A stretch of DNA of 64,000 nucleotides from Gemmatimonadota bacterium (lineage in GTDB: Bacteria > Gemmatimonadota > Gemmatimonadetes > Gemmatimonadales > GWC2-71-9). Numbering within the stretch: position 1 is the first letter of the stretch; the number at the start of each line of letters is the position of its first letter. Below are positions 1-64,000 of the stretch, piece after piece. Location: contig SHZT01000004.1 in the NCBI GenBank assembly GCA_009692185.1, positions 124,001 through 188,000 of the forward strand. The letters run 5' to 3'. Below the pieces are notes generated by a model. That model saw only the letters and a list, made by a program, of their open reading frames with translations, had not been told where the DNA came from and searched no databases. The position numbers were made by a program, and so were the translations under genes.

Positions 1-489
1 GGTGTGCCCGATCTCATGCACGGTCACCCGCGCCAAACAGTTGGCAACCTGCTCGGCCGTGAACCCCGCGAACCAGCGCAACGTGACGACGATGGGCAGT
101 GCCATGTGATTGTCGGTTCCCACGGTCAGCGTGGTCCGGCCGTCACAGGCCGGGGCGGGCGGCGCGGTGGAGAGCGGGGCGGTGGGCGGCGCCGACCCCG
201 TGATTTCAATCCGCACCTGCATGGTCGTCGAGTCCGTGATTCTCGTTCCTTCGAATTCGCCGTACAGGAACTGGTCCTCCCATGAACGGATTCCTTCATC
301 TACATAGGCCGGCAGGGCCCCCTTGGGCTCCGCCCAGTAGCGGACCGGCATGCGGCCGGCATTCCAATGGAATACGAGATTATCGGGCTGGGAGCGGAAA
401 GCATATCCCGCCGGACGGTCCGGCTGGGTGATGGCACAGCCGACCGTTGCCATGGCGACTAGCGGGAACAGGGCACGGCGCGGTTTCAA
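1..489 (-). CDS. Matrixin-like zinc metalloprotease, predicted lipoprotein (C-terminus cut by window edge)
   Basis: Reverse-strand translation from TTG at 489: (M)KPRRALFPLVAMATVGCAITQPDR... (lipobox-like VGC) to ...ARVTVHEIGHT at the window start; HExxH motif. Not in ORF track because truncated. Confidence 0.72.
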   Translation of the reverse strand, partial: MKPRRALFPLVAMATVGCAITQPDRPAGYAFRSQPDNLVFHWNAGRMPVRYWAEPKGALPAYVDEGIRSWEDQFLYGEFEGTRITDSTTMQVRIEITGSAPPTAPLSTAPPAPACDGRTTLTVGTDNHMALPIVVTLRWFAGFTAEQVANCLARVTVHEIGHT

Positions 490-1088
490 TTGACGGCGAT
501 CCGCGAGAGCGTGAGCGACAGGGTCAACCGATGGACCGACTGCGCGCCCGAGAAACCGTCGTCGCGCAGTTTCGTGGTGGTGAACCGGTGCAAGTCATAG
601 GCCAGCTCGATGATCATCCGCAGCCCATTCCCCGCCGTTCGTTCCGTTCCCAGCCCGAACCCGACCAGCGGCAGAATGGGCGCCCCACCGGAGAACAGGT
701 TGCCGTCGGTGTGATCGGGATCATACGCGATGGCCCCGATGGATGCCCGTGCGACGATCGAGCGGAGCATTACTCGGGACAGCGACAGGGTGGGCGTCCA
801 GACGGTGAGCGGCACGATGACTTCCGACGAGTCACCGGAGTGGCGGGAGAGATGGGCCCAGGACGTGCTGAACCCCAGCGCGACCCGCCACAACGAGTCC
901 AGGTCGTTCTCCAGCGTGAAGCCCAGGTTCGGAGCCGGGGCGGTGCGCGCGGAGATCCGCTGGACGATCGAGTCCGTGACGAGCGCGGACGACCCGGTGA
1001 CGCCGGCCCGGAGGCCGATCCGCAGCTGGGCGGTGGCCGGAGTCGTGAACGCGCAGAGCGCCACGAGCAGGACGGCGGGGTGAATCAT
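486..1088 (-). CDS. Secreted/outer-membrane beta-barrel-like hypothetical protein
   Basis: MIHPAVLLVALCAFTTPATAQLRIGLRAG...: signal peptide, alternating strands, C-terminal LTLSLTLSRIAVN; ATGA overlap with upstream gene. Confidence 0.5.
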   Translation of the reverse strand: MIHPAVLLVALCAFTTPATAQLRIGLRAGVTGSSALVTDSIVQRISARTAPAPNLGFTLENDLDSLWRVALGFSTSWAHLSRHSGDSSEVIVPLTVWTPTLSLSRVMLRSIVARASIGAIAYDPDHTDGNLFSGGAPILPLVGFGLGTERTAGNGLRMIIELAYDLHRFTTTKLRDDGFSGAQSVHRLTLSLTLSRIAVN

Positions 1089-2638
1089 GGGGCGGCGAAA
1101 TGGTAGAGGCGAATTGATGTCCCGGCTACCGCGGTGGGCGGAATCGTGTCCAGCCACTCGAACCCCTTGCTGCCGGGCACAGCCAGTCCCTTGATGACCG
1201 CCACGCTCACCGCAACCCAGCCGGTGGGCCGCTCATGGGGCGCGAGGGGGCGAACGTGTCGAAAGTGCAGCGTGGGGTCCGCTGAACCGAAATAGGCCAG
1301 TGCGAGCGAGTCCACGCCACGCGCCTCGACGGTGTCCGCCAGGCGAAACAGGTCTTGCCCCCAGTCCAGGTCGCTCCCGACGAGAATGTTCTCCGGGTGT
1401 CTTCCGCCCAATGCGTTGAACCATGGGAGAAAATCAGGGTAGGCGCGCGCGGTCCCGACCAGTTGCCATGCGAGGAGAATGGTCGTCATCGCCCGCGCGC
1501 CCGTGGCGAACCGCGCGGAGCGCCAGAGGGCGAGGGCACCGACGCCCGCGGCAATGGCCAGGAGTGGATAGACCGGCAACACCTGGCGGAGGCCGATACT
1601 GGGCGCGAGGCGCATGCCCACCAGGAGAATCGCGCCGGCCGCCGCGATCGGGCCGAGGCAGGCAGGGCGGCGAATGGCCGCGACCACGCCAGCGAGCGCA
1701 AGAATAAGAAACGGGATGGGTGTCTTCACCAGGATTGCAACGGGGAAGAAGTACCACCACCCTGTTGTCGAGAGGTTACCAAAGAGGTACCCCTCCCAGC
1801 CGGTGCGCTTGTGGTCGAGTACTTCGCCCAACCCGCGCCAGAATTCTGGTGCGGGAACCGGGATGTCCGTTGTGACCGGACCGAACGAGAAACCGTAGAT
1901 GGCCCATGTGGCCAACGCCGCTGATGCCGTTACCAGCGCGACGGCCTTGGGAGACGGTGTCGTCCTGGTCTTCGGCTCCTGGAACCACCAGACGCCGAGA
2001 AGCACCGCTGCTCCTGCCGGGAGAAAGACGACAGCCGAGAACTTTGGCAGGAGCGCTGCGGCGGTGGCGATGCCGAGCACGACACTTCGTGAGACAGATG
2101 CTCGCTCGAGCCAGAGCGAAAACGCCAAGAGTGCGGTGACGATGGTGGCAGACGATGCCATGTCGAGCGTAGCCAGGCCCGCATGGGCCAGAACGGGCTG
2201 GGTCGTCACGAGGAGGCCGACGGCCCCGGCTGCTGCCCAGTCACCGGAGAGGCGGCGGGTCCACAACCAGACCACGAGTGCCGATAGCAGGAAGAAGGGC
2301 AGTATACCGACGCGGGCCAGGGAGAGATTCCGGGTGTAGTGCCCGTCCTGGTACAGCACGTTCCGTCCCTCGCGCCACATCGACTCGGCTCCCGTGGACT
2401 TCACGCCGGCGAGCCAGGGGCCGAGTGCCACGGCAATGCGCGCGAGCGGCGGGTGCAGGGGCTCGTACGTGTAGTGGCCGCGGTCGAGGAGTTCCATTCC
2501 CGCGGCCACGTGGGGCGGCTCGTCGAACGTCCCGGAGTAGATGCTATAGGTCCCGATGATGGCGAGCGCCGCCGCCACGGTGAGGCCGCCCGCCAGGATC
2601 GCGGGAAGAGAGCGGCGGGCGTCCGCGGCAGATACCAT
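1085..2638 (-). CDS. Membrane glycosyltransferase, PMT/ArnT-like (GT39-type)
   Basis: 517 aa polytopic; FDEPPHVAAGMELLDRGHYTYEPLHPPLARI resembles the PMT-type N-terminal motif. Confidence 0.68.
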   Translation of the reverse strand: MVSAADARRSLPAILAGGLTVAAALAIIGTYSIYSGTFDEPPHVAAGMELLDRGHYTYEPLHPPLARIAVALGPWLAGVKSTGAESMWREGRNVLYQDGHYTRNLSLARVGILPFFLLSALVVWLWTRRLSGDWAAAGAVGLLVTTQPVLAHAGLATLDMASSATIVTALLAFSLWLERASVSRSVVLGIATAAALLPKFSAVVFLPAGAAVLLGVWWFQEPKTRTTPSPKAVALVTASAALATWAIYGFSFGPVTTDIPVPAPEFWRGLGEVLDHKRTGWEGYLFGNLSTTGWWYFFPVAILVKTPIPFLILALAGVVAAIRRPACLGPIAAAGAILLVGMRLAPSIGLRQVLPVYPLLAIAAGVGALALWRSARFATGARAMTTILLAWQLVGTARAYPDFLPWFNALGGRHPENILVGSDLDWGQDLFRLADTVEARGVDSLALAYFGSADPTLHFRHVRPLAPHERPTGWVAVSVAVIKGLAVPGSKGFEWLDTIPPTAVAGTSIRLYHFAAP

Positions 2639-2677
2639 TGCCGAGCAATTTACCCCAATGGCCCGGAGGGGCGCCCT

Positions 2678-3514
2678 TTACGCCCGTCGCAGGGAAACGA
2701 ACGTCCCGACGGCCACGAGCAGCAACCCGCACGCGCACACGATGGCCGCCCCGGTAGGCAGGTCGAGCTGATAGGAGGCCAGGAGGCCCAGCAGGCTCGC
2801 GACGGTGGCGGCTCCGCACCCGACCAGGAGCCGCCCCGTCCAGTGCCTCGCCAGCATCACGCCGCACACGGCGGGGACAATCAGGTAGGCGAACGTGAGC
2901 AGGACGCCCGCGACGCGCACGAAGCTCACGACCACCAGCGCGAACGCGGCGTAGAACAGGAAGTCCCAGAGCCGCACGCGGAGGCCCTGGGCGAATGCCT
3001 CGTCGGCGTCGGACGAGATCAGCGCGAAGCGTTTGTGGAACGTGCCGTAGAACCCGCCCAGCACCGCGAAGACACCGGCCCGCTGGGCCACTTCCGCGCC
3101 TGTCACGTTGAGGATGTCCCCCGTCAGCAGGTGCTCCAATTCCTCTTTCCCGCCTGCCACTCGCGAGAGCAGGAGGATGACGCCGGCGGCGGCGACCACG
3201 AACGTGATGCCGATGATCGCCTCCTGCGGAACCTGGAGCTTCTCGCTGCTCCGGGACCAGCTGAACAGGGCCGCGGCGGCGAAGGTGACGCCGAGGGATA
3301 TCCAGAACGTGATCCGGTCCTCGAAGTGGTAGCCCATGAGCAGGGCCACGCAGGTACCGAGGGTTGCGACCTGCGCGAGGGCCAGGTCCACGAAGATCAC
3401 CTCGCGTTTCACCACGTGCAGGCCGAGGTAGACGAGGAGGGGCGGCAGGACGAGGCATGCCGCCAGCGGCCATTTCATGACCGCCCAGATTACCGCGAAA
3501 TCCACCGGCATCAT
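2678..3514 (-). CDS. Metal (Zn/Mn) ABC transporter permease, ZnuB/MntB family
   Basis: 278 aa with typical ABC-3 permease features (VKREVIFVDLALAQVATLG...). Confidence 0.9.
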   Translation of the reverse strand: MMPVDFAVIWAVMKWPLAACLVLPPLLVYLGLHVVKREVIFVDLALAQVATLGTCVALLMGYHFEDRITFWISLGVTFAAAALFSWSRSSEKLQVPQEAIIGITFVVAAAGVILLLSRVAGGKEELEHLLTGDILNVTGAEVAQRAGVFAVLGGFYGTFHKRFALISSDADEAFAQGLRVRLWDFLFYAAFALVVVSFVRVAGVLLTFAYLIVPAVCGVMLARHWTGRLLVGCGAATVASLLGLLASYQLDLPTGAAIVCACGLLLVAVGTFVSLRRA

Positions 3515-4437
3515 TTCTTCTCAGCGAAAGCGGTCGCGAGCGTCCGCACGATGTAGTCCATGAGGTCGAAGTAAGTGCCGGTGTTCGGAATCGCGCCGGG
3601 CTGCTGGGCGATGTCGAGGACCAGCGCATCGGTCTGGCGCGCGACGGTTTCGGCCGTCTTCCGGTTCTGGAACGGCTGGACCAGGATCACCCGCGCGTTC
3701 TGTGCCTTCATCGTCCCGATCACCTTCGCCAGGTGCGCCGGCGATGGGGCGATACCGGGCTTGGGCTCCAGGGTCTCGACCACGTCCAGGTTGAACCGCT
3801 CGGCGAGGTACACGAAGTCGTTGTGATACGTCACGATCTTCACGCCCCGGTAGGGCTCCAGCTGCTTCTGCCAACCGGCCTCCTTTGCGTCGAGAGCCCC
3901 GTTGAACGTCTTCAGGTTGGCCTTGAACACGGCGGCGTTTGCCGGGTCCACCAGCGCGAAGTGATCGGCGATCTGCCCGGCGATCACCTTGACGTTGACC
4001 GGGTCGATCAGAAAGTGCGGGTTCCCCAGCGCGTGCACGTCACCCTGGGAGCGGTCGAAGGTCGTGGGCACCTCGAGCAGGCGGATTCCCTGGGACACGG
4101 AGATTCGCCCCGGGGCGCCCGCGGCGAGCTTGCCGTTGCGGGCGCTCTCGAGGAGCGGCGGCAGCCAGCCGAGTTCCAGCTCGGCACCGCCGTCAATCAG
4201 CACGTCGGCGCGGTTGAGCGTGACGATGTGGCTGGGCTTGGCGTCCACGAAGTGCGGGTCTTCGGTGGGCTTGGCGAGCGCCTTCACCTCCACGAGGTCG
4301 CCGCCGATCGCGGTCGCCAGGGCCGCCAGGTCGGGCGTTGTGGCAACGACGTCGAGTTTCCGCGCGGGCGGCGTGGCCGCGCCGAGGCCCGCGAGCGCGG
4401 CGGTCGTTGCGAGTATCCGGAGCGTCAGTGTTGTCAT
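3511..4437 (-). CDS. Metal ABC transporter substrate-binding protein (ZnuA-like)
   Basis: VVATTPDLAALATAIGGDLVEVKALAKPTEDPHFVDAKPSH..., YHNDFVYLAERFNLDVVETLEPKPGIAPSPAHLAKV. Confidence 0.92.
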   Translation of the reverse strand: MTTLTLRILATTAALAGLGAATPPARKLDVVATTPDLAALATAIGGDLVEVKALAKPTEDPHFVDAKPSHIVTLNRADVLIDGGAELELGWLPPLLESARNGKLAAGAPGRISVSQGIRLLEVPTTFDRSQGDVHALGNPHFLIDPVNVKVIAGQIADHFALVDPANAAVFKANLKTFNGALDAKEAGWQKQLEPYRGVKIVTYHNDFVYLAERFNLDVVETLEPKPGIAPSPAHLAKVIGTMKAQNARVILVQPFQNRKTAETVARQTDALVLDIAQQPGAIPNTGTYFDLMDYIVRTLATAFAEKK

Positions 4438-4446
4438 GGGTGTCCT

Positions 4447-5646
4447 CTAGAATTTGTGCGCGGCATGCGCGCCCAGGAGAAACTCGATCTGCATCCACAC
4501 CGAGTGATCCGGGCCCAGCCCGTCGCGGAAGTCGTAGTTGTATTGCAGGCGAAACTTCGAAAATTCGGTCGGATACCAGGTCAGGTTCGGTGACACGCGC
4601 ACGCGGTTCGCCCGGGTCGGCGATGCAAAGGCGGCCACGCTGCCCGTCGCGAACTCGCCGCGGAGGCCCGCCACCACCAAGGGCTTGATGCCCCACACGA
4701 CCTGCGCGTAGGCGCCCTGGTCGCGAAGCACCTCGTCGGAAAACGTGACGTTCGGGTTCTCGGACGACACGCGGCGGCCGGCTGTATACCGGCGGGTCAT
4801 CCCCTCGGCCTGGAAAGAGACGAACGGGAATCCCTGGTGCGCTCGAGGGGACTTCCATTTCCAGTAGAGATCGGTGCCGTAGATCTGCGTGCGGGCGTCC
4901 GGCCCCGAGCTGTTCGGCCCGAATGCTCCCGAGACCCCGACCAGCAAGGTCTGGGTGCTGCTCAGGTCGAACGACGTGGCGACCCGCGGTACGACCAGCA
5001 AGTCCGCGGGGTCCCGCACGTCGCGCTCGTCGGGAGCGCCGCCGTGGATTTCCGCGGATTCATCTGAGCGGAAGCTGAATGTGGTGCCGCCGGCGCTGTT
5101 GAACACGCCGACCGTCGCCTCGGTGTACCACGAGGTTGGCACGAGCCAGGACAAGCGAAGGCCCTGGCTCCGCAGTCCCTCAGGCCCGAACATGCGGTGG
5201 AGCACCAGGGGCTCGTCGGCGAAGGCCCACGCGTGGGGATGCTGGGGATTCTGGCGGCCAAACTCCGCGAAGAATTGCCCGCCCTTGAGCTGGAGGTTTC
5301 CGGGGAGCGACGTGGTCAGGAAGTACATCTCTTCCAGTTCCACGCCGGTCTCGCCCTGGGCATCCAGCTTGTACACGATGTTGGTGAATCCCTTGAAGTA
5401 GGGATCCACCGTGCCGTCCAGGGCCAGCTCGCCGTTGGGAATCGAGAAGCCACGCACGCGGGGGTCGTGATCGCCCAGCTGCAAGGAGCCGACGTCCGGC
5501 TCGGTGGACCAGCCGAAGTCCATCAACCCGACGAAGCTGGTGTTCATGTAGGCGCCGCTGGTTCGCGGGGCCGGTTGCTGGGCCAGGACGGCGCCTGGAA
5601 CCCCCACCGCGATGATGCACGCCGTGAATAAGTGTTGGACACGCAT
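4447..5646 (-). CDS. Outer-membrane porin-like protein linked to the metal-uptake genes
   Basis: MRVQHLFTACIIAVGVPGAVLAQQ signal peptide; aromatic/amphipathic strands, ends ...WMQIEFLLGAHAAHKF; immediately upstream of the substrate-binding protein. Confidence 0.6.
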   Translation of the reverse strand: MRVQHLFTACIIAVGVPGAVLAQQPAPRTSGAYMNTSFVGLMDFGWSTEPDVGSLQLGDHDPRVRGFSIPNGELALDGTVDPYFKGFTNIVYKLDAQGETGVELEEMYFLTTSLPGNLQLKGGQFFAEFGRQNPQHPHAWAFADEPLVLHRMFGPEGLRSQGLRLSWLVPTSWYTEATVGVFNSAGGTTFSFRSDESAEIHGGAPDERDVRDPADLLVVPRVATSFDLSSTQTLLVGVSGAFGPNSSGPDARTQIYGTDLYWKWKSPRAHQGFPFVSFQAEGMTRRYTAGRRVSSENPNVTFSDEVLRDQGAYAQVVWGIKPLVVAGLRGEFATGSVAAFASPTRANRVRVSPNLTWYPTEFSKFRLQYNYDFRDGLGPDHSVWMQIEFLLGAHAAHKF

Positions 5647-5735
5647 GTGGATGTCCGCGCTTGGAGAGACGGTTGTTTTTTTGAAAGCGGGGCGGAGGCG
5701 CACCATGCGCCGGTCCGACCGCTACTGCCTTCTAC

Positions 5736-6074
5736 TCAGGCCAGTGGCGGTGCGCGGACCCCGTTGGCGGGGCTGGGAGAGCGGGAAGGGAGTGCTGAGT
5801 CGGCGTCCGAGACGGCGAAGTGCCGCTCGGGGGCGCTGGAGATGACGTCGCGGGCGGTCGCGCCGGCGATTTGGGGAAGGGACTTGAGCGGGCAGGTGGA
5901 TTCGATATGCAGGATGGCGCAGCGATCTGTGTGCCCGGACTCGAAGGCCCTCTCACTGGACAGCACTTCGACTTCGCCGTGGAGCACGGGTACCACGACC
6001 ACTGTCCCCAGGTGCAGGAGAGACAGGAGCGCCGGTATGACAAGGCGGCGTCGGAAGCGGCTGTGCCTCAGCAT
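5736..6074 (-). CDS. Small secreted/membrane-anchored His/Cys-containing hypothetical protein
   Basis: 112 aa, N-terminal hydrophobic segment, then LHGEVEVLSSERAFESGHTDRCAILHIESTCPL; directly upstream of and co-directional with the metal-uptake genes. Confidence 0.42.
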   Translation of the reverse strand: MLRHSRFRRRLVIPALLSLLHLGTVVVVPVLHGEVEVLSSERAFESGHTDRCAILHIESTCPLKSLPQIAGATARDVISSAPERHFAVSDADSALPSRSPSPANGVRAPPLA

Positions 6075-6133
6075 GTCAGCGAATATAGCATCACGTTGGG
6101 CGGGAAGTTCCTGACGGACGAGGGCGGCTGCGC

Positions 6134-6814
6134 TCAGCCCCTGTCTTCCAGGCGGGCTTCGGCGGCCGTGGCCCGGCGCTCGATGTCGAGCTTGGCCTTG
6201 CGCAGCTGCTCCACCAACTCGCGCTCGCGCTCCAGCTCTTCGCGCAAGACGGACAGCTCGTCGGCCAGCTTGACCTCGACGTCATCTGGCGCGCGGGTCG
6301 TGCCGCCCGCCGGCGGGATCGCGGGAAGGGTGTCCACCTCACCCGCGGTCAGGGTACGGTGGGCCTGCTGGTCGAGGCGCCGCGCGATTTCGGCCAAGAT
6401 CATGTGCTGGCGTTCGACGCGCTCCCCGATGCGCACGATTTCCTTCGCGATCTGCCACATCACGTCCCGTCGCTCGCGTTCGTCCTCCAACATCACAGGG
6501 GACATCCCCGGGTCGCTCATGACCGGTACCGTGGCCATGGGCGGCGGGGTGGGGCGGGGAACAGGACGGGCCACCATCACTGGCGGCGCCACTTCCTGCA
6601 CCCGGGCCTCGATCTGCTCGCGGGTCTGGTTCTGGGAGTACCCCTCGGCAATGAGCCGCAGGAGTTCCATGGACTCCGGGGGGTACCGGCGCCGGCGCCC
6701 CATGCCCCACGCGGGCAGGTAGAGTGCGAAGGCGTCGCGGTAATAGCGGACCGTGGATTCGGGGAGACTCAGCTCCCGCGCGATTTCACGGATGGTGTAG
6801 CCGGGCTGATCCAT
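6134..6814 (-). CDS. MerR-family transcriptional regulator with C-terminal coiled coil
   Basis: YTIREIARELSLPESTVRYYRDAFALYLPAWGMGRRRRYPPESMELLRLIAEGY; Glu/Arg-rich C-terminus. Confidence 0.75.
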   Translation of the reverse strand: MDQPGYTIREIARELSLPESTVRYYRDAFALYLPAWGMGRRRRYPPESMELLRLIAEGYSQNQTREQIEARVQEVAPPVMVARPVPRPTPPPMATVPVMSDPGMSPVMLEDERERRDVMWQIAKEIVRIGERVERQHMILAEIARRLDQQAHRTLTAGEVDTLPAIPPAGGTTRAPDDVEVKLADELSVLREELERERELVEQLRKAKLDIERRATAAEARLEDRG

Positions 6815-6893
6815 GCGAAACGGAAGATAGACGGGGCCGAGAGGCTGCGGTACTTCATGAAGACGTTAAATCTGGTGGAGGCCCGGTCATCGG

Positions 6894-7106
6894 TCACGCC
6901 GGCCGGATGATGCGTCCGGGCATGCGCGCCCGGGAATGGGACGGCACTGGCGCCCCGGTCAGCTCCCACATCCGCTCCGACAACTCCGCCACCATCTCAA
7001 TCCGCCGCTCGGCCGTCGTACTCGCGCTCAAGTCGTCGCCGGGCTCCTCGCCCAAGCGATACACCCGGACCGGCAGCGGTTCCCGAACGCTTCGACGTTG
7101 TCGCAT
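6894..7106 (-). CDS. Small hypothetical protein (70 aa)
   Basis: MRQRRSVREPLPVRVYRLGEEPGDDLSASTTAERRIEMVAELSERMWELTGAPVPSHSRARMPGRIIRPA; fills the gap between two genes. Confidence 0.4.
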   Translation of the reverse strand: MRQRRSVREPLPVRVYRLGEEPGDDLSASTTAERRIEMVAELSERMWELTGAPVPSHSRARMPGRIIRPA

Positions 7107-7123
7107 GTGTGAAATGTGGCGGG

Positions 7124-8263
7124 TTACGCCGTCGTCTTCCTGAACCTGGTGGTGGCGAACCAGAGCACCGAGACGCCCATCGCGAACAGGATGAGGATCT
7201 GCTTGTAGAGAATTCCCCAGCCGGCCCCGCGGAGGAACACTCCGCGGACGACCTCGAGGAAATGGCGGATCGGGTCCAGGAGCGTCAGGTACTGGAGGAC
7301 CTTGGGCATGTTCTGCACCGGGAACATGAACCCCGAGAGCATGATGGCCGGCAGGAAGAAGAAGAACATGGACATGAACGCTTCCTGCTGCGTGGCCGAG
7401 ATCGTGGAAATCAGGAGCCCGATGCCGAGCCCCGACAGGATGTAGCAGAGCCCGGCCACCGCCAGCAGCGCGAAGCTTCCCCGGAAGGGAATCCCGAACC
7501 ACAACAGCGCCACCCCGGTCACCAGCACTAGCTGGGCCAGCGCGATCAGGACCACCGGGAGCGTCTTCCCCAGGATCAGCTCGGCCGGCTTGAGCGGGCT
7601 CACCATGAGCTGCTCAAGTGTGCCGATCTCGCGCTCCCGCACCACGGCCAGCGACGTGAGCAGGAGACTCATCATCATCACGATCGTGCCCATGACCGCG
7701 GGCACGTTGTACACCCTGCTCTCGAGGTTCGGGTTGTACCAGGCGCGGGCGCGGAAATCCACGCCGGCGACGGCCGGCAGAGGTCCCGCGCGGGCCAGCA
7801 CCTCCCGCGCATGCTGGAGGCCGAACCGCGTGATGATCTGCGTCGCATAGCCCAGCGCCACGTTGGCTGTGTTCGCCGTGCTGCCATCCACCAGGACCTG
7901 GACGGACGCCTGCCGCCCGGCGGCGAGGTCCGCCGCGAACCCGAGCGGGATCTCGACACCCATCACCACCGTGCCGTGGTCCATGGCGTCCACCAGCTGG
8001 GCCGGTCGCTCTCCCCGCCCGACAATCTGGAAATACCCCGACGCCGTGATCGCATCCGTGAGCTGGCGGGACTCGGCCGTGCCATCCCGGTCCACCACGA
8101 ATGTCCGGGTGTTCCGCACGTCCGTATTGACGGCGTAGCCGAACAGGAGCAGCTGAATTACCGGCGCGACAAAGAGGATCCGCGCGGAGCGGGGGTCGCG
8201 GAATGTCTGGCGGAACTCCTTCCGCATCATCTGCCGCAGGCGTTCGCGATTGAGGCCGAACAT
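7124..8263 (-). CDS. ABC-2 type transporter permease (YbhR/YbhS-like)
   Basis: Starts MFGLNRERLRQMMRKEFRQTFRDPRSARILF...; ends in typical ABC-2 membrane domain. Confidence 0.9.
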   Translation of the reverse strand: MFGLNRERLRQMMRKEFRQTFRDPRSARILFVAPVIQLLLFGYAVNTDVRNTRTFVVDRDGTAESRQLTDAITASGYFQIVGRGERPAQLVDAMDHGTVVMGVEIPLGFAADLAAGRQASVQVLVDGSTANTANVALGYATQIITRFGLQHAREVLARAGPLPAVAGVDFRARAWYNPNLESRVYNVPAVMGTIVMMMSLLLTSLAVVREREIGTLEQLMVSPLKPAELILGKTLPVVLIALAQLVLVTGVALLWFGIPFRGSFALLAVAGLCYILSGLGIGLLISTISATQQEAFMSMFFFFLPAIMLSGFMFPVQNMPKVLQYLTLLDPIRHFLEVVRGVFLRGAGWGILYKQILILFAMGVSVLWFATTRFRKTTA

Positions 8264-9384
8264 CAGGCGATTTCCTTGCGGAAGGCCCGGATTGCCAGCG
8301 ACACACCGACGAACGCGAAGATGACCATGGCCACGCCCTGCACCCACAGCACGCTGAACCCCACGCCTTTCAGGAACAACCCACGCAACACGACGATGAA
8401 GTACTTCGCCGGCACCGCGTTGGAAATGATCCGCAACACCCACGGCATGCTCGCCACGTCGAACATCAGGCCCGACAAGAGGAGCGATGGGAGGTAGGTC
8501 GCCATCATGGCGATCTGCGTCGCGAGGAGCTGCGACTTGATCGTCGCGCTGATGAAGACGCCGAGTCCCAGCGTGCCGAATAGGAAGAGCGTCGCCATGC
8601 CCACCAGGAGCAACGGGTTCCCCCGGAACGGCACGCCAAACACAAACATGCCGATGAACACGGCCACGCTGACGTCGATCAGCCCGATGGCGAGGTACGG
8701 CAAGAGCTTCCCGATGATGACCTCGGTGGGGTGCACCGGGGTAGCGGCCAGCTGCTCCATGGTGCCGCGTTCCCACTCCCGCGCGACGGTGAGCGCGGTG
8801 AGCATGGCGGAGATGATCATCATGATCATCGCGACCAGGCCGGGCACGATCATGTTGCTGCTGGAAAGCGTTTCGTTGTACCAGACCCGTGCCTGGGCCA
8901 CGACCGGGCTCGCGCGCGGGGTTGCCCGCAGGAGGACGCCGGCCGAATACGCCGACACGATGGCCTGGGCGTAGTTGAGCGCAATCGAGGCGGTGTTGGC
9001 ATCGGCGCCGTCCACCGCGGCCTGCACCGTCGCGGTGCGCCCGGTCCCCAGGTCACGCTGGAACCCCGGCGGGATTACCAGGGCCAGCCGCACGGCACCC
9101 GCGTCCAGCATCGGCTCGATATCCCCATAGCGCTCGAGCCGCTCGGCGACCTGGAATCGGCCCGACGCCGAGAATGCCTGGACCAGTTCCCGGCTCCGCT
9201 GGGTGCGGTCCTGGTCGAACACCGCGATCCGGATGTCCTTCACGTCGAAAGAAATCACGTACCCGAAGAAGACGATCATGAACGCGGGGACCACGAACGC
9301 CATGCCAAGGCTCCGCAGATCCCGCCGGAGCTGGATAGCTTCCTTGCGCGCGATGGCCCAGAGCCGCTGGGCGGAGAGCGCCAT
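8263..9384 (-). CDS. ABC-2 type transporter permease (YbhR/YbhS-like)
   Basis: MALSAQRLWAIARKEAIQLRRDLRSLGMAFVVPAFMIVFFGYVISF...EWERGTMEQLAATPVHPTEVIIGKLLPY. Confidence 0.9.
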   Translation of the reverse strand: MALSAQRLWAIARKEAIQLRRDLRSLGMAFVVPAFMIVFFGYVISFDVKDIRIAVFDQDRTQRSRELVQAFSASGRFQVAERLERYGDIEPMLDAGAVRLALVIPPGFQRDLGTGRTATVQAAVDGADANTASIALNYAQAIVSAYSAGVLLRATPRASPVVAQARVWYNETLSSSNMIVPGLVAMIMMIISAMLTALTVAREWERGTMEQLAATPVHPTEVIIGKLLPYLAIGLIDVSVAVFIGMFVFGVPFRGNPLLLVGMATLFLFGTLGLGVFISATIKSQLLATQIAMMATYLPSLLLSGLMFDVASMPWVLRIISNAVPAKYFIVVLRGLFLKGVGFSVLWVQGVAMVIFAFVGVSLAIRAFRKEIA

Positions 9385-10322
9385 CAGCTGATCACCGCTC
9401 CACCCTCGCGGCGGACGAGCGACACGAACACGTCTTCCAGCGACGGCCGGACCGGTGTGATGCCGTGCACGGCGAGACCGCGTGACTTGAGCAGGGCGGG
9501 GAGCGCGTGCGTGGCGCGGGCGGCGTCGTCCACCACGACGTGCACCGCGCGGCCGAACATCGCCGCCTCGATGATGCCGGGTGCTCCCTGCAGTGCCTGC
9601 GCGGCCGCGGGGCCGTCGTCGGTGGCCAGCTCGAGAATCGGCTCGGCCATCGCCGAGCGCAGCGTCGCGGGCCGGTCCAGCGCGATCAGGCGGCCGCGGT
9701 TCATCAGGGCGAGGCGGTGGCAGTACTCCGCCTCTTCCATGTAGTGGGTGCTGACGAAGATGGTCGTGCCCCGGTCGGCCAGCGTGTAGATGAGGTCCCA
9801 GAAGTTGCGGCGCGAAACCGGGTCCACGCCGGAGGTGGGCTCGTCCAGGAACAGGATCGGCGGCTCGTGCAGGACCGCGCACCCCAGCGCCAGCCGCTGC
9901 TTCCAGCCCAGGGGCAGTTCTCCGGTCATGCGCTTGCGGTGCGCGGTCAGTCCGGACATTTGCAGGACCCATTCCCGCCGCTGTTCCAGACGCTCGCCAC
10001 TCACTTCGTAGAGCCCGGCGAAGAACGCGATGTTTTCGTCTACCGTCAGGTCGCCATAGAGCGAGAACAACTGGGACATGTAGCCGATGCGTTGCTTGAT
10101 GAACTCGGACTCGGTCCGGATGTCGTGACCCACCACGTGGCCTTCGCCGCTCGATGGAGCCAGGAGTCCCGTCAGCATCTTGATCGTCGTGGTCTTCCCG
10201 GCGCCGTTGGGGCCCAGGAAGCCGAAGATCTCGCCTTCCTCGACATCGAACGTGACGTGATCCACCGCGACGAAATCGCCGAACGCGCGGGTGAGGCCGG
10301 TGACGTCTACGGCCTTGCTCAT
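9384..10322 (-). CDS. ABC transporter ATP-binding protein
   Basis: Walker [15 protein letters not shown], Walker B ILFLDEPTSGVDPVSRR. Confidence 0.94.
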   Translation of the reverse strand: MSKAVDVTGLTRAFGDFVAVDHVTFDVEEGEIFGFLGPNGAGKTTTIKMLTGLLAPSSGEGHVVGHDIRTESEFIKQRIGYMSQLFSLYGDLTVDENIAFFAGLYEVSGERLEQRREWVLQMSGLTAHRKRMTGELPLGWKQRLALGCAVLHEPPILFLDEPTSGVDPVSRRNFWDLIYTLADRGTTIFVSTHYMEEAEYCHRLALMNRGRLIALDRPATLRSAMAEPILELATDDGPAAAQALQGAPGIIEAAMFGRAVHVVVDDAARATHALPALLKSRGLAVHGITPVRPSLEDVFVSLVRREGGAVIS

Positions 10323-11314
10323 ACGGCCGCCTCAGCCGCGTCCGCGGCTGCCACCTGCTGGATGAACACGTCTTCGAGGCCGGGCTCGATCTCGTGCACG
10401 TCGAGCAGGTCCACGCCGGCGTTCCGGAGGCCGGCTTCGAGGCCGGGCCAGTCCCGCTCGCGTGATTCGATCGTCACGTGAATCGTGTCGCCAAAAAGCG
10501 CCGCGCGACGGACGCCCGGTGCCGCCCGGAGCAGGTCCAGCGCCTGGCGGCCGTTCGATGGGCGGACAGCCAGCATGTGTCCGCCCAGGTTCTTCTGCAG
10601 GGCCGCGGGCCGGTCCAGCGCGATGATCCGGCCCCGATTGATGAGCCCGACGTGGTCACACCGCTCGGCTTCGTCCATGTACGCCATGGTGACCAGGACC
10701 GTCACACCCTCGGCGACCATCTCGTGCAGGATCAGCCACAGGTCCCGCCGGGAAATGGGGTCCACGCCGAAGGTGGGCTCGTCGAGCAGGAGGATCTCGG
10801 GGCGGTGAATCAGCGCACAGCAGAGCGAGAGCTTCTGCTTCATGCCGCCCGAGAGCTTTCCGGCCAGGCGGTTTTCGAAAGGCCCCAGAGCCGAGAAGTG
10901 GTACAGCCGCTCGAGGCGCGCGGGACGTTCGGCCGCCGGCACCCGGTACAGGTCCGCGTAGAAGTCGATGTTCTCGCGGACGGTCAGGTCGGTGTAGAGC
11001 CCGAACCGCTGGGACATGTATGCGATCCGGTGTTTCACGCCCTCGGGATCCCGGACGACCGACGTCCCGCCCACCAGGGCATCGCCCGACGTGGGGCGGA
11101 GGACGCCGGAGAGCATCCGGAGCGTCGTCGTCTTCCCCGCGCCGTCCGGGCCAACCAGGCCGAAGAGTTCACCTGGTTGCACGTCGAACGAAATGCCATC
11201 GACGGCCGTGAGGTCTTTGAACTTTCGGGTCAGCGCGCGGAGGGAGATTGCCGGCCGGGGGTCACCATCCGCCCATCCGCCCATCCGCCCATCCGCCTGC
11301 CCTTCCGTCGTCAT
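10319..11314 (-). CDS. ABC transporter ATP-binding protein with repeat-derived N-terminal extension
   Basis: GPDGAGKTTTLRML, LSGGMKQKLSLCCALIHRPEILLLDEPTFGVDP; N-terminus MTTEGQADGRMGGWADGDPRPAISLRAL is encoded by 8-bp repeats. Confidence 0.93.
   Translation of the reverse strand: MTTEGQADGRMGGWADGDPRPAISLRALTRKFKDLTAVDGISFDVQPGELFGLVGPDGAGKTTTLRMLSGVLRPTSGDALVGGTSVVRDPEGVKHRIAYMSQRFGLYTDLTVRENIDFYADLYRVPAAERPARLERLYHFSALGPFENRLAGKLSGGMKQKLSLCCALIHRPEILLLDEPTFGVDPISRRDLWLILHEMVAEGVTVLVTMAYMDEAERCDHVGLINRGRIIALDRPAALQKNLGGHMLAVRPSNGRQALDLLRAAPGVRRAALFGDTIHVTIESRERDWPGLEAGLRNAGVDLLDVHEIEPGLEDVFIQQVAAADAAEAAV
11265..11297. repeat. Element A: single-arm 8-bp tandem repeat (CATCCGCC)n in the N-terminal coding part of an ABC ATPase
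   Basis: CCATCCGCCCATCCGCCCATCCGCCCATCCGCC. Confidence 0.92.
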
Positions 11315-12303
11315 GGAGTCATCAGCTCAAGCCGCACATCCGCCGGCATGCCCGGCTTGAGTTCGTTGCCCGCATCCCCTGTTACTCGGACCTTCACGGC
11401 ATACACCAGCTTCACCCGCTCTTCGGTGGTTTGCACGTTGCGGGGCGTGAATTCGGCTTCCGTCGAAATGAACGCCACGGCGCCGTCGTAGGTCTTGCCG
11501 GGGTACGTGTCCGCGCTGATGTGGGCCGGCTGGCCGAGGTGTACGGCGCCGATCCGGTCCTCGCGGATGTAGATCCGCACCCAGCGGTCGCGGAGGTTCA
11601 TTATCGTGAGCACCGGCGCGCCGGCCCCGACCGTTTCGCCGGGTTCGCGGTCGCGCACGGTGACCACACCGTCGAACGGCGCACGGATCACCGCGTTGGC
11701 GAGCGCGGCGTTCGTCTGGTCGAGCCCGGCCTGGGCCTGTGCCACCATAGCGCGCTGGGCGCCGATGCGTTCCCTGCGCGGGCCTGTCTCCACCAGTTTC
11801 AGCTGCTGCTCCGCCTGCTGGCGCTGGGACTGCGCCACCTGGAACGCGAGCTTGGCCTTGTCCAGCGCTTCCTGCGACAAGGCGCCGCCGGCCACCAGCC
11901 GGGTCACCCGCTCGACATCGCGCGATGCATCCGTGAAGCGTTCGTCAGCAGCTCGAAACCCTTCCCGCGCCTGGACCAGTTCCTCGGATCGCGCGCCGTG
12001 CTCGAGTTCCGACAGGAGCGCGTTCGCCGCGTCCAGCTGGGCGGCAGCCCAGGCGCGCCGCGCCGACAGTTCACTTCGGTCGAGCCAGGCGAGCGAATCG
12101 CCCGTCTTGACCCGGTCGCCTTCGCGGGCGATGACGGTTTCGATGCGCCCGGGAACCTGGAACCCGAGCGCCGCCTCGGTGGCCTCGACGGTGCCCGATG
12201 CTTCCAGGCGGCCGGCCGCGGCCCGGTTCCGGATCATGTTGAACGTGACGGTGCCGCCGATCACGACGACCAGCACCACGGGAATAGCGATTTTCCGGTT
12301 CAC
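11311..12303 (-). CDS. HlyD-family membrane fusion protein
   Basis: Biotinyl-lipoyl-like, coiled-coil and barrel pattern; GTG start MNRKIAIPVVLVVVIGGTVTFNMI. Confidence 0.92.
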   Translation of the reverse strand: MNRKIAIPVVLVVVIGGTVTFNMIRNRAAAGRLEASGTVEATEAALGFQVPGRIETVIAREGDRVKTGDSLAWLDRSELSARRAWAAAQLDAANALLSELEHGARSEELVQAREGFRAADERFTDASRDVERVTRLVAGGALSQEALDKAKLAFQVAQSQRQQAEQQLKLVETGPRRERIGAQRAMVAQAQAGLDQTNAALANAVIRAPFDGVVTVRDREPGETVGAGAPVLTIMNLRDRWVRIYIREDRIGAVHLGQPAHISADTYPGKTYDGAVAFISTEAEFTPRNVQTTEERVKLVYAVKVRVTGDAGNELKPGMPADVRLELMTP

Positions 12304-13637
12304 GGTTGTGACTCCACGGTGCGGGCGAGCCACTCGGGAGTGATCTCGCCAAGAATACGGGCCAGCTCGACGCGCGCCGACACCTCGGCGTGCCGGGCCT
12401 CGATCAAGCCGGCGCGGGCACGAAGCAGGTTCGCTTCGGCCTCCAGGTAATCGGATTGCGTGCCGGAACCCACCTCGAGCGACAGCCGCTCGATGCGAAC
12501 GACTTCCGCGGACTGTTCCGCGGCGCTTTCGAGCGCCGCGACACGGGCATGCGACTCACGCAGCGCGGCCAGGGTGCGGTCTACTCCCTGGTCCACGCCC
12601 AGCTCGACGGCCTTCTGCTGGGCATCCACGGTGCGCGCATCCGCGTCAGCGCGGTGAATCGCGCTGGTGCGGCTTCCGCCCGTGAACAGCGGGTACGACA
12701 CCGCCACACCCACCTGCCACTCGGCGGCGAAATCGGCCCAGGCGCGGCCGCGGTCGATGTACGCCGACGTCAGCCGGAACTCGGGGAGCCGCGTGGCCTT
12801 CGCCGCGGAGAGACTCGCGCGTACCGCGACGGCGCGGCTCCGGAGCTCGAGCGATTCCGGGGCGTTGTCATGCGCGCGCTGAACCAGGGCCGCCCGGGTG
12901 GCGGTGCCTGCATCGACGGTGAGCGTAGTGTCGGCGAGGCGCACCGATTGGAGCGCCCCACCGTGAATGGATTCCCACGGCAAGTCCGCCAGTTGGGCCA
13001 AGTCGTGTTCGGCCACGTCCAGCTGGGACTCGCCGGCGATCCGGTCTGCCTTGGCCCGCTTGGCCTCGGCATCTACGCGCAGCGACTCGATACGAGCTGC
13101 CTTGCCCTCGGCCAGGAGCTTCTGCACCCGGTCGGCTTCGGAATTCAGCCTTGCGAGCTGCTGGTCCTGCGCGATGAGGAGGGCGCGCGCGGTCAGCACC
13201 CGCAGGTAGGCGTTCACCACGCGCGCCGCCAGCATGAGTTCCGCGTTGCTCAACGCTGCGTCCGCCGCGCCTTCCATTGCGCGCTGAGCCCGGACCCGGG
13301 CCGATCGCGTGCCGAAGTCGAACAGCGTATAGCCCAGCGACACGCCCGCCTGGATCAGCGTGCGGTCGAAGAGGGGCGTGACGCCGGGACCCAGGCCGTG
13401 CAGCGGCTGGACGACCATCGGCTCCTGGAACCGCATGAGCGACGCGTCGAGCCATAATCGCGGCAACCAGTTTGCGCGGGCGTCACCGAGGTCCGCGCTC
13501 GCGCGGTCGCGCTGGGCGCGGGCCACGGCCACCGTGGGATACGACTTGAGCGCACGATTCACGGCGTCAATCAGGGTTAGCCGTGTCGAGTCGGGCGTTG
13601 AGATCTGCATGGCGGCGAAAAACAAAAGGACGTTCAT
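12300..13637 (-). CDS. TolC-family outer-membrane efflux protein
   Basis: TLIDAVNRALKSYPTVAVARAQRDRASADLGDARANWLPRLWL; duplicated OEP-type repeats. Confidence 0.92.
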   Translation of the reverse strand: MNVLLFFAAMQISTPDSTRLTLIDAVNRALKSYPTVAVARAQRDRASADLGDARANWLPRLWLDASLMRFQEPMVVQPLHGLGPGVTPLFDRTLIQAGVSLGYTLFDFGTRSARVRAQRAMEGAADAALSNAELMLAARVVNAYLRVLTARALLIAQDQQLARLNSEADRVQKLLAEGKAARIESLRVDAEAKRAKADRIAGESQLDVAEHDLAQLADLPWESIHGGALQSVRLADTTLTVDAGTATRAALVQRAHDNAPESLELRSRAVAVRASLSAAKATRLPEFRLTSAYIDRGRAWADFAAEWQVGVAVSYPLFTGGSRTSAIHRADADARTVDAQQKAVELGVDQGVDRTLAALRESHARVAALESAAEQSAEVVRIERLSLEVGSGTQSDYLEAEANLLRARAGLIEARHAEVSARVELARILGEITPEWLARTVESQP

Positions 13638-14287
13638 GATCTCTTCCCCTCTGGTGCATCATCTGCGGCATCTGCGTGTGATTCTGCGTGATCTGCGGCA
13701 AGCGCGCGACGGACCGTTGTCGCGACGTGGTCCACGATGCGGGCGCGGGTTGCGGTGTCCTTGAGGTCTATCCCGGCGGCGATGAGGATCATCCGCCCGG
13801 CGACCGCGAAGTGGAATGGCTGGGCCATCACCGACAGCGTGAGGAGGAGGGGGTCGCCGGGGCGGATCGTGCCGTCCTGCTGGCCTAGCCGAACGGCCTC
13901 TGAGATGACCCCGAAGTTCCGGTGAATCACGCTCTGCGCCGGTGGGGGCAGGGGGCGCCCCGAAGCCAGTTCCCGCTGGATCAGCCTCGGGAATTCAGGG
14001 ATGTTCGCGATGTGGTCGAAGAAGGTGCGCACCACCGCCTCGATCCGGTCGAGCGGAGCGGCCTGTGTCACGGCGACCTGCGCCACCTTGTCCGCCAGCG
14101 GCTCGGCGCACGAGGCAATGACGGCGTGGTAGAGCGCTTCCTTGGAGCCGAAATGGTAGGTGATGGCGCCGAGGTTGGCCCTGGCGCGGGACGTGATGTC
14201 CCGGACCGACGTGCCCTCATAGCCCTGGTCGGCGAACAGCCGCCGGGCGACGTCTACGAGGCGGGTCTTGGGGTCAACATGTTTCAT
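13634..14287 (-). CDS. TetR-family transcriptional regulator
   Basis: TRLVDVARRLFADQGYEGTSVRDITSRARANLGAITYHFGSKEALY; repeat-encoded C-terminal tail. Confidence 0.92.
   Translation of the reverse strand: MKHVDPKTRLVDVARRLFADQGYEGTSVRDITSRARANLGAITYHFGSKEALYHAVIASCAEPLADKVAQVAVTQAAPLDRIEAVVRTFFDHIANIPEFPRLIQRELASGRPLPPPAQSVIHRNFGVISEAVRLGQQDGTIRPGDPLLLTLSVMAQPFHFAVAGRMILIAAGIDLKDTATRARIVDHVATTVRRALAADHAESHADAADDAPEGKRS
13653..13700. repeat. Element I: single-arm tandem repeat ((R)ATCTGCGKC-type) in the TetR C-terminal coding end
   Basis: GTGCATCATCTGCGGCATCTGCGTGTGATTCTGCGTGATCTGCGGC. Confidence 0.75.
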
Positions 14288-14334
14288 ACGGTCGTATCAT
14301 GTGATACGAACGTATGAATGTCAAGCTGTGGCGT

Positions 14335-15534
14335 CTACCGACGGTTCTTGAGCCAGTTGATGGGGTCCAGGGTGATCGTCCCCTGGCGGATCTGGAACTC
14401 GACGTGGGGGCCTTCGTCGGAGTTGGCCCCGCCCGAAAGCGCGATCTGGGCGCCCTTGGCTACGCGTGCGCCCAGCTTCACGTCTATGTGAGAAAGATAG
14501 AGGTACACCGTGTAGAAGTTGCCACCATGCGCGATCGCGATCGACAGCCCGTAGGTGCCCAGGTTTCCCGCGAGCTGTACTGTCCCCGCCTCGATGGCCT
14601 TGACCGGCGTACCGACGGGGGCGGCGATGCCGACGCCCTCCCGCCGGATGAACGTCTTGTTGGGAAGCTGGCTCCGGCCGAAGTCGTAGATGATCGTGCC
14701 GTCAATCGGCCAGTCGAGCGTCCCCAGGTCCGTCGTACGAATCGCGCCCTCGGCAATCGGGGCCGCGGCTTTCGGCGTCGCCGCCACGCGGCGGGCTCGC
14801 TCGCGCTCGAGCCCGGCAATGACGTCGTTCAGCTTTCGCTCATCCTTCGAGAGCTCCTCGGCCCGGGCCAGGGCCTCCCGCTCCGACGCCTGTGCCCTCC
14901 TGAGGTTTTGCTCGCGCTCACGTTCCAGCCGTTGGAACTGGGTCAGTTCCTTCCCGCGGTCGTCCCGGCGGCGCGCCAGCTCCGCCCGCACGTTGACCAG
15001 CTGCTGGCGGCGCTGGCCGATGCGGTCCCTGAGCTCCTGGACCTCGCCCACCAGCGCCTTGTCCTGCCGGCTTACCAGGTAGAGGTACTTGTAGCGCGAC
15101 AGGAGATCGCCGAATGAATCGGCGATCAGCAGGGCCTGGTAGGTCCAGAGCGGCCCGCGCTTGTAAATGTCCGTCAGCCGCCGCTCGAGGACCGCGCGTT
15201 TCTCGACCAGCGCGTCCTGGGCCAGGATGAGTTCAAGTGTCAGGGTATCCATCTGGCCGCGCATCGAGCCGATCTGCCGGTCGAGCTCGTTTACCATGCG
15301 CCCGGTAATGCTCTTCTGCCGGTCGAGGTTCGTGAGTTCGCTGGTGATGCTGTGCACCCGCCCGCGGAGTCGCGACAGCTGGTCCTGCAGGTCGTCGCGT
15401 TCGTGGCGAATCTCTTCCAGCTGGTTCTGGTTGCTGCGGAGCTGCTGGTCAACGCCGGCGGCCTGTGCCTCGAGCCCGCTGGCGCCGAGCAATGCCAACG
15501 CCCCCAGACACGCGGCGCGGGCGAGCCGGGTCAT
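14335..15534 (-). CDS. Murein hydrolase activator EnvC-like, M23 peptidase domain
   Basis: Long coiled coil followed by LytM/M23-like domain ([43 protein letters not shown]); upstream ftsX/ftsE. Confidence 0.88.
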
Positions 15535-16393
15535 GCCGGCCGGACGCTCTTCAGGTGGCGGGACACGGCGGCGAGCGAGGCGCTGAAGCCGAGCGCGAAC
15601 CCGAACACCACGAACACCACGGCTTCGGCGGGATTGAAGAACTGCGCCCGGAGCAGCATGCGGTCGAACGCGACGTAGGCCACGTAGGTGAGCCCCAGCG
15701 CGAACGTGCCACCCAGTGCTCCCTTGAGACTGCCTTCAAGCAGGAACGGGAGGCGGATGAACCCGTCGGTTGCGCCCACGAGACGCATGATGGCGATCTC
15801 GCGCGAGCGCTGGAACACGGCCATCCGGATAGTCGTGCCGATGATCACGACCGACGCCGCGGCAAAGGCGCCGCCGATCACCAGCATGCCGATCGCCGTG
15901 AGGTCGCGGATCCGGTCCAGCTTGATGACCCAGTCCCGCCCGTAGCGCACATCTTCCACGAACCGGAACCCGCGCAAACGCTCGGCCACGTCCCGCAGGT
16001 GATCGCTGTCGCGGAACCCGGGCTTGAGCCGCACTTCGAGCGAGGCGGGCAGGGGATTGGATACCAGGTCGTCGAACACGCCCTGGAGCTCGACCAGTTC
16101 CTTCTGTGCCCGGGCCAGCGCCTGGTCCTCCGTGACGTAGGTGACGTCGGCCACCTCGGGGAACCGCTCCACGTCGCCGATCGCGACCGTGACGACCTCG
16201 ACCGGCGTCCCCCGCATGAGGTACGCCACCACCTCCACCCGTTTCTCCACTTCCCGCAGCGCCCGGTTCAGGTTGAGCGCGACCAGGCCGAACAGGCCGA
16301 CCACGAAGATTGCGAACGCGATCGTCGTGACGGAGAGCGCGGAGAGCAGTGGCGCCCGCCGGAAACTGCGCAGGGCTTCGCGGAACGCGAGTC

Positions 16394-16397
<4 letters not shown>
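15531..16397 (-). CDS. ftsX: Cell division protein FtsX
   Basis: 288 aa, FtsX-type topology; between ftsE and envC-like gene. Confidence 0.93.
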
Positions 16398-17086
<689 letters not shown>

Positions 17087-17088
17087 GT

Positions 17089-18246
17089 CTAGCCCGCGAG
17101 CGCGTGCTCGAAGTCCGCGATGATGTCCTCGACGTCTTCGATGCCGACACTGACCCGCACGAATCCGTCCGGAATACCCAAGGCCGTGCGTTGGGCGGAT
17201 GTCAGCATGGCGTGGGACGTAAGCCGGGGTTCGCACACCAGCGTCTCGACGCCACCCAGGCTGGGCGCGTGGAAGGCGAGCTTGAGCCGGCGGAGGGCGC
17301 GCTCGACCCGCTTGATGCCGCCCTTTACCTGTATCCCCACCATGCCGCCGAATCCCTTGAGCATCCGTTTGGCAACCGCATGATCGGGGTGAGTCGGCAG
17401 GCCGGGGTAGTGCACCGCCACAATCTCCTTGTGTTTCCGCGCCCAGCCCGCGAAAGCCAGCCCGTTTGCGTTGTGCCGTTCGACTCGCACCGACAGGGTG
17501 CGCAGGCCCCGGTCAATCAGCCACGCAGAGTTGGGATCGAGGGATGGCCCCCAGACGTGCAGCAAGTGGCGGACCTCGTCGATGTACGCCGCGGTGCCGG
17601 CCACGGCCCCGGCGATGACGTCCGAGTGCCCGTTGAGATACTTGGTGGCGCTGTGGACGACGGCGTCCGCGCCGAAATCCAGCGGGCGGCAATTGACCGG
17701 CGACGCGAACGTGGCGTCTACGAGAAGGGCCAGGCCCGACACCCGGCACTGTTTCGCCAGCGGCTCGAGGTCTACCACGCGCATGAACGGGTTCGCGACC
17801 AGCTCCACGAAGACGGCCCGCGTTCCCTTCCGGATCGCTTCCGTGAACGCGCGGGGCTGGGACGGATCCACCAGCGTCACCTCGATCCCCAGTTGGCCGA
17901 ACTGCTCGAGGAACAGGCGGCGCGTGCCGCCGTAGATCCACGCGGACGCCACCAGGTGATCGCCGGGACGCAGCACCGCCATGAGGGCGAAGGCGGTGGC
18001 GCTCATGCCGCTGGAGAGAAAAAGCGCGCTTTCGGCGCCCTCCAGCAGGGCCAGCTTCTCGCCGATCTCGACCTGGTTGGGATTGTTCCCGTAGCGGGTG
18101 TACAGAACCTCGTCGTTGCCGCCGACGGGGTTGATGAACGTGGAGCTCTGGACGATGGGCGGCGCGACCGGCGAGCGGTCCGGCCGGGGGTGCAGCGCCC
18201 CGTGGATCGCGGCGGTGGATGGGCCGAGTGTGCGGGTCCGGCTCAC
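17089..18246 (-). CDS. Trans-sulfuration PLP-dependent enzyme (cystathionine gamma-synthase/lyase family)
   Basis: PVAPPIVQSSTF, YTRYGNNPNQ, HSATKYLNGHSDVIAGAV. Confidence 0.93.
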   Translation of the reverse strand: MSRTRTLGPSTAAIHGALHPRPDRSPVAPPIVQSSTFINPVGGNDEVLYTRYGNNPNQVEIGEKLALLEGAESALFLSSGMSATAFALMAVLRPGDHLVASAWIYGGTRRLFLEQFGQLGIEVTLVDPSQPRAFTEAIRKGTRAVFVELVANPFMRVVDLEPLAKQCRVSGLALLVDATFASPVNCRPLDFGADAVVHSATKYLNGHSDVIAGAVAGTAAYIDEVRHLLHVWGPSLDPNSAWLIDRGLRTLSVRVERHNANGLAFAGWARKHKEIVAVHYPGLPTHPDHAVAKRMLKGFGGMVGIQVKGGIKRVERALRRLKLAFHAPSLGGVETLVCEPRLTSHAMLTSAQRTALGIPDGFVRVSVGIEDVEDIIADFEHALAG

Positions 18247-18692
18247 GCGGGCAGCGGCGAGGGCGGTGAATCCCCGCCGGTGCCGGCGACCACGTACTCG
18301 CGGAGCTCGGCCAGCGCGGCGCGCGTCGTGTCGCCGGGGATGCCGAGCAGTTCCAGCCGGCCGGCGGATTCCTCGATCACGACCGCGAGCCCGTGATGCT
18401 CCAGTACCGGCTCCAGGGCCTCGCGCTGGGATGGTGACAGGCCGCGGATGATGAACCGGCGGACGCCGTATTGCAGGACCAGCTTGGCGATGATCTCGTC
18501 GGCGCAGGAGAGGTCGAGCAGGCGTACCGCCGTGAAGTCGATGATGGTGGGAATCGCGCCGGCGTCGGCCATGGCCAGCTCGATGCCGCCGCGGACGGCC
18601 GCGCCCGTGCTACGCGTGACCAGGTCGCCATAGCCCTTGGCCACGGTGGTCTGGAGCATGCTCCGCAGGTTGATCTCGTTCACCGGGCTCAT
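18243..18692 (-). CDS. STAS-like (anti-anti-sigma-like) protein
   Basis: MSPVNEINLRSMLQTTVAKGYGDLV...TIIDFTAVRLLDLSCADEIIAKL...; next to HATPase gene. Confidence 0.55.
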   Translation of the reverse strand: MSPVNEINLRSMLQTTVAKGYGDLVTRSTGAAVRGGIELAMADAGAIPTIIDFTAVRLLDLSCADEIIAKLVLQYGVRRFIIRGLSPSQREALEPVLEHHGLAVVIEESAGRLELLGIPGDTTRAALAELREYVVAGTGGDSPPSPLPA

Positions 18693-19648
18693 TCGGGTTT
18701 CTGCTCGGGAATGATCAGGAGAACCTGGCTTCCTGGAAAAGGTGGAAGACCTTCGGCCAGCGGTACGTCGTCGTCCCACGGCGGCACCAGCGCGATCCGG
18801 GCGGCGCCGCTCCGTACCGACAGCTTGCCGGCCCACCGCTTCACGTACCGGCGGATGCCAGCGAGTCCCTGCCCGCGGCCCGGGTCGCGGAACCGCGACA
18901 CGCCCTGGATGAGCGCCGATTCGAGCGCCGTCGCGTCGCTCCACCGGTCCCCGAACCGCTTCGCCTGCGTCGGCTCAAGCGAGTGCCGGAACCCGACTCC
19001 GGCGTCCGCCACCGCGATGACCACCACGCGGCGTCCCAGCTTGCGGCGCCAGTTGTATGCCTGGACCGCCACCCAGCCGCTGGTGCCGGCATGCTCGACA
19101 ATATTCTGGCACGCTTCCGAAAGCGCCATAGCGAAACCCATCGTCGCCTGCGCCTCGAGCTTGAGCTCGCCCTGGAGAATGGAGGCCGCGCGCTCCTGGA
19201 TACGCCCGACGACGCCGTGGACGTCGTCCGCGCCCTTGATCTCGGTCATTTCCAGCAACACGTCGGACTCCGACGCCGGCCGCACCCGCGGCACCTTGCC
19301 GTGAATCTCGAAACACTCGGCGGCCTTCTGAAAAAATCCGGCCCGCGCCCAGTAATGGGCGACGTCCTTGTCACCGGGAATGGTGAGCAGGGGCTTCTCG
19401 GCCGACTGCTCCGACAGCAGGTGACCGGCGGCGAGCAGGCTGACCAGGCCGTACGGAGACGCCCACTGGGTGGTGTGAGCATCGAAGAGGAGCCGCTCTC
19501 CAGTGGAGGCAGAAGAGGCGGAAGAGGCAGAGGAGACAGGGCCTCCTGCCCCGCCTGCCCCGCCTGCCACCCCTGCGCTGTACGAGCGCGCGAACTGGTC
19601 GAATGTCCGGTCATCGAACTGGACCGGGACTTCCACCACGCGGGTCAT
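18689..19648 (-). CDS. HATPase_c (anti-sigma/serine-kinase-like) protein with N-terminal STAS-like region
   Basis: ALSEACQNIVEHAGTSGWVAVQAY...VVVIAVADAGVGFRHSL (N-box/G1-like); repeat-encoded insert AGVAGGAGGAGGPVSSASSASSAST. Confidence 0.7.
   Translation of the reverse strand: MTRVVEVPVQFDDRTFDQFARSYSAGVAGGAGGAGGPVSSASSASSASTGERLLFDAHTTQWASPYGLVSLLAAGHLLSEQSAEKPLLTIPGDKDVAHYWARAGFFQKAAECFEIHGKVPRVRPASESDVLLEMTEIKGADDVHGVVGRIQERAASILQGELKLEAQATMGFAMALSEACQNIVEHAGTSGWVAVQAYNWRRKLGRRVVVIAVADAGVGFRHSLEPTQAKRFGDRWSDATALESALIQGVSRFRDPGRGQGLAGIRRYVKRWAGKLSVRSGAARIALVPPWDDDVPLAEGLPPFPGSQVLLIIPEQKPE
19504..19577. repeat. Element H: 9-bp-unit inverted tandem-repeat element inside the HATPase gene
   Basis: TGGAGGCAGAAGAGGCGGAAGAGGCAGAGGAGACAGGG / CCTCCTGCCCCGCCTGCCCCGCCTGCCACCCCTGCG. 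Confidence 0.85.
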
Positions 19649-20595
19649 GGAACGGTGATCCCGCCGCGCAGGGAGTGCAGGAACGCCCCCGCGCCCCGGC
19701 AGGCGGCGTTCTTCGCCGCGTATCCGTTGGCGCGGGCAATGGCCGTCTCGATCACGTCACCGGCCAGGAGGCGCGCGGCCAGCGTGGCGCCGAATACGTC
19801 GCCGCACCCGGTGGGGTCGGGGTCGGGCACGACCGCCGGTGGTGCGATGCGCGCAGTCTGGATCGTGGTGGTCGTGTCCCGCCCCCTGCGGGGTGCCAGG
19901 GGTGGCTCACCGCGCCCGAAGAAGACCGCGCCGCGCTCCGCCAGCGTCACGACCAGCATGCGGACACCCGTGCCCATGGCGGTCGCCGCGACCGTCAGCG
20001 GGTCACCGCCCAGGCGCTGCATTTCGTTTTCATTCATTTGTACGACGTCGAAACAGGCGAACCACCCCGGCGGATCGGCCAGGTCCTGGGGCACGCGCAG
20101 GCCGTGATGCGCCATGCCGAGGAACAGCGAGTGGAGATCGGCGTACATCGGCCCCGCGTACCCCTGGCGAAGCGCCCGTGCCGTCTCCAGCGTCATCTCG
20201 AACCCGGAACAGAAGTTCACGTAGATCGCGTCCAGGTCCCGGACCATCGGGCCCAGCTCGGCCCAGGTCCACCTCGGGACGCCACCGGTCAGGCATTCGG
20301 TGCGGCGCGCCGCGGATTCGTAGTGCAGCTCGACCCGGTTGTTGGGTTCCGCAACCTCGATGAACCGGGTGAGCGGCGCCCGGTGCTTGAGTTCACCCAG
20401 GAACTCGTTCGCGCGGGGCGCCAGGTCCCGGCCGACCTTGATGAGCGGAACGATCTGCCACTCATCGGAGAGCGCGTGGTCGAGCCCGGCCAGCGCGTAG
20501 GCGATCCCGCCCCATTCCTCTATAGGCTGAGTCCCTGCGCCGCGGCCGTAGATCGTGTCCCAGACCATGGTGCCGACGACGCCCAGGCGTTTCAC
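19645..20595 (-). CDS. PfkB-family carbohydrate kinase
   Basis: VPDPDPTGCGDVFGATLAARLLAGDVIETAIARAN (PfkB signature 2-like). Confidence 0.86.
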   Translation of the reverse strand: MKRLGVVGTMVWDTIYGRGAGTQPIEEWGGIAYALAGLDHALSDEWQIVPLIKVGRDLAPRANEFLGELKHRAPLTRFIEVAEPNNRVELHYESAARRTECLTGGVPRWTWAELGPMVRDLDAIYVNFCSGFEMTLETARALRQGYAGPMYADLHSLFLGMAHHGLRVPQDLADPPGWFACFDVVQMNENEMQRLGGDPLTVAATAMGTGVRMLVVTLAERGAVFFGRGEPPLAPRRGRDTTTTIQTARIAPPAVVPDPDPTGCGDVFGATLAARLLAGDVIETAIARANGYAAKNAACRGAGAFLHSLRGGITVP

Positions 20596-21566
20596 GCCGC
20601 GCCTCGCTGGGACTTGAACGCCGCGACCGCGCCGTAGATCCCGGCCTTGCCGGTCAGCGAACCCGGTACGATGCGGCAGGCTTCTACCGCGGGCTTGAAC
20701 GCCCGTCGGATCACCTCGCGCCGCAGGGGATCGAACAGCTGGTCGCCGGCGAGCGTGACGCCGCCGCTCACGACCACGACGTCCGGATTCAGGATGTTCA
20801 CGATGTTGGCGATGCCGGTGCCCAGGAAGCGCGCCGTCTCACGGACAACCTGCCGTGCCAGATGGTCGCCGTCGTGCGCGGCCTGGTAGACGAGCGGGGC
20901 GGTGATGGCCTTGATGTTGCCCTTGACCAGGTCCCGCAACGTTGACGGCTCGCCCGACTCCACCTCTTCGATGGCCCGCGCGGCGATGGCCGGGCCGGAC
21001 GCGTAGGCCTCGAGGCAGCCGTAGTTGCCGCACTTGCAGCGGCGGCCGGTGGAATCGATGCTCGTGTGGCCGATCTCTCCCGCCACGTCAGATGCGCCGT
21101 GAAAGACCTCGCCGTCAATCACCACGCCGCCACCCACGCCGGTGCCGATCGTCATGCCGACGACGATGCGCGCGCCCTTCGCGGCGCCGAGCCACCATTC
21201 ACCCAGGGTCGCGCAATTGGCGTCGTTGTCGAGCGTAGCGGGGAGGCCGGACCCGGCGGAGACGCGGTCCCGCAGGGGCATGTCCACCCAGCCGAGGTTG
21301 GGCGCGAGCCGCACGACGCCCTGGGCGCGGTGCAGGGGCCCGGGGGCGCCAATGCCCACGCCTGCCACGTCCATCCCCGGCACGGCCTTCTTCGCCTCGG
21401 TGACCGATTCCTTTATAAGGCGGACGATCTCGTTGACCACGGCGTCGGCCCCGGCCGCCACCGGCGTGTCCCGCACGACGAGGCCGAGGAGCGCGGACCC
21501 GTCTTCCGCCACGGTGCCGACGGCGATGTTGGTGCCGCCGAGATCGACCCCGACTACATATCTCAT
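20592..21566 (-). CDS. ROK-family protein (glucokinase-like)
   Basis: [47 protein letters not shown]. Confidence 0.94.
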   Translation of the reverse strand: MRYVVGVDLGGTNIAVGTVAEDGSALLGLVVRDTPVAAGADAVVNEIVRLIKESVTEAKKAVPGMDVAGVGIGAPGPLHRAQGVVRLAPNLGWVDMPLRDRVSAGSGLPATLDNDANCATLGEWWLGAAKGARIVVGMTIGTGVGGGVVIDGEVFHGASDVAGEIGHTSIDSTGRRCKCGNYGCLEAYASGPAIAARAIEEVESGEPSTLRDLVKGNIKAITAPLVYQAAHDGDHLARQVVRETARFLGTGIANIVNILNPDVVVVSGGVTLAGDQLFDPLRREVIRRAFKPAVEACRIVPGSLTGKAGIYGAVAAFKSQRGAA

Positions 21567-23365
21567 CAGTCGACTTGGAGCACGGCCAGGAACGCTTCCG
21601 GCGGAATCTCGACCGTGCCGACCTGCTTCATCCGTTTCTTTCCTTCTTTTTGTTTCTCCAGGAGCTTCCGTTTCCGGGTGATGTCGCCGCCGTAGCACTT
21701 GGCGGTCACGTCCTTCCGCAGCGGCCGCACGTTTTCCCGCGCGATGATCTTGGTCCCGATGGCCGCCTGGATCACCACCTCGAACAGCTGGCGCGGGATC
21801 AGCTCGCGCAGCTTGCCGGCGATCTTCTTGCCCCAGACGTGTGCCTTGTCCGCATGGATGATGACGCTGAAGGCATCCACTGCCTCTCCGTTCAGGAGCA
21901 TGTCCAGCTTGACGAGATCGCTCGGGCGATAGCCCATGAAATCGTAGTCCATGCTCGCGTACCCGCGGCTGATGGTCTTCAGGCGGTCGTAAAAATCGAG
22001 CACGATCTCGCCCAGCGGGAACTCCCACTCGAACTGCACGCGGACGGGATCGAGATAGTGCCTCTCGATGTACACGCCGCGCCGCTCCTGGCCCAGCGTC
22101 ATGATTCCGCCGATGTACTCGGCCGGGGACGTGATCCGGGTCTTCACGTACGGCTCTTCGACGCGCTCCACGCTGGAGTCGGTCGGCATCCGGGTCGGGT
22201 TCTCGATGATCTCCATGGCGCCATCCGTCCGGTACACGTGGTACTCGACGTTCGGCACGGTGGTGATCAGCGTGAGGTCGAATTCCCGCTCGAGCCGTTC
22301 ACGGACGATCTCCATGTGCAGGAGCCCGAGAAACCCGCAGCGGAACCCGAAGCCGAGCGCGATGGATGTCTCGGGCACGTAGTGAAGCGAGGCGTCGTTG
22401 AGCTGGAGTTTTTCCAGCGCGTCCCGCAGTTCCTCGTACTGGTTCGGCTCGGTGGGGTAAAGCCCGGCGAAGACCATGGACTTGATGTCGCGGTAGCCGG
22501 GCAGCATTTCCGTGGCGGGGTTGTCCGCGTCCAGCACGGTATCGCCGACGCGGGTGTCCTGGACCCCCCGCGTGTTGGCCACCACGAATCCCACCTCGCC
22601 CGCTTCCAGTGTTTCCGTCGCGCGGCGCCCGAGCTGGAGGTAGCCCACTTCGGCGACCTCGTAGTGATCCCCGGGGTGCGCCCCGAAGGCGATCTGCATG
22701 CCGGGCTTGATGACCCCGTCCACCACGCGAATGCTGGGAATGGCGCCACGGTAGCGGTCGTAATAAGAGTCGAAGATCAGTGCCCGGAGGGGTGCCGAGA
22801 GGTCGCCACGCGGTGACGGCACGCGCTTGACGATTTCCTCGAGCAGTTCGGGAACGCCGAGGCCCTCCTTGGCCGATATGCGCAGGATATCGTCGGCGGG
22901 GGTGCCGACCAGGTCCTCGATCTCCTTCGCCCGGCGGTCGGGCTCGGCCGCGGGGAGGTCGATCTTGTTGAGGACCGGGATGATCTCGAGCCCGGCATCG
23001 ATCGCGAGGAACAGGTTGCTCAAGGTCTGGGCCTCGATGCCCTGGCTCGCGTCCACCACGAGGATCGCGCCCTCGCAGGCGGCGAGGGACCGGGAGACCT
23101 CGTACGTGAAGTCCACGTGTCCCGGCGTGTCGATGAGGTTGAGCTCGTAGATCTCGCCGCTCTTGGCCGTGTAATTCATCCGGACGGCGTTGAGCTTGAT
23201 GGTGATCCCGCGCTCCCGCTCGAGATCCATCGTGTCCAGGACCTGCTCTCGCATCTGCCGCTTTTCGAGGGTCTTGGTGGCCTCGATCAGCCGGTCGGCA
23301 AGGGTGGATTTCCCGTGGTCAATGTGGGCGACGATGCAGAAGTTGCGGATTCGTTCCTGGCGCAT
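21566..23365 (-). CDS. lepA: Elongation factor 4 (LepA)
   Basis: [23 protein letters not shown]...; full-length 599 aa. Confidence 0.98.
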
Positions 23366-24524
23366 AGGCAGGGAATATAGACGCCCGGATGGGGGTTTCA
23401 GGCCCCGGGGCCTTCTCTCCGCGGAGAATGCGCTACATTACAGGACCTACGTCAAAGCTTTCCTGACTCCTATCATCGGCTGGTTCGACCCCGCCCAGAA
23501 GGGCGGTTTCCTGCGCCTGGCGGCCAACAGCTACCTCCCCGCCAAGGGCGACCCCAACGTACGCCTGCCAGGGCTGCGAAAGGGAGACTTGGTCGTGCTC
23601 GACAACGGCCGGGTCCAGTCGGTGAACGGCGTGCCCCCGGAAAAGATGGGCGAACGGCAGGTCTTCGCGAACCTGAGCGCCGTGCACCCAAGCCGCCCCA
23701 TGCTCCTCGAAACCGCCGTCCCGTCCAGTTCCCGCACCGCCGAGCTCCAGCGAGTCGTGGATCTCATCTGTCCGCTCGGGTTCGGCCAGCGCGCGCTGGT
23801 GGTGTCCCCGCCCAAGGCCGGCAAGACGATCATGCTCCAGGCCATGGCTGAAGCCGTGGCCGCCAACTACCCGGCCGCCGAGCTCCTGCTCCTCCTGGTG
23901 GATGAGCGGCCGGAGGAAGTGAGCGAGCTGATTGACTGGGGCAAGGGCGAGGTCGTGGCGTCGAGCTTCGACCTGCCCCACGAGCGTCACGTGGCGGTGG
24001 CCGACATGGTGTTCGAGCACGCCCGGCGGCAGGTGGAGCTGGGCCGGGACGTGGTGATCGTGCTGGACTCGATCACCCGGCTCGCCCGCTCGCACAACAC
24101 GGCCGGGCGTTCGAGCGGCCGCACGATGTCCGGCGGCCTCGACGCCAACGCGCTGGCCAAGCCCAAGGGTCTTTTCGGCGCCGCGCGCGCCGTGCCCGAT
24201 GGCGGCTCGCTGACGGTGATCGCGACCGCGCTGGTCGAGACTGAGAGCCGCATGGACGACATCATCTTCGAGGAGTTCAAGGGAACCGGCAACGCGGAGC
24301 TCCGGCTGAGCCGTTCCCTGGCCGACCGGCGCATCTACCCCGCGCTGGATATTGCCGCGAGCGGTACCCGGCGCGAAGAGCTGCTGTCCGACCCCGCTAC
24401 GGTTGAGGCTAAACAAAAGCTCCGGCGGGATCTCGTGGATCAGCCGCCGGAGCGCGCGATGGAAATCCTGCTGCAGCTCATGCGCCGGTCCAAGACCAAC
24501 GCCGAGCTGCTCAAGTCCTCCTAG
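23334..24524 (+). CDS. rho: Transcription termination factor Rho, short form (start uncertain)
   Basis: [82 protein letters not shown]; no convincing start near the conserved N-terminus. Confidence 0.92.
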
Positions 24525-26065
24525 GGCTGGGGCGGCTGGACGATGCTCTTGTATGACTCCGGGTTCCACTTGGGCTTTTCCGCAGCGTTCGCGAGGTCCA
24601 GCCCGAGGTAGAACACCAGCTTCACGATCCGCGATTCCTTCTCCCCGTCAATCTTCGACACTTCATCTCCCCGCCCGTGGTAGTCGGGGTGCGTCCCGTT
24701 GAAGAAGAACAGGATCGGCACGCCCTTCTGCGCGAAGTTGTAGTGGTCGGATCGCTGGTAGAAGTGTTCTTCCGGCCAGATGTCGTCGATCGCGGTCATG
24801 TTAAGCTCGGGGTGCGCGGCGTTCACGCGGTTGAGCGTGGCGCCCAGGTCCGAGTGCTCCTTCCCGATCGCGACGATCGTGTCCTTCCAGTTCCGCCCCA
24901 CCATGTCGGTGTTCAGGTCCGCGATGACCTGCGACATCTCGACCGGCGGGTGGAGGCTGAAGTACTCGCTGCCCCAGAGCCCGCGTTCCTCGCCGCTCAC
25001 CGTGAGAAAGATGAGCGAGCGCTTCGGCCGCGGAGTGAGTTTCGAAAACGCCTGCGCCAGCTGAACGACCGCGATCGTGCCCGATGCGTCGTCATCGGCG
25101 CCATTGAAGATGGAATCGCCTGTGGCGTCGGGCGTGCCGACGCCGACGTGATCCATGTGGCCGCTGAACACCACGTACTCGTTCTTGAGCACCGGGTCAC
25201 TGCCTTCGAGAATCCCGACCGCATTGGGGGCGCTCAGCGTGGCTCCGGTCTGCAGCTTGAGGGCGATGGACATGGTGAGGTCCATCGGCGTCCGCTGGGC
25301 GGGGCCGGTGGTCTGCCGAAGGGCGGCGATGTTTGCACCCCGGCGCTCGAGAGCGGCGCGTATCGCCGCCTCGCGCACGAGTATGAGGGGTGGGCGAAGC
25401 TGGCCGCTCGGGCCGCCGTCTGCCTGCCAGGCGGGGATGACCCGCGCGGCGAGCGCGTTGGTGGAGAGTACGCGCCACGCCTGATCGGCGACCGGGGTCA
25501 CCAGCACCGTGGCCGCCGGGTGCTGGGCGTTGATCGCGGTGAGGCCGCGGACGAGGGGGTTGTTCCGGCCCGTCGGGTCTTCGGGCGAGAGGAGCAGGAC
25601 GACAATGGTTCCCCCCAGCTCCAGCTGCCGTGCTGATGTCGCATCAATGGCGGAGCCGGTCACGATCACGACCTTGCCCGACGTCTCAATGTCCGCGGCG
25701 CCGACCGGAGTAGCCTCGCCGGGGATCCGGAACGATGGCCCGCCGCTCACCACTACCGTGGATGCCACCGTGTCGAGCTGGATCCGGTGCAGGGGATATC
25801 GCTGAATGAACCGGCCGCTGTCCCCGCCCGGCTTCAGGCCGAACTTCCTGAACTCCCCGCCAATGAAGGTCGCGACCTTTTCAAGCTCCGGGCTTGGTGT
25901 CGCGCGCCCGCGCATCGAATCGTGCGCAATGACCCCGATGCGCCGGATGATCTCTTCCGGGGTGATTGTGGACACCGCCTTCGCGACTGATTGATCGGTC
26001 TGGGCGGAGAGCGGGGACGCGAAGAGGGCGAGGGCGAGCGCGACGGTGAGATTGGGGCGGTTCAC
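24521..26065 (-). CDS. Secreted M28-family metallopeptidase
   Basis: Signal peptide; FSGHMDHVG..., GADDDASGTIAVVQLAQAF, SGEERGLWGSEYF. Confidence 0.88.
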   Translation of the reverse strand: MNRPNLTVALALALFASPLSAQTDQSVAKAVSTITPEEIIRRIGVIAHDSMRGRATPSPELEKVATFIGGEFRKFGLKPGGDSGRFIQRYPLHRIQLDTVASTVVVSGGPSFRIPGEATPVGAADIETSGKVVIVTGSAIDATSARQLELGGTIVVLLLSPEDPTGRNNPLVRGLTAINAQHPAATVLVTPVADQAWRVLSTNALAARVIPAWQADGGPSGQLRPPLILVREAAIRAALERRGANIAALRQTTGPAQRTPMDLTMSIALKLQTGATLSAPNAVGILEGSDPVLKNEYVVFSGHMDHVGVGTPDATGDSIFNGADDDASGTIAVVQLAQAFSKLTPRPKRSLIFLTVSGEERGLWGSEYFSLHPPVEMSQVIADLNTDMVGRNWKDTIVAIGKEHSDLGATLNRVNAAHPELNMTAIDDIWPEEHFYQRSDHYNFAQKGVPILFFFNGTHPDYHGRGDEVSKIDGEKESRIVKLVFYLGLDLANAAEKPKWNPESYKSIVQPPQP

Positions 26066-26102
26066 TGGGACTCCTGGGGGCGGATGGGTAGTGAAGTTTA
26101 AC

Positions 26103-26175
26103 AGCGGATGAGCGGATGAGCGGATTGAATCGGCACTTATCCGCTCAACCGCTCAACCGCTCAACCGCCCATCCG
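26103..26175. repeat. Element B: 8-bp-unit inverted tandem-repeat hairpin, intergenic
   Basis: AGCGGATGAGCGGATGAGCGGATTG ... ATCCGCTCAACCGCTCAACCGCTCAACCGCCCATCCG. Confidence 0.93.
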
Positions 26176-26176
26176 T

Positions 26177-27634
26177 TCAGTTCGGGTCCTCGACCCTCCG
26201 CCCACTGCCTTCCGTCTTGGCGGGCTCGCTTGGCCGCCGTTCCGGCTGCGGCTGAGCCTTGGGTGGTGCTTCCCGGGCCTGCGGTTGCTCCCGCCGCTCA
26301 GGTTGCGGCCGCGTCTCGGGTTGGCGCTCCGGTTCCCGCGGACGCTCGACTTGCCTCGTGGTTTCCGGCTGGCGCCGTACCTCCGGCCGAGCCTGGCCGC
26401 GGTCGGTATCCGCGCGGGGCTGCGGCTTCACTTCTCGATCGGGCACGCGCCGCGTGGCCGGCGCGTCGTTCGACTGGCCCGATTCATCCTTGGGCTCCCG
26501 ACGTTCGAGCTGCGGCAACTGACGGGCATCGCCGGTCGAGGGACGGCGTATTGCCTCGCCCGCGTCCGTGCTGGGCCGGCGGCCCGACGGCTCGTTGGGC
26601 ACGACCCGCCGGTCCGGCTGGTCTGGGGTTACCCCGCGGCCTGTTTCCGCCGACGGATTGTCGTTGCCAATCACGCGCCGGCCAGGCCCCACCGCAGCAT
26701 TTCCCGCGGAGCTGCCCGACCGCGTGTCTGGCACATTGCGCCGCACGATGGGCGAGGGCACCTGTCCCACGCCGCCCAGGTCGCGGCCCCGAATGCCGGG
26801 GTCAATGAGGACTCGGCCGCCGGCGTCGTCCACCGGCCGCTGGCGCACGCGGGTCACGAAGGCTTCGCTCGGCGCACGGTTCTGAATGACGTACCGCGGC
26901 GCGATGCGGGTCGTCCTGGTGTACACGAACCGGGGCCGGCCGCCGTACCGCACGGGGTTGTAGTAGAAGTCGTCGTAGATCACCACCCGGAACCGGAAGC
27001 ACGACCGCGCATACGGGTTCCAGTACGGGAACGACGCGTAGGTGTGGCAGTCGTAGCACAGGAATCGGGGGTAGTCGTATTTCTGCTCCACATAGTAGGG
27101 CAGGATGTCATACGAGTACTCGGAGTAGTTCGCCGGCACGATCCGGTCTACCAGGTCGGTCAGCGCAACGTACGGATCACCCGTGACGCGGCCGCTGGCC
27201 GCGATCTCGCGGTAGTCCCAATGGTCGCCTCGCACCAGCGAGTTGTAGGAGAACGGATCGGCGCTGGCCACCGCGAAGAGGTAGCCCTGGCCCGGGTAGT
27301 CGTCCACGACGAACGCGTAGCGGTCGCCGTAGGACTGGGTCTCGTACCGCTGGCCGCCGCGCGCGTAGTTGTCTTCCCACGGCTCGGTGGGGAAGAGCAC
27401 ACGCAGGCGCCCGTCCGTGTCGATGCGGAACACGGTCACGTAGGCGTCCTGCGACGCGCGGAAGTACACGCGGACCTGCTGTCCGCGGCGGAAAACATCT
27501 TCTTCGTTGGACCAGACTTCGACCGACGGCGCGCCATTCGCGCCATGACGGTCAATCCGGCCAGCCGCAGGGGCGGGTGCACCGCCCGGCGGGTGTGCGA
27601 TGGCCAATGCGGCCAAGATTGTCTTGAACATCAT
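26177..27634 (-). CDS. DUF4384-like secreted protein with Arg/Pro/Glu-rich low-complexity C-terminus
   Basis: VEVWSNEEDVFRRGQQVRVYFRASQDAYVTVFRIDTDGRLRVLFPTEPWEDN; C-terminal RQPETTRQVERPREPERQPETRPQPERREQ. Confidence 0.68.
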   Translation of the reverse strand: MMFKTILAALAIAHPPGGAPAPAAGRIDRHGANGAPSVEVWSNEEDVFRRGQQVRVYFRASQDAYVTVFRIDTDGRLRVLFPTEPWEDNYARGGQRYETQSYGDRYAFVVDDYPGQGYLFAVASADPFSYNSLVRGDHWDYREIAASGRVTGDPYVALTDLVDRIVPANYSEYSYDILPYYVEQKYDYPRFLCYDCHTYASFPYWNPYARSCFRFRVVIYDDFYYNPVRYGGRPRFVYTRTTRIAPRYVIQNRAPSEAFVTRVRQRPVDDAGGRVLIDPGIRGRDLGGVGQVPSPIVRRNVPDTRSGSSAGNAAVGPGRRVIGNDNPSAETGRGVTPDQPDRRVVPNEPSGRRPSTDAGEAIRRPSTGDARQLPQLERREPKDESGQSNDAPATRRVPDREVKPQPRADTDRGQARPEVRRQPETTRQVERPREPERQPETRPQPERREQPQAREAPPKAQPQPERRPSEPAKTEGSGRRVEDPN

Positions 27635-27846
27635 GTTGCCTCCCAGCCGGCCCTCGTTGTGCTTAGCCGGCAACCTATTCCATTAAGCACGCCTTGTGCC
27701 ACCGTTCGACTATGGTCTAACACGTTGCCACGCAAGAGCATGGGGCAGGGCGGTCCATCCCCAAAACGAGGTCACCTGTCCGTGGATGGTGACACTCTGG
27801 AACTCGCGTTGACGATGTGCGTGAGCCCCCGGTACGTTCCTGCCCA

Positions 27847-28752
27847 ATGGCAAAGCTCGAGCGCCTCGACCTTCTCGACCCTTACGAAGTAGCCCAGCTG
27901 GGCGGCCTCGAGCTCATTGCCGAAGGGGTCGTCGAGGGGTTTCTCTCGGGGTTGCACCGCTCCCCGTTTCACGGGTTTTCCGTCGAGTTCGCCGAGCACC
28001 GTCCGTACCAGCCGGGCGACGAGCCCCGCTATGTGGACTGGAAGATGCTCGCGCGGACAGACCGGCTCACGGTCAAGCAGTTTGAACAGGAGACCAATCT
28101 CCGCTCCATGCTGGTGCTGGATGCCAGCAGTTCCATGCACTGGAGCGGATCCGATCGGCGGCTGTCGAAACTGGAATACGCCAAGCGACTCGCGGCCGCC
28201 CTTTCGCTGATCACGCTCCGCCAGCGGGACGCCACCGGGTTCATCGGGTTTGACGACGAGGTGCGCGCCGTCGTGCCGGCCCGCGCGAAACTCCAGCATT
28301 GGTGGACTGTGGTCTCGGCGATTTCCAAGCTCAAGCCGGGGAAAGGCACCGCCGCCGAGCCCGCGCTCCGGCGCGTAACCGACCTCCTCCGGCGGCGTGG
28401 CCTGGTCGTGTTCATCTCGGATCTCCTCATCGACATGGATCTCACGCTCCTCTCGCTCCAGTTCCTCCGGCATCGCGGGCACCAGGTCGTCGTCTTTCAC
28501 GTGATGGATCCCGGCGAGGTCACGCTCGAGGGACCGCCTGAGGCCCGGTTCGAAGACCCCGAGACGGGCGGCGGCGTCATCGCCCGGCCGCGCGAGTTGC
28601 GCGCCGCCTATGCGGAAACGGTCCAGCGGACGATTGCCGAGTGGCGACTGGCCTGCCGCCGTGGCGGCATCGCGTACCATCACGTTCTGACCGACACACC
28701 GTTCGGACATGTATTGCGCCGCGCGACTGCGCGGCGGTCCCGGCTCGGGTGA
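27847..28752 (+). CDS. DUF58 domain protein
   Basis: FSVEFAEHRPYQPGDEPRYVDWKMLARTDRLTVKQFEQETNLRSMLVLDASSSM. Confidence 0.94.
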   Translation: MAKLERLDLLDPYEVAQLGGLELIAEGVVEGFLSGLHRSPFHGFSVEFAEHRPYQPGDEPRYVDWKMLARTDRLTVKQFEQETNLRSMLVLDASSSMHWSGSDRRLSKLEYAKRLAAALSLITLRQRDATGFIGFDDEVRAVVPARAKLQHWWTVVSAISKLKPGKGTAAEPALRRVTDLLRRRGLVVFISDLLIDMDLTLLSLQFLRHRGHQVVVFHVMDPGEVTLEGPPEARFEDPETGGGVIARPRELRAAYAETVQRTIAEWRLACRRGGIAYHHVLTDTPFGHVLRRATARRSRLG

Positions 28753-30557
28753 TCGCGTTTCTCCAGCCGCTGTGGCTGCTCGCGTTGTCCGCGGCGGCCA
28801 TCCCGGCGCTGTTGCACCTGCGTCAGCGGCATAACCCGCCGACGATCCTGTTTCCCGCCGTCCGCTACCTCCAGCAGACCAAGCGCGAGCATAGCAAGCG
28901 GCTCAAGCTCCGGAATCTTCTCCTCCTCATGCTCCGCACGCTGATCATCATCCTCATCGTGCTGGCTGCGGCTCGGCCGGTGGCCACGGTCCAGGTCGGC
29001 GGGGTGCACACACCCACCGCGTTGGCCATCGTGGTGGACAACTCGCTGTCGTCCGGCGTCGTACTGGGCGGGCGCCGGCTGTCCGACCTGCTGGTCGAAC
29101 GGGCCCGCGAGGTCGTGGGCCGGGTGTCGGAAAGCGATCACCTGTGGCTCGTGCTGGCCGACGGGGTTCCCCACCGCGTGAGCCGCCTCGACGCGTCGCG
29201 GGTGCTGGACAGCGTCGCTCCCCAGCCGCTCCGGCTCGACCTGGGTGACGCGGTTCGCGCCGCGTCCTCGGCGGTGACCGGCGATATCCTGCCCTCGCAC
29301 GAGGTCGTGGTGTTCTCCGACCGGCAGGCCACGGCGCTCTCGCCGGGGGCGACACCCGAGGCGCGGGTGCTCGTGTGGCAGGCGCCCGACCCGGTGGAGA
29401 ACCGCGGGGTGGATTCCGCCCGGGCCGAGCCCGCTGTGTGGCGCCCCGCCGGCACGGTCATCGTGGCGGTTGGCGGGTCGGGCTCCGCACCCGGGGCTAT
29501 CCAGCTCCGGATCGGGAACCAGGAACTGGCACGCGCCGTGGCCTCGCCGGGAGAACGGGTGGCGCTCCGTCCCCGAGTCCTCCAGCGTGGCTGGTTCCGC
29601 GCCGACGTCGCGATGGATCCCGACGAACTGCGCATGGACGACGAGTGGCACTTGGCGGTGCGCGTGGCAGAGCCGGCGGCCGCGCACGCCGGAGTCGGGG
29701 CCGGCCGGTTCGTGCGGGAGGGCCTCTCGGTGCTGCAAGGGTCCGGGCGCGTCGGCACGGGCGACGTCGTCGTGCTGGATGACCGCCTCATGTCCGGCCG
29801 CGGCGTGATGTTCCCGCCCGCCGACCCCGCGATGCTGGGTGCGGCGAACCGCGCGCTTGCCGCGCGGCAGTTCCCGTGGCGGTTCGGCGATCGCGTCACG
29901 GGCGAATGGCAGCTGGGGGGGATGGTCGGCCCGGCAGCCGGCCAGCCGGTCCTCACGCGACACGTGCTCGAGGGCACGGCGGGGGCCGGCGGCCAGGTGC
30001 TCGCCACGGTTGGCGGCGAGCCCTGGATGGTGCGCAACGGAGACCTGGTCCTGATCGCGAGCCGCATCGAGCAGGACTGGACGGTTCTCCCGGTGTCGGC
30101 GGCCTTCGTCCCGTTCCTGGACCTGCTGGTGAACGAGCTGGCGACCAGCAGCTCTGTGGTCGTCCGCGGCCTTCCGGGCGAGCCGGTCGAGCTGCCGTCC
30201 AACGCGAGCACCGTGCTGGGGCCGGAAGGCCCGGGGCACGCGACCAGCGAGGGGCGCTACGCGGCCCCGCTCAAGCCAGGCGTGTATTTCCTGGCGTCGG
30301 CGGCGGGCGATACCGTGGGCGCGCTCGAGGTGAACCACGATCCGCGCGAATCGCTGCTGACGCCGGCCGACCGCCGCTCCCTCCGCGCGACACTCGGCGC
30401 CGATGCGGAGTTGCTGGACGACAACGGGATCACGCGGGAGATGTTCCGCGGCAACCGCCGGGCGGATCTCTCGGGTATGTTGATCGCCGCGGCGGTGCTC
30501 GCCGCGTTGCTGGAGTTATTCCTTGCCACGGCGGGAGGCCGCCGGGAGTCGCGGTAG
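28749..30557 (+). CDS. BatA/aerotolerance-type membrane protein
   Basis: FLQPLWLLALSAAAIPALLHLRQRHNPPTILFPAVRYLQQTKREHSKRLKLRNLLLLMLRTL; GTGA overlap with DUF58 gene. Confidence 0.82.
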   Translation: MIAFLQPLWLLALSAAAIPALLHLRQRHNPPTILFPAVRYLQQTKREHSKRLKLRNLLLLMLRTLIIILIVLAAARPVATVQVGGVHTPTALAIVVDNSLSSGVVLGGRRLSDLLVERAREVVGRVSESDHLWLVLADGVPHRVSRLDASRVLDSVAPQPLRLDLGDAVRAASSAVTGDILPSHEVVVFSDRQATALSPGATPEARVLVWQAPDPVENRGVDSARAEPAVWRPAGTVIVAVGGSGSAPGAIQLRIGNQELARAVASPGERVALRPRVLQRGWFRADVAMDPDELRMDDEWHLAVRVAEPAAAHAGVGAGRFVREGLSVLQGSGRVGTGDVVVLDDRLMSGRGVMFPPADPAMLGAANRALAARQFPWRFGDRVTGEWQLGGMVGPAAGQPVLTRHVLEGTAGAGGQVLATVGGEPWMVRNGDLVLIASRIEQDWTVLPVSAAFVPFLDLLVNELATSSSVVVRGLPGEPVELPSNASTVLGPEGPGHATSEGRYAAPLKPGVYFLASAAGDTVGALEVNHDPRESLLTPADRRSLRATLGADAELLDDNGITREMFRGNRRADLSGMLIAAAVLAALLELFLATAGGRRESR

Positions 30558-30609
30558 CAGGGCAGTAGAAGGGACGGATGCAGGAGGACGGTCGAGTGGG
30601 GGTCAACTG

Positions 30610-33600
30610 ATGCTGTCTCACCTCGTCGGCGCGATTCGATCGCTGCCGACGTTTTCGTCGTTGCTGGAATCGCTTCCGGCGCGTTCTGCCGAGACATCGG
30701 TCGCGGGTTTGCCCGGGTCCTCGCCGGCCGTGTTGCTCGCGGCGCTCGCCGAGGCCCTGCCGCAACGCGTGTTGCTGGTGGTGGCGCCCGGGCCCGCCGA
30801 AGCGGAGCGGTGGCTCGCGGACCTCGCGGTGCTCTCGCCGGAAGTCGCACGGCTCTACCCCCAGCGCGAGGCCCTGGGTGAAGAGGAGCCGCACTTTGAA
30901 ATCGCGGGCGAACGGGTCGAGACGCTGGCCGACATGCTGGCCGGGCGGGCGCGGCTGGTGGTCACGACGTTGCGAGCCACGGTGGAGCGGACCCGCATGC
31001 CCGCGGCGGTCGGCGCTGCCCGGCTGGACGTCGCGCGCGGCACGACGCTCCGCCCGCAGGACCTCATCGAACGTCTCCTCTCCATGGGCTACGAGCGGAA
31101 GCCGTCCGTGCTTGACGTCGCGCAGTTCGCCGTGCGGGGCGGGATCGTGGACGTCTACGGGTTCGGCATGGCCGGCCCCGCGCGCATCGAGTGGTCGGGA
31201 GACGAGGTCCAGAGCATTCGATACTTCGATTTGGACTCCCAACGCTCGGAGAAGGAGACGGATTCGATCACCGTGTTGCCCGTTCGGGCGAATGACGGGA
31301 TCCAAGCGGATGAGCGGATGAGCGGATGGGCGGATGAAAAGCTCGACAATCAACCGCTCAACCGCTCAACTGCTCATCCGCCCCGCCAATCGCTGCTGGA
31401 TCTTCTGCCGTCCGATGCGCTCCTCATTGTGACTGAGGGCGTCGAGCTCGCCGAAGTCGGCCGCATCTGGGACGAAGCAGTGCACCACCTGGACGTCGCG
31501 CGGCGGCGGGGGGAAGACGTGCCCGGGCGCGACACGATCTACCTCGCGCCGGAAACGTGGAGCGGCGCGTGGCAGGGATTCGCCCGCCTGTGGCTCAACC
31601 GCGAGCCGGCAGACGTGGACTTCCACATGTTCGCGCCCGAGGCGGTGGAGCGGGACATCGGGCGGATCGTGCGCCTGGCCCGCGGCCAGCCGGTCCTGGT
31701 GCTGTGTGACAACGAGGGCCAGCTCGAGCGGCTGGAGGAATTGATCGAGATCGCCGACCCCACGGCGCGGCACTCGGGCGTCCAGGTGACGCTCGCGCTG
31801 GGCGCGTTGCACGGCGGGTTCGTGCTCAAGGGCCTCACCGTCCTCACGGACCACGAAATCTTCCGCCGCGCCCGGCGGCTCCGGCGCCCGCGACGCTACC
31901 GGCAGTCGCTCACCGCGGGGGCCGCCGGCTCGCTCGCCACCGGCGACTACGTGGTGCACCTGGAGCACGGGATCGGGATCTACCGCGGCATCACGACGAT
32001 CGCGGTCGGCGAAAGCGCGCTCGAAGTGGCGGTGCTGGAGTACGAGGGCGGCGACCGGCTGAACGTCCCGCTCTACCGGCTGGACCAGATCGAGCCCTAC
32101 CGCGCGGCGCCCGACGCCGACTCGCCCGCGCCCCGCATCGACCAGCTGGGCTCCACGCGGTGGCGGAAGCAGCGCGCCACGACGGAGCGGGCGATCCGCG
32201 AGATGGCGGTGGAACTGCTTGACCTGTACGCCAGGCGGACCCTGGCCAAGGGCTCCGCGATGCCACCCGACACCAAGTGGCAGCGCGAACTGGAGTCGTC
32301 CTTCCTGTACGAAGACACGCCGGACCAGCGTTCGGCGACGCTGGCGGTGAAGCAGGACATGGAGCGCGCGCGGCCCATGGACCGCCTGGTCGTCGGCGAC
32401 GTAGGCTACGGGAAGACAGAGGTGGCGATTCGGGCCGCCTTCAAGGCGGTGCAGGGCGGCAAGCAGGTGGCAGTGCTGGTTCCGACGACGATTCTCGCGG
32501 AACAGCACGGCCGGACATTCGCCGACCGGATGGCGGATTTCCCCGTTCGGGTTGAAGTCCTGTCCCGCTTCCGCACGACCCGCGAGCAGAAGGACGTGTT
32601 GCGCCGGCTGAAGGAAGGCGTGGTGGACATCGTCATCGGGACCCATCGCCTGCTGTCCGCCGACGTGGAGTTCAAGGAACTGGGGCTCATCGTGGTGGAC
32701 GAGGAACACCGTTTCGGCGTCAAGCACAAAGAGCGGCTCAAGGCGCTCAAGCTCGAGATCCACGTGCTGACGCTGACCGCGACGCCCATTCCCCGGACGC
32801 TCCACCTGGCGCTGTCGGGTCTCAGGGACCTCACGCTGATCGAAACACCGCCGCGGGATCGTTCGCCGGTGCTCACGTTCGTCGAGCCGTGGGACGACGA
32901 GTTGCTGGAGGAGGCGCTCGCGCGCGAGCTGGATCGCGGCGGGCAGGCGTTCCTGGTGCACAACCGCATCGAGACGATCGAGTCCATTGGGCAACGCGTG
33001 AACCGGCTGGCGCCGCGCGCGCGGGTGGCCGTGGCCCACGGGCAGATGGCGGAGCGCGAACTGGATGACGTCATGCGCCGCTTCGTCGCCGGCGACGTGG
33101 ACGTCCTGGTGTCCACGATGATCGTCGAGTCGGGGCTCGACGTGCCGAACGCCAACACGATGATTGTCCATCACGCCGATCAGTTCGGCCTGGCCCAGCT
33201 CTACCAGTTGAGGGGCCGGGTGGGTCGCGGCCACCGTCGCGCGTACTGCTACCTGCTCGCGTCCGACCATTCAGACCAGGCCGCGGAAGAGCGCCTGCTC
33301 GTGCTGGAACACCACACCGAGCTGGGGTCGGGGTACCGTATCGCGCTTCGAGACCTGGAGATCCGGGGCGCCGGGAACCTCCTCGGGTCCCAGCAGTCCG
33401 GCCACGCGCATGCGGTCGGGTACGATCTCTACCTCCGCTGGCTCAACGATGCGGTCAAAGCGCTGAAGGGAGAGGCCGAAGGCGTAGTGCACCCACCGCC
33501 CGAGGTGAGCATGGACGGCGCGGCCCACCTGGCCGATGGATACATCACGGATGACGGGGCGAAACTCGACTTCTACCGGCGGCTGGCGCGGGCCAGCGAC

Positions 33601-33936
33601 CCCGGCGAGATTGCGATCTTGCGAGAGGAATTGCGCGACCGGTTCGGCCCATTGCCCGCGGAAGCAGACCGCCTGCTCATGGTCTGCGAGTTGCGGGCAC
33701 TTGGCGCCAAGGTCGGCCTGGAAACGGTGCTCGTCCGCGGCGACGAGGCGCGGCTCAACTTCCGCGCGGGCGCGGCGCCACGGCTGGCGCGGCTCCACGC
33801 GGCGCTGGACCAGGTGCAGTTCGCCGCCGAAGTCCGGCGCACCACGCCCCTTTCGCTCCGCCTTACTCGCCTGGGAGGGATCCCAATTGGGCCGGGATTG
33901 GTGCGCGCACTTGCCACCGCTGCGGGAGGAAATTGA
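30610..33936 (+). CDS. mfd: Transcription-repair coupling factor Mfd with repeat-encoded insert
   Basis: RPMDRLVVGDVGYGKTEVAIRAAFKAVQGGKQVAVLVPTTILAEQH, VDEEHRFGVKHKERLK, QLYQLRGRVGRGHRRAYCYLL. Confidence 0.97.
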   Translation: MLSHLVGAIRSLPTFSSLLESLPARSAETSVAGLPGSSPAVLLAALAEALPQRVLLVVAPGPAEAERWLADLAVLSPEVARLYPQREALGEEEPHFEIAGERVETLADMLAGRARLVVTTLRATVERTRMPAAVGAARLDVARGTTLRPQDLIERLLSMGYERKPSVLDVAQFAVRGGIVDVYGFGMAGPARIEWSGDEVQSIRYFDLDSQRSEKETDSITVLPVRANDGIQADERMSGWADEKLDNQPLNRSTAHPPRQSLLDLLPSDALLIVTEGVELAEVGRIWDEAVHHLDVARRRGEDVPGRDTIYLAPETWSGAWQGFARLWLNREPADVDFHMFAPEAVERDIGRIVRLARGQPVLVLCDNEGQLERLEELIEIADPTARHSGVQVTLALGALHGGFVLKGLTVLTDHEIFRRARRLRRPRRYRQSLTAGAAGSLATGDYVVHLEHGIGIYRGITTIAVGESALEVAVLEYEGGDRLNVPLYRLDQIEPYRAAPDADSPAPRIDQLGSTRWRKQRATTERAIREMAVELLDLYARRTLAKGSAMPPDTKWQRELESSFLYEDTPDQRSATLAVKQDMERARPMDRLVVGDVGYGKTEVAIRAAFKAVQGGKQVAVLVPTTILAEQHGRTFADRMADFPVRVEVLSRFRTTREQKDVLRRLKEGVVDIVIGTHRLLSADVEFKELGLIVVDEEHRFGVKHKERLKALKLEIHVLTLTATPIPRTLHLALSGLRDLTLIETPPRDRSPVLTFVEPWDDELLEEALARELDRGGQAFLVHNRIETIESIGQRVNRLAPRARVAVAHGQMAERELDDVMRRFVAGDVDVLVSTMIVESGLDVPNANTMIVHHADQFGLAQLYQLRGRVGRGHRRAYCYLLASDHSDQAAEERLLVLEHHTELGSGYRIALRDLEIRGAGNLLGSQQSGHAHAVGYDLYLRWLNDAVKALKGEAEGVVHPPPEVSMDGAAHLADGYITDDGAKLDFYRRLARASDPGEIAILREELRDRFGPLPAEADRLLMVCELRALGAKVGLETVLVRGDEARLNFRAGAAPRLARLHAALDQVQFAAEVRRTTPLSLRLTRLGGIPIGPGLVRALATAAGGN
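31304..31384. repeat. Element C: 8-bp-unit inverted tandem-repeat hairpin inside mfd
   Basis: AAGCGGATGAGCGGATGAGCGGATGGGCGGATG ... CAACCGCTCAACCGCTCAACTGCTCATCCGCCC. Confidence 0.94.
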
Positions 33937-35441
33937 TGGTGGGTGAAGCGATGGTGGGAGGGGATAAAACGATGGTGGATGGGGCGATGGTGGGTGAAGC
34001 GAAGGTCCCACCACCATCGCCCTTTCCACCATCGCCGTTCATACTGAGTCTATTCCTTCTCGTCGTCGTCCTCGCCGGTTGCGCGGATGCGTTCACCACC
34101 GACGTCAACGTCGTGGCCCGCGCCGGCTACTACGAGCTCACGGTAGACCGGCTGGGCGAGATGTTCGCCCAGGGCAAGGCGCTCACCGCCGAGCGCGACG
34201 TGGTGAAACGCGTCGCCCAGCTGTGGGTGGACTACGCGCTTTACGCCCAGCACGCGGTGACCGGCGACTCGATGCTCTCGACCAGCGACGTTCTCGCCGT
34301 CCTGTGGCCCGAGGTGCAGCAGCGGCGCGCGGATCATTTTCACGACGCGCTGGTGGCTGCGGGGGTCAAGCTCGACTCCTCAACGGTGGACAGCACGTAT
34401 GAAGTCGGTGACCTGCGGCTGATTCGCCACGTGTTGATCCGCACCGAACCGGCGATGGCGCCCCCGGCCAAGGCCGCCCGGCTCAGGGAGGCCGAGTCCA
34501 TCCGGGCGCGGCTCCGTTCCGGTGGCACTTGGGCCGAGGCCAACCGGAGGAACCAGGACCCCCGGGCCAAGGCCGAAAACGGCAGCCTCGGCGTCGTGTT
34601 CCGGGGCGCGTTGATGGGGCCTGTGGAGGACGCCGCGTTCGGGCTCGCCCCCGGTGGCATGTCCGAGATCGTCGAGAGCCCACTGGGGTATCACGTGGTC
34701 ACTCGCCCGAGGCTCCGGGATGCCCGCACGGAGTTCATCACCGGGGTCGAGGACCGTCTGATCGGCGCCCTGGATTCGGCTTACCTGGGCGGCATGGCCG
34801 CCCGCCGGCAATTCAAAGTCAGGAACGGGGCCGCGGCGAGGGCCCGGGTCGCGATTGCCGACCCGCTGGGGTCGGCCCGGTCGGGCGCGGTGCTGGCGAC
34901 GTTCGATGGCGGCACGTTCACGGTTGCGGACCTGGTCCGCTGGGTGGACGCGATGCCTCCCCAGCTCCGCGGGCAGATCGACCGCGCGGACGACGATCAA
35001 CTGGTCATGCTGATCAGCCAGATGATGCGGAACCAGGCGATGATGGTCGAGGCCGATAGCGCGGGCGTCACGCTGACACCGCTCGACATCACCGAGTTCA
35101 AGGACCTTTTGCGGCGGGATCTCGATATGCTGTCCAAGGCGCTCGGCATCGATGCCAGGGCCCTGCCGGATTCGGGATTGAGCGTCGAGGGCAAGATCCG
35201 GATGGCCGGCGTCAAGGTCGATGAGTATCTGGAAGCAGTGACCGCGAACCGGGCCAACTTCGTGGCGGTGCCGACGTTTCTCTCGGCGCGGTTGAGAGAA
35301 AAGAGTGACTGGCGGGTGATCTCGGCGGGCATCGATCGCGTGCTGGCGCGTGCCGAGGCACTCAGGGCAGCGATCGACAGTGCGCGGGCGGCGTCGCCGA
35401 CGCCCCCCTCCGTTCCGGACTCGGGAGGAAAGAAAGAATGA
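33933..35441 (+). CDS. Peptidylprolyl isomerase (parvulin-like), predicted lipoprotein
   Basis: FILSLFLLVVVLAGCADAF lipobox; LIRHVLIRT...GSLGVVFRGALMGPVEDAAFGLAPGGMSEIVESPLGYHVV. Confidence 0.76.
   Translation: MMVGEAMVGGDKTMVDGAMVGEAKVPPPSPFPPSPFILSLFLLVVVLAGCADAFTTDVNVVARAGYYELTVDRLGEMFAQGKALTAERDVVKRVAQLWVDYALYAQHAVTGDSMLSTSDVLAVLWPEVQQRRADHFHDALVAAGVKLDSSTVDSTYEVGDLRLIRHVLIRTEPAMAPPAKAARLREAESIRARLRSGGTWAEANRRNQDPRAKAENGSLGVVFRGALMGPVEDAAFGLAPGGMSEIVESPLGYHVVTRPRLRDARTEFITGVEDRLIGALDSAYLGGMAARRQFKVRNGAAARARVAIADPLGSARSGAVLATFDGGTFTVADLVRWVDAMPPQLRGQIDRADDDQLVMLISQMMRNQAMMVEADSAGVTLTPLDITEFKDLLRRDLDMLSKALGIDARALPDSGLSVEGKIRMAGVKVDEYLEAVTANRANFVAVPTFLSARLREKSDWRVISAGIDRVLARAEALRAAIDSARAASPTPPSVPDSGGKKE
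33935..34036. repeat. Element D: ~15-bp-unit inverted tandem-repeat element at the start of the PPIase gene
   Basis: Four GATGGTGGRTGRRGC-like units followed by CCCACCACCATCGCCCTTTCCACCATCGCC. Confidence 0.88.
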
Positions 35442-36745
35442 ACAAAGGCATCATTTCCGCGTTGATCCTAGTGGCATCAGCGTCATCGGTGGCCGCCCAG
35501 GAACCCGTGTGGCGCCCGGTCGATCGCATCGCCGCGATCGTCGGCGGCAAGCCCATCATGATGTCGCAGGTGGAAGAAGGCGTGAACGTGCGGCGCGCCA
35601 ACGGTGCCGCGCCGGCGACCCCGGCCGCGCTGGATTCCGTCCGGCGGTCCATTCTCATTTCGCTGGTAAACCTCGAGCTGGTGGTCCAGGCGGCCCAGCG
35701 CGACACGATGATCAAGCTCCAGGACCAGGCCATTCAGCAGCAGGTGGATGACGCCATCAGGCAGATCCGGGACCAGTACGGTTCGGATCTCGAGTTCCAG
35801 CGGCAAATCAAGTTGTCCGGGTTCCCGGGCATCGAGGACTACCGCCGCTGGCTGTACGAGCAGAAACGCAAGGAAGCGCTCCAGACCGAGTTCACCGGCC
35901 GGCTCCGGCAGAAAGGCGTGATCAAGTCGGTGCCGCCGACGGACAAGGAGGCCCGCGAGTACTACGAGGCCACCAAGCCGCTCCAGCCCAAGCGGCCCGC
36001 GTCCGTCTCGTTCCGGCAGATCGTCATCGGGCCCAAGCCCGACAGCTCGGCCCTGGCGACGGCGTTCAAGCGGGCGGATTCGCTGGTGCTCCAGCTCCGG
36101 AAGGGAGCCGACTTCAATACGCTGGCCAAGCGCTTCTCCGAGGACGCGGCGACGAAGGAACAGGGCGGGGAACTCAACTGGTTCCGCCTTGGGTCGGGCA
36201 TGGTGCGAGAGTTCGAGCAGGCCGCGTTCGCCATGAGGCCCGGACAGATCTCGGACCCGGTGCGCTCGGCGTTCGGGTACCACATTATCCAGGTCGAGCG
36301 CGTGGAGCCGGCGGAAATCCAGGCCCGGCACATTCTCATCATTCCGGTACTGACCCAGGCTAACCTGGAGGCGGCCAACACGTTGGTGGACTCCGTGGCC
36401 CGGCTCGTCCGGGCCGGGGTATCATGGGACTCGCTGTCGCGGGCAAACGACGATGCGTCGGAAGAGAAGCTCGTCGAAGGCATTCCGCGGACCGCGTTGC
36501 CCGAGGAGTACTACGCGGTGCTGCAGGACACGAAGGCGGGCGACATCGTTGGGCCATTTCAGGTGAAATCGACGACGGGCGTTCCCAAGCACGCCATCGT
36601 CCAGTTCCGCGAGGCACGGCCCGAAGGCGAGTACGCGTTCGAGGAGCTGCGGGACCAGATTCGCAGCCGCCTCTCGGACGATAACGCCATGAAGCGCTAC
36701 ATCGAGACCCTACGCAAGCAGACCTACGTCGACATCCGCTACTAG
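35438..36745 (+). CDS. SurA-like periplasmic peptidylprolyl isomerase
   Basis: VDRIAAIVGGKPIMMSQVEEGV; two parvulin segments (ADFNTLAKRFSEDAATKEQGGELNWFRLGSGM..., IQARHILIIPV). Confidence 0.9.
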   Translation: MNKGIISALILVASASSVAAQEPVWRPVDRIAAIVGGKPIMMSQVEEGVNVRRANGAAPATPAALDSVRRSILISLVNLELVVQAAQRDTMIKLQDQAIQQQVDDAIRQIRDQYGSDLEFQRQIKLSGFPGIEDYRRWLYEQKRKEALQTEFTGRLRQKGVIKSVPPTDKEAREYYEATKPLQPKRPASVSFRQIVIGPKPDSSALATAFKRADSLVLQLRKGADFNTLAKRFSEDAATKEQGGELNWFRLGSGMVREFEQAAFAMRPGQISDPVRSAFGYHIIQVERVEPAEIQARHILIIPVLTQANLEAANTLVDSVARLVRAGVSWDSLSRANDDASEEKLVEGIPRTALPEEYYAVLQDTKAGDIVGPFQVKSTTGVPKHAIVQFREARPEGEYAFEELRDQIRSRLSDDNAMKRYIETLRKQTYVDIRY

Positions 36746-36812
36746 GTCCGGCCGCGCGCGTCCCCGCGTCGCGATCACCCTCGGCGACCCGCGGGGGATC
36801 GGCCCGGAAATC

Positions 36813-37715
36813 GTGGCCGCGGTCCTCAGGGATCCCCCCGTGGCGGCGGACTACGTCGTCATCGGCCCGGCCGATCTCATCTGGGATCTTCCCGGAGAAC
36901 AGGTTGCCGTTGGAGGGACTGGAGACGAGAGACGCGAGACAAGTGGTACGCGTCCCTCGTCTCGCGTCTTCCCCATCACCATGGTCCCGCAGGTCGCCGG
37001 GAAACTCGCCGGACTGGCTGTGGAAGATGCTGTCCGCCGCGCTCTCTCCGGTGACGTGGATGCCATCGTCACTGCTCCCGCCGAAAAGAAAGCGCTGCAC
37101 CTGGCCGGGTATCAGTACCCGGGCCACACTGAGTGGCTCGCGGCGCTGGCAGGCAACGTGCCGGTCGCCATGATGCTCGCCTCCGATCGCCTCAGGGTCG
37201 TGCTGGTCACGACCCACCTCGCGCTCAAGGACGTTCCGGCCTCCCTGACCCAGGGCAAGATCGTGAGCGTGGGACGGGTGACGAGGGACGCGTTGCGGGC
37301 ATGGTGGGGCATCGAGAGCCCAAGGCTCGCCCTGTGTGCGCTCAACCCCCACGCCGGTGAGGGCGGCATGTTCGGCAAGGAAGACGAGACGATCCTCGCC
37401 CCGGCCGCGCGGCTCCTGGACGCTGCGGGACCGCTCCCGGCTGATACGGTGTTCGTCAGGGCGATCAAGGGAGAGTTCGATGCGGTGCTGGCGCCATATC
37501 ACGACGTGGGCATGACTGCCATCAAGGTGGCGTCATTCGGTCACGCGGTGAACATCACGCTTGGTCTTCCGTTCATCCGCACGTCGCCCGATCATGGAAC
37601 GGCGTTCGATATCGCAGGGAAGGGCATCGCGGACGCCAGCTCGATGCGGGAGGCGGTGAAGATGGCCGTGCAGTTGGCGGGGCGGAAGCAAGCGGATGAG
37701 CGGATGAGCGGATGA
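36813..37715 (+). CDS. pdxA: 4-hydroxythreonine-4-phosphate dehydrogenase (5' end extends to about 36750)
   Basis: VAITLGDPRGIGPEIVAAVLRD upstream of the listed start; ALNPHAGEGGMFGKEDE, LPFIRTSPDHGTAFDIAGKGIAD. Confidence 0.92.
   Translation: MAAVLRDPPVAADYVVIGPADLIWDLPGEQVAVGGTGDERRETSGTRPSSRVFPITMVPQVAGKLAGLAVEDAVRRALSGDVDAIVTAPAEKKALHLAGYQYPGHTEWLAALAGNVPVAMMLASDRLRVVLVTTHLALKDVPASLTQGKIVSVGRVTRDALRAWWGIESPRLALCALNPHAGEGGMFGKEDETILAPAARLLDAAGPLPADTVFVRAIKGEFDAVLAPYHDVGMTAIKVASFGHAVNITLGLPFIRTSPDHGTAFDIAGKGIADASSMREAVKMAVQLAGRKQADERMSG
36921..36973. repeat. Element G: 7-bp-unit inverted repeat inside pdxA
   Basis: GGAGACGAGAGACGCGAGACAAG ... CCCTCGTCTCGCGTCTTCCCC. Confidence 0.85.
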
Positions 37716-37783
37716 GCGCATGAGCGGACGACGCCTGATGTCCCGTTCTTTATCTGCTCATCCGCCTATCCGCTCATCCGTCC
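37690..37783. repeat. Element E: 8-bp-unit inverted tandem-repeat hairpin across the pdxA stop
   Basis: AAGCGGATGAGCGGATGAGCGGATGAGCGCATGAGCGGACG ... TCTGCTCATCCGCCTATCCGCTCATCCGTCC. Confidence 0.94.
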
Positions 37784-38140
37784 ACGGAGCCCTCCATGCA
37801 GACTGATGCTCGAGAGATTTCAATGGATGATCTGCGGGACGCGCTATCCCGAGGCGAGCCGGTCACCGTGCTCGACATTCGTCACGCCCCGGACAGTGCC
37901 GAGTGGTCCATTCCCGGCAGTCTCCACTTGGACGTGTACGACGCCGTCGGGATGAACGATGCCGGGGCGCTCGGTGCTTTCACCCCGCCGTCCAGCGCGC
38001 CGGTTGTCACCGTGTGCTACCGCGGCAACACCAGCCTCCTCGCCATGGCCCAGCTTCGCCAGCGCGGCATCGAGGCCGTGTCGCTCCACGGCGGGATGCG
38101 GGCGTGGACGCTGGCGTGGAACGTGGCGGACGTGGAAGGG

Positions 38141-38171
38141 GTGGATGGGCGGATAGGCGGATGGGCGGATG
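38141..38171. repeat. Element F: 8-bp tandem arm inside the rhodanese-MBL gene
   Basis: GTGGATGGGCGGATAGGCGGATGGGCGGATG. Confidence 0.9.
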
Positions 38172-38527
38172 TTTTGCAAGTTCGGCGCACAGGAAAGGGC
38201 TGCCTGTCCTACCTCGTGGGATCCGCCGGTAAGGCTGCCGTGATTGATCCGTCCATCGATGCGCAGGTCTACATGGACCTGGCGGCAGAGCGGAAATGGA
38301 CGATCGTGGCGGTCCTCGACACCCACGTCCATGCCGATCACCTTTCGCGAGCGCGCACGCTGGTGGAAATGTCCGGTGCGAAGGTCTACCTGCCGGCGCA
38401 GAACCGCGTGAAGTACCCGTTCACGGCATTGAACGACGGCGATGTGGTGACAGTGGGCGACGCGACCCTCACGACGTTGGCAACTCCCGGCCACACATTC
38501 GAAAGCGCCTGCTACCTGCTGGAATCA

Positions 38528-38544
38528 CCATCCGCCCATCCGCC
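38528..38544. repeat. Element F': short complementary 8-bp tandem arm at the frameshift of the rhodanese-MBL gene
   Basis: CCATCCGCCCATCCGCC; its reverse complement GGCGGATGGGCGGATGG matches element F over about 16 nt. Confidence 0.9.
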
Positions 38545-38911
38545 GTCTTTTCCGGCGACACGCTCTTCCTCGCGAGCGTTGGCCGTCCTGGCCTCGCCGC
38601 CAAGGCCGACGAGGAAACCAAGAAGCGTGCGGGGCTGCTCTACGCCTCGCTCCAGCGGCTCAAGGCCCTGCCCGCGACGACCCTCGTCCTGCCCTGCCAC
38701 ACGAGTGAGCCGGTGGCCTTCGATGGGAAGGCGCTGTCATGTACGATAGAAGAAGCGTGTCGCAACGCGAAGATGCTGAGCCTGTCCGAAGCGGATTTTG
38801 TTGAGGCCCTGCTGGCCCGAATCCCCGCACCACCGGCCAACCACCTGCGCATTGTCCAGCTGAACGAAAGGGGAGAACTGCCTGCGGACCCGAGGGACCT
38901 GGAGGCCGGGG

Positions 38912-40249
<1,338 letters not shown>

Positions 40250-40251
40250 TG

Positions 40252-41565
40252 ATGCGTAAAGTAAGAAAAAGCGACCGTGCCGCCACATTGCGGCTCCGAC
40301 GGCTCAGCGTGCCGCCCCTGGCGGCCCTGTCCGGGGAGCTGTCGCGCGACGTGTCCGGTGCCGACGCCAAGACGCGCGCCGCCGTCGAACGCATCGTGAA
40401 CGCGGTGCGGAAAGACGGCGACAAGGCGCTCGTCCGGTTCCAGAAATCCTTCGACAAGTCCACGCTCAAGCCGGCCCAGTGGGAAGTGCCGCACAGCGTC
40501 TGGGAACACGCCTTGAAGCGCGTGCCCAAGGCGGTGCATGTCGCGCTGGATGGCGCCTCCGCGCGCATCCGGGATTTCGCCGAAAAGCAGGTAGCCCAGG
40601 GATTCGAGCACGTTGCCCTGGATGGGAGCCGCCTGGCCCAGCGGGTCATTCCGCTGGAGCGGGTGGGGGTCTACGTACCTGGTGGCCGGGCTGTGTATCC
40701 CTCGACTGTATTAATGACAGTCATTCCGGCGAAGGTTGCCGGCGCGAAGGAGGTCATCGTCGTCACGCCGCCTTCAGGCGCAAGCGACGTGGTGCTGGCC
40801 GCCTGCACCTACGCCAAGGCCGACCGGCTGTTCCTGGTGGGCGGCGCGCATTCGATTGCCGCGCTGGCGTACGGCACTAAGACGATTCCGCGGGTGGACA
40901 AGATCGTGGGCCCGGGGAATAAGTGGGTCGCCGAGGCGAAGCGGGTGGTGGCCGGCACGGTCGGGATCGACATGATTGCGGGTCCCACCGAGGTGCTCGT
41001 GATCGCGGACGACAGTGCCGATCCGCGCCACGTTGCCGCCGACCTCATTGCGCAGGCCGAGCACGATGAAGACGCGAGTGCCTGGTTGGTAACGACCCAC
41101 GCCAGGCTGATCGACGCCGTGGACGTGGAATTGGAGAGGCAGCTCAAGACCGCGCCGCGCGCGGCGATTGCCCGCGCCTCGCTTGAGAAGAACGGCATCG
41201 CGGTTCTGGTGCCCGATGTGAAGACGGCGATCGAAGTCGCGAATCTCCGGGCGCCCGAGCACCTGCAGCTGCTGGTACGGGAGGCCGGGTCGTGGGTAGA
41301 GCAGGTGCGGCACGCGGGCGCCGTGTTCGTCGGGCCGCTGACGCCCGAGCCCGTGGGCGATTACATCGCCGGTCCCAGTCATGTGCTTCCCACCGGCGGT
41401 ACCGCGCGTTTCGCCTCGCCGCTCGGCGTCTACGATTTCGTCAAGCGGATGAGCGTCATCGAATACACGCGGGAACGTCTGGAGCTGGACGCGAAGGACA
41501 TCATTGCGCTCGCCGAGGCCGAGGGATTGCCGGGGCATGCGGAGGCCGTGAAAGTCCGCTTCTGA
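40252..41565 (+). CDS. hisD: Histidinol dehydrogenase
   Basis: ERVGVYVPGGRAVYPSTVLMTVIPAKVAG, VDKIVGPGNKWVAEAKR, MIAGPTEVLVIADDSADPRHVAADLIAQAEHDEDAS. Confidence 0.96.
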   Translation: MRKVRKSDRAATLRLRRLSVPPLAALSGELSRDVSGADAKTRAAVERIVNAVRKDGDKALVRFQKSFDKSTLKPAQWEVPHSVWEHALKRVPKAVHVALDGASARIRDFAEKQVAQGFEHVALDGSRLAQRVIPLERVGVYVPGGRAVYPSTVLMTVIPAKVAGAKEVIVVTPPSGASDVVLAACTYAKADRLFLVGGAHSIAALAYGTKTIPRVDKIVGPGNKWVAEAKRVVAGTVGIDMIAGPTEVLVIADDSADPRHVAADLIAQAEHDEDASAWLVTTHARLIDAVDVELERQLKTAPRAAIARASLEKNGIAVLVPDVKTAIEVANLRAPEHLQLLVREAGSWVEQVRHAGAVFVGPLTPEPVGDYIAGPSHVLPTGGTARFASPLGVYDFVKRMSVIEYTRERLELDAKDIIALAEAEGLPGHAEAVKVRF

Positions 41566-41659
41566 TCTCACTTGTATTTTCTAAAGTGCCCGGGTATGTT
41601 GGCCAAACGAGGGCAGTTGTCTATCGCTAACTAGTTGATTTTAAAGGCGTTACAAAACA

Positions 41660-43572
<1,913 letters not shown>

Positions 43573-43573
<1 letters not shown>

Positions 43574-43827
43574 TGTCCAACATTCTTACAGCGGGGGGGT
43601 GGGCCATGCTGCCGTGGGAAACGTCGGGTTCGCCGCTGGGCGCCGCGCGACGCGGGGCTGAGGACGGTGACGACGAGGAAGCCGCTACGGAGGAGGAGTT
43701 CGAGGAAGAGGATGAGTACGATGACGATGAAGACGAGGAGGATAAAGACGAAGACGATGACGAGTCAGAAGATGAGGACGAAGAAGAAGATTACGACGCC
43801 CCGGAAGAAGAGACCGACGACGAGTGA
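43573..43827 (+). CDS. Small protein with extreme acidic C-terminal tail
   Basis: ATG overlaps the typA stop (TGATG); from about residue 28 almost all Asp/Glu. Confidence 0.6.
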
Positions 43828-43833
43828 AGAGTG

Positions 43834-43907
<74 letters not shown>

Positions 43908-43920
43908 TAAGGTAAAGCGA

Positions 43921-43953
43921 AACCCCGCGAGCACATACGCTCACGGGGTTTTC
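43921..43953 (+). terminator. Rho-independent terminator downstream of tRNA-Ile
   Basis: AACCCCGCGAGC-acatac-GCTCACGGGGTT followed by TTC. Confidence 0.8.
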
Positions 43954-44049
43954 TCGCGCATGCCGCTATTGTGCCTCTTTTGTGCCCCGGACCGGCGACG
44001 AAAGAGGCTCCGGCCTCGGTCGCCGTACCTATCCGGTGCCGTTCTGCAC

Positions 44050-44245
44050 CACCGGATACGACATCCTTGATACGCAAACCCTCTTGTGTGACGGAGATAA
44101 TTGGGTGGCCGAGCTCACCGGCAATCCGCTTCTTGATCTCGAACAGCTGGCGCCCGCGGAGTATGCTCCAATCATTGGGTACTGCCCCCAGCCAAACGAC
44201 ACCTGAATCCCTCATTTCCGGATACGGCTTGAGGTCGGCGATCAC
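44050..44245 (-). pseudogene. Type I RM specificity subunit HsdS, N-terminal fragment
   Basis: MIADLKPYPEMRDSGVVWLGAVPNDWSILRGRQLFEIKKR...PIISVTQEGLRIKDV, then unrelated residues; no DNA-recognition domains left. Confidence 0.72.
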
Positions 44246-45387
44246 GACTGGCTCCCGTCGCCCATCTGGCGCTCATACGACTGGCGCACGAGCCCCATGA
44301 CGTACGGCAGCTCGTCGAGCGACCTGTTCGACGCCATGTTGGCAAGGAAAAGCATCTGGCCGTCGCTGGAGCGCGTTACGAGCGACAGCTCCTCGCCCTT
44401 GTGCATCACCTTGAAGCGGGGGTCGCGCATCCCGTCTTTCCCGCCCATCGCCTCCATGTCCTTCTTCCAGCTCTTGCCGTAGGGCGGGTTGGCGAGCATG
44501 AAGTCGAACTCTTGCGCCGGGAAGGCATCGTGCGAGAGGGTGGACCATTCCGCGCCGCCGACGATGTGGTCCGCGCTCTCGCTCTCCCCTTTGAGCAGCA
44601 TGTCCGCCTTGCAGACGGCGTATGTCTCCGGATTGATCTCCTGCCCATAGAGCACACTCTTCACGTCCTGCTTCCGCTTCGCCCCGATGGCCGTGAGCGT
44701 TTCTTCCCCGACGGTGAGCATGCCGCCCGTGCCGCAGGCGCAATCGTAGAGCAGGTAAGTGCCGGATTTGAGCTGGCTCTCGATCGGCAGGAATACGAGG
44801 TTCGCCATGAGCCGCACAGCGTCGCGCGGCGTCCAGTGTTCCCCGGCCTCCTCGTTGTTCTCCTCGTTGAATCTCCGAACCAGTTCTTCGAAAACCGTAC
44901 CCATCGAGTGGTTGTCCACCCGGGCAGGGGACAGGTCGATCTCGGGGTCGAGGAACTTGTTGATCAGCGTTCCGAGGGCGTCGGCCTTGGACAGGGTGGA
45001 AAGCTGATTCCGGAGTTTGAAGTTCTCGATGATGTCCTGGACGTTGGGCGAGAACCCGTTCAGGTAGTCCTCGAAGTCCGCCAGCAACTGTTGCTGGCTG
45101 CCGCGGGACTGGAGATCGCGCAATGTGAACTTCGATGTGTTGTAGAAGGATTGGCCCGCCGCATCCCGGAGTGCGGCCGCCTGCTCGGTGATGCCGCTCT
45201 TGTCGAGGAGTTTCTTGGTTTCGAGGACCTTGCTCTTGGTCGGCTCGAGCACCGCGTCCATGCGCCGGATGACGCACATCGGCAGGATGACGTCGGGGTA
45301 CTTGCCGCGCTTGAACAGGTCGCGGAGGACATCATCGGCGATGCCCCAAATGAAGGAGACGATCTTGTTGTGGGTGCTCTGGTCCAC
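44242..45387 (-). pseudogene. Type I RM methyltransferase HsdM with probable internal deletion
   Basis: MDQSTHNKIVSFIWGIADDVLRD..., DCACGTGGML, DFMLANPPYGKSWKKD...DGQMLFLANMAS, then abruptly NRSLDELPYVMGLVRQSYERQMGDGSQS; 381 aa only. Confidence 0.75.
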
Positions 45388-45403
45388 TATCTGTTGCGCT
45401 CCT

Positions 45404-46120
45404 CTATCGGTCCAGGTGGCGGGCTTTCTTTTTCTTGGCGTGTTTGATCTGCAGTTTCACGTCCATGCTGAACCCCACACCGACGATGTGGTAGGTGCGG
45501 TTGTAGAACTTCGCATAGTCCGGCCGGTAGATGTAATGCAGGTCAACCTTGCCGTGCTTCATGAAGTCCCATTGCAGGCCGACGGAGTTGCGCCAGTTGT
45601 CGACGGGGAAGACGCCGGTGAAGGCAAAGTACGGCTCCACCGAACCGTACACCGTTACATGCTTGGTGGCTGGTATCTTCGCCCGCACGCGCGTGCGCAG
45701 GACTCCCCGTGACCCCTGCTCTGCGTCGTCGTCCTCAAACTCGCGCTGGTACTGAAACATGGGACGAAACGAGATCGTGAGGCGGCCTCTCTTCGTTTCC
45801 AGCTCGGCGCCGACACCAAATCGATGAGAGACTTCCTCGGCGACCCTCGCGAGCCGGTAGTTGGCGAAGACAGCCAGGTGCTTCCGAAGGGGGTGGCCCA
45901 GCTCGCCGCTGACGTACGAGCCGTGATAGACCGACGAATTGCCGATCATGCGGCCTTCGTAGCCGACCGACGCGTCCCACTTACTTGGGAGGTTCAGGTT
46001 CACCTGCGCCGCGAACCGGCTCTGCACGTCCACCGGGTCCTCCCGGCTGGTCTGCGCGCGGAGTCCGGCACCGTTTGCGAGTGCAAGGACGAGCGCCGCC
46101 CGGCAGGTTTGCTTGTGCAT
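45404..46120 (-). CDS. DUF2490-like outer-membrane protein
   Basis: Signal peptide MHKQTCRAALVLALANGAGLRAQ; QVNLNLPSKWDASVGYEGRM...PYFAFTGVFPVDNWRNSVGLQWDFMKHGKVDLHYIYRPDY. Confidence 0.65.
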   Translation of the reverse strand: MHKQTCRAALVLALANGAGLRAQTSREDPVDVQSRFAAQVNLNLPSKWDASVGYEGRMIGNSSVYHGSYVSGELGHPLRKHLAVFANYRLARVAEEVSHRFGVGAELETKRGRLTISFRPMFQYQREFEDDDAEQGSRGVLRTRVRAKIPATKHVTVYGSVEPYFAFTGVFPVDNWRNSVGLQWDFMKHGKVDLHYIYRPDYAKFYNRTYHIVGVGFSMDVKLQIKHAKKKKARHLDR

Positions 46121-46233
46121 GGAAATCACCGTACTGTATATGGTGTCCGAGCCGCCCGGCAAATGAAGATCCTGCCGAGGCCAAGCGCGAGGCAGGAACG
46201 ACCCACACGTCGTGCAGCAGAGGTCCCCCACGG

Positions 46234-47187
46234 ATGGTCAGCCCAACTGGCACGAATCAGGTGAGTTCGCGGTTGTCGCCTCGCTGGTCGCCGGGCGCTG
46301 CCGTGGTTGTGCTGGCGGTCCTGCTTGCGTTTGCCGGCGTCTCCTGCGAACCGACGCCTGTCGTCAGGGGCTCCTCGTTCCGCGTTGTGGTGATCTCGCT
46401 CGACGGATTGCGGCCAGACGCCATAACTGCGGCGAATGCACCCACGCTCATGCGCCTGATCCAGGAGGGTGCCGCGACCCTCACGGCGCAGACGGTACTG
46501 CCCAGCCTGACGTTGCCGGCCCATACGTCCATGGTCACCGGGCTCGTCCCGGAGCGGCATGGCATTACCTGGAACGACGACACGTCCCCGCCAGAGCCGG
46601 TTGACCTGATCACGATCTTCGATTACGCGACGCGGGCGGGGTACACGAGCGCGATGTTCGTCGGGAAGTCGAAGCTCATCCCTCTCGTGCATCCGGGGGC
46701 ACCGACGAAGGTGAGCATTCCCCCGGTTGGCCAGGTCTGGGGGTCCGAAATCGTCAGCGCTCAGGTCCGGGAGTACCTGTCGGCCGCGACGGCCCGGCCC
46801 AACCTGCTGTTCATTCATTTTCCCGACATCGACGCCGCGGGTCACGCGTACGGGTGGATGTCGACCCAGTATCTCGCTGCCGTGCAGCACGCCGATTCGG
46901 GCGTTGCCCGCGTCTGGCAGGCCGCCAAGCAAACCTTCGGCTCGGACCTCACGCTGATCGTGACCGCGGATCACGGAGGGGTCGGCGGTGGTCATGCCGA
47001 GGGCTCGCGCCTGTCCACGACGATTCCGTGGATTGCTTGGGGGAACGGAGTCACGCCGAAAATCCTGTCTAGTGATACCCGTGGCGTTGACACCGGGCCG
47101 ACCGCGCTGTGGCTCCTCGGGCTCTCCCCGCCGACGGATTGGGACGGCGTGCCCGTCACCAGCGCGTTTCCGGCGCTGGCGCCGTAG
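46234..47187 (+). CDS. Secreted alkaline-phosphatase superfamily (nucleotide pyrophosphatase/phosphodiesterase-like) protein
   Basis: RVVVISLDGLRPDAITAANAPTLMRLIQEGA...LPSLTLPAHTSMVTGLVPERHGITWND...TADHGGVGGGH. Confidence 0.9.
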   Translation: MVSPTGTNQVSSRLSPRWSPGAAVVVLAVLLAFAGVSCEPTPVVRGSSFRVVVISLDGLRPDAITAANAPTLMRLIQEGAATLTAQTVLPSLTLPAHTSMVTGLVPERHGITWNDDTSPPEPVDLITIFDYATRAGYTSAMFVGKSKLIPLVHPGAPTKVSIPPVGQVWGSEIVSAQVREYLSAATARPNLLFIHFPDIDAAGHAYGWMSTQYLAAVQHADSGVARVWQAAKQTFGSDLTLIVTADHGGVGGGHAEGSRLSTTIPWIAWGNGVTPKILSSDTRGVDTGPTALWLLGLSPPTDWDGVPVTSAFPALAP

Positions 47188-48535
47188 GTCCGCGCAGAAA
47201 GTCCTCGAGTTCCAGCCGGCGGTTGGCGACAAACCCCTTGAGCGTCGGCAACGCGTTGATGAAGGCCCCGCTGCTCGTATGGGTGTGTCCGGGCTGCTCT
47301 CCGTTCAGACCGATGACGTGCGGCGCGACCATTCCGTGGTACTTCTCGAAAAGTCCGTCCAGCCTCCCCTGCGTGAAGACGCCTTGGTAGAAGGCCTGCA
47401 GCTGGGCCCGGTAGCGCGCCCAGTAAACCGGGTCGTCCGCGAGGTAGCGAATCAGCGGCCCGTCCGTGTCGTCCACTTCCGTCAGCGCGAGGTCGACGCC
47501 GGCGTCAGGGTCGAGGTAGAAGGAGTTGTTCTGGTCCCAGGGAATCCACCGCAGCTGTCCGGACGAGTGGTGGTAGAGGTAGTAGTTGTGAGGGACGATG
47601 CCGTATGCGTCCCAGCTGACGATGGTGTTGTTGACGGCCAGGTACTTGAGGAAGAGGTCGACGTCGAACACCGTTTCGAGATTGGCGCGCCACTGCGCAG
47701 GATTGCCGGACCGCAGGTCGGTGTCATTGAGCGCCCTGATCAGTGCCCGGATGTCTGAGAAGTCCGTGGTCGTCCGATTGTTCTGCTGCGGGAAGTCCGA
47801 TTCGCGCGTCCATCCCAGGAGTGTCGCGAACGGCTTGTAGAGGGTTCCGCGCTCCTCGCCGAACTGGTCCAGCAGCATTTGGTCCTCGACCGCTTCGACC
47901 ATCGTGTAGACGCCGTTGTACACGAGCCCCTGCCCGAGATCGATGTACACCCGGTAGTACGCCGTCCGCGGGGACGGCACTCCCGCCAAGCGGAACACCT
48001 CGTTCGCCACCTTTTCCCGCAGCAGCGACGGGTCAAAGGCGTTGGGGGCCATGGTCGTCTCCCGAAAGCCGTAGAAGCGCTGGTTCCAGGTTTCTGGGTA
48101 CGTGTCCTCGAATTCGTCGAACTTGAGCCGGAACGGGAGCTTGTAGTTCCCCGCGTTCCACGAGTAATTGAGGGACGCGGCGCCCTTCAGGCGAAAGCCG
48201 ACATGCTTCCACGTCTTCCCGTTGAAGCGAAGCTCGGCGTCGACAAAATCGGGGTCCTCCGACGGATAGGGGCCGCAGCACGGATGATCGCCGGCGCCAA
48301 AGTCGAAACCCCAGAGGTGGGTCATATTCGCGCGGATGCCCGCCCATTTGGAGGCGTTGAGGATGATGTCCATCCGGTTGACGGAGTCCTGGGGGAAGAC
48401 GACGGCGTAGTTCGCGGGCGACTGGCCATGGGTGGCCTTGGTCCAGTCGGAGTTGTAGTTGGCAGGGTCGAACGGCGCCCTGCACGAGGCGAGGAGGATT
48501 GCCCCGAGAGGGAGGCACTTCAAGACGCTTCGCAT
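47156..48535 (-). CDS. CotH-kinase family secreted protein
   Basis: NGKTWKHVGFRLKGAASLNYSWNAGNYKLPFRLKFDEFED..., SWDAYGIVPHNYYLYHHSSGQLRWIPWDQNNSF. Confidence 0.86.
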   Translation of the reverse strand: MRSVLKCLPLGAILLASCRAPFDPANYNSDWTKATHGQSPANYAVVFPQDSVNRMDIILNASKWAGIRANMTHLWGFDFGAGDHPCCGPYPSEDPDFVDAELRFNGKTWKHVGFRLKGAASLNYSWNAGNYKLPFRLKFDEFEDTYPETWNQRFYGFRETTMAPNAFDPSLLREKVANEVFRLAGVPSPRTAYYRVYIDLGQGLVYNGVYTMVEAVEDQMLLDQFGEERGTLYKPFATLLGWTRESDFPQQNNRTTTDFSDIRALIRALNDTDLRSGNPAQWRANLETVFDVDLFLKYLAVNNTIVSWDAYGIVPHNYYLYHHSSGQLRWIPWDQNNSFYLDPDAGVDLALTEVDDTDGPLIRYLADDPVYWARYRAQLQAFYQGVFTQGRLDGLFEKYHGMVAPHVIGLNGEQPGHTHTSSGAFINALPTLKGFVANRRLELEDFLRGPTAPAPETRW

Positions 48536-48649
48536 GGTCGAGTCGAGTTTATGCTCCGGTTGGAGACTTGCCAAGAGCCGATGCGCCTTCCGCATGCCGA
48601 TACGGAGTACAGGTCCGCGAGCGTCCCGGCCGCCCGGCGTCTGAGGTAT

Positions 48650-48926
48650 GGATCCTGACGGTGGCTCGGCGGGCCGGAGCGGCTCGTTCTGCCCGTTGGG
48701 CACCATCAGCACATCGCCGTGGGCATGCTCGCCGTCGGCCACGGTGAAGGCGGAGTCTCCGGGCTGGGGGATGAACGTGATACCTCCGCTCCGCCCACCG
48801 TGGCCGACGGAATAGGTGCCGACCCACTCTCCGACCAGCAGAGGGCGGGCGGCCGGGTCCGCGCGAATGGGAAACGGCGCCGGCGCAGCCGACGAGCAGG
48901 GCGGCGATCAGCGCGATGTTCGTCAA
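48650..48926 (-). pseudogene. Frameshifted small lipoprotein remnant
   Basis: MTNIALIAALLVGCAGAVSHS in one frame; RPLLVGEWVGTYSVGHGGRSGGITFIPQPGDSAFTVADGEHAHGDVLMVPNG in another. Confidence 0.55.
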
Positions 48927-49408
48927 GAGATTATCTCCGCGGGCATTTCCTTCTCGACGGCCTGCCCCTTCACGCTGCTTACGTAGAACACCTTGGCGTC
49001 CTCGCGCGACTTCACGACCCGCTTGACCACGGTGTCCTCGAAGTAGATGCCGGCGTCGTTGTAGCAGGCGTACCTGCGCTGGCGCCGCCCAGGACGATCC
49101 CCTGGTCCCAGGCCTTCCGCAGGATCACGTCAATGCAGTGTGCCTTCCAGATGACCTGCTGGTTGAGCGTGTTCCCGCCGGACGCGACGATGCCGTCCAC
49201 CGAGAGGAGTACTTCCTCCCAGGTCTTGTCCTGCCGGTAGCTGGAAATGAAGCTGTTCTGGATGCTGGGCTCGACGTCCAGGTCCTTGCAGTTCTCCATG
49301 AACGTGCCGGGCCGGTCGGCCGAGGCCGTGGGGAGGTAGAGGATCTTCGGCCGCGGTTTCCCGGTCAGCTCGGCCATGTACTTGATGAAGGCCTTGTTGA
49401 ACCCGCCG
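48923..49408 (-). pseudogene. Peptidase S51 (dipeptidase E-like) remnant
   Basis: GGFNKAFIKYMAELTGKPRPKILYLPTASADRPGTF...GGNTLNQQVIWKAHCIDVILRKAWDQGIVLGGASAGTPA, then in a different frame ACNDAGIYFEDTVVKRVVKSREDAKVFYVSSVKGQAVEKEMPAEIIS*. Confidence 0.78.
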
Positions 49409-49506
49409 GGAGGTCAGTCGTGGTGAGCCAGCCGGGAATATGCATCGGATGGTGGCAGCGCGCCTCAGGTATTAAGATTGCCCCCGAATCCCCTCGGAGT
49501 GTTCGC

Positions 49507-50466
49507 GTGAAAAAGGTTCTGAAGGTCATCGGTATCCTGCTAGGTCTCGTGGTGCTGGCGGCCGGGGCGTTCTACCTGTGGGCCGGGAGCGCGGCCAACA
49601 GCAAACTTGCCACGTCGTACACGGTCCACGCGGTAGACTTTCCCGTTCCCTTCCCGCTGGACTCGGCCGAAGTGAGGAAGATGCGGCTCCGGCCAGAGGC
49701 CGCGGCGAAACTGGCCGGCGAGCGGGCCCTGGAGCGGGGCGAGCATCTCGTCGAGTCGCGCTACGGGTGTCTCGAGTGCCACGGCGGGGGCTTCAGCGGG
49801 GGCGTGATGGTCGATGCGGCGCCCATCGGCCGCCTCTTCGGCCCCAACCTCACCACCGGCAAGGGCAGCAGGACGCTGGAGTACCACGTCGCCGACTGGG
49901 ACCGCATCGTGCGCCACGGCGTCCGCAAGGACGGCCTGCCCGCGATCATGCCCTCCGGCGATTTCGAGATGATGAGCGACCAGGAGCTGTCGGATATCAT
50001 CCACTACATCCGGTCGTTCCCGCCGGCGGACAACGAGGTGCCGCCGCGCACGCTGGGGCCGGTGGGCAAGGTGCTGGTGGCGACCGGCAAGATCGTCCTG
50101 TCGGCCACGGTGCTGGACCCGCAGGCGGCCCACGCGGCGATGCCGCCCGCGGCGGCGGTGACGCTGGAGTTCGGGAAGCACATGGCGACCACCTGCACCG
50201 GTTGCCATTCGCGTGACCTGGCGGGCGGGCCGATCCAGGGCGGGGACCCGGCCTGGCCGCCGGCGCGGAACCTCACGCCCACGGGCCTCGCGGGGTGGAC
50301 TTACGAGCAGTTCCTGGGGGCCATGCGAGAAGCGAAGCGGCCGGACGGCACGATGCTCAAGGAGCCGATGGCAGGCATGCCCAAGTTCGCGAACAAGATG
50401 ACCGACGTGGAGCTGCAGGCGCTGTGGATGTACCTCAAGTCGGTGCCGGGGGTGGCGAGCCGGTAG
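49507..50466 (+). CDS. Diheme cytochrome c family protein
   Basis: Two CxxCH motifs (CLECHGGG, CTGCHSRD); membrane anchor; GTG start. Confidence 0.9.
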   Translation: MKKVLKVIGILLGLVVLAAGAFYLWAGSAANSKLATSYTVHAVDFPVPFPLDSAEVRKMRLRPEAAAKLAGERALERGEHLVESRYGCLECHGGGFSGGVMVDAAPIGRLFGPNLTTGKGSRTLEYHVADWDRIVRHGVRKDGLPAIMPSGDFEMMSDQELSDIIHYIRSFPPADNEVPPRTLGPVGKVLVATGKIVLSATVLDPQAAHAAMPPAAAVTLEFGKHMATTCTGCHSRDLAGGPIQGGDPAWPPARNLTPTGLAGWTYEQFLGAMREAKRPDGTMLKEPMAGMPKFANKMTDVELQALWMYLKSVPGVASR

Positions 50467-50481
50467 GCCTCGGGCCTGCCG

Positions 50482-51333
50482 TTGAAGACGGTCGCCAGTA
50501 TCGTCTTTCTGCTTCTGTTGCTGCTGCCGCATCCTGCGGTGGCGCAAAACCTCACGATCCAGTTCCTGAACGTCGGCCAGGGTGATGCGGCGCTGATCAC
50601 CACGCCAGAAGGCCGGCACGTGCTGATTGATGCGGGCCGAAACCCGTACATGGTTGCCACCCTGCTGAAAGGCGTGGGCATAGACACTCTGGACTTGGTA
50701 GTCGCCTCCCACGGGCATGCAGACCATATCGGCGGCATGGTGCAGGTCCTGCTGAACACCGTGGTGCTCTCTTATGTGGACAACGGTGCTCCGGATGACA
50801 GCAAGACATTCGCGTCGCTCAAGGCTGCCGTCAGCGCCGAGTTTGGCGGCCAGCCGCCCCCAGTGCGGCAGACGGACAGCGTGGGCATGGTGACGTTTCA
50901 CGTTCTCCCCGCCAACCCCGAGGCCCGCACGCAGAATGAAGCGTCCGTCGGGGTCCTGGTGCGTTACGGGAGATTCGAGGCGCTGTTCACCGGGGATTCA
51001 GAGGAGCGGGAGCTGGCGTACTGGCTCGAGCATGACTCGATTCCGAGGGTCGAGGTGGTCAAGGTGGCCCATCACGGCGCCGAGAACGGCACGACGGACG
51101 CGTGGACGCTGGCCACTCGCCCGACGCTGGCGGTGGTGTCGGTGGGGCTCAGGAACTCGTACCGCCACCCGTCGCCGGCGGCGGTCGAGATGTGGGAGTC
51201 CGCGGACGCGACCGTGGTGCGTACGGATCGGTTGGGCATGATCACGGTGACAGCGGATTCGACGGGGGGGTTCAGGCTTTCAACCAGGACCGGGAGTTGG
51301 AGGTCCGACTCCCTCTATCTCGTGCGCCCCTGA
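50482..51333 (+). CDS. Secreted ComEC-like MBL-fold hydrolase
   Basis: QFLNVGQGDAALITTPEGRHVLIDAG, ASHGHADHIGGM, EVVKVAHHGAENGT; TTG start. Confidence 0.88.
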   Translation: MKTVASIVFLLLLLLPHPAVAQNLTIQFLNVGQGDAALITTPEGRHVLIDAGRNPYMVATLLKGVGIDTLDLVVASHGHADHIGGMVQVLLNTVVLSYVDNGAPDDSKTFASLKAAVSAEFGGQPPPVRQTDSVGMVTFHVLPANPEARTQNEASVGVLVRYGRFEALFTGDSEERELAYWLEHDSIPRVEVVKVAHHGAENGTTDAWTLATRPTLAVVSVGLRNSYRHPSPAAVEMWESADATVVRTDRLGMITVTADSTGGFRLSTRTGSWRSDSLYLVRP

Positions 51334-51359
51334 ACGCCTTGGAAGCGGGCTGGTGGCGG

Positions 51360-52010
51360 TTACGGCTGCGTCGGCGTGGCCGCGAAGTACCGCCTCCCGT
51401 CCCACACGACCGGCACCGCACGCACAATACAGAAGACGGCGGTCGCGTAGACGAGGACGTCGGTTACGGGCCGGGCTGCCTGAATGAACGCGCCGCCCGC
51501 CTGGCCCATGCGTTCGAGCCCGAGGACAATGCCCAACCCGCAGAACGCGACTGTCTTGAGCACGCCGTAGGTTGCCCTGCTCCAGCGGGACGCCGTGAGC
51601 TCCTTCGCCCAGCCTGACTCCATCATGGACTTGGTACCAAATGGCGTCTTTCCCTGCTGGAATGCCACGGTGCGGATCAGGTCCGTGACCACCGTGCGCG
51701 CGATGATGACGGCGGCGATCCAGTAGGGTACGTAGGGCGTTCCGTCAGGATGCTGGCGGATCGCGAAGAAGACCCACACCACAAGTTCAACGATCCGGTC
51801 CCCGGCAATGTCGAGCAGCGCGCCAATATCCGACGCCTCGTTCCGCTTCCGTGCCACCCATCCATCCACCACGTCCAGAACGATCACGACGACCAGGAGG
51901 AAGACCATGGCGAGGTCTATCCACCAGAAGTCGAGGTACGTCTTCCGCGCCCAAACGCCCACCACCCCGAAAAGCAGCAGGACACGAGCGAGGACTACGA
52001 GGTTCGCCAC
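51360..52010 (-). CDS. CDP-alcohol phosphatidyltransferase family protein
   Basis: VVDGWVARKRNEASDIGALLDIAGDRIVE (D-DG-AR-G-D-D motif). Confidence 0.9.
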   Translation of the reverse strand: MANLVVLARVLLLFGVVGVWARKTYLDFWWIDLAMVFLLVVVIVLDVVDGWVARKRNEASDIGALLDIAGDRIVELVVWVFFAIRQHPDGTPYVPYWIAAVIIARTVVTDLIRTVAFQQGKTPFGTKSMMESGWAKELTASRWSRATYGVLKTVAFCGLGIVLGLERMGQAGGAFIQAARPVTDVLVYATAVFCIVRAVPVVWDGRRYFAATPTQP

Positions 52011-52798
52011 TGTGGTGCCTTCCCGACCGGAGCGAGTTCTGGGCGCTTCGCACTGATACGGTCGCCGGAGGAGCGTCCCAGCATGTGCCTCAGGGCCCAC
52101 GGCATGAGATAGAGGTACCCCCAATGGAGTTCCGCCGCGAGCCTTACCACCCACGACCGGGGTGGCGCCGGTGGCAGAGGGTCTGACCACGTTTTGTCAC
52201 CGGGAATCCCCAACGCTTCGGTGAGGGCCGCCGCGATGCGCGCGTGGCCCGCCGAGTTGGCGTGAATGCGGTCCAGGCTCCAGAGCCTGGGGTCAGATCC
52301 CACCGGGTATTTCGCGAAATCCACGAGGATGGCGCCGCTCGCGGCCGATGCGTTCCGCAACGCGTCGTTGAGCGCCCGTACGCGGCCCGCGATCGGCCGG
52401 GCCAAAGGCAGGACGGGGGAGAGATCGGGGAGCGTGAACCCGAGTACCGTGGCGCCGCCCGCAATCAGCGTTCGCTGCATGTATTCGACGTCTCCGGCCA
52501 CCTGGTCTACATCGAAGCCCAGCCGGATCACGTCGTTGGTGCCGGTGAAGAGCGTCGCCAGGTCGGGCTTCAAGGACGCCGCACGCTCGAGTTGCCCGTC
52601 CCGGATCTGCCGGGTAGTGCGGCCCCGGATGCCGAGGTTCGCGTAGAGCAGGGGAGTCGTCTGCGCCGCCGCGACCCGCTCGGCCACGCGGTTGGCCCAG
52701 CCGCAGTAGCCGCCCCGTCCGTCGGGGTCGTCGAGCCCTTCCGTGGAGCTGTCGCCGATGGCGACGTAGCGCTCGAACACTCGCGGTGAACCTGTCAT
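51995..52798 (-). CDS. SGNH/GDSL-family hydrolase
   Basis: [16 protein letters not shown] (block I), [24 protein letters not shown]. Confidence 0.9.
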
Positions 52799-52847
52799 GG
52801 CCCGGATAATACTCACCACGCGGGCACCACGATTACATTGGGGGCCT

Positions 52848-53864
52848 ATGGTAATTGTCTTCCGGCCCGACGTCAGCGAAGCTGACCTCCAGTTCGTCAT
52901 CGACCGCGTCACCGAGGCGGGGCTCAAGACCCACGTCTCGCGTGGGACCTCCCGGACGATCGTCGGCTGTATCGGCGACGAGGACCGGCTCCGCGAGCTG
53001 GCCCTCCAGTCCCTGCCGGGCGTCGAGACGGTTGTCTCCATCGAAAAACCGTACAAGCTGGCCGCGCGCGAGTACGCCGCGGGCGCCACGGTCATTCCGT
53101 TGGGCAAGGCTCGCCTGGGCGACGGCAGTTTCTCGGTGATCGCGGGGCCGTGCTCGGTCGAGAATGCCGAAATGCTGCTCTCGACCGCCAAGTCGGTGAA
53201 GGCCGCCGGCGCCATCGCGCTCCGGGGCGGGGCGTTCAAGCCGCGCACCTCTCCGTACTCGTTCCGCGGGCTGGGCGAAGAGGCGCTGGAGATCCTGGCC
53301 TCGGTGCGCGAGCAGACCGGGCTCCCGGTCGTCACCGAGGTGATGGACACCCGGCAGGTCGAGGTCGTCTGCAAGTACGCGGACGTGCTCCAGATCGGCG
53401 CCCGCAACATGCAGAACTTCTCACTTCTCTCCGAAGTCGGGCAGGCGCCCAAGCCTGTCCTCTTGAAGCGCGGGCTGGCCGCCACGATCGAGGATTTTCT
53501 CCTGGCTGCCGAGTATGTGCTGAGCTGCGGGAACCGGAACGTGATTCTCTGCGAACGCGGCATCCGGACGTTCGAACGGGCCACACGGAACACGCTGGAT
53601 ATCGCCGCGATCCCGGTGCTCAAGGCCGAGACCCATTTGCCGGTGATCGTAGACCCGTCACATGCGGCTGGCCGGCGGGACCTGGTCCTGCCGCTGGCGC
53701 TGGCCGCGGCGGCCGTTGGAGCAGACGGACTCATCGTGGAAGTGCACCCCGATCCCGACCGGGCGCGGAGCGACGGGGATCAGAGCCTCGACTTCAAGGC
53801 GTTTGCCGGCCTGATGGGTGACGTGATGGCACTGCGCGAAAGCGCCGCGCTCAGGAAGAAATGA
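52848..53864 (+). CDS. aroF: 3-deoxy-7-phosphoheptulonate synthase (AroF-type with N-terminal domain)
   Basis: [87 protein letters not shown]. Confidence 0.95.
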
Positions 53865-53865
53865 A

Positions 53866-53891
53866 AAGGGCTGCGGAGGTCCGCAGCCCTT
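53866..53891 (+). terminator. Strong hairpin downstream of aroF, convergent with rpsU
   Basis: AAGGGCTGCGGA-GG-TCCGCAGCCCTT; second hairpin GCGCGCCCT...AGGGCGCG at about 53913-53932. Confidence 0.65.
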
Positions 53892-53934
53892 AGCGCTTCA
53901 GCGCCGTTACGAGCGCGCCCTTTCAGGGCGCGAC

Positions 53935-54129
53935 CTACTCAGGACGCTTCTTCGCCTTCCGACGCCGCGCCGCGGCCGCCTGCTGCTTCAGCCGCTTGGC
54001 GATGCTGGGCTTGACGTAGTGGCGCTTCTTGCGCAGGTCCCGAAGAATGTTCGAGCGCTGCACCTTGCGCCGGAACGCCTTGATGGCCCACTCGATGTGG
54101 TCACCTTCCCGCAGTATGATCTCGGTCAA
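53935..54129 (-). CDS. rpsU: 30S ribosomal protein S21
   Basis: (M)TEIILREGDHIEWAIKAFRRKVQRSNILRDLRKKRHYVKPSIAKRLKQQAAAARRRKAKKRPE; TTG start. Confidence 0.94.
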   Translation of the reverse strand: MTEIILREGDHIEWAIKAFRRKVQRSNILRDLRKKRHYVKPSIAKRLKQQAAAARRRKAKKRPE

Positions 54130-54833
54130 TCCCGGCCTCCCGCTGAACGCGCGCGTCCGGCCCGGCTCAATGGCCGGCGCCGATTCTGTTCCGGCGGCTC
54201 GTGCGGTGTGAGTACAACCCGCAGCACGCCGGTCGCCAAATCTACATCCCACATCGAAATCCTGGGCTTCACGAAATTGACATAGTTCTCGGGGCTCAGC
54301 GTGTCCGGCGTGGAGTCCAGGAAATCCAGGACCCGCATACGGAGCAGCACAAACCCGAGGCCGCTCTGCGCCGCCGAAATCCGGAGGCCGATCGGGTCGT
54401 CCAGCGTCCGTCGCACCGATCCCTGGATCACGCCCAGCACGCGCTGGAGAATATCCTTCATTTCCGTGTCGTCGCGCTTGGCCCGGCGCTCGAGCTGGGC
54501 CGCGGTTTCGGGCTCGCACAGGGCCAGGATACGCGTCCGGATCTCTTCGGCATCGGGACCGACGACGTCCTTGGTGCTGTTGGCCCGCTCCGCCGTGGCG
54601 CACATCGCCAGGTCGTTCCGGCCCAAGCCCAGGAAGCGGGTCACCTTCTCGTAGATGTCGGTCCGGGACGGCAGCGGCGGCCGGCGCTTACCGTTCATCA
54701 GTTGCGTCATGTACTCCACGGGGACTTCGGCAACCTCGGCCAACGCGTCAACGGTCCGCTCAGTTTCCTCGAGCCGGTCCTTGAGGAGCTCACCGACTTT
54801 CACGGGCTTCTTGAGCTGCGACGCTGGTTTCAT
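54126..54833 (-). CDS. HTH (XRE-like N-terminus) regulatory protein
   Basis: VGELLKDRLEETERTVDALAEVAEVPVEYMTQLMNGKRRPPLPSRTDIYEKVTRFLGL. Confidence 0.6.
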   Translation of the reverse strand: MKPASQLKKPVKVGELLKDRLEETERTVDALAEVAEVPVEYMTQLMNGKRRPPLPSRTDIYEKVTRFLGLGRNDLAMCATAERANSTKDVVGPDAEEIRTRILALCEPETAAQLERRAKRDDTEMKDILQRVLGVIQGSVRRTLDDPIGLRISAAQSGLGFVLLRMRVLDFLDSTPDTLSPENYVNFVKPRISMWDVDLATGVLRVVLTPHEPPEQNRRRPLSRAGRARSAGGRD

Positions 54834-54855
54834 TCCGCCGATGCCCCCGAATTGC

Positions 54856-55074
54856 CTACTTGTGCCGGAACGTGATCCGACCGCGTGTCAGATCGTAGGG
54901 TGACAGTGCCACGGTAACCCGATCGCCCATCAATACGCGGATGCGGAACCGCCGCATCTTGCCTGCCATGGTCGCAAGGACTCCGTGACCGTTCTCCAAC
55001 TCGACGCGAAACGTCGTGTTGGGAAGGACGTCCTTAACCGTTCCTTCCATCAGTATGTCTTCTTGCTTTGCCAC
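54856..55074 (-). CDS. infA: Translation initiation factor IF-1
   Basis: [72 protein letters not shown]. Confidence 0.97.
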
Positions 55075-55214
55075 CGTACCTCAGATACCGCAGGGAAACA
55101 AAAAAGCGGGACGCCACTTCGGCCCAGTCCCGCTTGCCGCTTGCTCGCCCAACCGACCCTCTAGCCGGTGGCAAGTCTGGAGAGAGAGAATGGTAAGGGG
55201 TCTCCCCAGCCGGG

Positions 55215-55559
55215 TCAACGAACCCGGAAGAGGGACAAAAGGGCGTTCCAGGCGCCGCGAACGGGGGTCGCCTCCGGGGCGCGAGCCATGGCCCCACCCA
55301 GGGCATCCAGGAGCTGGTCGCTGGTGAATGGCTTCCGGACATCCCCGTGCGCACGCTTGAGGTCGCCGATCAACTGCTCGCCCGTCATGCCCGGCAGGCG
55401 GAGGCCGGCCATGACCAGATCGGTGGCGAAGTGGCGGTACTGGGCCAGCGCCCCTTCGCCGTCTATCGCCTCGACCACCTGGTAGCCTTCGACGACCAGC
55501 CGGCGCTTGAGCACGTTCCGGGTCTTCTCGTCATCGTCTATCAGCAGGACCGTTGCCAT
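55215..55559 (-). CDS. Degenerate/short response-regulator receiver domain
   Basis: MATVLLIDDDEKTRNVLKRRLVVEGYQVVEAIDGEGALAQYRHFATDLVMAGLRLPGMTGEQLIGDLKRAHGDVRKPFTSDQLL; Gly at the expected phospho-Asp and the beta4/alpha4 segment missing. Confidence 0.72.
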   Translation of the reverse strand: MATVLLIDDDEKTRNVLKRRLVVEGYQVVEAIDGEGALAQYRHFATDLVMAGLRLPGMTGEQLIGDLKRAHGDVRKPFTSDQLLDALGGAMARAPEATPVRGAWNALLSLFRVR

Positions 55560-55569
55560 GAGGGCGCTC

Positions 55570-56178
55570 TCAGGGTGCGAGTGGCGGTTCGGGCGGCAAC
55601 ATGGACTGCTCAGGTACGCCGGAAATCGTGAGGGTGCGGAAGCACCGCCGACAGCGAAGCTCCCACACTAGCCCGGTGTTCTCCGGGCCGGCGAATGGAT
55701 GACTCAGCACCAACTCACCGTTGCAACACGGGCAGGTAGGCCGGCCACCCGGCGCGAGTGTGCGCTCACGGATCTGCCGGGCTTCTTCCAGGGAGAACCG
55801 GGCGGTGGACCCCGGCGCGTCCGGCCGGTCCTCGGCCATGTGGCGCACGAGCCCAACCAGGACAGGCATGTCGAAGGGCTTCCAGACCACCGGGCGCCCC
55901 GCCTGGGCCAGTTGCGCCCGTACTTCTGGGTCATCGCCCCACGCCGTGACAAACACCAGCCGCTCGGCGAGGTCTGGCCGCTCGGCCTTGAGGGCGTCGA
56001 AGACCTGGAACCCGTTGAAAAACTCCATCCGGACATCGCACACGACGGCCACTACTGGGTGGAGGCCGATCGCGGCCATCGCCGCTAGTCCGTTCTCCGC
56101 CTGGACGACTGCCATTCCATTGCGACTCAACACTTTAGCGATTGCCCGACGGGCGTCCGGGTCATCGTCTACGACCAA
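55570..56178 (-). CDS. Response-regulator receiver protein
   Basis: VVDDDPDARRAIAKVLSRNGMAVVQAENG...VVCDVRMEFFNGFQVFDAL...VTAWGDDPEVRAQLAQAGRPVVWKPFDM; C-terminal CxxC...CxxC-like PTCPCCNGEL...RCRRCF. Confidence 0.82.
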   Translation of the reverse strand: MVVDDDPDARRAIAKVLSRNGMAVVQAENGLAAMAAIGLHPVVAVVCDVRMEFFNGFQVFDALKAERPDLAERLVFVTAWGDDPEVRAQLAQAGRPVVWKPFDMPVLVGLVRHMAEDRPDAPGSTARFSLEEARQIRERTLAPGGRPTCPCCNGELVLSHPFAGPENTGLVWELRCRRCFRTLTISGVPEQSMLPPEPPLAP

Positions 56179-56216
56179 GACAGGGCCTGACGCCCTGACC
56201 TTGCCGGCCGCCGGAC

Positions 56217-57170
56217 TTGGGTCAGCCGACGACGGTGTCTGTGCCGAACCACCCCCCTGCGCGGGGTGATCGCTCGCCGCTCATGCTGGGCATCCTGCTC
56301 ACCGTGCTCAACGTGGTGTTCAACATCGTCCTGATCACCGGCTGGGGGCCGTTCCCGAAGATGGGCACGGCCGGCGCAGCCGCCGGAACGGCCGTGGCGG
56401 GCGCCATCGTTACCGTCGTGGCCATCTGGCTCCTGTTCTCGGGGCGCACCCCGGTCCATTGGCACCGCGGCATGAACTGGAAGCCCGACTGGGTCATCAT
56501 CCGCCAGCTGTTCAAGTTCGGATTGCCGACCGGGTTCCAGGGCGTGGCGATGAACATCGGCGGCGTGCTCATGCTCCGGTTCATGGGATCACTGCAGGAG
56601 AGCGCGCATGTCCAGGCCGCGTACGCCGTCGCCTACACCGAGCTGTTTTCGTTCGTGACGTGGACATCGGTGGGCATCATGGGCGCCACGGCCGCGGTGG
56701 CGGGCCAGAACCTGGGTGCGGGGAAACTGGAGCGCACCGCGCGAGCGGTGCCGATCGCGGCCGGCATAGGGCTTTCCATTGCCGCCTTCTTTGGCATCTT
56801 GTTCGTGCTGATTCCCGGGCCGCTGCTCGCGATATTCGGCATGACCGACCCGGACTCGGTGCGGGTCGGCACGCAGCTGCTTGCGTTCCTCAGTGTCTCG
56901 GGATTGTTCATCACCGTGGCGCTCGCCTTCACCGGCGGGCTCCAGGGCACGGGCGACACCAAGAGCCCGTTCTACATATCACTCGTCTCGCAGGTGGCGA
57001 TTCCGATCGGCATCTGTTCTGCGCTGCAGGCGGCCGGGAACCTCACGCCCACGGGCATCTGGTTCGCGATCGTGGTGGGGCATGCTACGCGGTGTGTGTT
57101 GTCGGTGTTTCGGTTCCGGCAGGAGAAATGGCGTTCGATTCGTGTGGAAGGTGCCCCAGCTCCCGCCTAG
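56217..57170 (+). pseudogene. MATE-family efflux transporter, 5'-truncated (C-terminal part only)
   Basis: GDRSPLMLGILLTVLNVVFNIVLITGWGPFPKMGTAGAAAGTAVAGAI...GLQGTGDTKSPFYISLVSQVAIPI; N-terminal half absent. Confidence 0.75.
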
Positions 57171-57354
57171 TTCAAGCTTCCCACCATCCTATCTCCCCCT
57201 TGTGGCCGGCGAGCTGTGTTCGTCGGGCGGCAGGTCCCTGCGGCTGATGACCGAGAAGTGTTTCGGGCGGCGGCTGCGCACTTCCATGTGCTTCCGCGGC
57301 ACGTCTACGACCTGCTCGCCCACGCGCACGGATATTCGGATGATTTGACCATGG

Positions 57355-58179
57355 TCAGTTAGTCTGGCGGCCTTCGCCCAATCGGCGCGAGTCGGCCGGT
57401 GCCGTCGCCCGGTCCCACCACCCGGCGATCGCGTGCTGGTAACGGTGCGCGAGCCACGCCGCCACGACCGTCAGTCCGCAGCCCGCCAGGAACCACCGGC
57501 CGATATCCGCCACCGTCGTGCCGCGGACGTACATGGTGACGACCGTGAAATCGTTGAGCATGCCGCCCTTGCCCTCGTCGTAGAGCTCCCGCATGAAGTC
57601 ACTCGTCGTGAGCCCCCACGCGAACGACACGTCATGAAACAGGATGACGAACGCGGCCATGGCATACGCCGGCCGCTCGTCCACCTGGAGAATCGCGTAA
57701 CCGCTGATCGCCCGGTATAGAAACACGCCCGCGATGATCAGCTCGGTACCGTGTCCCATGGCGAGAATCAGGACGTCCGCCCAGTCGGCGAACACGATGA
57801 ACGAGTAGAGCACGACGATGCCCACGAGCGCCACGGCCGTCGGGATGTGCCGCCGCACCCGCCACCCGGCGTACGCCAGGAGTCCGTAGACCACCACGAC
57901 GATCCACATCCGTTGTTCCTCCTCGATGGATGTGACGCCGCCACCGTACGCGAAGTCAAACGCGGGCACCGCGGGGTAGCCGAAGACCCACGCGACGACG
58001 GCATGACCCAGCTCGTGCGCGATCGTGATGAGCGGGTTGAGCAGCATGCCGAAGAACGGCAGGAAGGTCAGGACAGCAGCGATCATGAAGCCGAGCCCGA
58101 GCGCGCGCCAGCCCTCACGCGAAATCGTGGCGGCCCCCACCGGGGCTCTCCACTCATCCGGCGGGCCGGCGACACTCAT
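57355..58179 (-). CDS. Membrane M50-like metalloprotease family protein
   Basis: LNPLITIAHELGHAVVAWVFGYPAVPAFDFAYGGGV; polytopic. Confidence 0.72.
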   Translation of the reverse strand: MSVAGPPDEWRAPVGAATISREGWRALGLGFMIAAVLTFLPFFGMLLNPLITIAHELGHAVVAWVFGYPAVPAFDFAYGGGVTSIEEEQRMWIVVVVYGLLAYAGWRVRRHIPTAVALVGIVVLYSFIVFADWADVLILAMGHGTELIIAGVFLYRAISGYAILQVDERPAYAMAAFVILFHDVSFAWGLTTSDFMRELYDEGKGGMLNDFTVVTMYVRGTTVADIGRWFLAGCGLTVVAAWLAHRYQHAIAGWWDRATAPADSRRLGEGRQTN

Positions 58180-59444
58180 CCAGTTACCCGGTACTCGCCC
58201 GATCCTTCCCCTCGGCGCTGCCCCCGGGCCAAGCTCCACTTGAGCAGTGGGGGCGTCGCCATCGTGGTGACGATGACCATGATTACGACCGCCGAGTAGA
58301 CCGCGTCGTCGATGATGCGCTCGGCCCCCACCGTCAGTGTCAGGCCGATGCTGGCGAAGATGAGGCCGACCTCGCCGCGCGGAATCATGCCGATCCCGAT
58401 GGAGAGCCGGTCGAGGCCGCGCCCGGTTGCGCCGAAGTAGCAGGCCTGCTTGCCGATCACGGCGGCGCCGATCAGCGCCGCGGCGAGGCCCAGCACCTCG
58501 ACACGCGCAAAGCTGTCGAGCTGGACCCGCATCCCCATGAGCACGAAGAACACCGGCACGAGCAGGGTCGCAACCGGGCGGATCAGGTCTTCCAGGTGCC
58601 GCTCGCCCCGCTCGGTGAAGTCCCGCCAGTGGACCCGCTCCAGGATGAGGCCGGCGGCGTAGGCGCCCACGATGGGCGCCAGGCCCATGGCGGCCGCACC
58701 CCACGAGAGGGTGAAGCAAAACACGAGTGCGGTGGCCAGCATCACGCCGCTCCCCTGGAGTTGCGCCGTGAGGCCGAACAGGCGCGGTGAGATCAAGGTC
58801 CCCAGCGCGAGCGCGCCCCCGAGGAACACCACCGCCTTGGCGACGATCCAGGCGATCCCGGTGTAGTCAATGCCGCCACCCGAATTGGCTGACTGGATGG
58901 CGCCGCTCACGATCGCGAGAATGACGAGGCCGAGGACGTCGTCGATCACCGCCGCCCCGAGGATGATTCGCGCCTCGGCCGATTGGGAGCGACCGAGATC
59001 CTTGAGGACCCGTGCGGTGATCCCCACGCTGGTCGCCGTCAGCGCGGCTCCCAGGAATGCGTGGGCGTAGGCGCTGTGATCCGGCAGGAGCCACGCGCCC
59101 ACACCCCACCCCAGCGCGAACGGCGTCACCACGCCAAGGACCGCGACGAACAGGGACGGCAGGCCAACTTTGAGCATGTCCCGAACGGTGGATTCGAGGC
59201 CGACCTCGAACAGGAGAATCAGGACGCCGAGCTGTGCGAGGATATCGATGCTGGCGTTGGTCGAGATGTCCCGGACCCACGGCACTCCGGCGAGATAGGC
59301 GTTGCCGAGGAGCACGCCGCCGACCAGTTCTCCCAGCACGGCGGGTTGCCCAACCCGCTGGGCGAGGTGCCCGAAGGTCTTGGCCGTCGCGAGGATCAAC
59401 GCGAGGGCCAGCACCACGGTCGCGATGCTGCTGCCATGATCCAT
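58176..59444 (-). CDS. Cation:proton antiporter (CPA2/KefB-like)
   Basis: FGHLAQRVGQPAVLGELVGGVLLGN..., ALTATSVGITARVLKDLGRSQSAEARIILGAAVIDDVLGLVILAI. Confidence 0.93.
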   Translation of the reverse strand: MDHGSSIATVVLALALILATAKTFGHLAQRVGQPAVLGELVGGVLLGNAYLAGVPWVRDISTNASIDILAQLGVLILLFEVGLESTVRDMLKVGLPSLFVAVLGVVTPFALGWGVGAWLLPDHSAYAHAFLGAALTATSVGITARVLKDLGRSQSAEARIILGAAVIDDVLGLVILAIVSGAIQSANSGGGIDYTGIAWIVAKAVVFLGGALALGTLISPRLFGLTAQLQGSGVMLATALVFCFTLSWGAAAMGLAPIVGAYAAGLILERVHWRDFTERGERHLEDLIRPVATLLVPVFFVLMGMRVQLDSFARVEVLGLAAALIGAAVIGKQACYFGATGRGLDRLSIGIGMIPRGEVGLIFASIGLTLTVGAERIIDDAVYSAVVIMVIVTTMATPPLLKWSLARGQRRGEGSGEYRVTG

Positions 59445-59448
59445 TCGG

Positions 59449-60363
59449 TCAGCCCCTCCGCTCTTCGAGCTTGAGTTCCAGTTCGTCCAGGGTCTTCGGC
59501 CAGTCACTCTTGAGCAGCCGGGACCACGCGCGGTCGGCCAGCAACTTTCCACCGGTCTGACACGTGGCGCAATAGTTGACCTCGTTTTCCGCGTAGGCGA
59601 TGCGCTGGACCGGCGAACCGCACACGGGGCATGGTTGGCGGTGGCGTCCGTGGACGGCCATGCCTTCGCGGAACGCGGTTACGCGGGTGGGGAACGTCTT
59701 CCCTCCGTCGCTCTCGTGCCGGAACTCGTCAATCCACCTCCGCAGGACCGACTGCGTCGCACCGTACAGGCGCTCGAACTCGCCGTCGTCCAGATTCTTT
59801 ACCTGTTGCAGTGGAGACAGTCGCGCCGCGTGGAGGATTTCATCGGAATAGGAATTCCCGATGCCCGACAGGATCCGCGGGTCCGTGAGCGCGCGTTTCA
59901 GCGTGTGATTCTGCGCGGTGAGTGCCGCCCGGAACTCAGCCGGGGTTGCATCCAGGACTTCCAGTCCGCCGCGGTCGTGTTCGGCGAGGCCGGCCTTGCC
60001 GCGGACGAGATGAATGGAGGCCCGGCGCCTGACGCCGGCTTCGGTGAGGAGGAGCGTGCCGGTGGAGAAGTCGAACGCCGCCAGGCCGTACTTGCGAGGC
60101 ACCTTGGCTTTGGCCTCGAGCCACTTGAAGCGGCCCGCGATCATCAGGTGAATGACAATGAAAAGATCGTCCGTGAGCCCCATGACGATCCGCTTGCCCA
60201 GCCGGTCGATGGAAGTGAGGGTCTGTCCGATTGCCTCGGCGAGCGGCGGGTCCACGGAGCGCACGACGAACGGGCCCGAAACACGAATGGCCTTGAGGCG
60301 TGCCCCGGCGATCCGCGGCCGCAGGGCGTCGAGGTAGGTCAGGATGTCGGGTAGTTCGGGCAT
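59449..60363 (-). CDS. mutM: Fpg/Nei-family DNA glycosylase
   Basis: MPELPDILTYLDALRPRIAGARL..., LTDPRILSGIGNSYSDEILHAA, zinc-finger CPVCGSPVQRIAYAENEVNYCATCQTGGK. Confidence 0.92.
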   Translation of the reverse strand: MPELPDILTYLDALRPRIAGARLKAIRVSGPFVVRSVDPPLAEAIGQTLTSIDRLGKRIVMGLTDDLFIVIHLMIAGRFKWLEAKAKVPRKYGLAAFDFSTGTLLLTEAGVRRRASIHLVRGKAGLAEHDRGGLEVLDATPAEFRAALTAQNHTLKRALTDPRILSGIGNSYSDEILHAARLSPLQQVKNLDDGEFERLYGATQSVLRRWIDEFRHESDGGKTFPTRVTAFREGMAVHGRHRQPCPVCGSPVQRIAYAENEVNYCATCQTGGKLLADRAWSRLLKSDWPKTLDELELKLEERRG

Positions 60364-60420
60364 GCCTCCCGGCCCCCTTGCGGTTTGTCATTCCCCGGCG
60401 CTAGGTAAACCCCTCACCCC

Positions 60421-60993
60421 ATGGAGAGAAACATGAAGCTCATCTGTAGAATGGCGCTAGGAGCGGCGGTCTTGTTCGCCCTCCCAGTGCACGCCCAGCA
60501 ACCGGCCGCCCAGCCGGTCGTGGCCAACGCGCTCCGATTCTTCCTCGGGCAGTTTTCAAATAACCTCATTGCCGCCTCCGACGACATGCCCGCGAGCAAG
60601 TACGCCTACAAGTCCACGCCCCAGCAGTTGAGCGTGGCGGACGTGGTCGAGCACCTGGCGGGCTCCAACCTGTTGTTGTGCGGATCGGCGAGCGGCGTCA
60701 CCGCGCCGGTCGAGGCGAAGCTGGCCGGGACACCGGACGTCACCAGTCCCGATACACTGCGGGCGCGGCTTCGCCGGTCGTTCGATTTCTGCAAGTCGGC
60801 ATTTGCATCGCTGGACGATTCCAGGCTGGCCGACAGCGTGCCCTTCTTCGGCGGCCGGAAGGTCACCCGCGCCCAGGTGATCCTGGCCCTCCCGTACGAC
60901 TGGGCGGATCACTACAGCCAGATGGCGATCTACCTGCGGATCAACGGGATCTCGCCTCCGAACGCGCGGGTGCGGGCAGTTCCGACGCCCTGA
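60421..60993 (+). CDS. Secreted DinB-family protein
   Basis: Signal peptide; MPASKYAYKSTPQQLSVADVVEHLAGSNLLLC...DWADHYSQMAIYLRINGISPP. Confidence 0.82.
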   Translation: MERNMKLICRMALGAAVLFALPVHAQQPAAQPVVANALRFFLGQFSNNLIAASDDMPASKYAYKSTPQQLSVADVVEHLAGSNLLLCGSASGVTAPVEAKLAGTPDVTSPDTLRARLRRSFDFCKSAFASLDDSRLADSVPFFGGRKVTRAQVILALPYDWADHYSQMAIYLRINGISPPNARVRAVPTP

Positions 60994-61075
60994 AGTGAGA
61001 AGTAGGATGTGAGAAGCAAGAAGGGGCTCCGGTGCGGGGCCCCTTCTCACTTCTTACATCTTGTTTCTTACTTCA
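60991..61075 (+). repeat. Element J: 7-bp-unit hairpin (40-bp stem, 5-nt loop) filling a convergent intergenic space
   Basis: TGAAGTGAGAAGTAGGATGTGAGAAGCAAGAAGGGGCTCC-GGTGC-GGGGCCCCTTCTCACTTCTTACATCTTGTTTCTTACTTCA. Confidence 0.93.
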
Positions 61076-61080
61076 TGCCG

Positions 61081-61476
61081 TCAGGGCTTCCGGGTCGGCG
61101 CCTTCTTCGCGGCTTCTTCCTTCGCTTCCTTTGCCTCATCCTCGTCGTCTTCGTGCTCGTGGGCGACCACCTTGCCACTCACCGCGTCAACCTGGATCTC
61201 TTCGATCCCGGGCTTGCCAGCGACCTTGATGTCGAATGAGTAGATGAGCTTCCCGCCTTCCTCTTCCAGCTCGTGGCCCTCGACCTTCCCGCCGGGAACC
61301 GCGGCCAGTGCGGTCTTGGTGGCGGCCCCTTCCGAGATCGTGGCCTTCGCCTTGAGGTGGGCTTCGGTCGGTTCCGCCTTGGCGGGGGCGGCGGCCTTTT
61401 GCTGGGCGCCCGCAGCGCCTGCCATGGCGGTGAGGAGAACTACCGCTGATGCGAAAATACGCGTGGAGTGCTTCAT
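61081..61476 (-). CDS. PepSY-domain secreted protein
   Basis: Signal peptide; GGKLIYSFDIKVAGKPGIEEIQVDAVSGKVVAHEHEDDEDE. Confidence 0.8.
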   Translation of the reverse strand: MKHSTRIFASAVVLLTAMAGAAGAQQKAAAPAKAEPTEAHLKAKATISEGAATKTALAAVPGGKVEGHELEEEGGKLIYSFDIKVAGKPGIEEIQVDAVSGKVVAHEHEDDEDEAKEAKEEAAKKAPTRKP

Positions 61477-61534
61477 GAGACCCTCGTGGTGCTGCATGCG
61501 GGAATAATGCACGCCCCGCCGGCCGGGCGTACCT

Positions 61535-63217
61535 CTACTTGACGAGTTTCCGGTACTTGATCCGGTGCGGCACGTCCACGGACGTGCCTTTGCGCTTGTG
61601 ATAGTCGGCCGCGTAGTCCTGGTAGTTCCCCTCGAACCAGACCGCCTCGCTGTCGCCCTCGAAGGCCAGGATATGAGTGGCGATGCGGTCCAGGAACCAG
61701 CGGTCGTGGCTGATGACCACGACACAGCCGGCGAACCGCACGAGCGCGTCTTCCAGCGCGCGGAGCGTGTCCACGTCCAGGTCGTTGGTGGGTTCGTCGA
61801 GGAGCAACAGGTTGCCGCCCTTCTTGAGGAGCTTGGCCAGGTGCAGGCGGTTCCGCTCGCCGCCCGACATGACGCCCACTTTTTTCTGTTGCTCGGTGCC
61901 CCGGAACCCGAAGCTTGCGGCGTAGGCCCGGGCGTTCACCTGCTTGTTGCCGAAGTTGAGGATCTCCTCGCCGCCGGAAATCTCCTGGAAGATGGTGTTC
62001 TTGGCGTTGAGCTCCTCGCGGCTCTGGTCTACGTAGGCCACCTTGACCGTGGAACCCACCGTCAGCGTTCCGCCCTCGGCCTGCTCCGTCCCCATGATCA
62101 TGCGGAACAGCGTCGTCTTCCCGGCGCCGTTCGGCCCGATGATCCCGACGATGCCGCCGCGCGGCAGTGAGAACGAGAGATTGTCGAACAGCAGGCGGTC
62201 GCCGAAACCTTTCTTGAGCTTGTCGGCCACGACAACCTGCTCCCCCAGCCGATCCGGCTTCGGGATGAGGATTTCGGCCGTGTCTTCCCGTGCCTCGTCC
62301 GCGGCGGCAAGGAGCTGCTCGTACGCCTGGATACGTGCCTTGGACTTGGCCTGCCGGGCGCGGGGGGATGCGCGGACCCACTCCAGTTCGCGCTCCAGTG
62401 TGCGCTGCCGGGCCGACGCTTTTTTCTCTTCGACGGCGAGCCGCTTCTGTTTCTGGTCGAGCCACGACGAGTAGTTGCCCTTCCAGGGAATCCCTTCGCC
62501 GCGATCGAGTTCGAGGATGTACTGGGCCACGTTGTCCAGGAAGTAGCGGTCGTGCGTCACCGCGACGACACACCCCGGGAAGTCGTGCAGATAGTGCTCG
62601 AGCCACGCCACCGATTCCGCGTCGAGGTGGTTGGTGGGCTCATCCAGCAGCAGCATGTCGGGCTGGGAAAGGAGGAGGCGGCAGAGCGCCACGCGGCGCC
62701 GTTCGCCTCCCGACAGGTGCTTGACGGGTGAATCGGGTGGCGGCAGGCGGAGCGCTTCCATGGCGACGTCCACCTTGCGGTCCAGCTCCCATGCTCCGAT
62801 CGCCTCGATCCTGTTCTGCATCGAGGCCTGTTTCTCGATCAGCGCGTTCATCTGGTCGTCCGTCATGGGTTCAGCGAACTTCGCCGACAGTGCCTCGAAG
62901 TCCGCCAGCAGCTTGCGGGTTGAGGCGACCGCCTCGTCCACGTTGCCCCGCACGTCCTTGGTCTCATCCAGCTGGGGCTCCTGCGGCAGGTAACCGACCT
63001 TGGTCCCCGGTGCGGGGGCGGCCTCGCCGACGAAATCCTTGTCCACCCCCGCCATGATCTTGAGCAGGGAGCTTTTTCCGGCTCCGTTCAGCCCGAGGAC
63101 GCCGATCTTCGCGTCCGGGTAGAAGGAGAGGTAGATGTCCTTGAGCACCTGGCGGCTCGGCTGAACGACTTTGCCGAGTCCGACCATGGTGTAGATGTAT
63201 TGGCCGGCGGTTGTCAT
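61535..63217 (-). CDS. ettA: Energy-dependent translational throttle protein EttA (ABC-F)
   Basis: Two ABC domains: [88 protein letters not shown]. Confidence 0.96.
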
Positions 63218-63320
63218 GGGGGCGGAATATAGACGGGGTCACCTCGTTTGCCGACCAGAGCGCCCCGGGGCTATTCTATCGGCTCCACCATCGGTCACCC
63301 CAGAAAAAAGGCACGAAAAC

Positions 63321-64000
63321 ATGCGGTGCATGACGGTACGACTGATCGCGGTCCTCGGGATCGCGCTGGCCAGCGCTTCTCCCGCGTTTGCCCAGACACG
63401 GCTCACGACCCCGAAGGATTTCTTCGGGTTCAACATCGGCGACGACTACCAGCTGGCCAACTACCAGAAGATGACGGCCTACTGGAAGAAGCTCGCCACC
63501 GAGTCGGACCGGATCGTGGTGCAGGACATCGGCAAGACCGCCGAAGGCCGGTCCCACCTGATGGCCATCGTGTCGTCGCCGGCGAACATGAGGAACCTGG
63601 CCCGCTACCGCGGAATCTCGAAGCAGCTCGCCCTGGCCGAGGGGCTGACCGACGACCAGGCCCGCGCCCTGGCCAGGGAAGGGAAGAGCATCGTCTGGAT
63701 CGACGGTGGGCTCCACGCCAACGAGGTGCTTGGTGCGCAGCAGCTGACCGAGATGATCTGGCAAATGGTCAGCCGCACCGACGAGGAAACGATGCGGATG
63801 CTCAACGACGACATCATTCTCTTCGTCCACGCGAATCCCGACGGTAACGACCTCACGGCGGACTGGTACAACCGGAACCCGGTGCCCGAGAGGCGGACCA
63901 ACGCGCCCGGCCTGCCCCGGCTTTACCAGAAGTACATCGGCCACGACAACAACCGGGATTTCTTTGGCTCGACCCAGCCAGAGACGGAGAACATGAACCG
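63321..64000 (+). CDS. Secreted M14-family zinc carboxypeptidase (partial at window end)
   Basis: MRCMTVRLIAVLGIALASASPAFAQ...TAEGRSHLMAIVSSP...IVWIDGGLHANEVLGAQQLTEMIW...HANPDGNDL; reads off the window end. Confidence 0.87.
   Translation, partial: MRCMTVRLIAVLGIALASASPAFAQTRLTTPKDFFGFNIGDDYQLANYQKMTAYWKKLATESDRIVVQDIGKTAEGRSHLMAIVSSPANMRNLARYRGISKQLALAEGLTDDQARALAREGKSIVWIDGGLHANEVLGAQQLTEMIWQMVSRTDEETMRMLNDDIILFVHANPDGNDLTADWYNRNPVPERRTNAPGLPRLYQKYIGHDNNRDFFGSTQPETENMN

Follow-up and report, generated by a model that had tools for sequence, protein, structure and literature searches.

The intergenic element at positions 26103-26176 of the 64,000-nucleotide stretch analysed here (the window) raises the question of how one octamer came to lie, in inverted tandem arms, at several loci of the same genome. 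The element, called B below, consists of AGCGGATGAGCGGATGAGCGGAT, a loop and (TCAACCGC)n, with GCGGATGA present about three times ahead of the 12-nt loop and the complementary unit (TCAACCGC/CCATCCGC) about five times behind it. Its parts and flanking genes, the gene positions here and below coming from a custom-made gene finder, are as follows.

26103..26125, plus strand: purine-rich arm of B, (GCGGATGA)~3; the 3′ hairpin arm in the transcript of the minus-strand gene
26126..26137, no strand assigned: loop of B, a sequence found at the B locus alone
26138..26176, minus strand: second arm of B, GCGG(T/A)TGA about five times on the minus strand, directly 3′ of the stop codon of the upstream gene
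26177..27673, minus strand: ORF of 498 aa, whose TGA stop codon (26177-26179) abuts B
24521..26065, minus strand: ORF downstream of B, weakly aminopeptidase-like, starting 38 nt past B

No NCBIfam match was obtained for the ORF at 26177..27673. Because B adjoins the stop codon of this minus-strand gene, a purine-rich arm comes first in the transcript of that gene. No U-tract, the mark of an intrinsic terminator, was found after the stem at B or at the similar element in mfd, and weak terminator-type sites in the region numbered 6 against 4.5 expected. No Rfam family matched between 25800 and 38200. The other arrays considered in the window, with their host genes, are listed here.

31305..31337, plus strand: first arm of the mfd element, GCGGATGA twice, GCGGATGG, GCGGATGA; in frame within mfd, the in-frame TGA reading TGG
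31350..31381, minus strand: second arm of the mfd element, TCAACCGC twice, TCAACTGC, TCATCCGC (plus-strand reading)
30523..33936, plus strand: mfd gene (TIGR00580), host of the in-frame element
37691..37730, plus strand: first arm of the pdxA element, providing the pdxA stop codon (C-terminus ADERMSG*)
37751..37781, minus strand: second arm of the pdxA element
36813..37715, plus strand: pdxA gene (TIGR00557)
11265..11297, minus strand: single array, GCGGATGG four times, at the N-terminus of an ABC-transporter ATPase gene
38139..38171, plus strand: single in-frame array within the linker of a rhodanese/metallo-beta-lactamase-fold gene
38528..38543, minus strand: two-unit array, beyond which the rhodanese/metallo-beta-lactamase-fold gene resumes in another frame

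The mfd element (31305-31381) and the pdxA element (37691-37781) are both built like B, and the GCGGATGA octamer in inverted tandem arms is common to all three, as the first-pass annotation had proposed. That annotation had also read a common stretch in B and the mfd element, and indeed both contain the 20-mer CAACCGCTCAACCGCTCAAC and the translation QPLNRSTAHP. The pdxA element has only the left-arm unit in common with B, its right arm being made of CATCCGC/CTATCCGC and not of CAACCGC. The loci had been called unlinked, which is correct in that they belong to different genes and incorrect in that all three lie within 12 kb. Predicted RNA folds are very stable stems, with z = -6.9 for B, -9.0 for mfd and -8.0 for pdxA. 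Searching the window for GCGGATGAGCGGATGA with at most 3 mismatches gave 27 matches against 1.6 expected, a number reached by 0 of 100 shuffles, and the GCGGTTGA form gave 10 matches against 0.07 expected; this excess excludes chance as the source of the octamer arrays in the window. In the rhodanese/metallo-beta-lactamase-fold gene (37796-38749), the reading frame shifts (VFSGDTLFLASVGRPGL...) past the two-unit array at 38529-38543, which either breaks the gene in this assembly or marks a phase-variable frame.

Further copies, for which a genome-wide search had been suggested, proved to be numerous. The exact double octamer has 34 matches in this 2.63 Mb genome (G000) and the reversed control none, while the degenerate form with at most 2 mismatches has 257 against 34 for the control. 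Reading the sequence around the exact matches listed led to at least 45 clusters, a minimum, to which the cluster statistics for G000 refer. The octamer consensus is GCGG(A/T)TG(A/G), and four units are present in 37 of the 60 octamer arms. By a strict rule, 15/45 clusters are full inverted pairs, the purine arm being first in 15 and the order reversed in 0; across several genomes, the purine arm is first in 26 of 28 pairs and second in 2. The remaining 30 clusters have a single arm by this rule; for 14 of them, one or more complementary units lie no farther than 70 nt away on the side where they would be expected. Each locus has its own loop and flanks, the loops being unrelated between loci by inspection. 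Unit length ranges from 7 to 15 nt between loci, and some 7-mers, for example GGGAAAA, occur elsewhere in G000. The search for target-site duplications that the first-pass annotation had called for gave none above chance (direct repeats in the flanks of 2.33 nt, and of 2.21 nt in cross-element controls). Nested layouts were observed at two loci (L155, 9940-10106; L268, 14440-14548), with an 8-mer pair around a 7-mer pair and a pair with a terminator-like hairpin in its loop. In addition, an octamer-family hairpin lies inside a tRNA-like sequence (L052, positions 200-400, contig G000:C28), with D-arm and T-arm motifs flanking one arm; ARAGORN reported one intact tRNA-Pro only, adjoining this sequence. 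Possibly, the element has disrupted a tRNA gene.

Most clusters are found at gene ends, where in several cases the array begins right after a TAG stop codon or provides a TGA stop. The C-terminus ADERMSG* with its array-supplied TGA is shared by pdxA and two other genes. Inside genes, in frame, are 18 of the 45 clusters in G000, for which a role at the 3′ end is thus impossible. The host genes encode IleRS, DnaE, Mfd, HemN and a dTDP-glucose dehydratase, as well as an ArnT-like transferase (two clusters), a penicillin acylase (two clusters) and others; these names come from reading the sequence by eye, except that Mfd and PdxA were assigned by TIGR00580 and TIGR00557. Arrays within genes are either pyrimidine-rich in the sense direction or have the in-frame TGA altered, as in mfd (GCGGATGA to GCGGATGG).

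Distant relatives do not have identical copies at all positions, which would speak against a spread. The exact 16-mer was absent from 100 sampled family members; it has 18 matches in one Gemmatimonadaceae MAG outside that sample and also turns up, once or a few times, in unrelated bacteria. A congener, the single genome G034 (Mfd 73% identical), served for comparison. It contains the related octamer GCGGGTCG, with 408 matches against 168 for the control, along with 7-mers such as AAGTGAG, AAGAGGG and ACACCTG and one 15-mer. Periodic arrays numbered 95 in 487 kb of G034 and 28 in 464 kb of G000, against 1 and 2, respectively, after Markov shuffling, in stretches not picked for repeats yet not strictly random, the G000 set including the window and a few G034 stretches belonging to contigs first met via repeat or gene matches; genome G111 had 1 in 100 kb. 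In G034, 23 of 86 arrays are within genes, and 34 of the 37 purine arms behind a gene 3′ end begin -17 to +33 nt from that end. One congener loop holds, by eye, a terminator-like hairpin. G034 also contains dozens of paralogues of one protein C-terminus, a large gene-family expansion, and its IleRS site (L158) is occupied by another insert, in which CTGCCCTGAGCGCAGCGAAGGG resembles a further dispersed palindromic word.

Many array sites are shared with the congener while the units differ. At orthologous gene ends, G034 has an array in 7/12 cases, built of other units than those of G000; for example, the pdxA end has GGTGTCA four times and TGACACC four times in G034 and GCGGATGA in G000, and another orthologous G034 gene end has CGGTCGGA four times right after the TGA. 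Arrays are present at 15% of G034 gene ends, or 22% where there is room, so that 7/12 corresponds to p = 0.0007 or 0.006. At orthologous sites inside genes, other-unit arrays were found in G034 at 5/12: mfd (a 15-mer hairpin), the ArnT-like gene, penicillin acylase (two sites) and nucleoside hydrolase (a 9-mer). With about 0.6% expected for a random site, this coincidence has p of about 1e-8, and at a rate of 13%, as if about 1 position in 20 tolerated insertion, p = 0.013; comparable sites are few and the two penicillin acylase sites not independent. G034 has nothing inserted at the dnaE site, which means that some insertions, at least, either are new in G000 or have been lost in G034. Sites are therefore partly shared with the congener while the sequence is replaced, and location seems longer-lived than sequence. 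Since hairpins of other units already stand at several of these sites in G034, the unit seems either to be rewritten or to move, at sites that are old or preferred. Of the earlier proposal of recent spread or conversion between loci, the lineage-specific spread of one unit type thus holds, and the spread of whole elements does not, loops and flanks being unrelated and no target-site duplication rising above chance. Our data support the conclusion that one unit type has spread in this lineage over sites partly pre-existing or preferred, and not as a transposed whole.

The closest known kind of repeat is the set of four-unit, convergently paired heptamers of Xanthomonas and Nostoc. Rehm et al. 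2015 (PMC4692102) described GGGAATC / GGGGA(C/T)T heptamers with a four-unit preference and convergent inverted pairs, on the sense strand and at most 50 nt from stop codons, with 7-11% inside genes; related species often have them between the same genes, their sequence varying, and quadruplexes were proposed for them. The arrays described here resemble these heptamers in their preference for four units (37/60 octamer arms above; 43/84 arrays in G034), in their convergent pairs with the G-rich arm first (15:0 in G000; 26:2 overall), and in the G-rich strand being the coding strand near a stop codon. They differ in the unit, which is the octamer GCGG(A/T)TG(A/G) with GG only and not GGGNATC or GGGGAYT, and in the coexistence of several unit families of 7-15 nt per genome. 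Moreover, about 40% of octamer clusters are in genes (18/45 in G000; 23/86 arrays in G034) compared with 7-11%, unit types are exchanged at orthologous sites, and the unit count is not tied to G-tracts.

Other systems share single properties only. The TAACTGA repeats of Beggiatoaceae and Cyanobacteria (PMC4679880) are likewise dispersed short tandem units with stop codons in the forward frames and rare copies at protein edges, but they are direct repeats only, mostly just upstream of start codons, and have no paired arms, unlike hairpins of the B type. REP/REPIN sequences with a RAYT are extragenic hairpins, dispersed and near stop codons, as here; they have no tandem units, and the REPs beside the RAYT gene of this genome are unrelated to the octamers. 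Rickettsia palindromic elements are palindromic and lie in frame within protein genes, each being a long conserved element and not an array of tandem units. Our arrays are compared with them on their in-frame behaviour alone. A literature search, with most subscription journals outside it, found no description of Gemmatimonadota repeats or of octamer hairpins of this type.

The proposal made for the heptamers, in which four G-tracts form a quadruplex (or i-motif), with the stem of the paired arms as a competing structure, would account for about four units per arm, and the architecture here matches that of the published repeats (PMC4692102). However, the GCGGATGA unit has GG tracts only, and G034 arrays with no GG on either strand keep four units in 8/12 cases (a small sample). 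The four-unit preference thus does without G-tracts, and a quadruplex switch is distinctly unlikely. Fixed unit register and number, together with species-specific units, could also reflect arrays of binding sites at which a lineage-specific protein recognises tandem 8-bp units; since unrelated units of 7, 8, 9, 10 and 15 nt occur in one genome, each would need its own reader, and we consider this very unlikely. A mobile palindromic element of the REP, MITE or Rickettsia type, moved by a transposase in trans, would fit arrays that are dispersed, lineage-specific and in frame within genes, and a Y1 (RAYT-like) transposase is encoded in both G000 and G034. This transposase was found in G000 (one match above the family cut-off) and in 6 of 12 sampled family relatives, and in 0 of 8 sampled genomes of two other families. 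Against mobility, loops are not shared, target duplications are absent and unit length differs (7-15 nt) among loci; the Y1 gene, moreover, has its own unrelated simple palindromes and no arrays nearby in G000. We regard mobility as unlikely. The Y1 gene (L288, 4207-4701, contig G000:C17) lies between simple palindromes (TCGCGGGCTGATAGCCCGCGCTCGGC) that make up a REP system of their own, distinct from the octamers. Mobilisation by the RAYT was rejected on account of these palindromes, and a MITE for lack of target duplication and of shared loops.

Replication slippage and template switching might also produce tandem inverted arrays everywhere, of which selection would spare only the ones located in protein loops or at gene ends. 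Such neutral by-products would agree with arrays in genes that keep the frame and avoid stops, with the one array that broke a gene's frame, with arms that do not covary at the variable position and with loops that are not shared. Their placement a few nt from the stop codon is nevertheless tighter than tolerance alone demands, sites are shared with the congener, and the unit number peaks at four with no long tail; we hold this neutral reading to be rather unlikely.

Tentatively, and with chances that we put somewhat below even, we read B as a tandem-unit hairpin at a gene end, with a function at the 3′ end and an origin by template switching, both inferred. When the upstream minus-strand gene is transcribed, a GCGG(A/T)TGA purine arm starting at the stop codon, a short loop and a complementary arm would give the mRNA a long stem at its 3′ end. 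After a stop codon, such a structure may resist exonucleases and read-through, and in-frame copies within genes would be tolerated by-products. By template switching during replication, a few units of another array could be copied into a site that is prone to hairpins or tolerates insertion. Both arms would stay alike through copying across the hairpin, with unit types replacing one another at fixed sites. The reverse-complement similarity of arms is far higher within one locus (0.84) than across loci (0.51), a sign of copying from arm to arm. The two arms do not covary at the A/T position of the unit (22/51 unit pairs mismatched), which argues that exact pairing is not strongly selected; a covarying RNA stem is unsupported at this position. 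Counting against a 3′-end hairpin are also the lack of a U-tract after B and the 30/45 single-arm clusters.

It is possible, if on the doubtful side, that a process in this bacterial family rewrites hairpin arms at fixed genomic sites, a concerted evolution of dispersed 30-bp hairpins in which the architecture (a stop codon followed by four purine-rich units, a loop and four complementary units) persists while new units, different in sequence and even in length, take over throughout the genome. Convergent four-unit repeats at stop codons were known from Xanthomonas and cyanobacteria, with no function assigned to them. The recurrence of this known architecture in another lineage, probably Gemmatimonadota, with units lacking G-tracts, speaks for conservation of the architecture and not of the quadruplex. 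New here are arrays that are octamer-based, belong to several unit families per genome and are often in genes. Through the in-frame copies, the essential proteins Mfd, DnaE and IleRS gain short peptides. Finally, congeners in which the same stop codons and protein loops carry other units constitute a natural experiment on the origin and spread of such repeats.
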